Origin: Rhizobiaceae bacterium
GTDB taxonomy: Bacteria > Pseudomonadota > Alphaproteobacteria > Rhizobiales > Rhizobiaceae
Assembly (NCBI GenBank): GCA_029212415.1
Contig: JARGOF010000050.1
Location: 1,871 to 41,948, forward strand
Direction: 5' to 3'
Length of the DNA: 40,078 nt
Both the position numbers and the translations under genes were made by a program. Positions 1 to 40,078 of the stretch are shown here, piece after piece. Numbering within the stretch: the first letter of the stretch is position 1; every line of letters begins with the position of its first letter. The notes under the pieces were generated by a model. The model was not told where the DNA came from. It ran no database searches and worked only from the letters and a program-made list of their open reading frames with translations.

Positions 1-1
1 G

Positions 2-274
2 CCGCGTGACGCCGGTTCAGCGCGTGACAACAGCTTCGTGAGCCAGGGCGCCTTGAACAATGATGTGTTTCCGACATTTGCACAAACGCCCAGAGCGGCC
101 ACTGTCCAACTCAGCGATGAAGACAAGAAGGCCATGCTTGAAGAGATGCGGGCGATTCGCGCCGCCAATCAGGCAACCGGAAAAAGGGCGGTCGCCGCTT
201 CCCGGCGCAGTGGCAGTCTTGATGATGTCGCGCGAACACATGCGACTGAAACGAAAGCCGAGATTGAAAACTGA
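2..274 (+). CDS. C-terminal end of an unrecognised protein (partial)
   Basis: The reading frame is open from base 2, so the start lies outside the window; a GTG at 38 is the only start-like codon visible and is probably internal. The 90 visible residues are hydrophilic, with a charged, probably helical stretch (LSDEDKKAMLEEMRAIRAAN) and a tail rich in Ala, Arg, Thr and Glu. There are no cysteine motifs or membrane segments. It lies 143 bases upstream of alaC on the same strand. I do not recognise the family. The frame could be fortuitous, but the acidic/basic helix pattern looks like real protein. Confidence 0.5.
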   Translation, partial: PRDAGSARDNSFVSQGALNNDVFPTFAQTPRAATVQLSDEDKKAMLEEMRAIRAANQATGKRAVAASRRSGSLDDVARTHATETKAEIEN

Positions 275-417
275 AGCTTCCTTCGCCGGGATTGCCAGCT
301 TCAATGCAACCATCTATTGGAACGCCCGACAGTCCTGCAACAGGCCAAGTTAACACAGCGGTGGTCGATAGATTGATCCATCGATCCACCGATACCGGGG
401 ACCAAACCGAGAGCATC

Positions 418-1635
418 ATGGAAGAATTTCACAAAGTCAGACGTCTGCCGCCTTATGTTTTTGAACAGGTAAACCGCCTGAAAGCCAGCGCGCGGGCGGC
501 CGGCGCCGACATTATTGACCTTGGAATGGGCAATCCTGATTTGCCGACGCCCCAGGCGATTGTCGACAAACTGTGTGAAGTTGTGCAGGATCCACGCACC
601 CACCGTTATTCGACATCGCGAGGTATTCCGGGGCTCAGAAAGGCACAGGCGCGCTATTATGAGCGTCGCTTTGGCGTCAAATTGGATCCCGAGACGCAGG
701 TTGTCGCAACCCTTGGATCGAAAGAGGGGTTTGCCAATATGGCGCAAGCCATAACAGCGCCCGGCGATGTTGTCCTGTGCCCCAATCCGACCTATCCGAT
801 CCACGCTTTCGGTTTCATTATGTCGGGCGGTGTCATTCGGTCCATGACGGTCAAACCCGATGACAGTTTTTTTCACTCACTGGAGCGTGCGGTTCGCCAT
901 TCCATCCCGAAACCGATTGCGCTGATTTTGAACTATCCGTCCAATCCGACAGCCCACACGGCGAGCCTTGATTTCTACAAGGATGTTGTGGCTTTTGCGC
1001 GAAAGCACGAGATCATTATCCTGTCGGATCTGGCCTATGCGGAATTGTATTATGATGACATGCCGCCGCCGTCGGTTCTGCAAGTGCCGGGCGCGATAGA
1101 CGTTGCAGTTGAATTTACATCCATGTCCAAGACATTTTCGATGCCCGGCTGGCGCATGGGATTTGCAGTCGGCAACGAACGGCTGATTGCCGCCCTGTCG
1201 CGGGTAAAGTCCTATCTGGATTACGGCGCGTTTACCCCGATTCAGGTTGCAGCGAGCATGGCTCTCAACAGCGATGGCTCCGATATCGAAATTGTCCGCA
1301 ATACCTATAAACGCCGCCGTGATGTGATGGTGGAATCCTTTGCCAATGCCGGATGGGCTGTCCCGTCACCTGACGCAACCATGTTTGCCTGGGCACCGTT
1401 GCCGGAGCGTTTTCGTAAAATCGGATCGTTGGAATTTTCCAAGCTGCTTATCGAACGTGCCGATGTTGCGGTCGCGCCAGGTGTCGGCTTTGGTGAATAT
1501 GGCGATGAATTTGTGCGTATTGCTCTGGTGGAAAATGAGCACCGCATTCGTCAGGCTGCACGAAATATCAAACGCTTTCTTGCTTCCAGCGACGAAAATA
1601 TGCAAAACGTTGTTCAGCTGGACACCCGGCGATAG
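418..1635 (+). CDS. alaC: AlaC-type alanine/LL-DAP-like aminotransferase
   Basis: A PLP-dependent class I/II aminotransferase of 405 residues, close in length to E. coli AlaC (glutamate-pyruvate aminotransferase), with which it shares long stretches such as RLPPYVF near the N terminus, GYSTSRGIP-like THRYSTSRGIP at 61-71 and NYPSNPT at 172-178. The expected PLP lysine is K238 in SMSKTFSMPGWRMGF, and D204 in LSDLAYAEL should bind the pyridine nitrogen. The enzyme is cytosolic and probably makes alanine from pyruvate and glutamate; related alphaproteobacterial proteins are often named LL-diaminopimelate aminotransferase. The frame continues upstream to 292, but the family begins at the ATG at 418, preceded by a purine-rich CCGAGAG. 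It lies 79 bases before hom, suggesting a shared amino-acid transcript. Confidence 0.9.
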   Translation: MEEFHKVRRLPPYVFEQVNRLKASARAAGADIIDLGMGNPDLPTPQAIVDKLCEVVQDPRTHRYSTSRGIPGLRKAQARYYERRFGVKLDPETQVVATLGSKEGFANMAQAITAPGDVVLCPNPTYPIHAFGFIMSGGVIRSMTVKPDDSFFHSLERAVRHSIPKPIALILNYPSNPTAHTASLDFYKDVVAFARKHEIIILSDLAYAELYYDDMPPPSVLQVPGAIDVAVEFTSMSKTFSMPGWRMGFAVGNERLIAALSRVKSYLDYGAFTPIQVAASMALNSDGSDIEIVRNTYKRRRDVMVESFANAGWAVPSPDATMFAWAPLPERFRKIGSLEFSKLLIERADVAVAPGVGFGEYGDEFVRIALVENEHRIRQAARNIKRFLASSDENMQNVVQLDTRR

Positions 1636-1659
1636 CCGTTCACCTTTCCACTGATTAGA

Positions 1660-1685
1660 CGCCCGGCGTATTCATTCATCGGGCG
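1660..1685 (+). terminator. Hairpin between alaC and hom
   Basis: Arms CGCCCG (1660-1665) and CGGGCG (1680-1685) form a six-pair GC stem with a 14-base loop, 25 bases after the alaC stop and 30 before hom. There is no T-run, so it could be a weak attenuator, a processing site or chance. Confidence 0.3.
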
Positions 1686-1714
1686 CAGCATCACAATGAC
1701 TGGATTTTTCGAAA

Positions 1715-3043
1715 ATGGTAAATGCGTTGAAGATCGGCATTGCGGGCCTTGGCACTGTCGGTGCATCGCTTGCCCGTATCCTGATCGATCGTCACGACAA
1801 GCTGGCGGATATTTGCGGCAGACCGATTGAAATCGTCGCTGTCAGCGCGCGCGATGAGAAGAAGGATCGTGGCGTTGATCTGTCGCATGTGCGCTTTTAT
1901 GCCGATCCCGTTGAATTGGCGGCTGAGGCTGACATCGACGTGTTTGTCGAGCTGATGGGCGGCGAGGGGGATCCAGCTCTCAGTGCTGTGCGCACTGCAC
2001 TGGCGCGCGGCAAACATGCCGTGACGGCCAACAAGGCCCTGCTGGCCCGCCATGGTGTCGAACTGGCCGTGGTAGCGGAAGAAAGCGGCGTCCTGTTGAA
2101 TTTCGAGGCCGCTGTCGCCGGTGGAATTCCGATCATCAAGGCGATGCGTGAATCCTTGACGGGCAACAATATTTCCCGTGTTTTCGGCATATTGAACGGG
2201 ACCTGCAATTATATTCTGACGGAAATGGAGCGTGGCGGCCTGTCCTTCAAGGACTGCCTGAAGGAAGCCCAAAGGCTTGGTTATGCCGAAGCCGATCCGA
2301 CATTCGATATCGAAGGAAACGATACCGCACACAAGCTGGCAATCCTGACCAGTCTTGCTTTCGGCACCCGGATTGCGTGTGATGACATCTATCTGGAAGG
2401 TATTTCCAACATAACGATCGAAGATATACGCGCGGCTGACGATCTGGGCTTTCGTATCAAATTGCTCGGTGTTGCTCAAAAAACCGATACAGGTATCGAA
2501 CAGCGGGTTCACCCGACGATGGTGCCGAAGGAATCGGTCATTGCCCAGGTTGATGGTGTCACCAATGCTGTGGCCATTGATGCCGACATACTGGGGGAAT
2601 TGCTGCTTTCGGGGCCGGGGGCAGGCGGCGACGCAACTGCTTCTGCGGTGCTGGGCGATCTCGCTGATATCGCGAAATGCCAGCCGGGCCACCAACACGG
2701 TCCCGTCCTTGGGCGGCCGGCAGTTCAGTTGCAGCCCTATGTCAAGGCGCGCATGCGCAGCCATGAAGGTGGCTATTTCATCCGTTTGACAGTGGAGGAC
2801 CGCACCGGTGTCTTTGCCAATCTGGCGAAACACATGTCAGACAATGGTATCTCGCTTGAATCGATTGTGCAGCGTCCCGGACGTTTCGGTAAAGGCGGAA
2901 CCGGCGAACACAAGACAGTGATCCTCGTCACCCATGCGACCATGGAAGCATCTGTGCGCAAGGCTGTCCGGTCTATTTCGTCAGATGGTTATCTGCAGGA
3001 TAAGCCGCAGGTGATCAGAATAGAACGTCCCGGCCATCACTGA
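1715..3043 (+). CDS. hom: Homoserine dehydrogenase
   Basis: NAD(P)-dependent homoserine dehydrogenase (442 residues) reduces aspartate semialdehyde to homoserine at the branch to threonine and methionine. The N-terminal Rossmann fold shows GLGTVG at 11-16. The catalytic domain has the family motifs TANKALLA, GGIPII, LNGTCNYIL and GYAEADPTFDIEGND; in this family the lysine of ANKALL and the glutamate/aspartate residues of the last motif act in binding and catalysis. A C-terminal ACT domain starts near residue 350 (YFIRLTVEDRTGVFANLAKH), as in feedback-regulated forms. The ribosome site before the ATG is weak. In related Rhizobiales hom is commonly followed directly by glpX; here an opposing gene lies between them. 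Confidence 0.95.
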   Translation: MVNALKIGIAGLGTVGASLARILIDRHDKLADICGRPIEIVAVSARDEKKDRGVDLSHVRFYADPVELAAEADIDVFVELMGGEGDPALSAVRTALARGKHAVTANKALLARHGVELAVVAEESGVLLNFEAAVAGGIPIIKAMRESLTGNNISRVFGILNGTCNYILTEMERGGLSFKDCLKEAQRLGYAEADPTFDIEGNDTAHKLAILTSLAFGTRIACDDIYLEGISNITIEDIRAADDLGFRIKLLGVAQKTDTGIEQRVHPTMVPKESVIAQVDGVTNAVAIDADILGELLLSGPGAGGDATASAVLGDLADIAKCQPGHQHGPVLGRPAVQLQPYVKARMRSHEGGYFIRLTVEDRTGVFANLAKHMSDNGISLESIVQRPGRFGKGGTGEHKTVILVTHATMEASVRKAVRSISSDGYLQDKPQVIRIERPGHH

Positions 3044-3141
3044 CGTCCTGTTGTGACTGTTCTGAAGAATTTTAAAATTAATATTCAAATTCAAAAAGAT
3101 AGTCTGATTACCTGAGATTCTGAATCAGCATTGGGCGCGCG

Positions 3142-6100
3142 TCACCACATTTCCCGCGCGTTCAGCAGATGACCGGAAATGGTTTTCAGCAGGTTGAGAG
3201 CGACATCCCGGTCGTGCTCGACAACATCACGAAACGCCTGTTTGTTGATACGCAATCCGATCAGGTCAGTGGTTGCAATCATGTCAAATTCACGATCCCG
3301 ATCCATGATGATGGCAAGGTCACCTATGATGCGTCCCGGCTCAATGGTGGTGATCAGCAGCGCCTTGTGTTCTTCCGTTTCGGGTAGCCACAGTTCGGCT
3401 TTGCCCTTGGTGAATGTGTAGGCACCATCCGTTCGATCGCCGGTTTTGAAGATCTTTTCGCCTTTCTCGTACTTCACCCATTGGGAGCCGTAGGCAAGCA
3501 GGCGCAATTGTTTGCGGTCAAGTTCTGCAAAGAGGGGGGTGCGCGCGAGGACATGCAGCTTTTCTGCCAGCCTGGCGGCCGCGGGTGCAGAGGCCTCATC
3601 GGCCAATTTCTCGTCTGTCACCACAGCATATCCGGCCGGAACAAGCTGTCCGGCGCGCAATTCGTAACAGGCATCATATTGCTGCGGATTGCGAAACTTT
3701 GATTCAAGCACAATGATTGTCGCATTGGGCAACAATCTGCGCGCCTTTTGTTTCATCTCGCTGCGCTTGCGTTCATCTTCGGAGGCAAAGATGCGATCCA
3801 GGACCAGGATATCCGGACGTCTGATGGCGGCACGAATGAAATCAATATGTTCCTGTGCGATCTGCGGAAAGTTTGCGCCATTGAAACCGGCTTGCGTATC
3901 CGCATAAAGAAGCATGATATCGGTTTTGATGTCCTCTTCCTGCAGTGCCTGTGAAATGATTTTCATCAGCGCCTTCGAAGCGCCTACTGTGTATTTGGAA
4001 ACCCGTGCAAAGAGTATGTTTTCCAATATGCTGAGATTTGGGCAGTAGGTATGCCGATCCAGTGGCGCGTAATATTCCCGCACCCGATGGTAGATCTGAA
4101 AACCGTAGTCACGGCGGGCCTGGGTAATTTTTTCGGTCAATTCGTGCGGGAAAGCGTCTTCAAACTGTTCTGCGGTGATGCGAAACGGAAGGCTCATGAC
4201 CAACATGGTTTCTTCATAGGACAGTGCGTGCCAACCCATTTTTTGCTGCTTGCGATAAATGGATACGAGACTTTCAAAAAAGTCAGAGGTGAGCGTGGCA
4301 ACGCGAAGGAACATGGGATGCTCCGCACCGACATTCGAAAATGTTTGCACCAGCACAGCCATGAGATCCATTGCCAGCTGTTTTATGTCCTCCTCCAGTC
4401 CGAGCTCCCGCAAGGTAGACAGGAAAAGCGGGTCGTCAACGATCTGATGATCGCTGGTGCCGTCATTGCGAATGGCAAATAGAATATTCTCGCTGACTGT
4501 CAGGGCAGGATTGAAGTGTGCGCGGTCAAAAAAGTGTATAAATGAGGCGAAATCACCAGATCGCAATTGGTCTCGCAGACGCTCCCGTATCGCAAGGATC
4601 TTGCTGGTTAGCTCAGGATAATTCTCCCGGTCTATTTTGGCTTCCAGTCCGCGCCGCATCAGCATGTCCTCAAGCCCGATCGCATTGATGATTTCGAGCC
4701 ACCATTCACGCAATTCATCAGGGGTGTGCGCACCCACCAATTCCGGGTCAAGCCATTGATCCTGCAAGGAGTAGGGGCTGTTTCCGACGCGCTTTGATTC
4801 CTCGATCTCGGCGATCTGCTCATCGGTGAGCGTTTCAACGCCGATCGGAGCCGGCATGAGGGGCATCTGTACATTCTGCCCCACCGTACCACTGAATATA
4901 TGCGGTGTGCCGCCCGCTGAGCCGATGCGGCTGGATATCGTTTCCTGATAGAGTGTAGCAAGGTCGTGACCAGCGATCGTAATGCTCCCAGAGGCTGGTA
5001 GAACAGAACGATTCAAGGCCTGGACAAAGGCCCGCCGGGCAAAGGCATTATCGCTTTGAATGGCGATGAAGGACCCCTTTTTGATCTCGACATTGATCCT
5101 GTTGAGTACGGGCATGCCGTATTGATCAATGATTGTGAGATCGCGGATCGAAATATCACCAGCAAGATGGGGAATTTTCTCCGGTCTTGCGTAAAACAGC
5201 TCCTCATCAATCATGCCTGGCTGTGTAAACTGTTCGGTGATTGTGCGGTAACGCAGGCTGACATCCTGAATTTGGCTGTAATAGGCCAGCAATTCGCGCC
5301 AGGGAGACATCAGGTCCTTGTGCGAGGCCAGAGCCGCAGCGAGCGCGCCGACCGTCAGCTCTCCCTGGATAACCAGATATCCGCCTATGGACAGGAACAG
5401 AAAAGGGGTCAGCTGATTGATGAAATTGTTGAGAAATTTCATCAGAAACTTGAGATTGTAAATCTGCAGTCGAATTTTGAATATGTCACCGAACCGACTG
5501 GAGAAATCGGCAAGCGTATAACTCAGGCCATTGATTGTACGCAGGGATTCAACGCCGGTAACGGTTTCTCCGATGCGATCCGACAAAGAGCGAACGACCA
5601 GGATACGTTCCTTGTTCAGGTTGTTTATCTGGCGTTGCAGCCTTGGAATAATATAGGCCTGCAGCGGGATCAGGATGATGGCAGCCACACCCAACCACAG
5701 GTTCTGTACAAATAGAAAAACGGTGATCGTCAACATCTGGCCGGCTGCAAACACCGGTCTGGAAATTGCATCGCCCATCATTGTGCACAATGCTTCCGCT
5801 TCAGCGGTAATCATTGAAATCAGCGCACCCTGGGATGTCCTGCGAAATTGCGGCAGAGGCAGTCGCAACATTCTGGAAATGAGTTGAAATCTGAAACGGC
5901 GCAGCAGACGCTCGGCAACCACACCTTTATAGATATTGGTTTGCATCTTCAGAACGCCCGAGACAATGACGGTCAGCAGAAAAGCGATGCAAAGGCTCGC
6001 CAGATACTCAAACTGGCTAAGGGAAAAACCCAACATTGAAATGGGGAATGTGCTGGAACCAATAGCCTCGTTGATGATCTGTTTTGGCAATTCAAGCGAC

Positions 6101-6198
6101 AGGTAGAGAATCGGAAAAGAGATCACCGTCAGGATCAACAGGATGACCTGCGAGCGTGCGCTGTATTTCCAGATGAATGTGAGCAGGGATGTCGACAT
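3142..6198 (-). CDS. Degenerate ABC exporter-like protein with cNMP-binding domain
   Basis: A 1018-residue inner-membrane protein. Residues 1-300 resemble an ABC exporter membrane domain, with hydrophobic segments near 18-36, 62-82, 152-186 and 255-285 and coupling-helix-like stretches. An ABC ATPase-like domain follows from about 348, but its key motifs are missing: the Walker A position (379-391) reads AIQSDNAFARRAF with no GxGKS/T, the signature position (771-781) reads GFNGANFPQIA instead of LSGGQ, Walker B (796-801) is ILVLDR without the catalytic Glu, and the H-loop His is Glu (VLESK). About 330 extra residues separate the Q-loop-like region (TPHIFSGTVGQN) from the signature. Residues 885-1005 are a cyclic-nucleotide/CRP-type sensor domain (GDLAIIMDRDREFDM). 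Transport seems unlikely to use ATP at this site; a sensor or partner role is inference. Confidence 0.8.
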   Translation of the reverse strand: MSTSLLTFIWKYSARSQVILLILTVISFPILYLSLELPKQIINEAIGSSTFPISMLGFSLSQFEYLASLCIAFLLTVIVSGVLKMQTNIYKGVVAERLLRRFRFQLISRMLRLPLPQFRRTSQGALISMITAEAEALCTMMGDAISRPVFAAGQMLTITVFLFVQNLWLGVAAIILIPLQAYIIPRLQRQINNLNKERILVVRSLSDRIGETVTGVESLRTINGLSYTLADFSSRFGDIFKIRLQIYNLKFLMKFLNNFINQLTPFLFLSIGGYLVIQGELTVGALAAALASHKDLMSPWRELLAYYSQIQDVSLRYRTITEQFTQPGMIDEELFYARPEKIPHLAGDISIRDLTIIDQYGMPVLNRINVEIKKGSFIAIQSDNAFARRAFVQALNRSVLPASGSITIAGHDLATLYQETISSRIGSAGGTPHIFSGTVGQNVQMPLMPAPIGVETLTDEQIAEIEESKRVGNSPYSLQDQWLDPELVGAHTPDELREWWLEIINAIGLEDMLMRRGLEAKIDRENYPELTSKILAIRERLRDQLRSGDFASFIHFFDRAHFNPALTVSENILFAIRNDGTSDHQIVDDPLFLSTLRELGLEEDIKQLAMDLMAVLVQTFSNVGAEHPMFLRVATLTSDFFESLVSIYRKQQKMGWHALSYEETMLVMSLPFRITAEQFEDAFPHELTEKITQARRDYGFQIYHRVREYYAPLDRHTYCPNLSILENILFARVSKYTVGASKALMKIISQALQEEDIKTDIMLLYADTQAGFNGANFPQIAQEHIDFIRAAIRRPDILVLDRIFASEDERKRSEMKQKARRLLPNATIIVLESKFRNPQQYDACYELRAGQLVPAGYAVVTDEKLADEASAPAAARLAEKLHVLARTPLFAELDRKQLRLLAYGSQWVKYEKGEKIFKTGDRTDGAYTFTKGKAELWLPETEEHKALLITTIEPGRIIGDLAIIMDRDREFDMIATTDLIGLRINKQAFRDVVEHDRDVALNLLKTISGHLLNAREMW

Positions 6199-6518
6199 GT
6201 ATCGCCGTGTTTGTGATTTCTACAGGCGTGGTGTTTAGGCTTTCAGGTGCATTTTATCAACTGATGCCGCGGCCTGTGGCATCGCGTTTCTTTGCGCCTG
6301 ATCTGATCGCAGGAATGTTGGCTATCGAATCAGTTTTTTCTCCGCCGGTTGTGCGCGTTGAAGGTGATCGAAGGAAACATGCTTTTACACTAATCGATTT
6401 AGTGGTGAGCAATTGAAAAGAACCAAGGAATTCCGGCGTTATTCGGCCCGATTGCCGTTGCCAATGATCCCATCAACGGGCTATCAGGACCAAAATCACA
6501 ACAACAGGATCATCAGAA
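6199..6518. other. Divergent intergenic region, ABC-like gene / glpX
   Basis: These 320 bases should hold the promoters of both the leftward ABC-like gene and the rightward glpX. I see no convincing protein in either direction. The only clear structure is a palindrome at 6388-6404, listed separately. A clear ribosome site for glpX is not obvious; AACAGGATCATCAGAA just upstream contains AGGA. Confidence 0.5.
6388..6404. promoter_or_regulatory. Possible operator palindrome
   Basis: CACTAA (6388-6393) and TTAGTG (6399-6404) form a perfect inverted repeat around TCGAT, 115 bases upstream of glpX and about 185 upstream of the ABC-like gene. The half-site length and AT-rich centre suit a dimeric regulator, but no binder is identified. 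Confidence 0.3.
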
Positions 6519-7505
6519 ATGGCGACCAAATCTCCCAGCGACAGCAGTCTCGACCGTTTACTGACACTTGAGATCGTGCGCGTTACCGAGCGGGCAGCCG
6601 TGGCAGCGTCCAGGTTACGTGGACGCGGTGATGAAAAAGAGGCCGATCAGGTGGCTGTTGACGCCATGCGTCAGGAACTGAACAAATTGCCGATCAATGG
6701 CCGTGTGGTCATCGGTGAGGGGGAACGCGACGAAGCCCCCATGCTCTATATTGGTGAGGACGTCGGCACCGGATTGGGCCCGGACGTGGATATTGCTCTG
6801 GATCCGCTGGAAGGCACCACGATCTGTGCGAAGAACCTGCCAAATGCCCTGGCTGTCATTGCCGTGGCGGAAAAAAGCAGCCTGCTCTATGCGCCGGATG
6901 TCTACATGGACAAGATTGCCATCGGGCCGGGTTATCCCAAGGGCATCATTTCGATTGATGCCAGTCCGACAGAAAACCTGTCAGCTCTTGCCAAAGCCAA
7001 GGGCGTGCCGATCGCGCAGATCACCGTGTGCATTCTGGACCGTCCCCGTCATGCCCGCATGATTGAGGAAGTCCGGGCATCCGGTGCAGCCATCAGGCTG
7101 ATCGGCGATGGTGATGTTGCCGGCATTATTCACACGACGGATCCCGACGAGACGGGCATTGATATTTACATGGGTATCGGCGGCGCGCCGGAAGGCGTTC
7201 TGGCGGCTGCGGCCCTTCGGTGCATTGGCGGACAGATGCAGGGGCGCCTGCAGCTGAACACGGCGGAGAAGATTGCACGGGCCAAGACGATGGGCATCAT
7301 GGATCCGCTTCGAGTCTACGAGATGGAAGACATGGCCAGTGGCGACGTGGTGTTTGCGGCGACCGGAGTGACCGACGGCAATATGCTCAGCGGTGTTCGT
7401 TTTGCCCGTGATGCCATCGTGACGCACACGATCGTCATGCGTTCATCCTCGCGCACTGTCCGCGAGATCAAGGCAAGGCACCAGGATCTCGGAAAGTTTG
7501 GATAA
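6519..7505 (+). CDS. glpX: Class II fructose-1,6-bisphosphatase
   Basis: GlpX (328 residues) removes the 1-phosphate of fructose 1,6-bisphosphate in gluconeogenesis, a cytosolic metal-dependent step. The class II signatures are clear: GEGERDEAPMLYIGE with metal-binding acids, ALDPLEGTT, the substrate-binding GIGGAPEGVLAAAALR and a MEDMASGDVVFAATG stretch. Length matches the family (about 320-335). The ATG at 6519 is supported by AGGA about 12 bases upstream. recJ follows 85 bases later on the same strand, the usual Rhizobiales order. Confidence 0.95.
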   Translation: MATKSPSDSSLDRLLTLEIVRVTERAAVAASRLRGRGDEKEADQVAVDAMRQELNKLPINGRVVIGEGERDEAPMLYIGEDVGTGLGPDVDIALDPLEGTTICAKNLPNALAVIAVAEKSSLLYAPDVYMDKIAIGPGYPKGIISIDASPTENLSALAKAKGVPIAQITVCILDRPRHARMIEEVRASGAAIRLIGDGDVAGIIHTTDPDETGIDIYMGIGGAPEGVLAAAALRCIGGQMQGRLQLNTAEKIARAKTMGIMDPLRVYEMEDMASGDVVFAATGVTDGNMLSGVRFARDAIVTHTIVMRSSSRTVREIKARHQDLGKFG

Positions 7506-7590
7506 GATGATACATGCGCCTTGAACAGAGGCACTGTCGTCAAAGACCAATATGCAATAGCATCCGCACAATTGTTTTGGAGTCATTTGG

Positions 7591-9390
7591 TTGGATGTGA
7601 AAACCGAAAGTCGTGGACAGACTTTTCTGGATGTCGAGAAATCCCTTTCGGGGCAGCACTGGCTGCAGCGTCTTGATGCTGCAGGCCTTAACCGGGCGCT
7701 GGCGATTGCGCAGGTCGAGGGCATTTCCGATCTCGTGTCACGCGTGCTTGCCGGACGTGGGGTGATCGCGCAGGATGCGACGTCATTTTTGGCGCCAACC
7801 TTGCGTGATCTGATGCCGGACCCGTCCTCCCTGCAGGATATGGAAGTGGCGGCATCGCGGCTGTGTGATGCGATCGTCGCAAAGCAGCGCGTAGCGATTT
7901 TCGGTGATTATGATGTTGATGGTGCCGCTTCTGCGGCCCTGGTTGCTCTGTTTCTTGAACATTTCTGCGTTCCAAGCGAGATTTACATTCCTGACCGGGT
8001 GTTTGAAGGCTATGGCCCCAACATCAATGCGATGGACGAACTGATTGATAATGGCGCCGGCCTGATTGTTACTGTCGATTGTGGTTCGGCCAGTCACGAA
8101 GCGCTCCAGCACGCCAAAAGCCGCAACGTCGATGTGGTTGTCATCGATCACCATCAATTGAGTGATGACCATCCGCCATGCGTTGCGCTGGTCAATCCCA
8201 ACCGCAATGATGATCTGTCAGGGCAGGGGCACCTTTGTGCTGCGGGTCTGGTGTTTCTGACCTTGGTGGCCACGGCGCGCACCTTGCGCAGTCGGGGAGA
8301 CAAACGCGCCGGATCGCTGGATCTGCTGAAAATGCTTGATCTGGTTGCATTGGCAACGGTTTGTGATGTCGTGCCTCTGACCGGTTTGAACCGGGCTTAC
8401 GTGGTCAAGGGCCTCGTGGTGGCTCGGCAGATGGGCAATCCGGGTCTGGCGGCATTGATGAAGGTTGCCGGCGTCGATGGACCCCTGACGCCCTATCATC
8501 TGGGTTTTCTAGTCGGGCCCCGGATCAATGCCGGAGGGCGGGTCGGTGATGCGGCTTTGGGCAGTCGTCTGTTGACCATATCCGACACCACCGAAGTGCA
8601 GACCATTGCGGAAACACTCAATCGCCTCAATCAGGAGCGCCAGTTGATCGAGCGCTCCATGCTGGAGGAAGCCGAAGCCGAAGCGCTGTCGGAAATTGGA
8701 GTGGGCGAGGGGCCGGCTGTCATTGTTACCGCCAGTGATGGCTGGCATCCGGGTATTGTCGGGATCGTTGCCGCACGGCTGAAGGAGAAATTCAGACGCC
8801 CGGCCTTTGCCATTGCCTTCAACCCTTCCGGATCGGGTACCGGGTCAGGCCGCTCCATCGCCGGGTTTGATATCGGACGCATGGTGCGCGATGCAGTGAC
8901 CAAGGGACTGGCAACGAAGGGCGGTGGCCATTCGATGGCTGCAGGCCTGAGTCTCGAGCGCAGCCAGCTCGGCGCCTTGCGTGCCTACTTTGAGGAAACT
9001 GCGGCAGAGAAGGTTCGGTCTCTGCGTTCAAACCAGACCTTGAAAATTGATGGAGCGATTGCGGCCAGTGGCGCAACCATTGACCTGTTGGATCAATTGG
9101 AAGGTGCCGGCCCCTTTGGCGCAGGCAACCCGCAGCCGGTTTTTGTTCTGCCCAACCACCAGCTTGTCGATGCGCGGATTGTCGGTGCCGATCATGTCAA
9201 GCTGCGGCTTGCCGATGCAACCGGTTCAAAGATTGAAGGTATTGTCTTTCGCGCAAGCGAAACAGATGTTGGCAAGGCTTTGCTGAACGGACGGGGCAAG
9301 CGGTTTCATATTGCCGGCACCCTGTCCGTCAACCATTGGCAGGGTAGCCGCAGGGTACAGATTCGGGTGATTGACGCTGCCATGGCTTGA
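7591..9390 (+). CDS. recJ: Single-stranded-DNA 5'-3' exonuclease RecJ
   Basis: RecJ (599 residues) degrades single-stranded DNA 5' to 3' in recombination and mismatch or base-excision repair. DHH phosphoesterase motifs are present: GDYDVDGAASA (105-115) with the first metal-binding aspartates, VTVDCG (160-165), and the DHH triad with extra His at 186-188 (VVIDHHQL). The DHHA1 domain shows GGGHSMAAG and a further GRSIAGFDIGRMV stretch; the C-terminal OB-type domain ends in VNHWQGSRRVQIRV. The start is TTG: GGAG sits eight bases upstream and no ATG lies close in this frame. The SDR gene begins 33 bases downstream and may be cotranscribed. Confidence 0.93.
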   Translation: MDVKTESRGQTFLDVEKSLSGQHWLQRLDAAGLNRALAIAQVEGISDLVSRVLAGRGVIAQDATSFLAPTLRDLMPDPSSLQDMEVAASRLCDAIVAKQRVAIFGDYDVDGAASAALVALFLEHFCVPSEIYIPDRVFEGYGPNINAMDELIDNGAGLIVTVDCGSASHEALQHAKSRNVDVVVIDHHQLSDDHPPCVALVNPNRNDDLSGQGHLCAAGLVFLTLVATARTLRSRGDKRAGSLDLLKMLDLVALATVCDVVPLTGLNRAYVVKGLVVARQMGNPGLAALMKVAGVDGPLTPYHLGFLVGPRINAGGRVGDAALGSRLLTISDTTEVQTIAETLNRLNQERQLIERSMLEEAEAEALSEIGVGEGPAVIVTASDGWHPGIVGIVAARLKEKFRRPAFAIAFNPSGSGTGSGRSIAGFDIGRMVRDAVTKGLATKGGGHSMAAGLSLERSQLGALRAYFEETAAEKVRSLRSNQTLKIDGAIAASGATIDLLDQLEGAGPFGAGNPQPVFVLPNHQLVDARIVGADHVKLRLADATGSKIEGIVFRASETDVGKALLNGRGKRFHIAGTLSVNHWQGSRRVQIRVIDAAMA

Positions 9391-9423
9391 TTGCGAGTGC
9401 CGGGCGAACAGGGAGAGAGGGCT

Positions 9424-10197
9424 ATGCGGGTTGCATTGACGGGAGGGGCAAGTGGTATCGGCGCTGCCGTGGCGGCAAATCTGAAGCGGCTGGGTGCGGA
9501 TATTGTTGCCTTCGACATCGTCGAACCAAGGGTCAATATCGATCAATGGGTCAAGGTCGATCTGTCTGACCCGACGTCAATTCTCGAAGCGGAACAACAG
9601 GTTTCCGGCTCCTTCGACGCGCTGATCAACAATGCCGGCCTGCCGCCACGCAAGGGGCTTGAAGAAAAGGTCCTGGCGGTCAATTACTTCGGACTGGTCA
9701 ACTTTACCAATCTCATGATTCCCAAACTCACGCAGGGCGGGGCAATCGTCAATACGGCGTCGAAAGCGGGTGCCCGATGGCGCGAAAACATCCCGCAAAT
9801 CAGGGCTTTGAGAGACCTGACTGACGTGGATGGCCTGCCGGCCTTCATAGAAACTCAGGCCATCAGCCCGGTGCGGGCCTATGATCTTTCCAAGGAAGCG
9901 GTGATCCTGTGGACCATCACCCAGACCGAACGTCTTGCAGCGCTTGGGTTGCGCGTAAATACGGTGAGTCCGGCTGCTGTTTCGACAGATATTCTGGATG
10001 ATTTTGTGACAGCTTTTGGCGAAAGGGCGACAAAGGCAATGGCCCGCATTGGCAGGCCTGGTACGCCGGAGGAGGTCGCGGAAGTGATCTGTTTTCTTGC
10101 CAGTCCTCAAAGCAATTGGCTCAAGGGAATAGACATTCCCATAGACGGCGGATTGGCGGCCATGAGCCTGTCGGATGGTCTGGAGATGTCGATCTGA
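9424..10197 (+). CDS. SDR-family oxidoreductase
   Basis: A 257-residue classical short-chain dehydrogenase/reductase. Seen: the cofactor motif TGGASGIG (6-13), NNAG (69-72), a Ser at 113 in NTASKAGARW, and the catalytic YxxxK at Y153/K157 (YDLSKEA). The acidic residue D31 after strand 2 (VAFDIVEP) suggests NAD rather than NADP. The AGARW stretch and the insertion after it resemble coniferyl-alcohol dehydrogenase/3-alpha-hydroxysteroid dehydrogenase members, but the substrate is not determined. The start is the ATG at 9424, preceded by AGGGAGAGAGGG; an upstream TTG at 9391 directly abutting recJ is less likely. It converges with the IclR gene 24 bases downstream. A role in haloaromatic metabolism with the nearby dehalogenase is only suggested by proximity. 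Confidence 0.85.
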   Translation: MRVALTGGASGIGAAVAANLKRLGADIVAFDIVEPRVNIDQWVKVDLSDPTSILEAEQQVSGSFDALINNAGLPPRKGLEEKVLAVNYFGLVNFTNLMIPKLTQGGAIVNTASKAGARWRENIPQIRALRDLTDVDGLPAFIETQAISPVRAYDLSKEAVILWTITQTERLAALGLRVNTVSPAAVSTDILDDFVTAFGERATKAMARIGRPGTPEEVAEVICFLASPQSNWLKGIDIPIDGGLAAMSLSDGLEMSI

Positions 10198-10221
10198 GCG
10201 GATGTTGGAGCCAGACAAGCT

Positions 10222-11016
10222 CTATGTGTAACGTTGCAGCTCGGCGTCAATACGGGAGGCCGCCTCGCGCAGAGATGAGAGAAACTCCGCAGCAAATTCC
10301 TCATGTTTTTTGAAAACCCTTGGCCAAAGCACCGTCATGCCGCCGAAGGGTTTGCCAGCCTTGTGCAGCGGGACTGCGATTGCCGCCAATCCGTCATCGA
10401 GGACGGTTTCGCCCAGGTATTGCGCGTATCGCACGCCGTAACCGCGCTTGCGGGTTGCTTCAATCTCCTGCAGATATTTGTCGAAGCTGAGATTGAATCG
10501 TGCAAGTCCCCAGATTTCATCACCCTCGCTTTGTCGGTGAAACTGATAAATTTCTTCATCCTGCATGGCGGACAGGCAAACCATTCCGGTTGCTGATCCA
10601 AAGAGGTTGATCCGGCGATTGACGACGCCACGGTAGAGATGAAACGGGCTCAGGGGTCTGGTCGACTCGACAATGCGCATCATGACATTGTCAACGATAT
10701 GAATATCTGATGGCCAGGATATCTTTCGGGTCAATTCCACCGCATGGGGCATGGCCACATCGATCAGCAATGCAAGGTTGGCCGGTATTGGTTCGCCGCT
10801 GCCCGCTGCGAGCGTGATATTGATGCGGTAGAGTTGATCGGCCAGCGACCGACGCACCAGGCGGCGGCGGATCAAAGTTGCAAGCAGCCGACGGATGGTC
10901 GATTTTGGCAATGCACATTCACGATGCAGATCGGCCAGAGAACTGGCTCCATTGCGCGCCAGCGTTTCCATGATGGTAATGCCGCGGTCGAGTGAACGGT
11001 TTTCAAGTTTTTTCAT
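10222..11016 (-). CDS. IclR-family transcriptional regulator
   Basis: A 264-residue regulator with an N-terminal winged helix (about 8-65: RGITIMETLARNGASSLADL, then PKSTIRRLLATLIRRRLVRR as recognition region) and a C-terminal IclR effector-binding domain (GSATGMVCLSAM, RKRGYGVRYAQYLGETVLDDGLAAIAVPL, ending SLREAASRIDAEL). IclR proteins often respond to aromatic or small-acid ligands and control a divergent catabolic operon. That is the arrangement here: it is transcribed away from the fused dehalogenase gene with 360 bases between. The start is the ATG at 11016; the frame extends to 11055 but the family N terminus fits the inner ATG. The ligand is unknown; control of the dehalogenase is inference from layout. 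Confidence 0.88.
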   Translation of the reverse strand: MKKLENRSLDRGITIMETLARNGASSLADLHRECALPKSTIRRLLATLIRRRLVRRSLADQLYRINITLAAGSGEPIPANLALLIDVAMPHAVELTRKISWPSDIHIVDNVMMRIVESTRPLSPFHLYRGVVNRRINLFGSATGMVCLSAMQDEEIYQFHRQSEGDEIWGLARFNLSFDKYLQEIEATRKRGYGVRYAQYLGETVLDDGLAAIAVPLHKAGKPFGGMTVLWPRVFKKHEEFAAEFLSSLREAASRIDAELQRYT

Positions 11017-11161
11017 GTATTGCCTGCAGACGATCCGATGGAGACGTGCCACCAAGCGGCACGGGCGAAAATGACCAGTTGCCAGTTTTAGGGAATTGGA
11101 TCAAGTATTTCATAGATGTGTGGGAGGCATAGGTGACGGACAAGGTGATGGTGGCACCTTC

Positions 11162-11206
11162 AGCGGTCTGGCAATTAGCGGTCTGGCAACAAGTGGTCTG
11201 GCGCAT
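11162..11206 (+). repeat. Three tandem 15-bp repeats, candidate operator
   Basis: Three consecutive 15-bp units read AGCGGTCTGGCAATT, AGCGGTCTGGCAACA and AGTGGTCTGGCGCAT. They sit in the divergent IclR/dehalogenase gap, about 145 bases upstream of the IclR start and 170 upstream of the dehalogenase start. A related inverted sequence, GCCAGATCAGACC, occurs at about 11308. A regulator-binding array is plausible; replication slippage is the alternative. Confidence 0.55.
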
Positions 11207-11376
11207 CGTCCGGATGCGGCGACGGGGGCATTCATTACAGGCGGAACCGTGATGAATTGACGCGACCAATCCGGTTTGGAATGCAAAGTTGCAAAGGCGT
11301 ATCCTTTGCCAGATCAGACCCGCGGTCGGTAATATCTTTGATACACTTTAAATGAACCTGAAACAGGGAAATAGGC

Positions 11377-14300
11377 ATGCGTTTTTTTTCAGATAAGAAT
11401 CGACCCGTGGATAGGGGGCCTTACCCTCTCGAATTGCTGTCGCGTGCCGCGAACCTGCCGGATCTGTCTTCTGTCCCCCTGTTCAAACAACTCTCCTTCA
11501 ACCGGCCTGATCAGCCGCAAAGCATCGTCAATGCCGCCAGCCAGCACCAGGCCATGCTGGATGCCATTCGCGACGGTCTGGTCAATAGAGCCAGATCCGA
11601 ATGTCCTGCTGACCCGGGTGAACGGGCCAGGCATCTCAAGGCGTTCGGGTATTTCAGTGATGCATCCATGGTTGGCATTTGTGCGTTGCCGGATGATGCC
11701 CTGCTGAAAGAGCCCTTTCGCAATCCGGACATAGACCGGCTGGCAGAGGATTTGCGCACCAAGCAAACCAAGACCCTGGCATCGGGTATCGACATGATCA
11801 TGGCTGATCTGAAGGAATCGATGCAGGCGCCGCCATCAACAATTGATGGCCACACCCATGCAATTGTCTATCTCTATGAATATCCGAGGGATCCGAAACC
11901 CGATGAGCCGGGCAGCGACTGGATCATGGATGCACAGGCCCACCGTGCATGCCTGCGGGCCTCGGAAACCGCCGTTGTCATTGCCAATTACATCCGGCTG
12001 CTGGGGTTTGATGCAAGAGCGCATACGGGATCGACCAGCGATGTTGATCTCAACCGCCTATGTGTTGCAGCCGGTCTTGCGACGCTGGAAGAGGGCGCTC
12101 TGGTCAATCCCTATGTCGGCGACCGGTTCGGGGTTGCCATTGTCACCACGACCTTTGCTGTCGCTGCTGACGCGCCATTGGTGCCGCTTGCCGAGCAACC
12201 CAGGTCAAAGACCCATGGTGTCGCCTGGAAACTCGGCAAGGGTTTTGCCAAGAATGCATTCAACCGGGAGCCTTTTGCAAAACGCCGCTATGTCGACGGC
12301 GCCCATCCTTTTGAAAAACTCAAGCGTGTCGATGATCCGACGACCTTCATTGACGAGCAACGCGTGGCACGGGTGCCAAAGCGGGCGGATATGTTCGCCC
12401 GGGCGCAATTCGGCGATATGGGCAAGGCCAACCAGAAAGGCGCGACCAACGGCCACTATGCACGCAAGGCCGCACCGGCCATGGCGCAGCGCCGGGCGCT
12501 GGGTGCTTTTGTCCTGTTGCAGGATGGCGCCGTCACCCAGGAGGCTCTGAAACCCGATCCGCAGGTTGTCGCACAGAATATCAAAGCTGCTTCCTATTTC
12601 CTGGGCGTCGATGCTGTTGGCATTTCACGTTGCCCTGATTGGACGTGGTATTCCCATGATGCCGTGGGCGAGCCCATTGTTCCGACACAGGATCAGGCAA
12701 TCTCCATGATCATTGATCAGGGATACGAGACCATGGAAGGGGCTTCCGGCGATGACTGGATATCGGTCTCCCAATCGATGCGGGCCTATCTGCGCTTTTC
12801 CCTGCTGGGCGGTGTGATTGCAAAGCAGATCCGCAGCCTTGGCTATTCCGCCAAGGCCCATTCGGTGATGGATGGTGAAGTCCTGCAACCACCCTTGCTG
12901 CTGCTTTCCGGGCTGGGTGAGGTGTCGCGCATTGGCGAAGTCATCCTCAATCCCTATCTGGGACCGCGGCTGAAATCCGGTGTGGTGACGACCGACTTGC
13001 CGATGGCCCATGACAAACCGATTGATTTCGGCCTGCAGAAATTCTGTGAGAGTTGCAACAAGTGCGCACGCGAATGTCCCTCTGGCGCCATTACAGCCGG
13101 TCCGAAACTGATGTTCAATGGCTATGAAATCTGGAAATCGGACAGCCAGAAATGTGCGACCTATCGGATAACAACACCGGGTGGGGCAATGTGTGGCCGC
13201 TGCATGAAAACCTGCCCCTGGAACCTCGAAGGTCTGTTTGCGGAAAAACCTTTCCGCTGGGCCGCCATGAATATTCCGCAGGCAGCGCCTTTGCTGGCGA
13301 AGCTGGATGATGCCGTCGACAATGGTGGCCTGAACCCGGTGAAAAAATGGTGGTGGGACCTGGAGATCGAGGAGGATGGCGGCTATCGGCCATCCAGGCA
13401 CCCGGTCAATGCACGCGATCTGCAGAAGGATCTCGATCTCAAATACGAAGACCAGACCCTGGCGGTCTATCCGGCAAACCTGGCGCCGCATCCATGGCCC
13501 TTTCCGTTTCCCATGGACCGGGAGAAGGGCATTGAAGCCTATCAGGCGCTCATCACGGCCAAAGAGTACAAGGCGCGCTTGGCGCGCGGTGAAACGGACG
13601 GCCTGGCCCATGAATACAGGATCGAGGGCGATGCACCGGTTGTACGGGTGCAAATCTCCGCACTTGAGCAAATGACGCCAGACGTGACCAAATACGAGTT
13701 CTCGACACTGGATGGCTCGCCCCTGCCAGCCTGGGACGCCGGAGCGCATCTCGATATCGTTGTTGCCCCGGAATTCCTGCGGCAATATTCGATGTCGGGT
13801 GATCCGGCCGATCGGAGCAAATACCAGATCGGTGTGTTGCGGGAGGATCAGGGCAAAGGCGGCTCAAAGCTGATGCACCGAATCTTTGCCAAGGACCGCA
13901 AGATTTTCATATCCAAACCGATCAATCATTTCCCCTTGGTCGAAGAGGCCAAGAAGACCATGTTGATGGGCGGGGGAATCGGCATCACGCCGATGATCGC
14001 CATGGCGCACCGATTGCATGCCATCGGGGCCGATTTTGAAATGCATTATTCCTGTGCGTCGCGAAAGACTGCAGGTTATCTGGATGATCTTGCACGGTTT
14101 GACTGGAAGGACCGGGTGCATCTGCATTTCAGCGATGACGGCACACGCGCCGATCTTGATTCTGTTCTGCAGGGATACCAGGAGGGCTATCACGTCTACA
14201 CCTGTGGCCCGGAGCGCTACATGCAGGGTGTCGTCGATGCGGCCATCCGTCAGAATTACCCGGAAGAAGCCCGTCATCTGGAATATTTCTCGGTTCCGGA

Positions 14301-14586
14301 GATGCCTGAATATGTCAATCATGACTTTACGTTGAAGCTCAGCCGTTCGGGTAAGCAGTTTAACATTCCGGCTGACAAATCCGCGACCGACGTGCTGGCT
14401 GAAAATGGAATCCATATTGATGTAAAATGTTCGGACGGCATTTGCGGTGTGTGCAAATGCGGGCTCGTTTCCGGCGATGTGGACCATCGTGACTTTGTTC
14501 TGTCAAAAAAGCAGCGGGAAACGGCAATCATTCTTTGCCAGTCAAGAGCCAGCGAAGACCAGGGCATTGTCGAAGTGGATTTGTAG
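11377..14586 (+). CDS. Self-sufficient catabolic reductive dehalogenase (RdhA-reductase fusion)
   Basis: A 1069-residue soluble enzyme of the BhbA/NpRdhA type, which removes halogens from haloaromatics reductively using cobalamin. Residues 1-380 form an N-terminal vestigial cobalamin-fold repeat, 380-550 the active cobalamin domain, then two 4Fe-4S motifs: CESCNKCARECP (557-568) and C593 with CGRCMKTCP (606-614). Residues about 745-960 are a flavin/NAD(P)H reductase (RQYSMSG 802-808, MGGGIGITPM 864-873, TCGPERYM 943-950), and 985-1069 a plant-type 2Fe-2S ferredoxin (C1018, C1023, C1026, C1054). NpRdhA active-site residues as I recall them (Y426, K488, R552) fall at Y471, K533 and R597 here with a constant offset of 45. 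No Tat signal and no RdhB anchor are present, so it is cytosolic and catabolic, not respiratory. The substrate is unknown. Confidence 0.9.
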   Translation: MRFFSDKNRPVDRGPYPLELLSRAANLPDLSSVPLFKQLSFNRPDQPQSIVNAASQHQAMLDAIRDGLVNRARSECPADPGERARHLKAFGYFSDASMVGICALPDDALLKEPFRNPDIDRLAEDLRTKQTKTLASGIDMIMADLKESMQAPPSTIDGHTHAIVYLYEYPRDPKPDEPGSDWIMDAQAHRACLRASETAVVIANYIRLLGFDARAHTGSTSDVDLNRLCVAAGLATLEEGALVNPYVGDRFGVAIVTTTFAVAADAPLVPLAEQPRSKTHGVAWKLGKGFAKNAFNREPFAKRRYVDGAHPFEKLKRVDDPTTFIDEQRVARVPKRADMFARAQFGDMGKANQKGATNGHYARKAAPAMAQRRALGAFVLLQDGAVTQEALKPDPQVVAQNIKAASYFLGVDAVGISRCPDWTWYSHDAVGEPIVPTQDQAISMIIDQGYETMEGASGDDWISVSQSMRAYLRFSLLGGVIAKQIRSLGYSAKAHSVMDGEVLQPPLLLLSGLGEVSRIGEVILNPYLGPRLKSGVVTTDLPMAHDKPIDFGLQKFCESCNKCARECPSGAITAGPKLMFNGYEIWKSDSQKCATYRITTPGGAMCGRCMKTCPWNLEGLFAEKPFRWAAMNIPQAAPLLAKLDDAVDNGGLNPVKKWWWDLEIEEDGGYRPSRHPVNARDLQKDLDLKYEDQTLAVYPANLAPHPWPFPFPMDREKGIEAYQALITAKEYKARLARGETDGLAHEYRIEGDAPVVRVQISALEQMTPDVTKYEFSTLDGSPLPAWDAGAHLDIVVAPEFLRQYSMSGDPADRSKYQIGVLREDQGKGGSKLMHRIFAKDRKIFISKPINHFPLVEEAKKTMLMGGGIGITPMIAMAHRLHAIGADFEMHYSCASRKTAGYLDDLARFDWKDRVHLHFSDDGTRADLDSVLQGYQEGYHVYTCGPERYMQGVVDAAIRQNYPEEARHLEYFSVPEMPEYVNHDFTLKLSRSGKQFNIPADKSATDVLAENGIHIDVKCSDGICGVCKCGLVSGDVDHRDFVLSKKQRETAIILCQSRASEDQGIVEVDL

Positions 14587-14691
14587 GGAGGCTTTCCTGA
14601 TACCGGCGCATGTTTTGAGGTTCTTTGGCGCGGTAAACGTCAATGGATTTCAGGGCGTGCCGCCGGTGCCAGCTTGCTACGTGCCACAACA

Positions 14692-14722
14692 GAGCATGCG
14701 CAGTCGATAGACTGCGGTGCTC
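14692..14722 (+). terminator. Hairpin downstream of the dehalogenase gene
   Basis: An almost continuous hairpin: outer arms GAGCA/TGCTC (14692-14696, 14718-14722) and inner seven-pair arms CGCAGTC/GACTGCG (14699-14705, 14710-14716) with a GATA loop. It lies 106 bases after the dehalogenase stop and 30 before the opposing tRNA-Glu. There is no clean T-run, only an AT-rich tract, so it is a likely but unproven transcript end. Confidence 0.5.
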
Positions 14723-14751
14723 ATGTATTTGCGAATATTTTCAGAAGGATG

Positions 14752-14826
14752 TGGTACGCCCTAGGGGAATCGAACCCCTCTTTCCAGAATGAAAATCTGG
14801 CGTCCTAACCGATAGACGAAGGGCGC
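14752..14826 (-). tRNA. tRNA-Glu (TTC)
   Basis: Read on the minus strand, a cloverleaf is visible: a seven-base acceptor stem GCGCCCT/AGGGCGT (first pair G-U, usual for this tRNA), anticodon stem CCAGA/TCTGG with loop TTTTCAT giving anticodon TTC, and T arm GAGGGGTTCGATTCCCCT. CCA is encoded. It decodes GAA/GAG. It stands alone between the dehalogenase and the M15-type lipoprotein gene. Confidence 0.95.
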
Positions 14827-14929
14827 GTAGTGACGGTTATATAGTCAGGTCCTGAGATTCCCGCAAGCGCGAATTTGGCTTTTTTGAAAAAAAGGTGACT
14901 ATGAATTTTGGACAGGAAAAACGAGAGGT

Positions 14930-16030
14930 TCAACGTCTGCGACAACGCCAGTTCCAGTCTCTCTTTTTACCGACGTCAATGTGTACTGATTTGGTGTGAC
15001 AATAGGTTCCGACGCCACCGCGCCCCTTTACTGTCCGCAGGTATTTTGCCAGTTGCCACTTTGTAACCCCGTCCACTTGAATATCGGCTGCCTCGCAACT
15101 TGTGTGACGCGACGAGCGGGCACCGCCGACGCTGGCATTGTGCTTTGCATCGCGGAAGCCGGATGTGATGATGACGTCGCGTTTGTAGTGACGTCGCACC
15201 TTGGACAGCAGTTTGAGCAGCTCGGGCTTGAGGCAGGCGATCTTCACCCGATCGTGTTGTGGGCGCAGGCCATGACGTGACAGCCGACCAAGGCCTGCAG
15301 CTGAAGCCAGTTGAATATTCTTTTCTGACCCAGCCTGTGAACCGGCACGGGCATCGGTTTCAAAAAGCCTATCGAGACGCAGCCCGGGCAGATCATCGAC
15401 GTCTGCAGCTATTGCCGAAACCGTCATCGAATCAGTTTTGCTCTCTGCAACGGCGTCATTGGTATTTTTCTGATCAGCCGCATTTGCGCTGCGCGGCGTT
15501 CCAATCGAGAAAAGACGCGACAACAGGGAACCACGTTTTTTGGGCTGCGCATAAGCATTGGAGACGCTGGGTGTTGCGGCAGGCTGAGCAGAGACAGCCG
15601 CCGCCTGGTCAGCGGCCGGAGTTTCGTTGGATGATTGAGCGACAGCGAGGCTGTCGGCTTCGGGCTGTGTGGGAGTTGCAGAAGCAGTCTGGGCGCTGGT
15701 CTGGCTGTTATTGGTCTGACTGGTTTCGGCTTGGCTTGCATTGGCTGGGTTGGCATCTTCGGATAAACCATCCAGCGTGGGCTGGCTCAGCGCAGCTGAA
15801 TCGTCGGCATAGGCAAGTGTTTGCTTATGTGAGCCGGCAAATTCACCTTTCTCGGCGCTGTTGTCAGCTTGTGAGAAGCCGGAACTTGCGGGCACTTCCG
15901 ACGGTGCGAAACCAAGGATCGCATCGGATGATGACATGCAGCCTGAAAGCATGGCTGCCGTGGTGATGATTGCGGTTGCTTGCGCCAATTGCCGATAGGC
16001 CGGCCGATAGCTGCGCCAGGTAGATTTCAA
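14930..16030 (-). CDS. Lipoprotein with M15A/DUF882 (YcbK-like) peptidase domain
   Basis: A 366-residue envelope protein. A signal peptide ends in a lipobox, AMLSGC, making C31 the lipidation site. Residues 32-200 are a low-complexity linker rich in Ser, Ala, Thr, Gln and Asn. The last 110 residues form a peptidase M15A domain: ITSGFRDAKHNASVGGARSS, the metal-binding RHTSCEAADIQVDG (His and Asp), and VHIDVGKKRDWNW (second His). Homologues such as E. coli MepK cleave peptidoglycan cross-links, so it probably trims the wall. The position usually Gly in SxHxxGxAxD is Cys here, and three other Cys lie nearby, possibly disulfide-bonded in the periplasm. The start ATG at 16030 fits the signal peptide. 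Confidence 0.88.
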   Translation of the reverse strand: MKSTWRSYRPAYRQLAQATAIITTAAMLSGCMSSSDAILGFAPSEVPASSGFSQADNSAEKGEFAGSHKQTLAYADDSAALSQPTLDGLSEDANPANASQAETSQTNNSQTSAQTASATPTQPEADSLAVAQSSNETPAADQAAAVSAQPAATPSVSNAYAQPKKRGSLLSRLFSIGTPRSANAADQKNTNDAVAESKTDSMTVSAIAADVDDLPGLRLDRLFETDARAGSQAGSEKNIQLASAAGLGRLSRHGLRPQHDRVKIACLKPELLKLLSKVRRHYKRDVIITSGFRDAKHNASVGGARSSRHTSCEAADIQVDGVTKWQLAKYLRTVKGRGGVGTYCHTKSVHIDVGKKRDWNWRCRRR

Positions 16031-16196
16031 AATTCAGCTGCCCCTGAATGGTTCATGAATGTTCAATCGTCGCATTGCGATTCAGACCGAAGACACATTC
16101 ATGACCATCGAGGCTGCAATCCCTGCACGCGGTGATTGCAGCAGAAATGCGGCAGAACCAAGGTGGCGCAGATTTAACGTGCCGGTTGCATCTGCA

Positions 16197-16637
16197 TTAC
16201 CAGCTGCCGGTGTTTTCCATCGAAGCCCATGGCTCCTGTGGTGCAAGGGATGGACCACGCTGGAGAATCTCAAATGAAATGCCGTCAGGTGAGCGCACAA
16301 AGGCCATATGGCCATCGCGCGGCGGGCGGTTGATCGTCACGCCCTTGTCCATCAGCGACTGGCAAAGTACGTAAATATCCTCAACCTCGACGGCAATGTG
16401 TCCGAAATTACGGCCGCCATCATAGACTTCCGGATCCCAGTTATAGGTCAGTTCCAGCAGGGGAGCCTTGTTTTTCTCGGCAGCTTCCTTGTCTTCCGAG
16501 GCAGCCAGAAAAACCAGCGTAAATCGACCCGCTTCGCTTTCGATCCTGTGGGTTTCGATCAAACCGAGTTTGTTGCAATAAAATTCGAGTGATTCATCGA
16601 GGTCGCGAACACGAACCATTGTATGAAGATAACGCAT
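16197..16637 (-). CDS. gloA: Glyoxalase I (lactoylglutathione lyase)
   Basis: A 146-residue VOC-family protein that converts the methylglyoxal-glutathione hemithioacetal to S-lactoylglutathione in the cytosol. The two half-domains begin MRYLHTMVRVRDLDESLEFY and GHIAVEVEDIY. Metal ligands expected from E. coli GloA are visible: His5, Glu in LLELTYNW, His in FGHIAVEV and Glu in GISFEILQ. A short acidic/lysine insertion (ASEDKEAAEKNKAP) precedes the first Glu, and the tail is about ten residues longer than E. coli. The ATG at 16637 aligns with the family start; an upstream TTG at 16649 is possible. Confidence 0.93.
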   Translation of the reverse strand: MRYLHTMVRVRDLDESLEFYCNKLGLIETHRIESEAGRFTLVFLAASEDKEAAEKNKAPLLELTYNWDPEVYDGGRNFGHIAVEVEDIYVLCQSLMDKGVTINRPPRDGHMAFVRSPDGISFEILQRGPSLAPQEPWASMENTGSW

Positions 16638-16820
16638 TGATCTATCCAAGCTATTTAAGTCGACTGGAAGATATAGAATTCAATGGCATATGCAAGGTGC
16701 GTCGGTTTTTCCGCGGGACGAAAAGAAATGGTTGCGACAACTTATGGTACCAATGCTATCGTGTGTGAAAGAATCACTCATTGATTTGTGGGTTTGCGTA
16801 ACTTTGAGAGGCCGTGGTGA

Positions 16821-17399
16821 ATGGGGGAAAAATCTCCACACAAGGGTGAAGCAGCCCAGGCTGCATTATCCGGTGAAGCTGTCGATCTGATCGAGATATC
16901 AGGGACCATCAAATGGTTTGATGTCGCCAAGGGATTTGGCTTCATTATACCGGACAATGGCATGGATGATGTCTTGTTGCATGTCACATGCCTGCGCCGG
17001 GATGGGTTTCAGACCGTTCTGGAAGGAACGCGGGTCGTTTGTGAAATCCAAAAGGGTGATCGCGGTTACCAGGCCTTCAGAATTCTTTCCATGGATCAGT
17101 CAACGGCGGTGCATCCTTCGCAATTGCCGCCGGTTCGCACCCACGTTCAGGTAACACCCAGCAGCGGTCTGGAACGAGCGATCGTCAAATGGTTCAATCG
17201 CTCCAAAGGCTTTGGCTTCCTGACACGCGGTGACGGCACAGAAGACATTTTCATCCACATGGAAACCTTGCGGCGGTTCGGATTGACCGAATTGCGCCCC
17301 GGGCAGGTCGTTCTGGTCCGGTTCGGGCAGGGCGACAAGGGGCTGATGGCAGCGGAAATTCATCCCGACATTGATTTGACTTTCCCTCAGTCTCACTGA
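16821..17399 (+). CDS. Double cold-shock-domain protein
   Basis: A 192-residue nucleic-acid-binding protein with two cold-shock domains, about 27-90 and 118-183, joined by a 25-residue linker. Domain 1 has GTIKWFDVAKGFGFI with RNP1, but its RNP2 reads VLLHV, lacking the usual aromatic residue. Domain 2 is more canonical: AIVKWFNRSKGFGFL and DIFIHM. Such tandem CspA proteins are typical of alphaproteobacteria and act as RNA chaperones or antiterminators. The ATG at 16821 follows GGTGA. The gene precedes the DUF192 gene by 72 bases, a conserved Rhizobiales pair. The 180 bases upstream hold no other gene and probably carry the promoter and leader. Confidence 0.92.
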   Translation: MGEKSPHKGEAAQAALSGEAVDLIEISGTIKWFDVAKGFGFIIPDNGMDDVLLHVTCLRRDGFQTVLEGTRVVCEIQKGDRGYQAFRILSMDQSTAVHPSQLPPVRTHVQVTPSSGLERAIVKWFNRSKGFGFLTRGDGTEDIFIHMETLRRFGLTELRPGQVVLVRFGQGDKGLMAAEIHPDIDLTFPQSH

Positions 17400-17471
17400 A
17401 TTATCGGCCATTGCCGGCCGGCTGCTGACCCCAGTTGCTTTGACGGGCCGGTTTCAGGAGAAACCCCTTTG

Positions 17472-17945
17472 ATGAACCCCGTTTTCCCGCCGCTGAGACG
17501 CTTCAGCGTCCACCTTGTATTCTTGCTGATCGTCCAGCTTGTCAGTGTCCAGGCGACACTGGCCCAGAGCAACTACCTTGAGATCGTAACAGACAAGGGC
17601 AGTCGCGTTTTTACCGTCGAACTGGCTTTAAGTGATGCGGAACGGTCGGTCGGCCTGATGAACCGTGTACAGATGGATGCAGGTGCCGGCATGCTGTTTC
17701 GCTTTGATCGTGAGCAGCGGGCAATGATGTGGATGAAAAACACACTGATCCCCCTGGATATGCTGTTCATTCGCGCCGATGGGGTCGTGGCGGATATTCA
17801 TCATAATGCCGTACCGCATTCTGAAGACATCATCCGCGCCAGCCAGCCGGTTCTTTATGTTCTGGAACTCAACGGCGGCATGGCGAAGAAAATCGGCGCA
17901 AAAATCGGTGATCGGGTATTTCATCCCATCATCGGGAAGCCGTAA
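17472..17945 (+). CDS. Secreted DUF192-family protein
   Basis: A 157-residue protein with an N-terminal signal peptide (basic RRF, hydrophobic VHLVFLLIVQLVSVQA, cleavage near TLAQ-S) and a DUF192 domain covering the rest: SDAERSVGLMNR, MLFRF, and the hallmark MMWMKNTLIPLDMLFI. DUF192 folds are small beta proteins of unsettled function, in the periplasm or on the membrane. AGGAG lies about 11 bases before the ATG at 17472; a TTG immediately upstream is also in frame. It follows the cold-shock gene and precedes tRNA-Pro, as in many Rhizobiales. Confidence 0.9.
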   Translation: MNPVFPPLRRFSVHLVFLLIVQLVSVQATLAQSNYLEIVTDKGSRVFTVELALSDAERSVGLMNRVQMDAGAGMLFRFDREQRAMMWMKNTLIPLDMLFIRADGVVADIHHNAVPHSEDIIRASQPVLYVLELNGGMAKKIGAKIGDRVFHPIIGKP

Positions 17946-18191
17946 AGTGATTCTGCTGCACTGACGGTCCAGCGCATCGCATAGCTGATCCAATCAAATC
18001 ACCAGGATGAACGCATTGCTTCGGCGTTACAATTTGGCGCAGGGCAGGGGTGTTTTCGGGGCCGTCATGCGACTTTTGGCAGGTTCAGTGGCTGTTCGGT
18101 TGGTTTGTTTTCATTTTATCCATATTAATCCATTTTTCCTCTTGCGGAATTCCGGCTAACAGCTTAGGCAATCCAAGCCTTCAAGGCACGT

Positions 18192-18268
<77 letters not shown>

Positions 18269-18323
18269 ATATACGCACAGCGAGCTGCGATCGCTGAGCA
18301 ACCTGATTTGGGAGTAGCTGGCC

Positions 18324-18629
18324 ATGTCCGCGAAAATCTATCGCCCGGCGAGAACAGCGATGCAATCGGGCAAAGCCAAGACCCATCAATGGATTCTCGA
18401 GCACGACCAGGAGGTTGCGCGCACCATTGATCCGATCATGGGATACACCTCCTCAAGCGACATGAAACAGCAGGTCCGTCTCAGCTTCGATACGCGTGAA
18501 GACGCGATCAGCTATGCCGAACGCAATGGCATTGCCTATCGTGTCATTGAACCGCATGAACCCAAACGCAATCGTCTGGTCTATTCCGATAATTTTCGCT
18601 ATGACCGTCGTCAGCCCTGGACGCATTAA
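18324..18629 (+). CDS. NDUFS4-like complex I accessory subunit
   Basis: A 101-residue protein of the ETC complex I subunit conserved region family (mitochondrial NDUFS4/18-kDa homologue), an accessory subunit on the NADH-oxidising arm of complex I in alphaproteobacteria. Seen: AKIYRPARTAMQSGKAKTHQW, MGYTSSSDMKQQVRLSFDT, then EDAISYAERNGIAYRV and the C-terminal YSDNFRYDRRQPWTH. The tail motif and length match the bacterial family. It sits between tRNA-Pro and tRNA-Arg, a conserved placement. GGGAG lies about ten bases upstream of the ATG. Confidence 0.93.
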   Translation: MSAKIYRPARTAMQSGKAKTHQWILEHDQEVARTIDPIMGYTSSSDMKQQVRLSFDTREDAISYAERNGIAYRVIEPHEPKRNRLVYSDNFRYDRRQPWTH

Positions 18630-18645
18630 ACGCCTATAAAATACA

Positions 18646-18722
18646 GGCCCCTTAGCTCAGCTGGATAGAGCACCGGCCTTCTAAGCCGGTTGTCGTTGGT
18701 TCGAATCCAACAGGGGTCACCA
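18646..18722 (+). tRNA. tRNA-Arg (TCT), island integration site
   Basis: Cloverleaf with acceptor GGCCCCT/AGGGGTC, D arm TAGCTCAGCTGGATAGAGC, anticodon stem CCGGC/GCCGG with loop CTTCTAA (anticodon TCT) and T arm TTGGTTCGAATCCAA, CCA encoded. The stretch from the anticodon stem to the T loop (18675-18702) is repeated at 25832-25859, marking this gene as a recombination target. Confidence 0.97.
18675..18702 (+). repeat. att-like repeat, left copy (inside tRNA-Arg)
   Basis: 28 bp from the anticodon stem to the T loop, including AAGCCGGTTGTCGTTGG. It matches 25832-25859 at 27 of 28 positions; the difference is T18682, the third anticodon base. Confidence 0.75.
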
Positions 18723-18852
18723 TTCTCTCCTCGGTCCATACCGGACACATGGTTTATTTGCTATTCCGATCACATCGTTGACACTTTTTCCCGTGTGAAC
18801 GGATTGGGGGCAGGCCAGTATCAGCTCCTGTATCTCCGGCATGCCTGATTGC

Positions 18853-19230
18853 CTATCCCGCCTTTGGCAGTTTCGCGGCCTTGCGCAGTGCATCATTGAT
18901 TCGGCTTTGCCAGCCCGAACCGGTCGACTTGAAATATTTGATGACATCTGCATCCAGCCGTATACTGACAGGCTGTTTCGGGTTGTTCGATCTCGGCCTG
19001 CCCAATGATGTGGCGGGTTGTCTGGCAAACAGGTCATCGGCAGGCGGGTTGTCAGGATCCGCCAGGGCATCGGCCGTAATTGCGGCGTCTTCCTCATCCG
19101 TCATTATATCTAACGCTTTTCGGGCGCGCTGCAGAGCTCTTTGTGTGTTCGCCTTGGTGCTGTGGCTCTGTTCCTTGCTTTTCGGTTTCTGGACTGATTT
19201 CATTTCTGAGGCCTGCCTATCCTTCGACAT
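18853..19230 (-). CDS. brnA: BrnA-type antitoxin
   Basis: A 125-residue antitoxin of the BrnT/BrnA type II system. The family core is clear: DEEDAAITADALADPDNPP, then a short loop and the ribbon-helix-helix DNA-binding region PVSIRLDADVIKYF followed by GSGWQSRINDALRKAA. The basic N-terminal 35 residues are variable in the family. BrnA neutralises BrnT by direct binding and represses the operon. The gene follows brnT and overlaps it by 14 bases, the usual toxin-first order. ATG at 19230 is used; an ATG at 19203 (MKSVQK) is also possible. Confidence 0.92.
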   Translation of the reverse strand: MSKDRQASEMKSVQKPKSKEQSHSTKANTQRALQRARKALDIMTDEEDAAITADALADPDNPPADDLFARQPATSLGRPRSNNPKQPVSIRLDADVIKYFKSTGSGWQSRINDALRKAAKLPKAG

Positions 19231-19507
19231 AGCGTTTTATCTCTCTTTTGTTTGCCTTGCGCAGTGATATGATCCGCAGTAGGTCATCGCGCATCGTGAA
19301 AACAATGACGTGCATGCGTTCGCCGACAAAGCCGAGGCCGACATAGCGGATTTCTCCATAATCTGCGCGGTCATCTTCGACAATCAATGCGCTATCAAAT
19401 TCAAACGCTTGCGCAATCTCGAAGCCAAAACCGCGAAGGTTTTTGTTGGCATCGCTCTTTGCTGGGTCGAAAGACTGCTTCAGAGTGTTGAGCGAAGCGT
19501 TTCTCAT
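19217..19507 (-). CDS. brnT: BrnT-type ribonuclease toxin
   Basis: A 96-residue toxin; BrnT proteins are RelE-fold ribonucleases that stop translation. Family landmarks: SFDPAKSDANKNLRGFGFE, IVEDDRADYGEIRYVGLG, VIVFTMRD and the C-terminal RIISLRKANKREIKRYVE, whose Arg/Lys/Glu residues correspond to the catalytic face. The N terminus (MRNASLNTLKQ) is about ten residues longer than usual. All core parts are intact, so it is probably functional. Two palindromes sit immediately upstream and suggest autoregulation. Confidence 0.92.
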   Translation of the reverse strand: MRNASLNTLKQSFDPAKSDANKNLRGFGFEIAQAFEFDSALIVEDDRADYGEIRYVGLGFVGERMHVIVFTMRDDLLRIISLRKANKREIKRYVEG

Positions 19508-19515
19508 GTCGTTAA

Positions 19516-19567
19516 TGTATATACAGAAAAGACGTCTTTCAAGTTATTATTGTATATACAGAAAAGA
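19516..19567 (-). promoter_or_regulatory. Paired palindromic operators and promoter of brnTA
   Basis: The perfect palindrome TGTATATACA occurs at 19516-19525 and again at 19551-19560, each followed by GAAAAGA, so 17 bases are repeated at 35-bp spacing. The nearer copy is nine bases upstream of the brnT ATG. Read toward brnT, TTGAAA lies 15 bases before TATACA of the nearer palindrome, so that operator would overlap the -10 region. BrnA binding here is the natural inference. Confidence 0.7.
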
Positions 19568-19749
19568 GATCCTGAGGCGCGCAGGCTTTACGCAAGTCAG
19601 ATCATCCTCTCGCGGACACCTCAATTGTGATGGAGCGAAATCATGGCTCAGTGATTGTCTCAGAGCCATGCGATACTTGCTGATGGGCAAGGCCGACCAG
19701 GCAAATTCGACCACTCTATGTAAGCAATATGCATGCCCAAAACTTTTGA

Positions 19750-20440
19750 GCCATTACATCGGTGGGCGAAAACATTGCGGCGATGGATATGCTGAATTGG
19801 AAACGCTGGATTTCAAGAGCATAGAGCAGATCCGGCAGTATGCCGCGCGCCGCATGGTGCGGATATCGCGAGGTTGGCTGCTGGTGTTCTGCACAACGGA
19901 AGGCGTTGCGCCCTGGCCTGATGCAATCGAGGCGGCGGGTGGCAAAAAAAATGAACCTGCTATTGGATCAAGCCGGACGCCACGCCGCAATTCAACGGGC
20001 AGGGGCCGGCGATGGCGGGTGAAATGTTTGTTGCCGCTTGGTGCGGCCCTGGACATGCGAAAAAGAACGCGGGCGGTAAGCGCGGTGTCTACACGTTTTG
20101 CACGAACAATTCACAGCGCGACGGGCGGTACCCGACTGAAAAGCCGGTCGACCTGATGCGCGCGCTGGTGCGGGATTTCTCCGGTCCTGACGATCTGATT
20201 TTGGATCCGTTCATGGGTAGCGGAACGAATGGAGTTGCCAGCCTGTTGGAGGGTCGCATATTTGCCGGTTTCAAGAAAATGCAAAACCATTTCGATGTTG
20301 CAACACAGCGCTTTGAATGTACGGTGACACAAGCCGGACCGGTGGTGCGTAGGGCACAAAAGCAATCAACTTATGCCGGCGATCATGGTCCGCTGTTTGA
20401 GGGGGGGGATGTCAGTTGGTGTGTACATACATATCTTTGA
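19750..20440 (+). pseudogene. Remnant phage-type DNA (N4/N6) methyltransferase
   Basis: Two frames together spell the C-terminal two-thirds of a DNA-modification methylase. The first (about 19750-19945) has GRKHCGDGYAEL and RISRGWLLVFCTTEGVAPW; the second (from about 19960) has WIKPDATPQFNGQGPAMAGE, then YPTEKPVDLMRALVRDF and the AdoMet-binding LDPFMGSGTNGVASLLEGR. The join is an eight-A run at 19947-19954, a typical frameshift site. The N-terminal part with the expected DPPY catalytic motif is missing, so it is both truncated and frameshifted. The 3' end overlaps the opposing pentapeptide-like gene by 29 bases. Such enzymes are common in alphaproteobacterial prophages. Confidence 0.75.
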
Positions 20441-21452
20441 TGCGGTTCGCGTATTCAGTTTCAGAAAGTGCGGCAAGTTTGGTTCTGAATTGATCGTGAT
20501 AAATGTTTGTTGGTGGTTCGACATCCCGAAAAAAGCAGTTCACAAAAGTTATTTCGTTCTCCATGAATGCGGTTGGAAAAACACTACAACTTGTAAAGTC
20601 GCATCCGAAGAAATGAGCCTGGGAATTACGGTCTAGGAACATGGGAAGATGTTGGATTCGCGAGTTCTCTATTATAACCCTTTTGGAGAGATATACACTT
20701 CCACCGATAATACTATCTTTTATGCGTGCATTCTCAAAGTGAGACCCATTAACATCATTAATCGTTACACATTGGAAAAATCCACCTATATAGCTAATTC
20801 CAGTTATATTCTCGAAAAATCTCGTCGTAACACCACTATTTATGAAACGCACATCTTTCACAGGAATTGTTGTTTTGTTGCGATTGCAGTAAAATTCCAT
20901 CCAATTCAACGTATTTACAATATATGCCGGTCTCTTTTCGGTGCATTCCTGCCCTTCAATGATAGATACAAGCAATTGTCGGGCTGCAGACGCATATGTA
21001 CTGCTGTTATCCTCGCCAAGTGTTGTCAGAAACGAGACCGCTGTTTGGCGCTTGTTTTCATCGCTCAAATCGAGCAATGCAGCAGATCGCTCCAGCAAAT
21101 CGACATGGTTACTTTCCGTCGTGATCTTCATTTGATCCAATGTCAGCTGCAATTGTTTGTCTGTGCGCGCACCTTGTTTTGCTGCTTCATCCGCCTGTTT
21201 GTGCGCCGTATAGGAGCGCCAGATGGCCAAAGGCAGCCCGATCACACCCACTGCCAAAAGGCCCATATTCCGAACGACACCGGAGCGGAAGGCAATCTCT
21301 TCAGCATTGCTGCCGGCAAAAATCCAAGTCCAGATTTCGATGCCGATCACTGCCACCAGCAAGACCGCAACAGCAATGAGCCCGGGAGAAAGCGTCTTCG
21401 CGGCCTCGCTGTATGCCGGCTTGGATTGCGGTTCATTCATGGTTTGCACCAT
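20412..21452 (-). CDS. Two-TM protein with coiled coil and pentapeptide-like beta-helix
   Basis: A 346-residue inner-membrane protein. Two membrane segments are visible at about 24-46 (LIAVAVLLVAVIGIEIWTW) and 62-78 (MGLLAVGVIGLPLAIW), then a polar, probably coiled-coil region (80-125, HKQADEAAKQGARTDKQLQ), a helical region with LLERSAALLDLSDENKRQTA, and from about 200 to 310 an irregular pentapeptide-like series (RFINSG, HFENARIKDS, HFFGCDFTSC, TFVNCFFRDV). The layout matches a family of two-TM pentapeptide proteins often found in accessory DNA; function unknown. The ATG at 21452 has GGAAG eight bases upstream; the frame runs on to 21536. The 3' half is distinctly AT-rich compared with neighbours, suggesting transfer. 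It lies between two broken methyltransferase genes. Confidence 0.75.
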   Translation of the reverse strand: MVQTMNEPQSKPAYSEAAKTLSPGLIAVAVLLVAVIGIEIWTWIFAGSNAEEIAFRSGVVRNMGLLAVGVIGLPLAIWRSYTAHKQADEAAKQGARTDKQLQLTLDQMKITTESNHVDLLERSAALLDLSDENKRQTAVSFLTTLGEDNSSTYASAARQLLVSIIEGQECTEKRPAYIVNTLNWMEFYCNRNKTTIPVKDVRFINSGVTTRFFENITGISYIGGFFQCVTINDVNGSHFENARIKDSIIGGSVYLSKRVIIENSRIQHLPMFLDRNSQAHFFGCDFTSCSVFPTAFMENEITFVNCFFRDVEPPTNIYHDQFRTKLAALSETEYANRIKDMYVHTN

Positions 21453-21496
21453 AGGCACAACTTCCGGTAATTGACAATTCAGTCTAACGGCATCCG

Positions 21497-21720
21497 GTGT
21501 GCTACGGCATGACGCTCCGGTTTCCCCACAAGTCACCTGCCAATCGCGATGAAGAGATAATCATCGATCTGTTCGCGGGCGGTGGTGGCGTTTCGACCGG
21601 CATTGAAATCGCGCTGGGGCGCTCGCCGGATTATGCCATCAACAAATCGGGTCCGTCGCTGATGATGCACGACGCGAACGACATGGAAACGGTGCATTTG
21701 CAGAAAAACATTGTCCGGCG
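21497..21720 (+). pseudogene. N-terminal remnant of a C5-cytosine DNA methyltransferase
   Basis: About 70 residues keep the start of a phage-type Dcm enzyme: EEIIIDLFAGGGGVSTGIEI (motif I, AdoMet binding), ALGRSPDYAINKSGPSLMMHDAN and ETVHLQKNI. Homology fades after about 21720, and the catalytic PC motif IV and the target-recognition domain are absent, although the frame itself stays open to 21973. It is on the same strand as the upstream methylase remnant, consistent with a former adjacent pair. The 210 bases from 21720 to the uspA start look like eroded DNA with no recognised gene. Confidence 0.7.
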
Positions 21721-21929
21721 CATGGTCAAATCACGTCTCTGGCTGCCAGGACACCCGACTTTGTTGCGTCACCCACCAATTGTTAACAGCCAGCGCGCAC
21801 CGAATTCGAAAGAAACGTGGCGATCCACCCTGGATGCGCCTAGTGTGTCAAAAGGTGATCCAAATGGGGAATGCCGGATAACAGCATCGGCGACAATCGA
21901 GCCGATCGAATACAGTACGGGGAGAGCCA

Positions 21930-22346
21930 ATGTACACCAAAATAATGGTACCTGTGGATCTTGCACACGCTGACAAGCTGTCGCTCGCATTGGACACGGC
22001 CGCAAAACTATCGAAACTCTATAACGCACCGGTGACCTATGTCGGCGTGACGGCGTCAACGCCCGGTCCACTGGGACATAACCCGGCGGAATACGATCAG
22101 AAGCTTGCAGGTTTTGTTGCCGAGCAGGCCAAGACCCACGGCATCGAGGCAGATGGCAAGACCGTGGTCAGTCATGATCCGGCAGTCGATCTCGATGACG
22201 CGCTGATCAAGACGGCGCGCGAAACCCAATGCGATCTGATCGTTATGGCGACGCATATTCCCAATGTCGCCGATCATTTCTGGCCGTCCAACGGTGGCCG
22301 GCTTGCGACCCATACGCATGCATCTGTCTTTCTCGTCCGCGGCTAA
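21930..22346 (+). CDS. Universal stress protein (UspA family), TeaD-like
   Basis: A 138-residue single-domain Usp with MYTKIMVPVDLAHADKLSLAL at the N terminus and TQCDLIVMATHIPN then THTHASVFLVRG at the end. The usual ATP-binding pattern G-x2-G-x9-G-S/T is not conserved: the region reads ATHIPNVADHFWPSNGGRLATH, so nucleotide binding may differ. It resembles Usp proteins encoded beside osmolyte transporters (TeaD next to TeaABC). The BCCT gene follows 54 bases downstream on the same strand, so it may tune that carrier. GGGGAGA precedes the ATG. Confidence 0.88.
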   Translation: MYTKIMVPVDLAHADKLSLALDTAAKLSKLYNAPVTYVGVTASTPGPLGHNPAEYDQKLAGFVAEQAKTHGIEADGKTVVSHDPAVDLDDALIKTARETQCDLIVMATHIPNVADHFWPSNGGRLATHTHASVFLVRG

Positions 22347-22400
22347 GCGCACGTCGGCGATACTTGCAGCAACAAACAAACCTGAGCGGGAGGACACACC

Positions 22401-24023
22401 ATGAGTGACACCAGCGGACAGGGTATTCCGGACCCGGAAGGCCCAAGTAACATGATCGACACCGAATACGAGGTTGGTCAGGACAATATTTCCATGTCAA
22501 TGGGGCCTTTTGGCCTCGACATCCACAATCCGGTTTTTGCGATCTCCGGATTGAGCATCGTCGCTTTTGTCTTCTTCACCCTGGCCTTCCAGGACAGTGC
22601 CGGTGCAGCCTTCAACGATCTGCGCAACTGGTTGACCGGGACTTTCGACTGGTTCTTCCTCACTGCGGCCAATATTTTCGTCCTGTTGTGCCTGTTCCTG
22701 ATTGTCTCGCCCTACGGCAAGGTCCGGATCGGCGGCAAGGACGCGACCCCGGACTATTCCTATACCGGCTGGTTTGCGATGCTGTTTGCCGCCGGCATGG
22801 GCATCGGGCTGATGTTTTACGGCGTGTCGGAGCCGATCTCGCACTTCTCCTCCTCTTTCGCCGACAACGCCGGCACGCCCGAAAGCTGGGCACCGCTTGG
22901 CGGGGCAGCGGGCGACGCGGTCGAGGCGCGCAATCTCGGCATGGCGGCGACGATTTTCCACTGGGGCCTGCACCCCTGGGCAATTTACGCCATCGTCGCA
23001 CTGGCACTGGCGTTGTTTTCCTACAACAAAGGACTGCCGCTGACCATGCGGTCGGTGTTCTACCCGATCTTCGGTGAGCGCATCTGGGGCTGGACCGGGC
23101 ACATCATCGACATCCTGGCGGTGTTCGCCACGCTGTTCGGGCTCGCCACCTCGCTGGGTTTCGGCGCAGAACAGGCCAATGCCGGCCTCAACCACCTCTT
23201 CGGCGTTCCGATCAATGACGTTTCCAAGGTTCTGCTGATCGTCGCGATTACCGGCGTCGCACTGATGTCGGTCGTTGCTGGCCTCGATGCGGGGGTCAAA
23301 CGGCTGTCCGAGATCAATATGATGCTGGCCGCCTTGCTGCTGGTCTTCGTGCTCATCGTCGGACCGACAGTGGCGATTTTCACCGGCTTCTTCCACAATC
23401 TCTACGAATATGTCCGCTATCTGCCCGAACTATCCAATCCGTTCGGACGTGACGATGACAATTTCCGTCAGGGCTGGACGGCATTCTACTGGGCCTGGTG
23501 GATCTCCTGGTCACCGTTTGTCGGCATGTTCATCGCCCGCGTCAGTCGCGGCCGTTCCGTGCGCGAGTTTCTCGTCTGCGTACTGCTCATCCCGTCGATC
23601 GTCTCGGTGTTCTGGATGACGGTATTCGGTGGCACCGCGATCACCCAGCTGGTCAATGACGGCTACCAGCTCGTCGTCGATTCTCCACTGGAGTTGAAGC
23701 TGTTTGCCATGCTTGAAGGCCTGCCGCTGCAACAGATCACCTCGTTCATCGCCATCGTGCTGGTGATCGTCTTCTTCGTTACCTCGTCCGATTCCGGGTC
23801 GCTGGTCATCGACACGATCACCGCCGGCGGCAAGATCGATGCGCCGGTGCCTCAGCGCATATTCTGGGCAAGTTTTGAGGGACTGGTCGCTATTGCGCTG
23901 CTGCTGGGCGGCGGACTGGGGGCGCTGCAGGCGATGGCTGTCTCGACGGGCTTCCCGTTCACCATCATCCTGCTGCTCGCCTGTTTCGCGATCCTCAAGG
24001 GACTGCACAGCGAACCACGCTGA
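22401..24023 (+). CDS. BCCT-family betaine/choline/carnitine transporter
   Basis: A 540-residue inner-membrane carrier with about 12 membrane segments that takes up trimethylammonium osmolytes such as glycine betaine. Diagnostic segments: the glycine-rich AAGMGIGLMFYGVSEPISHF (unwound TM3 region; GMGIG as in Na+-coupled BetP), TIFHWGLHPWAIYAI, and the family signature WAWWISWSPFVGMFIARVSR followed by GRSVREF. The N terminus (about 45 residues) is polar and acidic; the C-terminal tail is very short, lacking the long osmosensing tail of BetP. GAGCGGGAGGA precedes the ATG. Codons are noticeably more GC-rich at third positions than in most of the window. The exact substrate is unknown. Confidence 0.93.
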   Translation: MSDTSGQGIPDPEGPSNMIDTEYEVGQDNISMSMGPFGLDIHNPVFAISGLSIVAFVFFTLAFQDSAGAAFNDLRNWLTGTFDWFFLTAANIFVLLCLFLIVSPYGKVRIGGKDATPDYSYTGWFAMLFAAGMGIGLMFYGVSEPISHFSSSFADNAGTPESWAPLGGAAGDAVEARNLGMAATIFHWGLHPWAIYAIVALALALFSYNKGLPLTMRSVFYPIFGERIWGWTGHIIDILAVFATLFGLATSLGFGAEQANAGLNHLFGVPINDVSKVLLIVAITGVALMSVVAGLDAGVKRLSEINMMLAALLLVFVLIVGPTVAIFTGFFHNLYEYVRYLPELSNPFGRDDDNFRQGWTAFYWAWWISWSPFVGMFIARVSRGRSVREFLVCVLLIPSIVSVFWMTVFGGTAITQLVNDGYQLVVDSPLELKLFAMLEGLPLQQITSFIAIVLVIVFFVTSSDSGSLVIDTITAGGKIDAPVPQRIFWASFEGLVAIALLLGGGLGALQAMAVSTGFPFTIILLLACFAILKGLHSEPR

Positions 24024-24027
24024 CGAG

Positions 24028-24053
24028 AAGGGCCGCCATTGCTGGCTGCCCTT
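24028..24053 (+). terminator. Terminator-like hairpin after BCCT gene
   Basis: AAGGGC/GCCCTT arms (24028-24033, 24048-24053) with inner GCC/GGC pairs form a stem five bases after the BCCT stop codon. A T-run is absent. Confidence 0.5.
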
Positions 24054-24144
24054 ATCTCACGCCGTGGCGGTAGCGAGCGGACACTGGTCGCGAACCGTTA
24101 GGGTCAGCTGTTTTTTCGCCACTATGCACGTCGTTTCGCTTGCC

Positions 24145-24173
24145 CGTACCTTAAGGTACGCGCTTCGCGTACC
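24145..24173. repeat. Overlapping palindromes with alternative pairing
   Basis: CGTACCTTAAGGTACG (24145-24160) is a perfect 16-bp palindrome. Its right arm also pairs in GGTACGCG-CTT-CGCGTACC (24155-24173), an eight-pair hairpin. The two folds are mutually exclusive. Confidence 0.6.
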
Positions 24174-24226
24174 AACTTGATCCTGACCAAAAAACAACCG
24201 GCAGAGTGAAGCAATGCAAGCAAGAC

Positions 24227-24244
24227 ATGCTCCAAAGGGAGCAT
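24227..24244. repeat. Inverted repeat
   Basis: ATGCTCC-AAAG-GGAGCAT is a perfect seven-pair hairpin about 280 bases upstream of the MFS gene; role unknown. Confidence 0.45.
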
Positions 24245-24520
24245 TCGGCGCATTTTACAAACCTCTGCTTTTATCTTGATCACGCAAAACAGCGTTTGGC
24301 GCGCAGTGGATGTGGTCACTTTGTAGCCCCCATCAAGGCACATAGCATGCGTGGCCACCAAAGGAAAAGTGATCAGAAACAGAGCTATTAGTTACCAGAA
24401 AAGCAATGATTGGCATCTCGCCATTCACGTTTGGGTATGACAGATAAAGACGTCACTGCGCGGAATACATCTGAAACAATTTTTGTTTTCGCCGGATCAC
24501 CGAAAACAGGACATATTGCA

Positions 24521-25726
24521 ATGAACGTCGAACAGTCCAAACTGGGGAAACGAGGCACATTGTTCTTGTTGATCATTCTTGGCGCGTTTCCCCCGTTAAC
24601 CATGGACCTTTACCTTCCCGCGTTGCCACAAATGGCTGAAAATTTTGCGACCAGCCACGCCATGATCAACCTGACACTTGGCACCTATATGGTCGCCTTC
24701 GCTTTTGGCATGCTTTTTTGGGGGCCACTGAGCGAGAGGACAGGTCGAAAGCCAATGCTGTATGCAGCCCTGGCAATTTACATTGCCTCCAGTCTGTTAT
24801 GTGCCCTGGCTAGCAATGTTGAAAACCTGATCGCCTTTCGTATTCTGCAAGGGCTCGCGGGAGGTGGGATTACTGTCGTCGGCACCTCCATCGTCAAGGA
24901 TATGTTTGACGGACGTGAACGCGAGAGGGTCATGGCGACTGTTATGTCACTGGTCATCATAGCTCCAATGGTCGCGCCGGTTCTTGGGGCTTTCTTGTTA
25001 AAGGTAGCGTCCTGGCACGCAATGTTTGTAGCGCTTGCTCTGTTTGCCTGCTTTGCTGGCGGGCTTGTCGCGCTTTATCAGGAAACCGTAGTGGACAAAT
25101 CTACAGCCCCGATCCTGAAATCATGGAACCGGTTGGGCGTGGTTCTGAAGAACCCGCATTTTGCCTACCTGCTCATGTTGTTCTCGTTGGTGCCCATGTG
25201 TCTATTGGCCTTCCTCGGCATCGCCGCCTATGTCTATATCGACGACTTTGGTTTATCCGAACAGGCGTTCAGCTTCATCTTCGCTTTCAACGCCGCGTGT
25301 GCCACGTTGGGACCATTGCTCTATTTGCGGTTATCTCGTTTCATCCCGGTTCAGTCAGTCATTCTGGGGTGCTTCATTGTGGTCGTCACTGGCGGCATAG
25401 CGATGCTGTTGTTTGGAGGATATTCCCTTTGGGTCTTTGCTGCCGTGGCCGCCACGACAACCGTTGCTGTCATCATTGTGCGCGTGCCCGGTACGAACCT
25501 GCTGTTAGATCAACAAACGAAAGATACGGGATCGGCTGCGGCCCTGATCCAATTCAGCGGGACCCTCATGGGGGCTGCAGCTGTGCAGATCGTTTCCGCC
25601 AACTCCGTCAACCTTATCCGCAACTACGGCATACTGCTGATTGTCATAGGCACGGCCTGCGCAACATTGTGGTTGATCGTCAGGCACCGTCCTTTTGTCG
25701 CAGAGAAATTACCTCTGCGAATTTGA
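24521..25726 (+). CDS. Bcr/CflA-type MFS drug-efflux carrier
   Basis: A 401-residue major-facilitator protein with about 12 membrane segments, of the Bcr/CflA subfamily of proton-driven exporters. Subfamily marks: the opening PPLTMDLYLPALPQMAENF (TM1; TDxYLPALP motif), GPLSERTGRKPMLY (MFS motif A in loop 2-3), RILQGLAGG (motif B with conserved Arg) and APVLGAFLL (motif C, antiporter). The frame extends to 24410, but the ATG at 24521 with AGGA about 11 bases upstream gives the normal N terminus. It lies just inside the right island boundary. Substrate unknown. Confidence 0.9.
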   Translation: MNVEQSKLGKRGTLFLLIILGAFPPLTMDLYLPALPQMAENFATSHAMINLTLGTYMVAFAFGMLFWGPLSERTGRKPMLYAALAIYIASSLLCALASNVENLIAFRILQGLAGGGITVVGTSIVKDMFDGRERERVMATVMSLVIIAPMVAPVLGAFLLKVASWHAMFVALALFACFAGGLVALYQETVVDKSTAPILKSWNRLGVVLKNPHFAYLLMLFSLVPMCLLAFLGIAAYVYIDDFGLSEQAFSFIFAFNAACATLGPLLYLRLSRFIPVQSVILGCFIVVVTGGIAMLLFGGYSLWVFAAVAATTTVAVIIVRVPGTNLLLDQQTKDTGSAAALIQFSGTLMGAAAVQIVSANSVNLIRNYGILLIVIGTACATLWLIVRHRPFVAEKLPLRI

Positions 25727-26121
25727 TCCAACAAGACAGCAGGTAAATATCCGGGCCGGCACCAAGCTCAGCAATGCACAGTTTCTGTAGACCGTTTTGC
25801 ACCAGGCCGAGCGCTTTCAGCGTTCGCTTTGGGCCTTCCAAGCCGGTTGTCGTTGGTTCACTGCGGGTTCTTTCCATGGAACGCATTTTCGGTGCTCCCG
25901 AAATGGGCGCGGATGGGAGCATCGATAACCTCTCTTTTGTCCGAACGAATGCCCGGCGATTGAGACGCGACTAACCAAGGGCAAGCGCTCCGCCGAACTT
26001 GATCCATGACAAAACGCCCGGCCTGAAATGATGCTTTAATCAACATCCTATTGTTACTCATCTATCGTGATCAGGCCGCCCAATTGCTCAAAGCCTGTGA
26101 CTGCGGGGAGGCGGGAATGCG
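25727..26121. other. Intergenic region with right island boundary
   Basis: 395 bases between the MFS gene and the phosphate operon. It holds the right att-like repeat and presumably the promoter of the pit operon. Short frames on both strands here have no recognisable motif. Confidence 0.5.
25832..25859 (+). repeat. att-like repeat, right copy
   Basis: 28 bp identical to tRNA-Arg positions 18675-18702 except C25839. Sequence on either side does not continue the tRNA, so this is a fragment and not a gene. It marks the probable right end of the island. Confidence 0.75.
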
Positions 26122-27696
26122 ATGACCGACAAAATCTGGGATATTCGAAAGCTTGAGGAAGGCTTGCTGGTCAACCGGGGAGAACTTTTCCGACTGGGTA
26201 CAGCGGTTCTTTTCATTGCGCTGATCATGCTTTTCGCGTTGGCGCGTGCGCCAGGCGGGCCCCATGGCACGTTGCTGGTGATGGCTGCGATGATTGGCGG
26301 CTATATGGCACTCAACATCGGCGCGAACGATGTTGCGAACAACGTCGGGCCGGCTGTCGGATCGCGGGCGATCACTTTGGTCGGAGCGATCATCATTGCC
26401 GCGATTTGCGAAGCCGCGGGAGCGCTGATCGCCGGTGGTGATGTGGTCGGCACGATCAAGAACGGCATCATCAACCCCGCCATGATCGGTGACACCGACA
26501 CCTTCATCTGGCTGATGATTGCGGCACTGCTGGCTGCTGCCCTGTGGCTGAATTTCGCGACTGCCGTCGGTGCGCCGGTGTCGACAACCCATTCCATCGT
26601 CGGCGGCGTTCTGGGCGCAGGCATTGCGGCGGCAGGCTGGGGCATTGCCGACTGGGGCGTGGTGGCCCGAATCGCCGCGTCATGGGTCATCTCGCCGATC
26701 CTTGGCGGTATCATCGCGGCGGCATTTCTGTACCTCATCAAGCGCACGATCACCTATCAGCCGGATCTGATGGCTGCAGCGCGACGAATGGCACCGCTGT
26801 TGATCGCGGTGATGGCATGGGCGTTCGCGACCTACCTGATGCTGAAAGGCTTGAAGAAGATCTTTCCCGTCGGGTTCATGACCGCAAGTCTGGTCGGCAT
26901 TGTCATTGCAGCCGTGGTCTGGGCGCTGATGCGCCGGCATGTGGCGCGCGTCGCGCCGGGTTTGCCCAACGACAAGAATGGGGTCAATGCGCTCTTCACG
27001 GTGCCGTTGATATTCGCGGCAGCGCTTTTGAGCTTTGCCCATGGCGCCAATGACGTGGCAAATGCGGTCGGACCGCTTGCAGGTATCAGCGAAGCGATCA
27101 TGCATGGCGACATAGCGGGCAAGGCGCCAATCCCGTTCTGGGTGATGCTGGTGGGCGCCGCCGGCATCGTGCTGGGCCTGGCGCTGTTTGGGCCGAAGTT
27201 GATCCGGACGGTGGGTTCCGAGATCACTGAACTGGATAAGGCACGTGCCTTCTGCGTGGCGCTGGCCGCCGCGATCACCGTGATCATTGCCTCTCAGTTG
27301 GGGCTTCCGGTCAGCTCGACACACATTGCGGTGGGCGGGGTCTTCGGGGTCGGCTTCCTGCGCGAATACCTGAAGGTCAGCTACTCGCGGATGATTGAGG
27401 AGATCCGGGAGCATCATCAGGGAGAGGATGGCGAATCTGTTGACGTCTTTCTTGCTCGGTTTGATGCGGCGAGTGTGCAGGAGAAGGGCGAAATGCTGCG
27501 GCGGCTGAAATCCGGCGGAACAGCAGGCGCGCTGCACAAGGCCGAGCGCAAGGGCCTGCGGAAAATTCAGCGGGTTGAACTGGTCAAGCGCACGCTGCTG
27601 CTGCGCATCGCCGCTGCCTGGGTGATTACCGTTCCGGCAACGGCGCTTCTTTCCGCGATGATCTTCTTCATGATTCGGGGAGCGCTGCTGCCATGA
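26122..27696 (+). CDS. PiT-family inorganic phosphate transporter
   Basis: A 524-residue PHO4/PiT (SLC20-like) carrier that imports phosphate, probably as a metal-phosphate or with a cation. The family's duplicated signature is present in both halves: GANDVANNVGPAVGS near 66-80 and GANDVANAVGPLAG near 311-324, with matching PVSTTHSIVGGVLG and PVSSTHIAVGGVFG motifs. About ten membrane segments; a polar region of about 75 residues (GEDGESVDVFLARFDAAS) lies before the last membrane helix. GGGGAGGCGGG is a strong ribosome site. The stop overlaps the start of the downstream uspA gene (ATGA), indicating translational coupling. Confidence 0.94.
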   Translation: MTDKIWDIRKLEEGLLVNRGELFRLGTAVLFIALIMLFALARAPGGPHGTLLVMAAMIGGYMALNIGANDVANNVGPAVGSRAITLVGAIIIAAICEAAGALIAGGDVVGTIKNGIINPAMIGDTDTFIWLMIAALLAAALWLNFATAVGAPVSTTHSIVGGVLGAGIAAAGWGIADWGVVARIAASWVISPILGGIIAAAFLYLIKRTITYQPDLMAAARRMAPLLIAVMAWAFATYLMLKGLKKIFPVGFMTASLVGIVIAAVVWALMRRHVARVAPGLPNDKNGVNALFTVPLIFAAALLSFAHGANDVANAVGPLAGISEAIMHGDIAGKAPIPFWVMLVGAAGIVLGLALFGPKLIRTVGSEITELDKARAFCVALAAAITVIIASQLGLPVSSTHIAVGGVFGVGFLREYLKVSYSRMIEEIREHHQGEDGESVDVFLARFDAASVQEKGEMLRRLKSGGTAGALHKAERKGLRKIQRVELVKRTLLLRIAAAWVITVPATALLSAMIFFMIRGALLP

Positions 27697-28166
27697 AAGA
27701 CAAAACAGGCACGATCCTGTGCGCCGTTGATTTCTCGGCGGATTCCGAAGCTGCCCTTTTGTGGGCATGCGGCCAGGCGGCGCGCGATGGTGCTCGACTG
27801 GTCGTGCTGAACGTCGTGCACGATCCTGCGTCCAGCCCCGGCTTCTACCGTAAACCCGATGGCGACTGGCTGCGGCCCCTGGAGGATGTCGCCAGGGAAA
27901 TGTTCACGGATTTCATCGCCGGGTTCAAAGGAAAATACCCGGAAGCAGGCATTCTTGAGCGGATGGAGACGGTGCAGGTCAGCGGCCTGCCGCCAGGCCG
28001 GATTGTAGAAGTTGCTGGCGAGATCGGAGCGGATCTGATTGTCATCGGAAGCCGTGGACGGACCGGACTGCCACACGTCATGCTCGGATCCGTTGCCGAG
28101 CGCGTGGTTCAAATGGCCCGGCCGCCTGTTACGGTCGTGAAAGCCCCGCCCGAGATGGAGGAATGA
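27693..28166 (+). CDS. Universal stress protein in phosphate operon
   Basis: A 157-residue Usp with a canonical ATP-binding pattern, GSRGRTGLPHVMLGSVAERV (G-x2-G-x9-G-S), and N-terminal ILCAVDFSADSEAALLWA. It has an insertion-rich middle part (FYRKPDGDWLRPLEDVARE). It starts at the ATGA overlap with the PiT gene and ends in another ATGA overlap with the Na/Pi carrier gene, so all three are one translation unit. An ATP-sensing regulator of phosphate uptake is a reasonable inference, by analogy with Usp proteins coupled to other carriers. Confidence 0.92.
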   Translation: MKDKTGTILCAVDFSADSEAALLWACGQAARDGARLVVLNVVHDPASSPGFYRKPDGDWLRPLEDVAREMFTDFIAGFKGKYPEAGILERMETVQVSGLPPGRIVEVAGEIGADLIVIGSRGRTGLPHVMLGSVAERVVQMARPPVTVVKAPPEMEE

Positions 28167-29815
28167 CAGAAGAACTCGACAAATTCGCACTGATCACGGG
28201 GCTGTTCGGTGGGCTGGCACTGTTTCTGTTCGGCATGGACCTGATGACTGCGGCTTTGAAGCGGGTGGCGGGCGAGCAGCTCAGGGACGTGCTTGGCAAA
28301 GTCACAACCAACCGGTTTCTGGGCGCGGGGATAGGCGCGCTGTTCACGGGACTGGTGAACTCATCCTCTGTGACGACGGTGATTCTGGTCGGATTCATTT
28401 CGGCGGGGCTGATGTCGATGGCACAGAGCGTCAGCGTTATCATGGGCGCCAATATCGGCAGCACGGTTACCGCACAGATCCTCGCCTTCAACGTGACACG
28501 TTTCGCGCTGCCGATGATCACGCTGGGGTTCGCGGTCGCGTTTTTGTTCAAGAATCGGGATTGGCAGGACTACGGGCGCATGCTCTTTGGCATCGGGCTT
28601 GTGTTTTATGGCATGGGGCTCATGAGTCAGGCCATGGTGCCGCTGAGGACCAGCCCGGTGTTCATCGACTTCATCGCGACGCTTGAGATGCCCATGCTGG
28701 CGGTGCTGGCAGGCATGGTGTTTACGGCGATCATCCAGTCCTCGGCGGCGACGACAGGCATCGTGATCGTGCTGGCGGGCCAAGGTGTGATGACGCTGGA
28801 GACGGCGATCGCGGTGGCGATGGGCGCCAATATTGGTACATGCGCCACGGCGGGACTGGCGGCAATCGGCAAACCGCGGGAGGCGGTGCGGGCGGCAGTG
28901 GTGCATGTGCTGTTCAATGTGGCAGGCGTGATCGTGTGGATCATGTTCATCGATCAGCTTTCGGCATTCGCACGAATGATTTCGCCGCAGTTTGACGTGC
29001 CGCGGCAGGTGGCGAATGCGCATACGGTGTTCAACGTAGCGAACACGTTTCTGTTCATCGGGTTCACGACTCAGATCGCCCGATTGGTGGAGTGGCTGGT
29101 GCCGGACAAACCGCTGTCGCAGGAGGCGCCGCTGACGCCGAAATACCTGGACGAAGGGCTTTTATCCACTCCCGGATTCGCCTTGGAGAACGCGCGGCGC
29201 GAGATCGGGCGGATGGGCGACTATGTGGACGATCTGCTTGTAAAGGCCCTGCCGACGGCCTTGTCTGCGTCGCGTCGGGCGCTTGTGGAACTTGAAGAGA
29301 TGGACCCGCCGGTGGACCGACTTCATAGAGCCATCATCGAATATCTGGGACGTATCTCGCTGTTGCGGCTTTCGGATAAGCAGTCGCGGGATCTGTTGCA
29401 GCTCGTCAGCGTCGCCAACGATCTGGAGCATGTCGCCGATCGCATCACGACGGATATCACCATTTCGGCGCGCAAACGGCTGGACGAGCACGCTCCGATC
29501 ACGCCCGAGGCAGCGCGGCGGATCAGCGCCTATCACGCAGAGGTCGCGCTGGCGCTGGAACAGGCGGTGGAGGCCGTTGTCAAGGAGAACATGGAGCTGG
29601 CAGTCTCGGTACGAAACAAGAAGCGCGAAGTCGTGGGCATGTCGCGGAACATGAGCAGGGAATGGTTTGGACAGACAAAGGGCCATCAAAAGAGCGCGCT
29701 GATGGGCTATGTACGCGAGGTGGAATTGGTCGAAATCCTCGACGGCATTTTCAAGATAGCAAGGCGTATTGCACGCAGCCAGCTGGAACCGGAAGAGACG
29801 CCAGCGGACGCCTAG
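28163..29815 (+). CDS. NptA/YjbB-type Na+/phosphate cotransporter with PhoU-like tail
   Basis: A 550-residue protein. The N-terminal membrane half carries the two SLC34/NptA repeats: GLVNSSSVTTVILVGF with MGANIGSTVTAQ, and AIIQSSAATTGIVIV with MGANIGTCATAG; the QSS/NSS-type motifs bind Na+ and phosphate in the family. From about residue 350 a soluble helical PhoU-like domain follows (NDLEHVADRITTDI, then ENMELAVSVRNKKREVVG). Family members can import or export phosphate depending on gradients. It overlaps the uspA gene by four bases. A strong hairpin 38 bases past the stop ends the operon. Third-position GC is high across the three genes. Confidence 0.93.
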   Translation: MTEELDKFALITGLFGGLALFLFGMDLMTAALKRVAGEQLRDVLGKVTTNRFLGAGIGALFTGLVNSSSVTTVILVGFISAGLMSMAQSVSVIMGANIGSTVTAQILAFNVTRFALPMITLGFAVAFLFKNRDWQDYGRMLFGIGLVFYGMGLMSQAMVPLRTSPVFIDFIATLEMPMLAVLAGMVFTAIIQSSAATTGIVIVLAGQGVMTLETAIAVAMGANIGTCATAGLAAIGKPREAVRAAVVHVLFNVAGVIVWIMFIDQLSAFARMISPQFDVPRQVANAHTVFNVANTFLFIGFTTQIARLVEWLVPDKPLSQEAPLTPKYLDEGLLSTPGFALENARREIGRMGDYVDDLLVKALPTALSASRRALVELEEMDPPVDRLHRAIIEYLGRISLLRLSDKQSRDLLQLVSVANDLEHVADRITTDITISARKRLDEHAPITPEAARRISAYHAEVALALEQAVEAVVKENMELAVSVRNKKREVVGMSRNMSREWFGQTKGHQKSALMGYVREVELVEILDGIFKIARRIARSQLEPEETPADA

Positions 29816-29852
29816 TTGTGAATTTTCATATGTTCGTCTATTCGAGAACTAA

Positions 29853-29879
29853 AAAAGGCGGCCACAAGAGCCGCCTTTT
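29853..29879. terminator. Bidirectional terminator
   Basis: AAAAGGCGGC-(7)-GCCGCCTTTT, a perfect ten-pair stem with A/T flanks that works in both directions. It separates the phosphate operon from the convergent glycine-zipper gene. Confidence 0.92.
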
Positions 29880-29898
29880 CTGTGTCCCGGGTCAGGGA

Positions 29899-30195
29899 CT
29901 ATTTTTTCATGGCGCCCATGACGGCGCCTGCTATACCGGTCAGGACACCGCCGCCGACAAGGCCGCCGACGACGTCACCGACGATCGAGCTCATATCCAT
30001 GCCGCTGCTCATGTCGCCGCCCATCATGCCCGCTATGATCGGACCAATGGCGCTGCCGCCGGCAACGCCGCCAACAACACCTGCAAGCAATTTCGGCAAC
30101 ATGCTCATGGCTGCGGATTTGACGACATTGCCGATAACGCCGCCGCCGACTGCGCCGGAAATGGCCTGTATGATAATTGGAATCAAAGCTTCCAT
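29899..30195 (-). CDS. Small glycine-zipper membrane protein
   Basis: A 98-residue, very hydrophobic protein rich in Gly, Ala and Met with repeated small-residue spacing: AISGAVGGGVIGNVV, LLAGVVGGVAGGSAIGPIIAG, VVGGLVGGGVLTGIAGAVMG. This is the glycine-zipper pattern of helices that pack or oligomerise in membranes. A polar break, MMGGDMSSGMDMSS, separates the hydrophobic parts, and the tail is MKK. GGGAGC lies before the ATG at 30195; the frame runs on to 30255. I recognise similar uncharacterised proteins only as a type. It could be a structural membrane protein or a toxin-like peptide. Confidence 0.7.
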   Translation of the reverse strand: MEALIPIIIQAISGAVGGGVIGNVVKSAAMSMLPKLLAGVVGGVAGGSAIGPIIAGMMGGDMSSGMDMSSIVGDVVGGLVGGGVLTGIAGAVMGAMKK

Positions 30196-30523
30196 GATGA
30201 TTGCTCCCTGTTCAACTGATGAAATTCCCGTGTAACGCCCTGATTTTATCACCATTGAACCATTGTTACTATTCTCAATATTTGCATATTCTTTGTAATA
30301 TCAGTTGTATTACAGGGGTTTATTGGTCGCATTACGCCTGTATTTCAAATTGTGTGTTTCCGCTTCGAATCATGGAATTGGCATCTGGATTGCGAACAGC
30401 AAAGCCCACCAAAAGCATTCAGTTGTATGAAGGGGCTCGGGCAGGGGGCCGTGACAGGCAAGCCGGCAGATGATATCCGGGCCTGCTTACGGTGCTGTCG
30501 ATGAAAGATGGGAACAGCTGGAA
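30196..30523. other. Intergenic region
   Basis: 328 bases between divergent small genes; 30240-30350 is strikingly AT-rich and likely promoter DNA. No gene or strong repeat seen. Confidence 0.4.
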
Positions 30524-30838
30524 ATGGATATTGAAGCCATAAACGAAATGTTCGAGGGATTGGGGCCTGTGACCGTCAAAAGGATGTTTGGTGGTCAGGG
30601 CGTCTATCACCAGGGGCGTATCATTGCGTTGGAAGTCGACGGTGAAATGCTTTTGAAGGCCGACAAACTCAGCGCCGGAAAGTTTGAAGCAGCGGGTTCC
30701 ACCCAGTGGGCTCACGCAGGCAAGAATCGGCCCGTCAAAATGCCCTATCGGTCCATTCCTGACAGCGCAATGGATGATCCTGACGAAATGAAAACATGGG
30801 TGCATCTGGCCTTTGAGGCGTCTTTGCGGGCCAAATGA
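30524..30838 (+). CDS. TfoX N-terminal-domain protein
   Basis: A 104-residue protein made of a single TfoX N-terminal domain: LGPVTVKRMFGGQGVYHQGR, then MLLKADKLSAGKFEAAGS and the C-terminal MPYRSIPDSAMDDPDEMKTW. In gammaproteobacteria TfoX/Sxy activates competence genes with CRP; the stand-alone domain proteins of alphaproteobacteria have no settled role. The ATG at 30524 fits the family start, though the frame is open from an ATG at 30470 that would add 18 residues. It converges with rhlE 349 bases away. Confidence 0.88.
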   Translation: MDIEAINEMFEGLGPVTVKRMFGGQGVYHQGRIIALEVDGEMLLKADKLSAGKFEAAGSTQWAHAGKNRPVKMPYRSIPDSAMDDPDEMKTWVHLAFEASLRAK

Positions 30839-31187
30839 ATGGTGTTGATGATCATAGTCGCCACGCAGTTGGCTCTCTGCAGCCCGGGAACGGCCGTGAG
30901 AAGAGGATGATTGTTCGGGGTCATCCAAGATGCAGATCGGCGTGTGGTGGGCGGAGGCGTGTCGCAGTAACGTAAGTCTGCAAAACTCAAGTGCCGTTTC
31001 ACGATCCAAAAGGACACCTGGAGAAATTGATCGTCGGCTGACCTTCGATGTCTGCGAGACAGCATAGGAAAGACGTGCACCCGATGAGCGCACGGAAAAT
31101 TGAGTGTGTTTATATATTGAGAGATGTTGGGGATATTTCGGGGCAAGTGTGGTGCGCAAAAATGCGCACCGTTGCTGATGAACAGGT
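30839..31187. other. Intergenic region between convergent genes
   Basis: 349 bases between the TfoX-like and rhlE stops. A long minus-strand frame crosses it but lacks any recognisable motif. The only structure is the hairpin at 31151-31170. Confidence 0.4.
31151..31170 (-). terminator. Hairpin after rhlE
   Basis: GGTGCGCA-AAAA-TGCGCACC, a perfect eight-pair stem 17 bases past the rhlE stop. No T-run follows, so termination is likely but not certain. Confidence 0.55.
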
Positions 31188-32612
31188 TTAGCGTTTCTCG
31201 CCAATCATCATGAAAGCTGGAATTTCATCACCAAAACCGACCGGAGACGATGAATCATCTCTGTCATTGCGTCTGCCGCCACGTCTGTTCTTGTTATCAT
31301 TGGTCGCGGGGCTTTTTTCCTGTTTGACCATTTCGACGGGTTCCGGCTTTTCTTCTTGAGTTTTCCTGCTGCTTGATCGCTGGTTGCGCCCGCTCGTCTC
31401 GCCGGAGGATTTTCCGGAACTGCGGTTTGAGCGTGTTTTCGGCTTTGGTGCTTCTTCTTCACTGGCACCAGTGCTGGCAGATGACAGGTCACCATCATGC
31501 CATGCGATCTTCTGATTGATCAATTTCTCGATGGCATCCAACTGTTTGGACTCACGGGAAGTCACCAGCGTGAAGGATGCACCTTCGCGTCCGGCACGTC
31601 CGGTTCGACCGATCCGGTGCACATAGTCTTCTGCATGGATTGGCACATCAAAATTGAAGACATGGCTGACATCCGGCAAATCAAGCCCGCGAGCCGCCAC
31701 ATCAGAGGCGACCAGAAGCTGAATTTTATTTTCCCTGAAACCCTGCAGCATGGCCGTACGCGAATGCTGGTCCATGTCACCGTGCAATGCGCCGACGGAA
31801 AAACCATGGCGCTCCAGTGACCGGAACAAGTCAGACACATCGCGCTTGCGATTACAGAATATGATCGCGTTCTTGAGGTTGTCCTGCTCACGGATGAGAT
31901 CACGCAATAGCGCGCGCTTTTCAAAGTCTTTGGATTTGCATGCCACCACCCGCTGCGTCACTGTCGTGGCTGCCGAGGCGGCGGGCGCGACCCTGACTTC
32001 TTCCGGGTTTTGCAAAAATCCGTCTGACAGCCGCTGGATTTCTGCAGGCATGGTCGCAGAAAAGAACAGGGTTTGACGGGTAAAGGGAATAAGCTTTGCG
32101 ATCCGTTCGATATCGGGAATGAAGCCCATGTCCAGCATGCGGTCCGCTTCGTCGATAACGAAAATTTCAACGCCGGTCAGGAGAAGCTTGCCGCGTTCCT
32201 GGTGATCGAGAAGACGACCCGGTGTTGCGATCAGTACGTCTGCACCGCGTTCGAGCTTTCTATTCTGTTCCTCAAAGGAAACGCCACCAATCAGAAGCGC
32301 AATATTCAGCTTGTGATATTTGCCATAGGTGATGAAGTTTTCCTGAACCTGAGCGGCCAATTCGCGGGTTGGTTCCAGGATCAATGTCCGGGGCATCCGC
32401 GCTCGCGCACGGCCTTTTTCAAGCCGGGAAAGCATCGGCAATACAAAGGATGCCGTCTTGCCTGTGCCGGTTTGCGCTATTCCAAGAATGTCTCTTCCAG
32501 CCAAGGCAGGTGGTATGGCGCCAGCCTGAATTGGAGTCGGTGTTGTGTATCCAGCGTCTTCGACAGCTGAAAGAACCTTTTGACTTAAGCCAAGATCAGA
32601 GAATGTAATCAA
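31188..32612 (-). CDS. rhlE: DEAD-box RNA helicase, RhlE type
   Basis: A 474-residue ATP-dependent RNA helicase. Motifs in order: Q motif (TTPTPIQAGAIPPAL), Walker A AQTGTGKTAS, PTRELAAQ, TPGRLLD, DEAD in VIDEADRMLDMGF, SAT, VASDVAARGLDLPDV and HRIGRTGRAGR. The last 100 residues are a basic, Ser/Arg/Lys-rich disordered tail that probably binds RNA. RhlE helicases help ribosome assembly and RNA turnover, often in the cold. The frame is open to a GTG at 32672, but family alignment (xTFSDLGLSQKVL) points to the TTG at 32612; GTG at 32642 is a third choice. A TTGACT about 80 bases upstream is a possible -35 box. Confidence 0.93.
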   Translation of the reverse strand: MITFSDLGLSQKVLSAVEDAGYTTPTPIQAGAIPPALAGRDILGIAQTGTGKTASFVLPMLSRLEKGRARARMPRTLILEPTRELAAQVQENFITYGKYHKLNIALLIGGVSFEEQNRKLERGADVLIATPGRLLDHQERGKLLLTGVEIFVIDEADRMLDMGFIPDIERIAKLIPFTRQTLFFSATMPAEIQRLSDGFLQNPEEVRVAPAASAATTVTQRVVACKSKDFEKRALLRDLIREQDNLKNAIIFCNRKRDVSDLFRSLERHGFSVGALHGDMDQHSRTAMLQGFRENKIQLLVASDVAARGLDLPDVSHVFNFDVPIHAEDYVHRIGRTGRAGREGASFTLVTSRESKQLDAIEKLINQKIAWHDGDLSSASTGASEEEAPKPKTRSNRSSGKSSGETSGRNQRSSSRKTQEEKPEPVEMVKQEKSPATNDNKNRRGGRRNDRDDSSSPVGFGDEIPAFMMIGEKR

Positions 32613-32723
32613 TGAGAACGTCGTTTCCGTTACAAGAGTCACTAACTGCCCGGAGGTCTTATGACACTCCACTCACATTGTGCTCCGACTAGTCCGAACC
32701 ATCCCTCAAGTCAAGGAAATCAC

Positions 32724-32741
32724 GGAATATACTCATATTCC
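32724..32741. promoter_or_regulatory. Inverted repeat upstream of rhlE
   Basis: GGAATAT-ACTC-ATATTCC, a perfect seven-base inverted repeat 112 bases upstream of the rhlE start. It could be an operator or a hairpin in the 5' leader. Confidence 0.35.
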
Positions 32742-32894
32742 TACCCAAATATGGGGGTTTTATGTCGAACAGTGTTAATTCTGAAACAAAATTGCAAAAT
32801 CAGGCAGGATGCCAGATCGCCTGTCGAAGGCTCCAATTTGCAGCCCCGGGTGCCCGCAATTTGGCGATGAGGCCGCTTTGCGGTCTTCAACCTG

Positions 32895-34166
32895 TCAGAG
32901 AAGAGGGGTCAGCTTTTCTCCGGCAGCCAGAAAGCGCTGAGGGTTAACTGCCTTGTCATGGACGCGAATTTCATAGTGCAAATGGGGGCCTGTTGATCGC
33001 CCGGTGCTTCCCGCTGCGGCAATTTTCTGCCCAACAGTCACGCGATCACCGACTTTAACCAGCATCCGTGAGAGATGCGCAAAGCGGGTGGTGATGCCGT
33101 TGCCATGATCAATCTCGATCATTTTACCGTAGCCACCTTTTCTGCCGGCGCTCAAGACAGTGCCGGTACCGGTCGCAAAGACAGCCTGCCCGTAGGCGAC
33201 CCTGAAATCGATCCCCGAGTGATGGGCAACCCGGTCGAGAAAGGGATCGCGGCGTGTGCCGAAACGGCTGCTGATGGGCTGATGAGGTGCGGGGTTGGCA
33301 ATGGGAATTTTGCGCGCCAACTTCTTTGCTTTTTCAAGCTTATCGAGTGCCGTGCCCAGATCCTTGAGGGACGTATCGAAAACCGCCGGGTTTTCGGCTG
33401 TCACAAATGGGCCACCGATGCCGCTTTCCTCTTGGGTCTTGATGCCGGATTTGCGCAGGATCGAATGGATTGTCTCGACGGCCTGATAGGTGTTTGATGT
33501 CAGGTGCTGAACCTTTTTGAATTGCTCGTGTTCGATCGTCTTGAGAGAAAAGAATACGTCATCGAACAATTTGCCGGCGTTCTGCGTTGCGCTATTGCCT
33601 GCATCGGCATAGGCGAGATGGCTTATGCGAAGCGGCATTTCACGTGATGCAAACCTGTTTTCCTTGTGGGGTGGCGCAGTCTCAAGCGAGGCTTGCCGAT
33701 TTCCCGCGTCAGCCGTTTCCGGCCGTGTCTTCGGTACAGGAATTCGAACCGGGGAGACGACGGCAAGGTCGGCTTTGTTCAACAGCAAATCAATGCGCCC
33801 GTGCCTGGTGCTGATTTTTGCCTGCTGCTCCATCAGTTCGGTGACTTTGTTGTCCATCTGCTGCTGATCAAGCAATTGCCGACTGGTGATTCTGTCGACC
33901 TGAGATCGAAGCGATGCAATCCTGTCCTCGTAGGCATGTTGCATTCTGGCCTGACGGGCCATTGCCGATCCAACCAGATCGTCCCGCAAAATCAGATAGG
34001 TTGTCGCCAGCAGGTATCCAATCGCCATGACAGCTATAAAACTGGCCGTCAAACCGACCACCCAGGGTCGAATGGTCCAATGGCGTATATTGTCGCCGCT
34101 GGCCAGAATCAATGTGTGTTGCTTTGAGCGTTTGCCGAATACGCGGCTGACTGAGCTATGCGACAC
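32895..34166 (-). CDS. Membrane-anchored M23 peptidoglycan peptidase
   Basis: A 423-residue envelope protein: a short cytoplasmic basic N terminus, one membrane helix at 35-60, a coiled coil at about 65-125, a Pro-rich linker, and a LytM/M23 domain at 295-410. Zinc ligands are intact: H316 and D320 in HHSGID, H397 in GPHLHYEIR, plus H364 in RFAHLSR, so it should be an active endopeptidase. Architecture and position in a Rhizobiales chromosome resemble RgsM, a polar-growth M23 protein of Sinorhizobium, but this is recalled similarity only. The GTG start at 34166 has AGGGGA seven bases upstream. Confidence 0.9.
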   Translation of the reverse strand: MSHSSVSRVFGKRSKQHTLILASGDNIRHWTIRPWVVGLTASFIAVMAIGYLLATTYLILRDDLVGSAMARQARMQHAYEDRIASLRSQVDRITSRQLLDQQQMDNKVTELMEQQAKISTRHGRIDLLLNKADLAVVSPVRIPVPKTRPETADAGNRQASLETAPPHKENRFASREMPLRISHLAYADAGNSATQNAGKLFDDVFFSLKTIEHEQFKKVQHLTSNTYQAVETIHSILRKSGIKTQEESGIGGPFVTAENPAVFDTSLKDLGTALDKLEKAKKLARKIPIANPAPHQPISSRFGTRRDPFLDRVAHHSGIDFRVAYGQAVFATGTGTVLSAGRKGGYGKMIEIDHGNGITTRFAHLSRMLVKVGDRVTVGQKIAAAGSTGRSTGPHLHYEIRVHDKAVNPQRFLAAGEKLTPLL

Positions 34167-34215
34167 TCTATTCCCCTAATGAATACGAAGATGTTGGTGC
34201 GCTTATTAGACTCTG

Positions 34216-34225
34216 TTAAGGTTAA
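34216..34225 (-). promoter_or_regulatory. Possible CtrA half-site upstream of the M23 gene
   Basis: On the minus strand TTAACCTTAA lies 50-60 bases upstream of the GTG start. It resembles the alphaproteobacterial CtrA motifs TTAACCAT and TTAA-N7-TTAAC without matching either fully. Confidence 0.25.
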
Positions 34226-34279
34226 TAAAGATTTGATTTGTACTGTTGAGCATAGAAAATAAATAGGGGATTTCTTGCG

Positions 34280-35113
34280 TCAGGAAGCGTTGACAGATGA
34301 CAAATTGCGGTAAAAGGAAGGTGTCAATCCTGCCTCTGCACGCGCCATATCGTTAAAGGGCGCTTTGACCTGTCCGCGAAAATTTGCCCTGACCAATTGC
34401 CGAAATGCATCCGCCGGGTTGCGCTTTTGCCGATGACACAGGAAGCGGAACCATTTGGCGCCGATGGCCACATGCTTTTTTTCATCGTGATAGATGATGT
34501 CCAATACTGCAGCGGTCTCATGGTCTCCGGTTTTGCGCATCTTTGCCTGTAGTGACGGCGTGACATCCAATCCCCGTGCCTCGAGAATGAGCGGTACAAC
34601 AGCCAGACGCGCGGTCAGGTCATTGCGCGTATCATGTGCTGCCTGCCACAGGCCATCATGGGCTGGCAAATCGCCGTAATCTGCTCCCAGATCACGCAGG
34701 CGTCCGCGAACAAGAAGAAAATGCTTTGCCTCTTCGAAGGCGACCTGCATCCAGCCATCAAAAAATGATTGCGGCATGGATTCCGTGACAAAACGCGCCA
34801 CGATGTCCAAGGCCAGATCTGTCGCATTCAACTCTATGTGGGCAAGGGCATGCAGCAGGGCAATGCGGCCCTTGACGGAATTCAGATTGCGCTTTCCGAT
34901 CATGCTTGGCGGCAGCAACTCAGGCTTTTCAGGACGTCCCGGTCTGTCCGCAACGGGCGAATCGAGTGGCGAGCGCAGAGACAGGGATCGCGAAAACCAG
35001 CGTCTGGCTGTCTCTTGAGCAATGGCGGTTTTCACGTCAAGATCTGCTGCCGCTATCGCCTGGTTGGTTCCTTCGCGCAACGTCGTGATCGGCCTGGAAG
35101 ATGCCAATGTCAT
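34280..35113 (-). CDS. DUF455 ferritin-like domain protein
   Basis: A 277-residue protein of the DUF455 family with a ferritin-like four-helix fold. Candidate metal ligands lie in ALLHALAHIELNATDLAL, FEEAKHFLLVRGRL and IIYHDEKKHVAIGAKWF, the paired ExxH-type motifs of di-iron proteins; the N terminus TTLREGTNQAIAAAD matches the family. The reaction is unknown. The frame continues to 35200, overlapping bcp, but the ATG at 35113 aligns with the family start and leaves 52 bases after bcp. It probably shares a transcript with bcp upstream. Confidence 0.85.
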   Translation of the reverse strand: MTLASSRPITTLREGTNQAIAAADLDVKTAIAQETARRWFSRSLSLRSPLDSPVADRPGRPEKPELLPPSMIGKRNLNSVKGRIALLHALAHIELNATDLALDIVARFVTESMPQSFFDGWMQVAFEEAKHFLLVRGRLRDLGADYGDLPAHDGLWQAAHDTRNDLTARLAVVPLILEARGLDVTPSLQAKMRKTGDHETAAVLDIIYHDEKKHVAIGAKWFRFLCHRQKRNPADAFRQLVRANFRGQVKAPFNDMARAEAGLTPSFYRNLSSVNAS

Positions 35114-35165
35114 GCCCCCATGAAGCTTTCCTATGCGATGCATATGAATGCCTGTATGGACGCGT

Positions 35166-35630
35166 TCAAGTGCTGACGGCTTCCAGAACAGCTTCCGCAT
35201 GGCCCGGTACTTTTACCTTGCGCCAGATTTTTTCAATGGTTCCATTTTCGTCCACAAGGAAGGTGGACCGTTCGACGCCCATGTATTTTTTGCCATACAT
35301 GCTTTTTTCCTTCCAGACGCCATAGACTTCCAGCGTGGTTTTTTCCCCGTCTGACGCCAAAGCGACGTTCAGTTCATGTTTGGCAATGAATTTGTCATGT
35401 TTGGCAGGGCTGTCAGGCGACATGCCGAGAATATCTGCGCCGGCTGCGTCAAAACGCTCGCGCAAGGCGGTGAATGCGATGGCTTCTGTCGTGCATCCGC
35501 TGGTATCGTCCTTTGGATAGAAAAACAGCACCAGCTTGCGCCCGGAATATTGCGCCAGTGTCACGGTTTCGCCGCCATCGCGTGGCAATGTGAATTCAGG
35601 TGCTTTCATGCCTTCTGCAAGTAATACCAT
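35166..35630 (-). CDS. bcp: Bcp/PrxQ-type thiol peroxidase with a single cysteine
   Basis: A 154-residue peroxiredoxin that reduces hydrogen and organic peroxides, normally with thioredoxin. The peroxidatic Cys is C46 in FFYPKDDTSGCTTEA, and the conserved Arg is in VERSTFLVDENG. The resolving Cys that E. coli Bcp carries five residues later is Ile51 here, and no other cysteine occurs in the protein, so it should work as a 1-Cys enzyme recycled by an external thiol. AGAGGAC precedes the ATG. The DUF455 gene follows on the same strand; the AsmA-like gene diverges. Confidence 0.94.
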   Translation of the reverse strand: MVLLAEGMKAPEFTLPRDGGETVTLAQYSGRKLVLFFYPKDDTSGCTTEAIAFTALRERFDAAGADILGMSPDSPAKHDKFIAKHELNVALASDGEKTTLEVYGVWKEKSMYGKKYMGVERSTFLVDENGTIEKIWRKVKVPGHAEAVLEAVST

Positions 35631-35797
35631 TTGTGCTGTCCTCTGCCATGGTTCCCGACCTGTTGATAGGCCGGATGCGCTCTATATGGTAGTCATATAA
35701 ATTGTCATATAGTTGAACGTAGAATCGTCCCGTTGCTGCACATTATCAAAGCGTGGACGGATGCTGCAAACTTTGTATAGTCGCGGAACAACAATCA

Positions 35798-38700
35798 ATG
35801 TCAGTTGGAAATGGTGGGAGCAGAAAAAACAACGGACTTGTGTCTGTTGCCTTGCATTCCATGCCTTCTGCCAATGCCGAAAATCCGATCATCGTCCATA
35901 CGCCGCATGACCATCGATTGCTCTATGGATTTGCGCGTCTCTTCACCTTCCTGACTGCCATCGTGCTGATCCTCCTCATATCGGGTGTGTTTCTGCTGGA
36001 AAGTGGCGTGGTGAATGGAGCGCTTGCCAGCCGGGCGCAAACGCTGCTTCAAAATACAGTCGGGGGTCGCTTTGTGGCGACAGTTGGCGGCGCTAATGTG
36101 CGTTTCGCCAAAGGCGGGCGCCTGGCGCTGGTTGCCAGAGAGGTTGATTTGCGGGCCGGGGTGGATGGCCAGGAAGCCGTGCGGGCAAAGGCCGTCATCA
36201 TTGCACTGAAGGTTCTGCCGCTTCTTTCGGGCAGTCTGAAAATATCCCATGTTGAAATCGATGGTGGCTTCATCGTTGCCAATGCCATCGGGAAACAGGC
36301 GCAAAGCAGAGAAAGTGACAGTGAAAGTCAAAATGCTCTGAATGTTTCGTCGCTGAAGGTTACGGATCTGGAATTGTTGACCGACCGCGGCTTTTTGGCA
36401 ATTCATGATCTGTCGCGGGCGCTCAGACTGAGGGGAACACGCCGTATCATCCTGCGCGATGTTCTCATTGAGGGCATAGGGCATTCGGTGGCATCGGAAA
36501 ACGAGGGCTTTACCGGATATACCGTCAATGTTGAGTCTGCCGAAATTGCAGAAATGAATGCGGCTGGATTCGAGATCGAGGCAGCAATTCAATTTGCCGA
36601 TCAGAATATCAAGTTCGACGGCAAGGCTTCGATCAAACCCGGAACAAACAAACGGATGCAAATGATTGCCCATCTGACCGGGGTTCATCTCGGCAAGATG
36701 ATCCGTACCTTTACCGATAATCCAAACAGGAAATTCCGTCTCGAGAGTCTTGCACGCGTGGAATTTCAGGCGCTTGAGGGCCAGGGTGAGGAGCCAGCCC
36801 AATTGAAAGCCAATCTGCAGCTCTCCTCGGGCGAGCTCTTCATGGATGGAATTGCTGCGCAATTGGAGCAAAGCACCATCCGATTGGCGCTTGATACCAA
36901 GCGTAAATCCCTCGAGTTCAGGCCCTCCAGACTGAAAATAGGAAAATCCTCCTACAGCTTCAATGGTGGCATTATCGATCTCAGCAATTATCAGAGCGAA
37001 AGTCAGGACGGGTTTGCCATTGACCTGTTGGTCGACAAGGCAATCATAGCGCCGACAGACTCCATTGAACCGCCCGTAACGGTGGCGATGAAGGCCTTTG
37101 CCCGTTTTATAAAATCCGAGCGGCGTTTCTATGTGGATGAATTCATTGTTTCGGGGCAGGGCGGCACGATGTTTTCATCGGCAAGCATTCAACTCACAGA
37201 TACCAGTCCTGAAGTCAGTTTCGTCGCCAATGTGAATACAATGCAGACCACTGCCATCAAGCAATTGTGGCCCTACTGGATTGCAAAGAGGGCACGCGCC
37301 TGGGTGCAGGAAAATCTGTTCGGCGGAACCGTTACAGGCGGCGCCATCAGGGTGTTTATTCCCGGTGGCCGGATGGCGGAAGGGATGCCAGGCGGTTTGC
37401 ATCTGGACGAAAACCAGCTTCAGGTCGACTTCAATATTGAAGATGCTCGTTTTGATATAGCCGGAGATATCCCGCCGGTCAGAGATGCCACCGGTCTGCT
37501 TTCCTTGCGCGGCCAGCACCTCGAGCTTCAGATTAACCGGGGGTCTGCGTATTTTCCCACAGGCAGAAGTGTTGCTGTTTCTGATGGCACATTCACCATA
37601 GAAAGCACAGATGCAAAACCCTTGATGGCGCATTTGACCATTGCCATGGAAGGGGATGCTTCAGCCGTCGCTGAACTGATTTCCTATCAACCGATCAATG
37701 CACTGGAGCGTACACCTTACACGCCGGAAGATTTTTCCGGCACAGTGCGCTCGCAGGTCGAGCTGACATTCGGTCTGGTCAAGAGGCAGCAACCACCCAG
37801 GCCTGAGTGGAATGTGGAGTTGAATCTTGATGGCGTCAGCCTGGGCCCAAAGGTCAATGGTGTGAAAGTCACCAATGCACAGGGCAAGATGTTTGTTGAC
37901 ACGCAGGCCATGAGGATCGACGCGGATGCCGAGCTTAACGGAATGCAATCGCATCTGAATTTTATTGATCCGATCGATTCCCAAAAGGGGGTGGAACCGT
38001 TTCGTGAAGTCAAAATGTATGTGTCCGATGATGACCGGGCACAGTTTGCACCACAATTGAATGAATATATCAAAGGCACCATTCATCTCACCACAATATT
38101 GCAGCGTGACGGACGACAGGAGATCGATGCCGATCTGACCAATGCGGAATTGCTGTTGCCCTGGATTGGCTGGTCCAAGGGCAAGGGTGTGAAGGGCTCG
38201 GCACGTTTCGAGGTGATACCGCAAGGAGGATCGGCTGATGGAAATTCCGATCCCGGGCTGCCGCAGAATATGCTCATCAAGAATCTGAACCTGCGCGGTG
38301 AGGGGTTTTCGGCTTTGGGCAGCCTGCAGGTGTCGGGCGGAGGCGTCACCAGTGCCAAGTTCAGCCGGGCCTCATTGAGCCGCAATGACGATTTCTCGGT
38401 CAATATGACCCGCAAGGGAAATTCGTATCTTGTCAACGTTGGCGGTGAAGCGATCGACTTGCGTTCCACGATCAAACAGTTGCTGAAGGATTCAGGCGAT
38501 GATGAGGGGAAGCCAAGGGTTGACCTGAACGTCAATACAAAACGCGCCTTCGGGTTCAACAATGAATCCATGCAGGGGTTGAAACTGGCCTATAGCGGTG
38601 TTGGAAGCAACATTCTCAAACTCAATCTGACCGCCAAGACGGACAGGGGCAGAGCAATTGCAGCCAAAGGCACACACGATGGATCAGGCTTGGTGCTGAC

Positions 38701-39340
38701 ATTCACCAGCACAGATGCCGGAGCTGTTGCGCGCTTTGTCGACATTTACGATAAAATCGATGGCGGGCAGCTTGCGGTGCAATTGGTCAGGGCGGGCAAT
38801 GGTCCCTATATCGGCTCGATTGACATGCGTGAATTCAGCATCGTCAATGATGAAAATCTGAAGTCCCTTGTGTCGTCAAAGGCAGACGGTAGCGAAAGCC
38901 TCAATCAGGCGGTACGGCGCGATATTGATGTCAGCCGTGCGCAATTCCAGAACGCATATGCGCGCGTTGAAATGGGAAAGGGATACCTCCGGGTCACTGA
39001 CGGCATTGCCCGTGGCCCGCTGGTGGGGTTTGCCTTTCAAGGCACTGTCTTTGACGAAAACGACAATATGAATGTCACAGGCACATTCATGCCGGCCTAT
39101 GGGTTGAACAGGATCCTGGCTGAAATACCGGTTCTCGGTGTGTTGCTGGGCAATGGTCGTGACAGAGGATTGATTGGCATAACATTTCGGCTGTCCGGGC
39201 GACGCGATGAGCCGCAACTCGTCATCAACCCGATTTCCATCATTGCGCCCGGAATATTCAGATCGATTTTCCAGTTTCGCGATGAAAACAGAACAGAACC
39301 CGCTCCGCGCACCCATGATCCCAACGAGGGCGGCAAATAG
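35798..39340 (+). CDS. Large AsmA/YhdP-like envelope protein (DUF3971)
   Basis: A protein of about 1180 residues with one N-terminal membrane helix (near 42-68, FTFLTAIVLILLISGVFLLE) and a very long beta-rich periplasmic part, matching the YhdP/AsmA-like family that builds hydrophobic grooves for moving phospholipid to the outer membrane. Marks: SGVVNGALASRAQTLLQ after the helix, HVEIDGGFIVAN, repeated VSGQGG/DGIAAQLE-like beta repeats, and the AsmA C-terminal region VTGTFMPAYGLNRILAEIPV followed by IPVLGVLLGNGRDRGLIGI. The tail is short and polar. The ATG at 35798 has GGAA ten bases upstream; a GTG at 35753 and an ATG at 35861 are alternatives. Two GTCATATA copies 12 bp apart (35692, 35704) lie in the divergent promoter region shared with bcp. 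Confidence 0.88.
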   Translation: MSVGNGGSRKNNGLVSVALHSMPSANAENPIIVHTPHDHRLLYGFARLFTFLTAIVLILLISGVFLLESGVVNGALASRAQTLLQNTVGGRFVATVGGANVRFAKGGRLALVAREVDLRAGVDGQEAVRAKAVIIALKVLPLLSGSLKISHVEIDGGFIVANAIGKQAQSRESDSESQNALNVSSLKVTDLELLTDRGFLAIHDLSRALRLRGTRRIILRDVLIEGIGHSVASENEGFTGYTVNVESAEIAEMNAAGFEIEAAIQFADQNIKFDGKASIKPGTNKRMQMIAHLTGVHLGKMIRTFTDNPNRKFRLESLARVEFQALEGQGEEPAQLKANLQLSSGELFMDGIAAQLEQSTIRLALDTKRKSLEFRPSRLKIGKSSYSFNGGIIDLSNYQSESQDGFAIDLLVDKAIIAPTDSIEPPVTVAMKAFARFIKSERRFYVDEFIVSGQGGTMFSSASIQLTDTSPEVSFVANVNTMQTTAIKQLWPYWIAKRARAWVQENLFGGTVTGGAIRVFIPGGRMAEGMPGGLHLDENQLQVDFNIEDARFDIAGDIPPVRDATGLLSLRGQHLELQINRGSAYFPTGRSVAVSDGTFTIESTDAKPLMAHLTIAMEGDASAVAELISYQPINALERTPYTPEDFSGTVRSQVELTFGLVKRQQPPRPEWNVELNLDGVSLGPKVNGVKVTNAQGKMFVDTQAMRIDADAELNGMQSHLNFIDPIDSQKGVEPFREVKMYVSDDDRAQFAPQLNEYIKGTIHLTTILQRDGRQEIDADLTNAELLLPWIGWSKGKGVKGSARFEVIPQGGSADGNSDPGLPQNMLIKNLNLRGEGFSALGSLQVSGGGVTSAKFSRASLSRNDDFSVNMTRKGNSYLVNVGGEAIDLRSTIKQLLKDSGDDEGKPRVDLNVNTKRAFGFNNESMQGLKLAYSGVGSNILKLNLTAKTDRGRAIAAKGTHDGSGLVLTFTSTDAGAVARFVDIYDKIDGGQLAVQLVRAGNGPYIGSIDMREFSIVNDENLKSLVSSKADGSESLNQAVRRDIDVSRAQFQNAYARVEMGKGYLRVTDGIARGPLVGFAFQGTVFDENDNMNVTGTFMPAYGLNRILAEIPVLGVLLGNGRDRGLIGITFRLSGRRDEPQLVINPISIIAPGIFRSIFQFRDENRTEPAPRTHDPNEGGK

Positions 39341-39348
39341 AGCCGCCC
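39328..39348. terminator. Hairpin over the AsmA-like stop codon
   Basis: GGGCGGC-AAATAGA-GCCGCCC, a perfect seven-pair stem whose loop contains the TAG stop. It sits between convergent genes, but lacks a T-run. Confidence 0.6.
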
Positions 39349-39412
39349 CACAATTGTTGTACTGACATCCTTTGCAAGACTTGCATTCCAGATGCTCTGC
39401 AAATGAATTGGG

Positions 39413-40078
39413 TTATACGGGACGCACGAGCAGATGTTTTTTCTTGCCTAGTGACAGCTTGATCACGCCGTCTTGCGTCAGATCCGCATCGCTCAACACG
39501 CGTCTTTCGTCGCTGACCTGGGAATCATTGATGCGCACCGCACCACCCTTGATATGGCGACGCGCCTCGCCGTTTGATCCCGCCAGACCGGCCGTGACGA
39601 ACAGGCTCAAAATGCCGATGCCTGCTTTCAATTCACCGGATGCGATCTCGATTGAGGGCAGATTTTCCGCCAGCGCTCCTTCTTCGAACGTCTTGCGAGC
39701 AGTCTCGGCAGCTTCTTCGGCTGCCGCACGCCCATGCAAAATAGCAGTGACTTCGGTTGCCAGGATTTTTTTGACTTCGTTGATCTCGCTGCCACCGAGG
39801 CTTTCCAACCTGCCGATTTCATCCATCGGCAGTGTTGTGTAAAGCTTCAGGAACCGGTTGACGTCCGCATCCTCGGTGTTGCGCCAATATTGCCAGAAAT
39901 CGTAAACGCTCAACAGGTCAGCGTTCAACCAGACCGCACCGCTTGCCGATTTGCCCATTTTGGCGCCTGACGAGGTGGTGAGCAACGGCGAGGTGATCGC
40001 GTAGAGCTGCGGCGTACCCATGCGGTGCCCAAGATCAATACCATTGATGATATTGCCCCATTGATCCGAGCCACCCAT
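39413..40078 (-). CDS. tyrS: Tyrosyl-tRNA synthetase, C-terminal part (partial)
   Basis: The frame enters from the right edge; 221 C-terminal residues are visible. [15 protein letters not shown] is the end of the class I catalytic core that binds tyrosine, and [13 protein letters not shown] is the KMSKS-type loop. The alpha domain follows, then a C-terminal S4 RNA-binding domain ([20 protein letters not shown]) ending in [10 protein letters not shown]. TyrS charges tRNA-Tyr in the cytosol. Nothing in the visible part is unusual. It converges with the AsmA-like gene, 72 bases apart. Confidence 0.95.

Follow-up and report, generated by a model that had tools for sequence, protein, structure and literature searches.

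The window, that is the whole 40,078-nucleotide stretch of DNA that was analysed, encodes an RDH-PDOR fusion protein that, judged from its sequence, is very probably a catabolic reductive dehalogenase (RDH) of the BhbA/JtRdhA type with the same kind of reaction. On balance, the neighbours of the gene in relatives favour natural substrates of the 4-hydroxybenzoate type, namely bromo- and iodo-4-hydroxybenzoates or close kin. By analogy with JtRdhA, loss of bromide or iodide is likely, and loss of chloride is doubtful. The BhbA-type kind of RDH is already known and common, and it is frequent in marine Alphaproteobacteria. The coordinates of all features are collected in Table 1.

Table 1. Features of the predicted dehalogenase gene and its surroundings, with positions in the window
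Feature	Position	Strand	Basis
RDH-PDOR fusion, probable self-sufficient catabolic reductive dehalogenase, 1069 aa	11377..14586	+	Domain, structure-homology and alignment matches
First, degenerate RDH cobalamin-binding fold, about aa 79-270	11611..12186	+	Self-alignment, RDH profile; C192 in place of catalytic Tyr
Second, catalytic fold copy, about aa 434-647	12676..13317	+	Y471, K533, R597, S467, M468 present
Two 4Fe-4S sites, C557/560/563/567 and C593/606/609/613	13045..13224	+	4Fe-4S dicluster domain 557-616, alignment
PDOR flavin (FMN by homology) and NAD(P)H part, about aa 755-963	13639..14265	+	Homology
Plant-type 2Fe-2S ferredoxin domain, C1018/1023/1026/1054	14341..14550	+	Fer2 at 989-1058, alignment
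SDR, 'coniferyl-alcohol dehydrogenase' subfamily	9391..10197	+	247.6 bits, cut-off 242
IclR-family regulator gene	10222..11055	-	Divergent from RDH gene; profile/domain match; arrangement shared with L023
IclR-RDH divergent intergenic region, 321 bp	11056..11376	.	15-bp tandem repeat inside

The reading frame is intact, with an ATG start, 1069 codons and no internal stop, and its product matches the 'reductive dehalogenase' model TIGR02486 with 203.7 bits (cut-off 160.35). The best solved relatives are the NpRdhA chains (E 2.4e-161), which cover residues 1-107 and 158-737. A C-terminal PDOR (phthalate dioxygenase reductase-like) module with its 2Fe-2S domain was found by domain search, structure-homology search and alignment: residues 756-1062 resemble phthalate dioxygenase reductase 2pia (E 7.7e-59), and residues 758-1062 the reductase end of the self-sufficient P450 6kbh (E 2.6e-62), with 6laa also among the C-terminal matches. 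Because the E-values of the structure-homology matches are so small, a chance likeness is excluded. The initial annotation, which had proposed a complete self-sufficient dehalogenase on one chain with two 4Fe-4S motifs, a flavin reductase and a 2Fe-2S domain, is borne out by these results. An AlphaFold model made from 28 sequences reached a pTM of 0.53; with a mean pLDDT of 67.1 and values below 50 in much of residues 548-732, it is poor in the catalytic part and contributes little. In a Foldseek search with this model, NpRdhA came out on top (1.2e-47) and the C-terminal end led to 6kbh and 2pia; matches had rmsd values of about 17 and about 12 Å, and the geometry of the model was used for no conclusion. 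Seven phage records match the window protein, and all five listed among them cover the reductase module only.

The cobalamin-binding fold is duplicated, as had been annotated. Aligned to each other, the N-terminal piece and the second copy give E 3e-14, with 28% over 193 columns, and the RDH profile recognises the N-terminal half as well, at 39.1 bits (E 1.5e-9). In the self-alignment, a catalytic tyrosine is present in the second copy only, and the position of Y471 is C192 in the first. Y471, K533 and R597 correspond to Y426, K488 and R552 of NpRdhA at a single offset of 45, in agreement with the constant offset claimed before, and these three NpRdhA residues are named as key residues in the available text of two papers (PMC10463259, PMC7565698). 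An alignment with BhbA and NpRdhA, proposed as a check with the initial annotation, found the trio and the cluster cysteines conserved. Together with S467, M468 and F340, the trio is identical in 86 of 86 aligned relatives, as are the eight cysteines of the 4Fe-4S sites and the four of the 2Fe-2S site; BhbA and four other relatives on plasmids likewise keep the trio and all 12 cluster cysteines. The alignment consisted of the window protein, NpRdhA and the 86 relatives, with 16 of 102 loci omitted: L023 and L028 (same as L003 and L006), L001, L004, L016 and L017 (window or fragments), L002 (reductase only), L005, L007, L012 and L013 (short RDHs), and L014, L015, L018, L021 and L022 (without a match at E 1e-20).

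Twelve active-site positions were compared, of which six differ from both NpRdhA and BhbA, namely M339, A356, Y361, A362, V464 and V497. BhbA carries F339, S356, S361, V362, S465 and A498 instead, and the letters of the window protein are typical among its relatives, being found in 77, 81, 85, 41, 84 and 85 of the 86, respectively. Because these six positions differ, the substrate of the window enzyme may differ from those of NpRdhA and BhbA.

BhbA from plasmid pBHB of Comamonas sp. 7D-2 has an identical domain order throughout (1071 aa versus 1069 aa) and is 51.5% identical to the window protein end to end, over 1066 columns. Its plasmid carries IS elements, and ligA and extradiol dioxygenase genes lie upstream of bhbA. 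JtRdhA of Jhaorihella thermophila is, like the window protein, an RDH-PDOR fusion with the identical trio and, in the available text, no Tat signal (PMC10463259), a likeness that is taken from the published description and not from sequence identity. The same text reports NADPH-driven debromination and deiodination with 3,5-dibromo-4-hydroxybenzoate as the best substrate, conversion of bromo- and iodophenols, and conversion of none of the chlorinated compounds tested (PMC10463259). JtRdhA has been produced in E. coli carrying the BtuCEDFB uptake genes. NpRdhA of Nitratireductor pacificus (4ras, 6zxu, 6zy1) is 42.9% identical to the RDH part over 685 columns and, unlike the window protein, is without a PDOR module. 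In the Roseobacter clade, bhbA homologues are described as widespread, and a debrominase of Roseobacter sp. MED193, Ros_A3X954, acts on 2,6-dibromophenol (PMC13101508). MED193 encodes a fusion 72% identical to the window protein, which may be Ros_A3X954; MED193 also has a second RDH, in a 537-aa frame, and the available text states no length for the debrominase. A homologue with 97% identity is found in the metagenome-assembled genome bin_ji_oxhcr1.012 (L023), which has the same SDR-IclR-RDH order and the submitter title Rhizobiaceae, and this agrees with the Hyphomicrobiales origin assumed in the initial annotation.

In the window, gene order makes the divergently encoded IclR protein the likely regulator of the RDH gene. 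The SDR gene lies 1.2 kb from the RDH gene, and a link to RDH function is no more than suggestive. The 15-bp tandem repeat at 11162-11202, of which the intergenic region holds 2.7 copies and L023 one copy, comprises possible regulator sites; a promoter scan gave two promoter-like sites versus a shuffle mean of 2.3. Among the loci compared, the window IclR turned up at E 1e-12 or better in none but those of the window itself and G006/L023; for the window SDR, L066 was the one addition. Elsewhere in the window genome, pobA (647.7 bits, cut-off 538.7, on another contig), pcaH (356.3 bits, cut-off 296.4) and cobN (1734.4 bits, cut-off 822.05) are present. Both pobA and cobN exceed their cut-offs in 8 of 8 genomes of the genus, and pobA does so in 1 of 14 controls. 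At 26122-29815, genes for a PHO4-type phosphate transporter, a universal stress protein and a Na/Pi cotransporter stand in series.

The neighbours of the 80 close relatives were called with our own ORF caller and clustered by blastp with a minimum identity of 38%; they differ widely between loci. The whole conserved neighbourhood was rejected as a guide to function, with no neighbour cluster occurring in more than 10 of the 80 loci. A member of the PobA (4-hydroxybenzoate hydroxylase) cluster is present in eight loci, and seven of them (L033, L034, L036, L043, L053, L066 and L102) have it on the RDH strand, 5-49 bp from the RDH gene. Four of these seven genes were scanned and all lie above the PobA equivalog cut-off, and those of L034, L036 and L053 were named by clustering. 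An adjoining PobA was not seen in 73 of the 80 loci; three loci, L034, L053 and L082, lack a readable gene on one side. In the sister clade of the window, four of five members have a PobA neighbour. The adjacency is therefore a signal in some lineages and no rule. On the plasmid of Nitratireductor OM-1, an aldehyde dehydrogenase gene precedes the RDH gene, and ring-cleavage genes and pobA follow 1.9-4.6 kb downstream on the opposite strand. Within 8-kb flanks, 8 of the 80 loci have DctP, 9 have DctM and 7 have MarR, each named from a single scanned member of its cluster. In the titles and abstract openings listed on RDH with pobA or 4-hydroxybenzoate, a scope that left most of the subscription literature outside, an RDH-pobA operon was not mentioned.

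Halogenated 4-hydroxybenzoates are suggested as the natural substrates because PobA adjoins the RDH gene in relatives. The prediction of halogenated phenolics in the initial annotation holds as far as homology and these neighbours go, and its extension to chloride loss is doubtful, JtRdhA being inactive on the chlorinated compounds tested in the available text (PMC10463259). Less probable, and to be put forward tentatively, is that the main substrates are bromo- and iodophenols free of a carboxylate and that the enzyme serves the removal of toxic halophenols and not 4-hydroxybenzoate catabolism. The six deviating active-site positions and the 73 loci without an adjoining PobA would fit such a role, and so would A356, which takes the position of K307, a residue of NpRdhA that forms a salt bridge to the substrate carboxylate in one bound form (PMC7565698). 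The activity of Ros_A3X954 on 2,6-dibromophenol (PMC13101508) points the same way, with the uncertainty about which MED193 RDH it is; however, JtRdhA reached only 6.8% of its best rate on this compound (PMC10463259), and PobA adjoins the RDH gene in most of the sister clade.

Relatives of the window protein are numerous. A scan at one genome per species gave at least 592 pattern matches, at least 586 of which encode relatives, and the best 80 of these at least 586 share 71-97% identity over all or nearly all of their length. Plasmid records yielded nine matches at E 1e-60, BhbA included, and eight of the nine span 80% of the length or more. According to the literature, as far as available, BhbA belongs to a mainly alphaproteobacterial cluster (PMC3939436), and RDH genes occur in 7.8% of Alphaproteobacteria (PMC6299228). 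Fusion frames of 1074-1131 aa, one or more per genome, occur in all eight genomes of the window genus: window-like fusions are found in G000, G006 and G007, a 62% identical one in G005, and a deeper set with 56-57% identity in G001-G005. Fusions were counted by frame length and alignment because TIGR02486 also matches controls (11 of 14, all below the cut-off) and, with matches in all eight genus genomes, exceeds the cut-off in only five. A ~470-aa gene is present in all five loci of the deeper clade (L117-L121), adjoining the RDH gene in four and three ORFs off in L118; its copy in L120 is a circularly permuted ATP-grasp, and MarR-like genes lie upstream of the RDH gene in L120 and L121. Short frames of 433-506 aa that belong to the RDH family, carry the two 4Fe-4S motifs and have no PDOR were seen in G004, G005 and G007 (L005, L007, L012 and L013). 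Further genus frames of 331-351 aa (L014, L015, L021 and L022) match the RDH profile with 86.9-111.3 bits, below the cut-off, and were not matched by the window protein in tblastn at E 1e-20.

In a FastTree phylogeny the families are mixed, with 12 changes for Roseobacteraceae and 14 for Paracoccaceae, which transfer would explain, as would paralogues and the titles of metagenome-assembled genomes. The tree was rooted on NpRdhA as the sole outgroup, so that a grouping with BhbA rather than NpRdhA is assumed by the rooting. The window and L023 are sister to L036, L032, L053, L033 and L034 (support 89, below 95).

That the protein shares the RDH fold and catalyses a non-dehalogenating reaction, like the epoxyqueuosine reductase QueG, is very unlikely. 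The QueG model TIGR00276 does match weakly, but its 24.3 bits are far below the cut-off of 200, and the Tyr, Lys, Arg, Ser, Met and Phe of the active site are kept with NpRdhA and BhbA and, as far as reported, with JtRdhA (PMC10463259). Moreover, the genus has separate frames of 383-411 aa, which are weak matches and possibly QueG.

A cytosolic enzyme driven by NAD(P)H, as had been proposed along with the lack of a Tat signal and an anchor gene, is supported by the sequence. No Tat motif was seen in the window protein, with RR pairs at 303 and 372 only, and no N-terminal hydrophobic stretch: within residues 1-60, the 19-residue hydropathy means peak at 0.67. The highest such mean of the whole protein (1.69, at 251-269) lies within the part aligning to soluble NpRdhA. 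In the two flanking gaps covered by the anchor scan (11056-11376 and 14587-14929) no anchor-like small frame was found, and all frames of at least 35 codons have means of 1.18 or less. Tat signal and anchor were judged by motif and hydropathy scans alone. The results agree with a catabolic enzyme of the cytosol, which is how the available text of PMC10463259 describes the family. The PDOR module upholds the electron source, for which the homologue evidence from JtRdhA is for NADPH (PMC10463259). A respiratory RDH for organohalide respiration is most improbable. The PceA chain 4uqu does match residues 465-661, in keeping with a shared superfamily, but Tat motif, N-terminal hydrophobic stretch and anchor-like frame in the flanking gaps are all unseen, and the PDOR fusion is like that of catabolic enzymes.

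For a catabolic dehalogenase of the BhbA/JtRdhA type, cofactors, electron path and mechanism can be proposed from the papers on NpRdhA and JtRdhA. Hydride from NAD(P)H would be passed to the FMN of the PDOR module, and single electrons would then reach base-off cobalamin by way of the 2Fe-2S cluster and the pair of 4Fe-4S clusters. Once reduced, the cobalt would engage the halogen ortho to the phenol, the hydroxyl of which may be gripped by S467, K533 and R597, and Y471 would donate a proton, upon which halide and dehalogenated phenol are released. The product 4-hydroxybenzoate could then be converted by PobA to protocatechuate for ring cleavage, and the IclR protein would regulate the RDH gene.

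Rather unlikely as a whole, a marine pathway devoted to algal bromophenols might be conceived, leading from a sulfatase via the SDR, further oxidation, the RDH and PobA to protocatechuate. The sulfatase would release sulfated bromobenzyl alcohols, the SDR would oxidise the benzyl alcohol, further oxidation would yield bromo-4-hydroxybenzoate, and the RDH would take off the bromines before PobA acts. Lanosol-4,7-disulfate is reported from a red alga (PMC9322897). Genes for a sulfatase-family protein, an SDR, the RDH and PobA are in one row in L066, a Nitratireductor metagenome-assembled genome, whereas the set is scattered in the window genome. In L066, the SDR gene directly precedes the RDH gene, and its product is 55% identical to the window SDR. 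The odds of the pathway are slightly lowered because both L066 proteins miss their NCBIfam cut-offs, the SDR with 229.3 versus 242 for coniferyl-alcohol dehydrogenase and the sulfatase-family protein with 298.8 versus 900 at best and 225.6 versus 481 for arylsulfatase. A sulfatase-family gene adjoins the RDH gene or lies within 2 kb of it in 4 of the 80 loci, and the sulfatase activity of these proteins is uncertain because their motif is C-G-S-S-R in L066 and C-G-A-S-R in the other three.

The window adds one more well-preserved member to a family of oxygen-tolerant dehalogenases that attracts interest in bioremediation. In relatives, the neighbouring PobA and sulfatase-family genes provide a handle on the marine role of BhbA-type enzymes, and the aspect worth following is whether bromo-4-hydroxybenzoates, perhaps derived from algal bromophenols, are the substrate.
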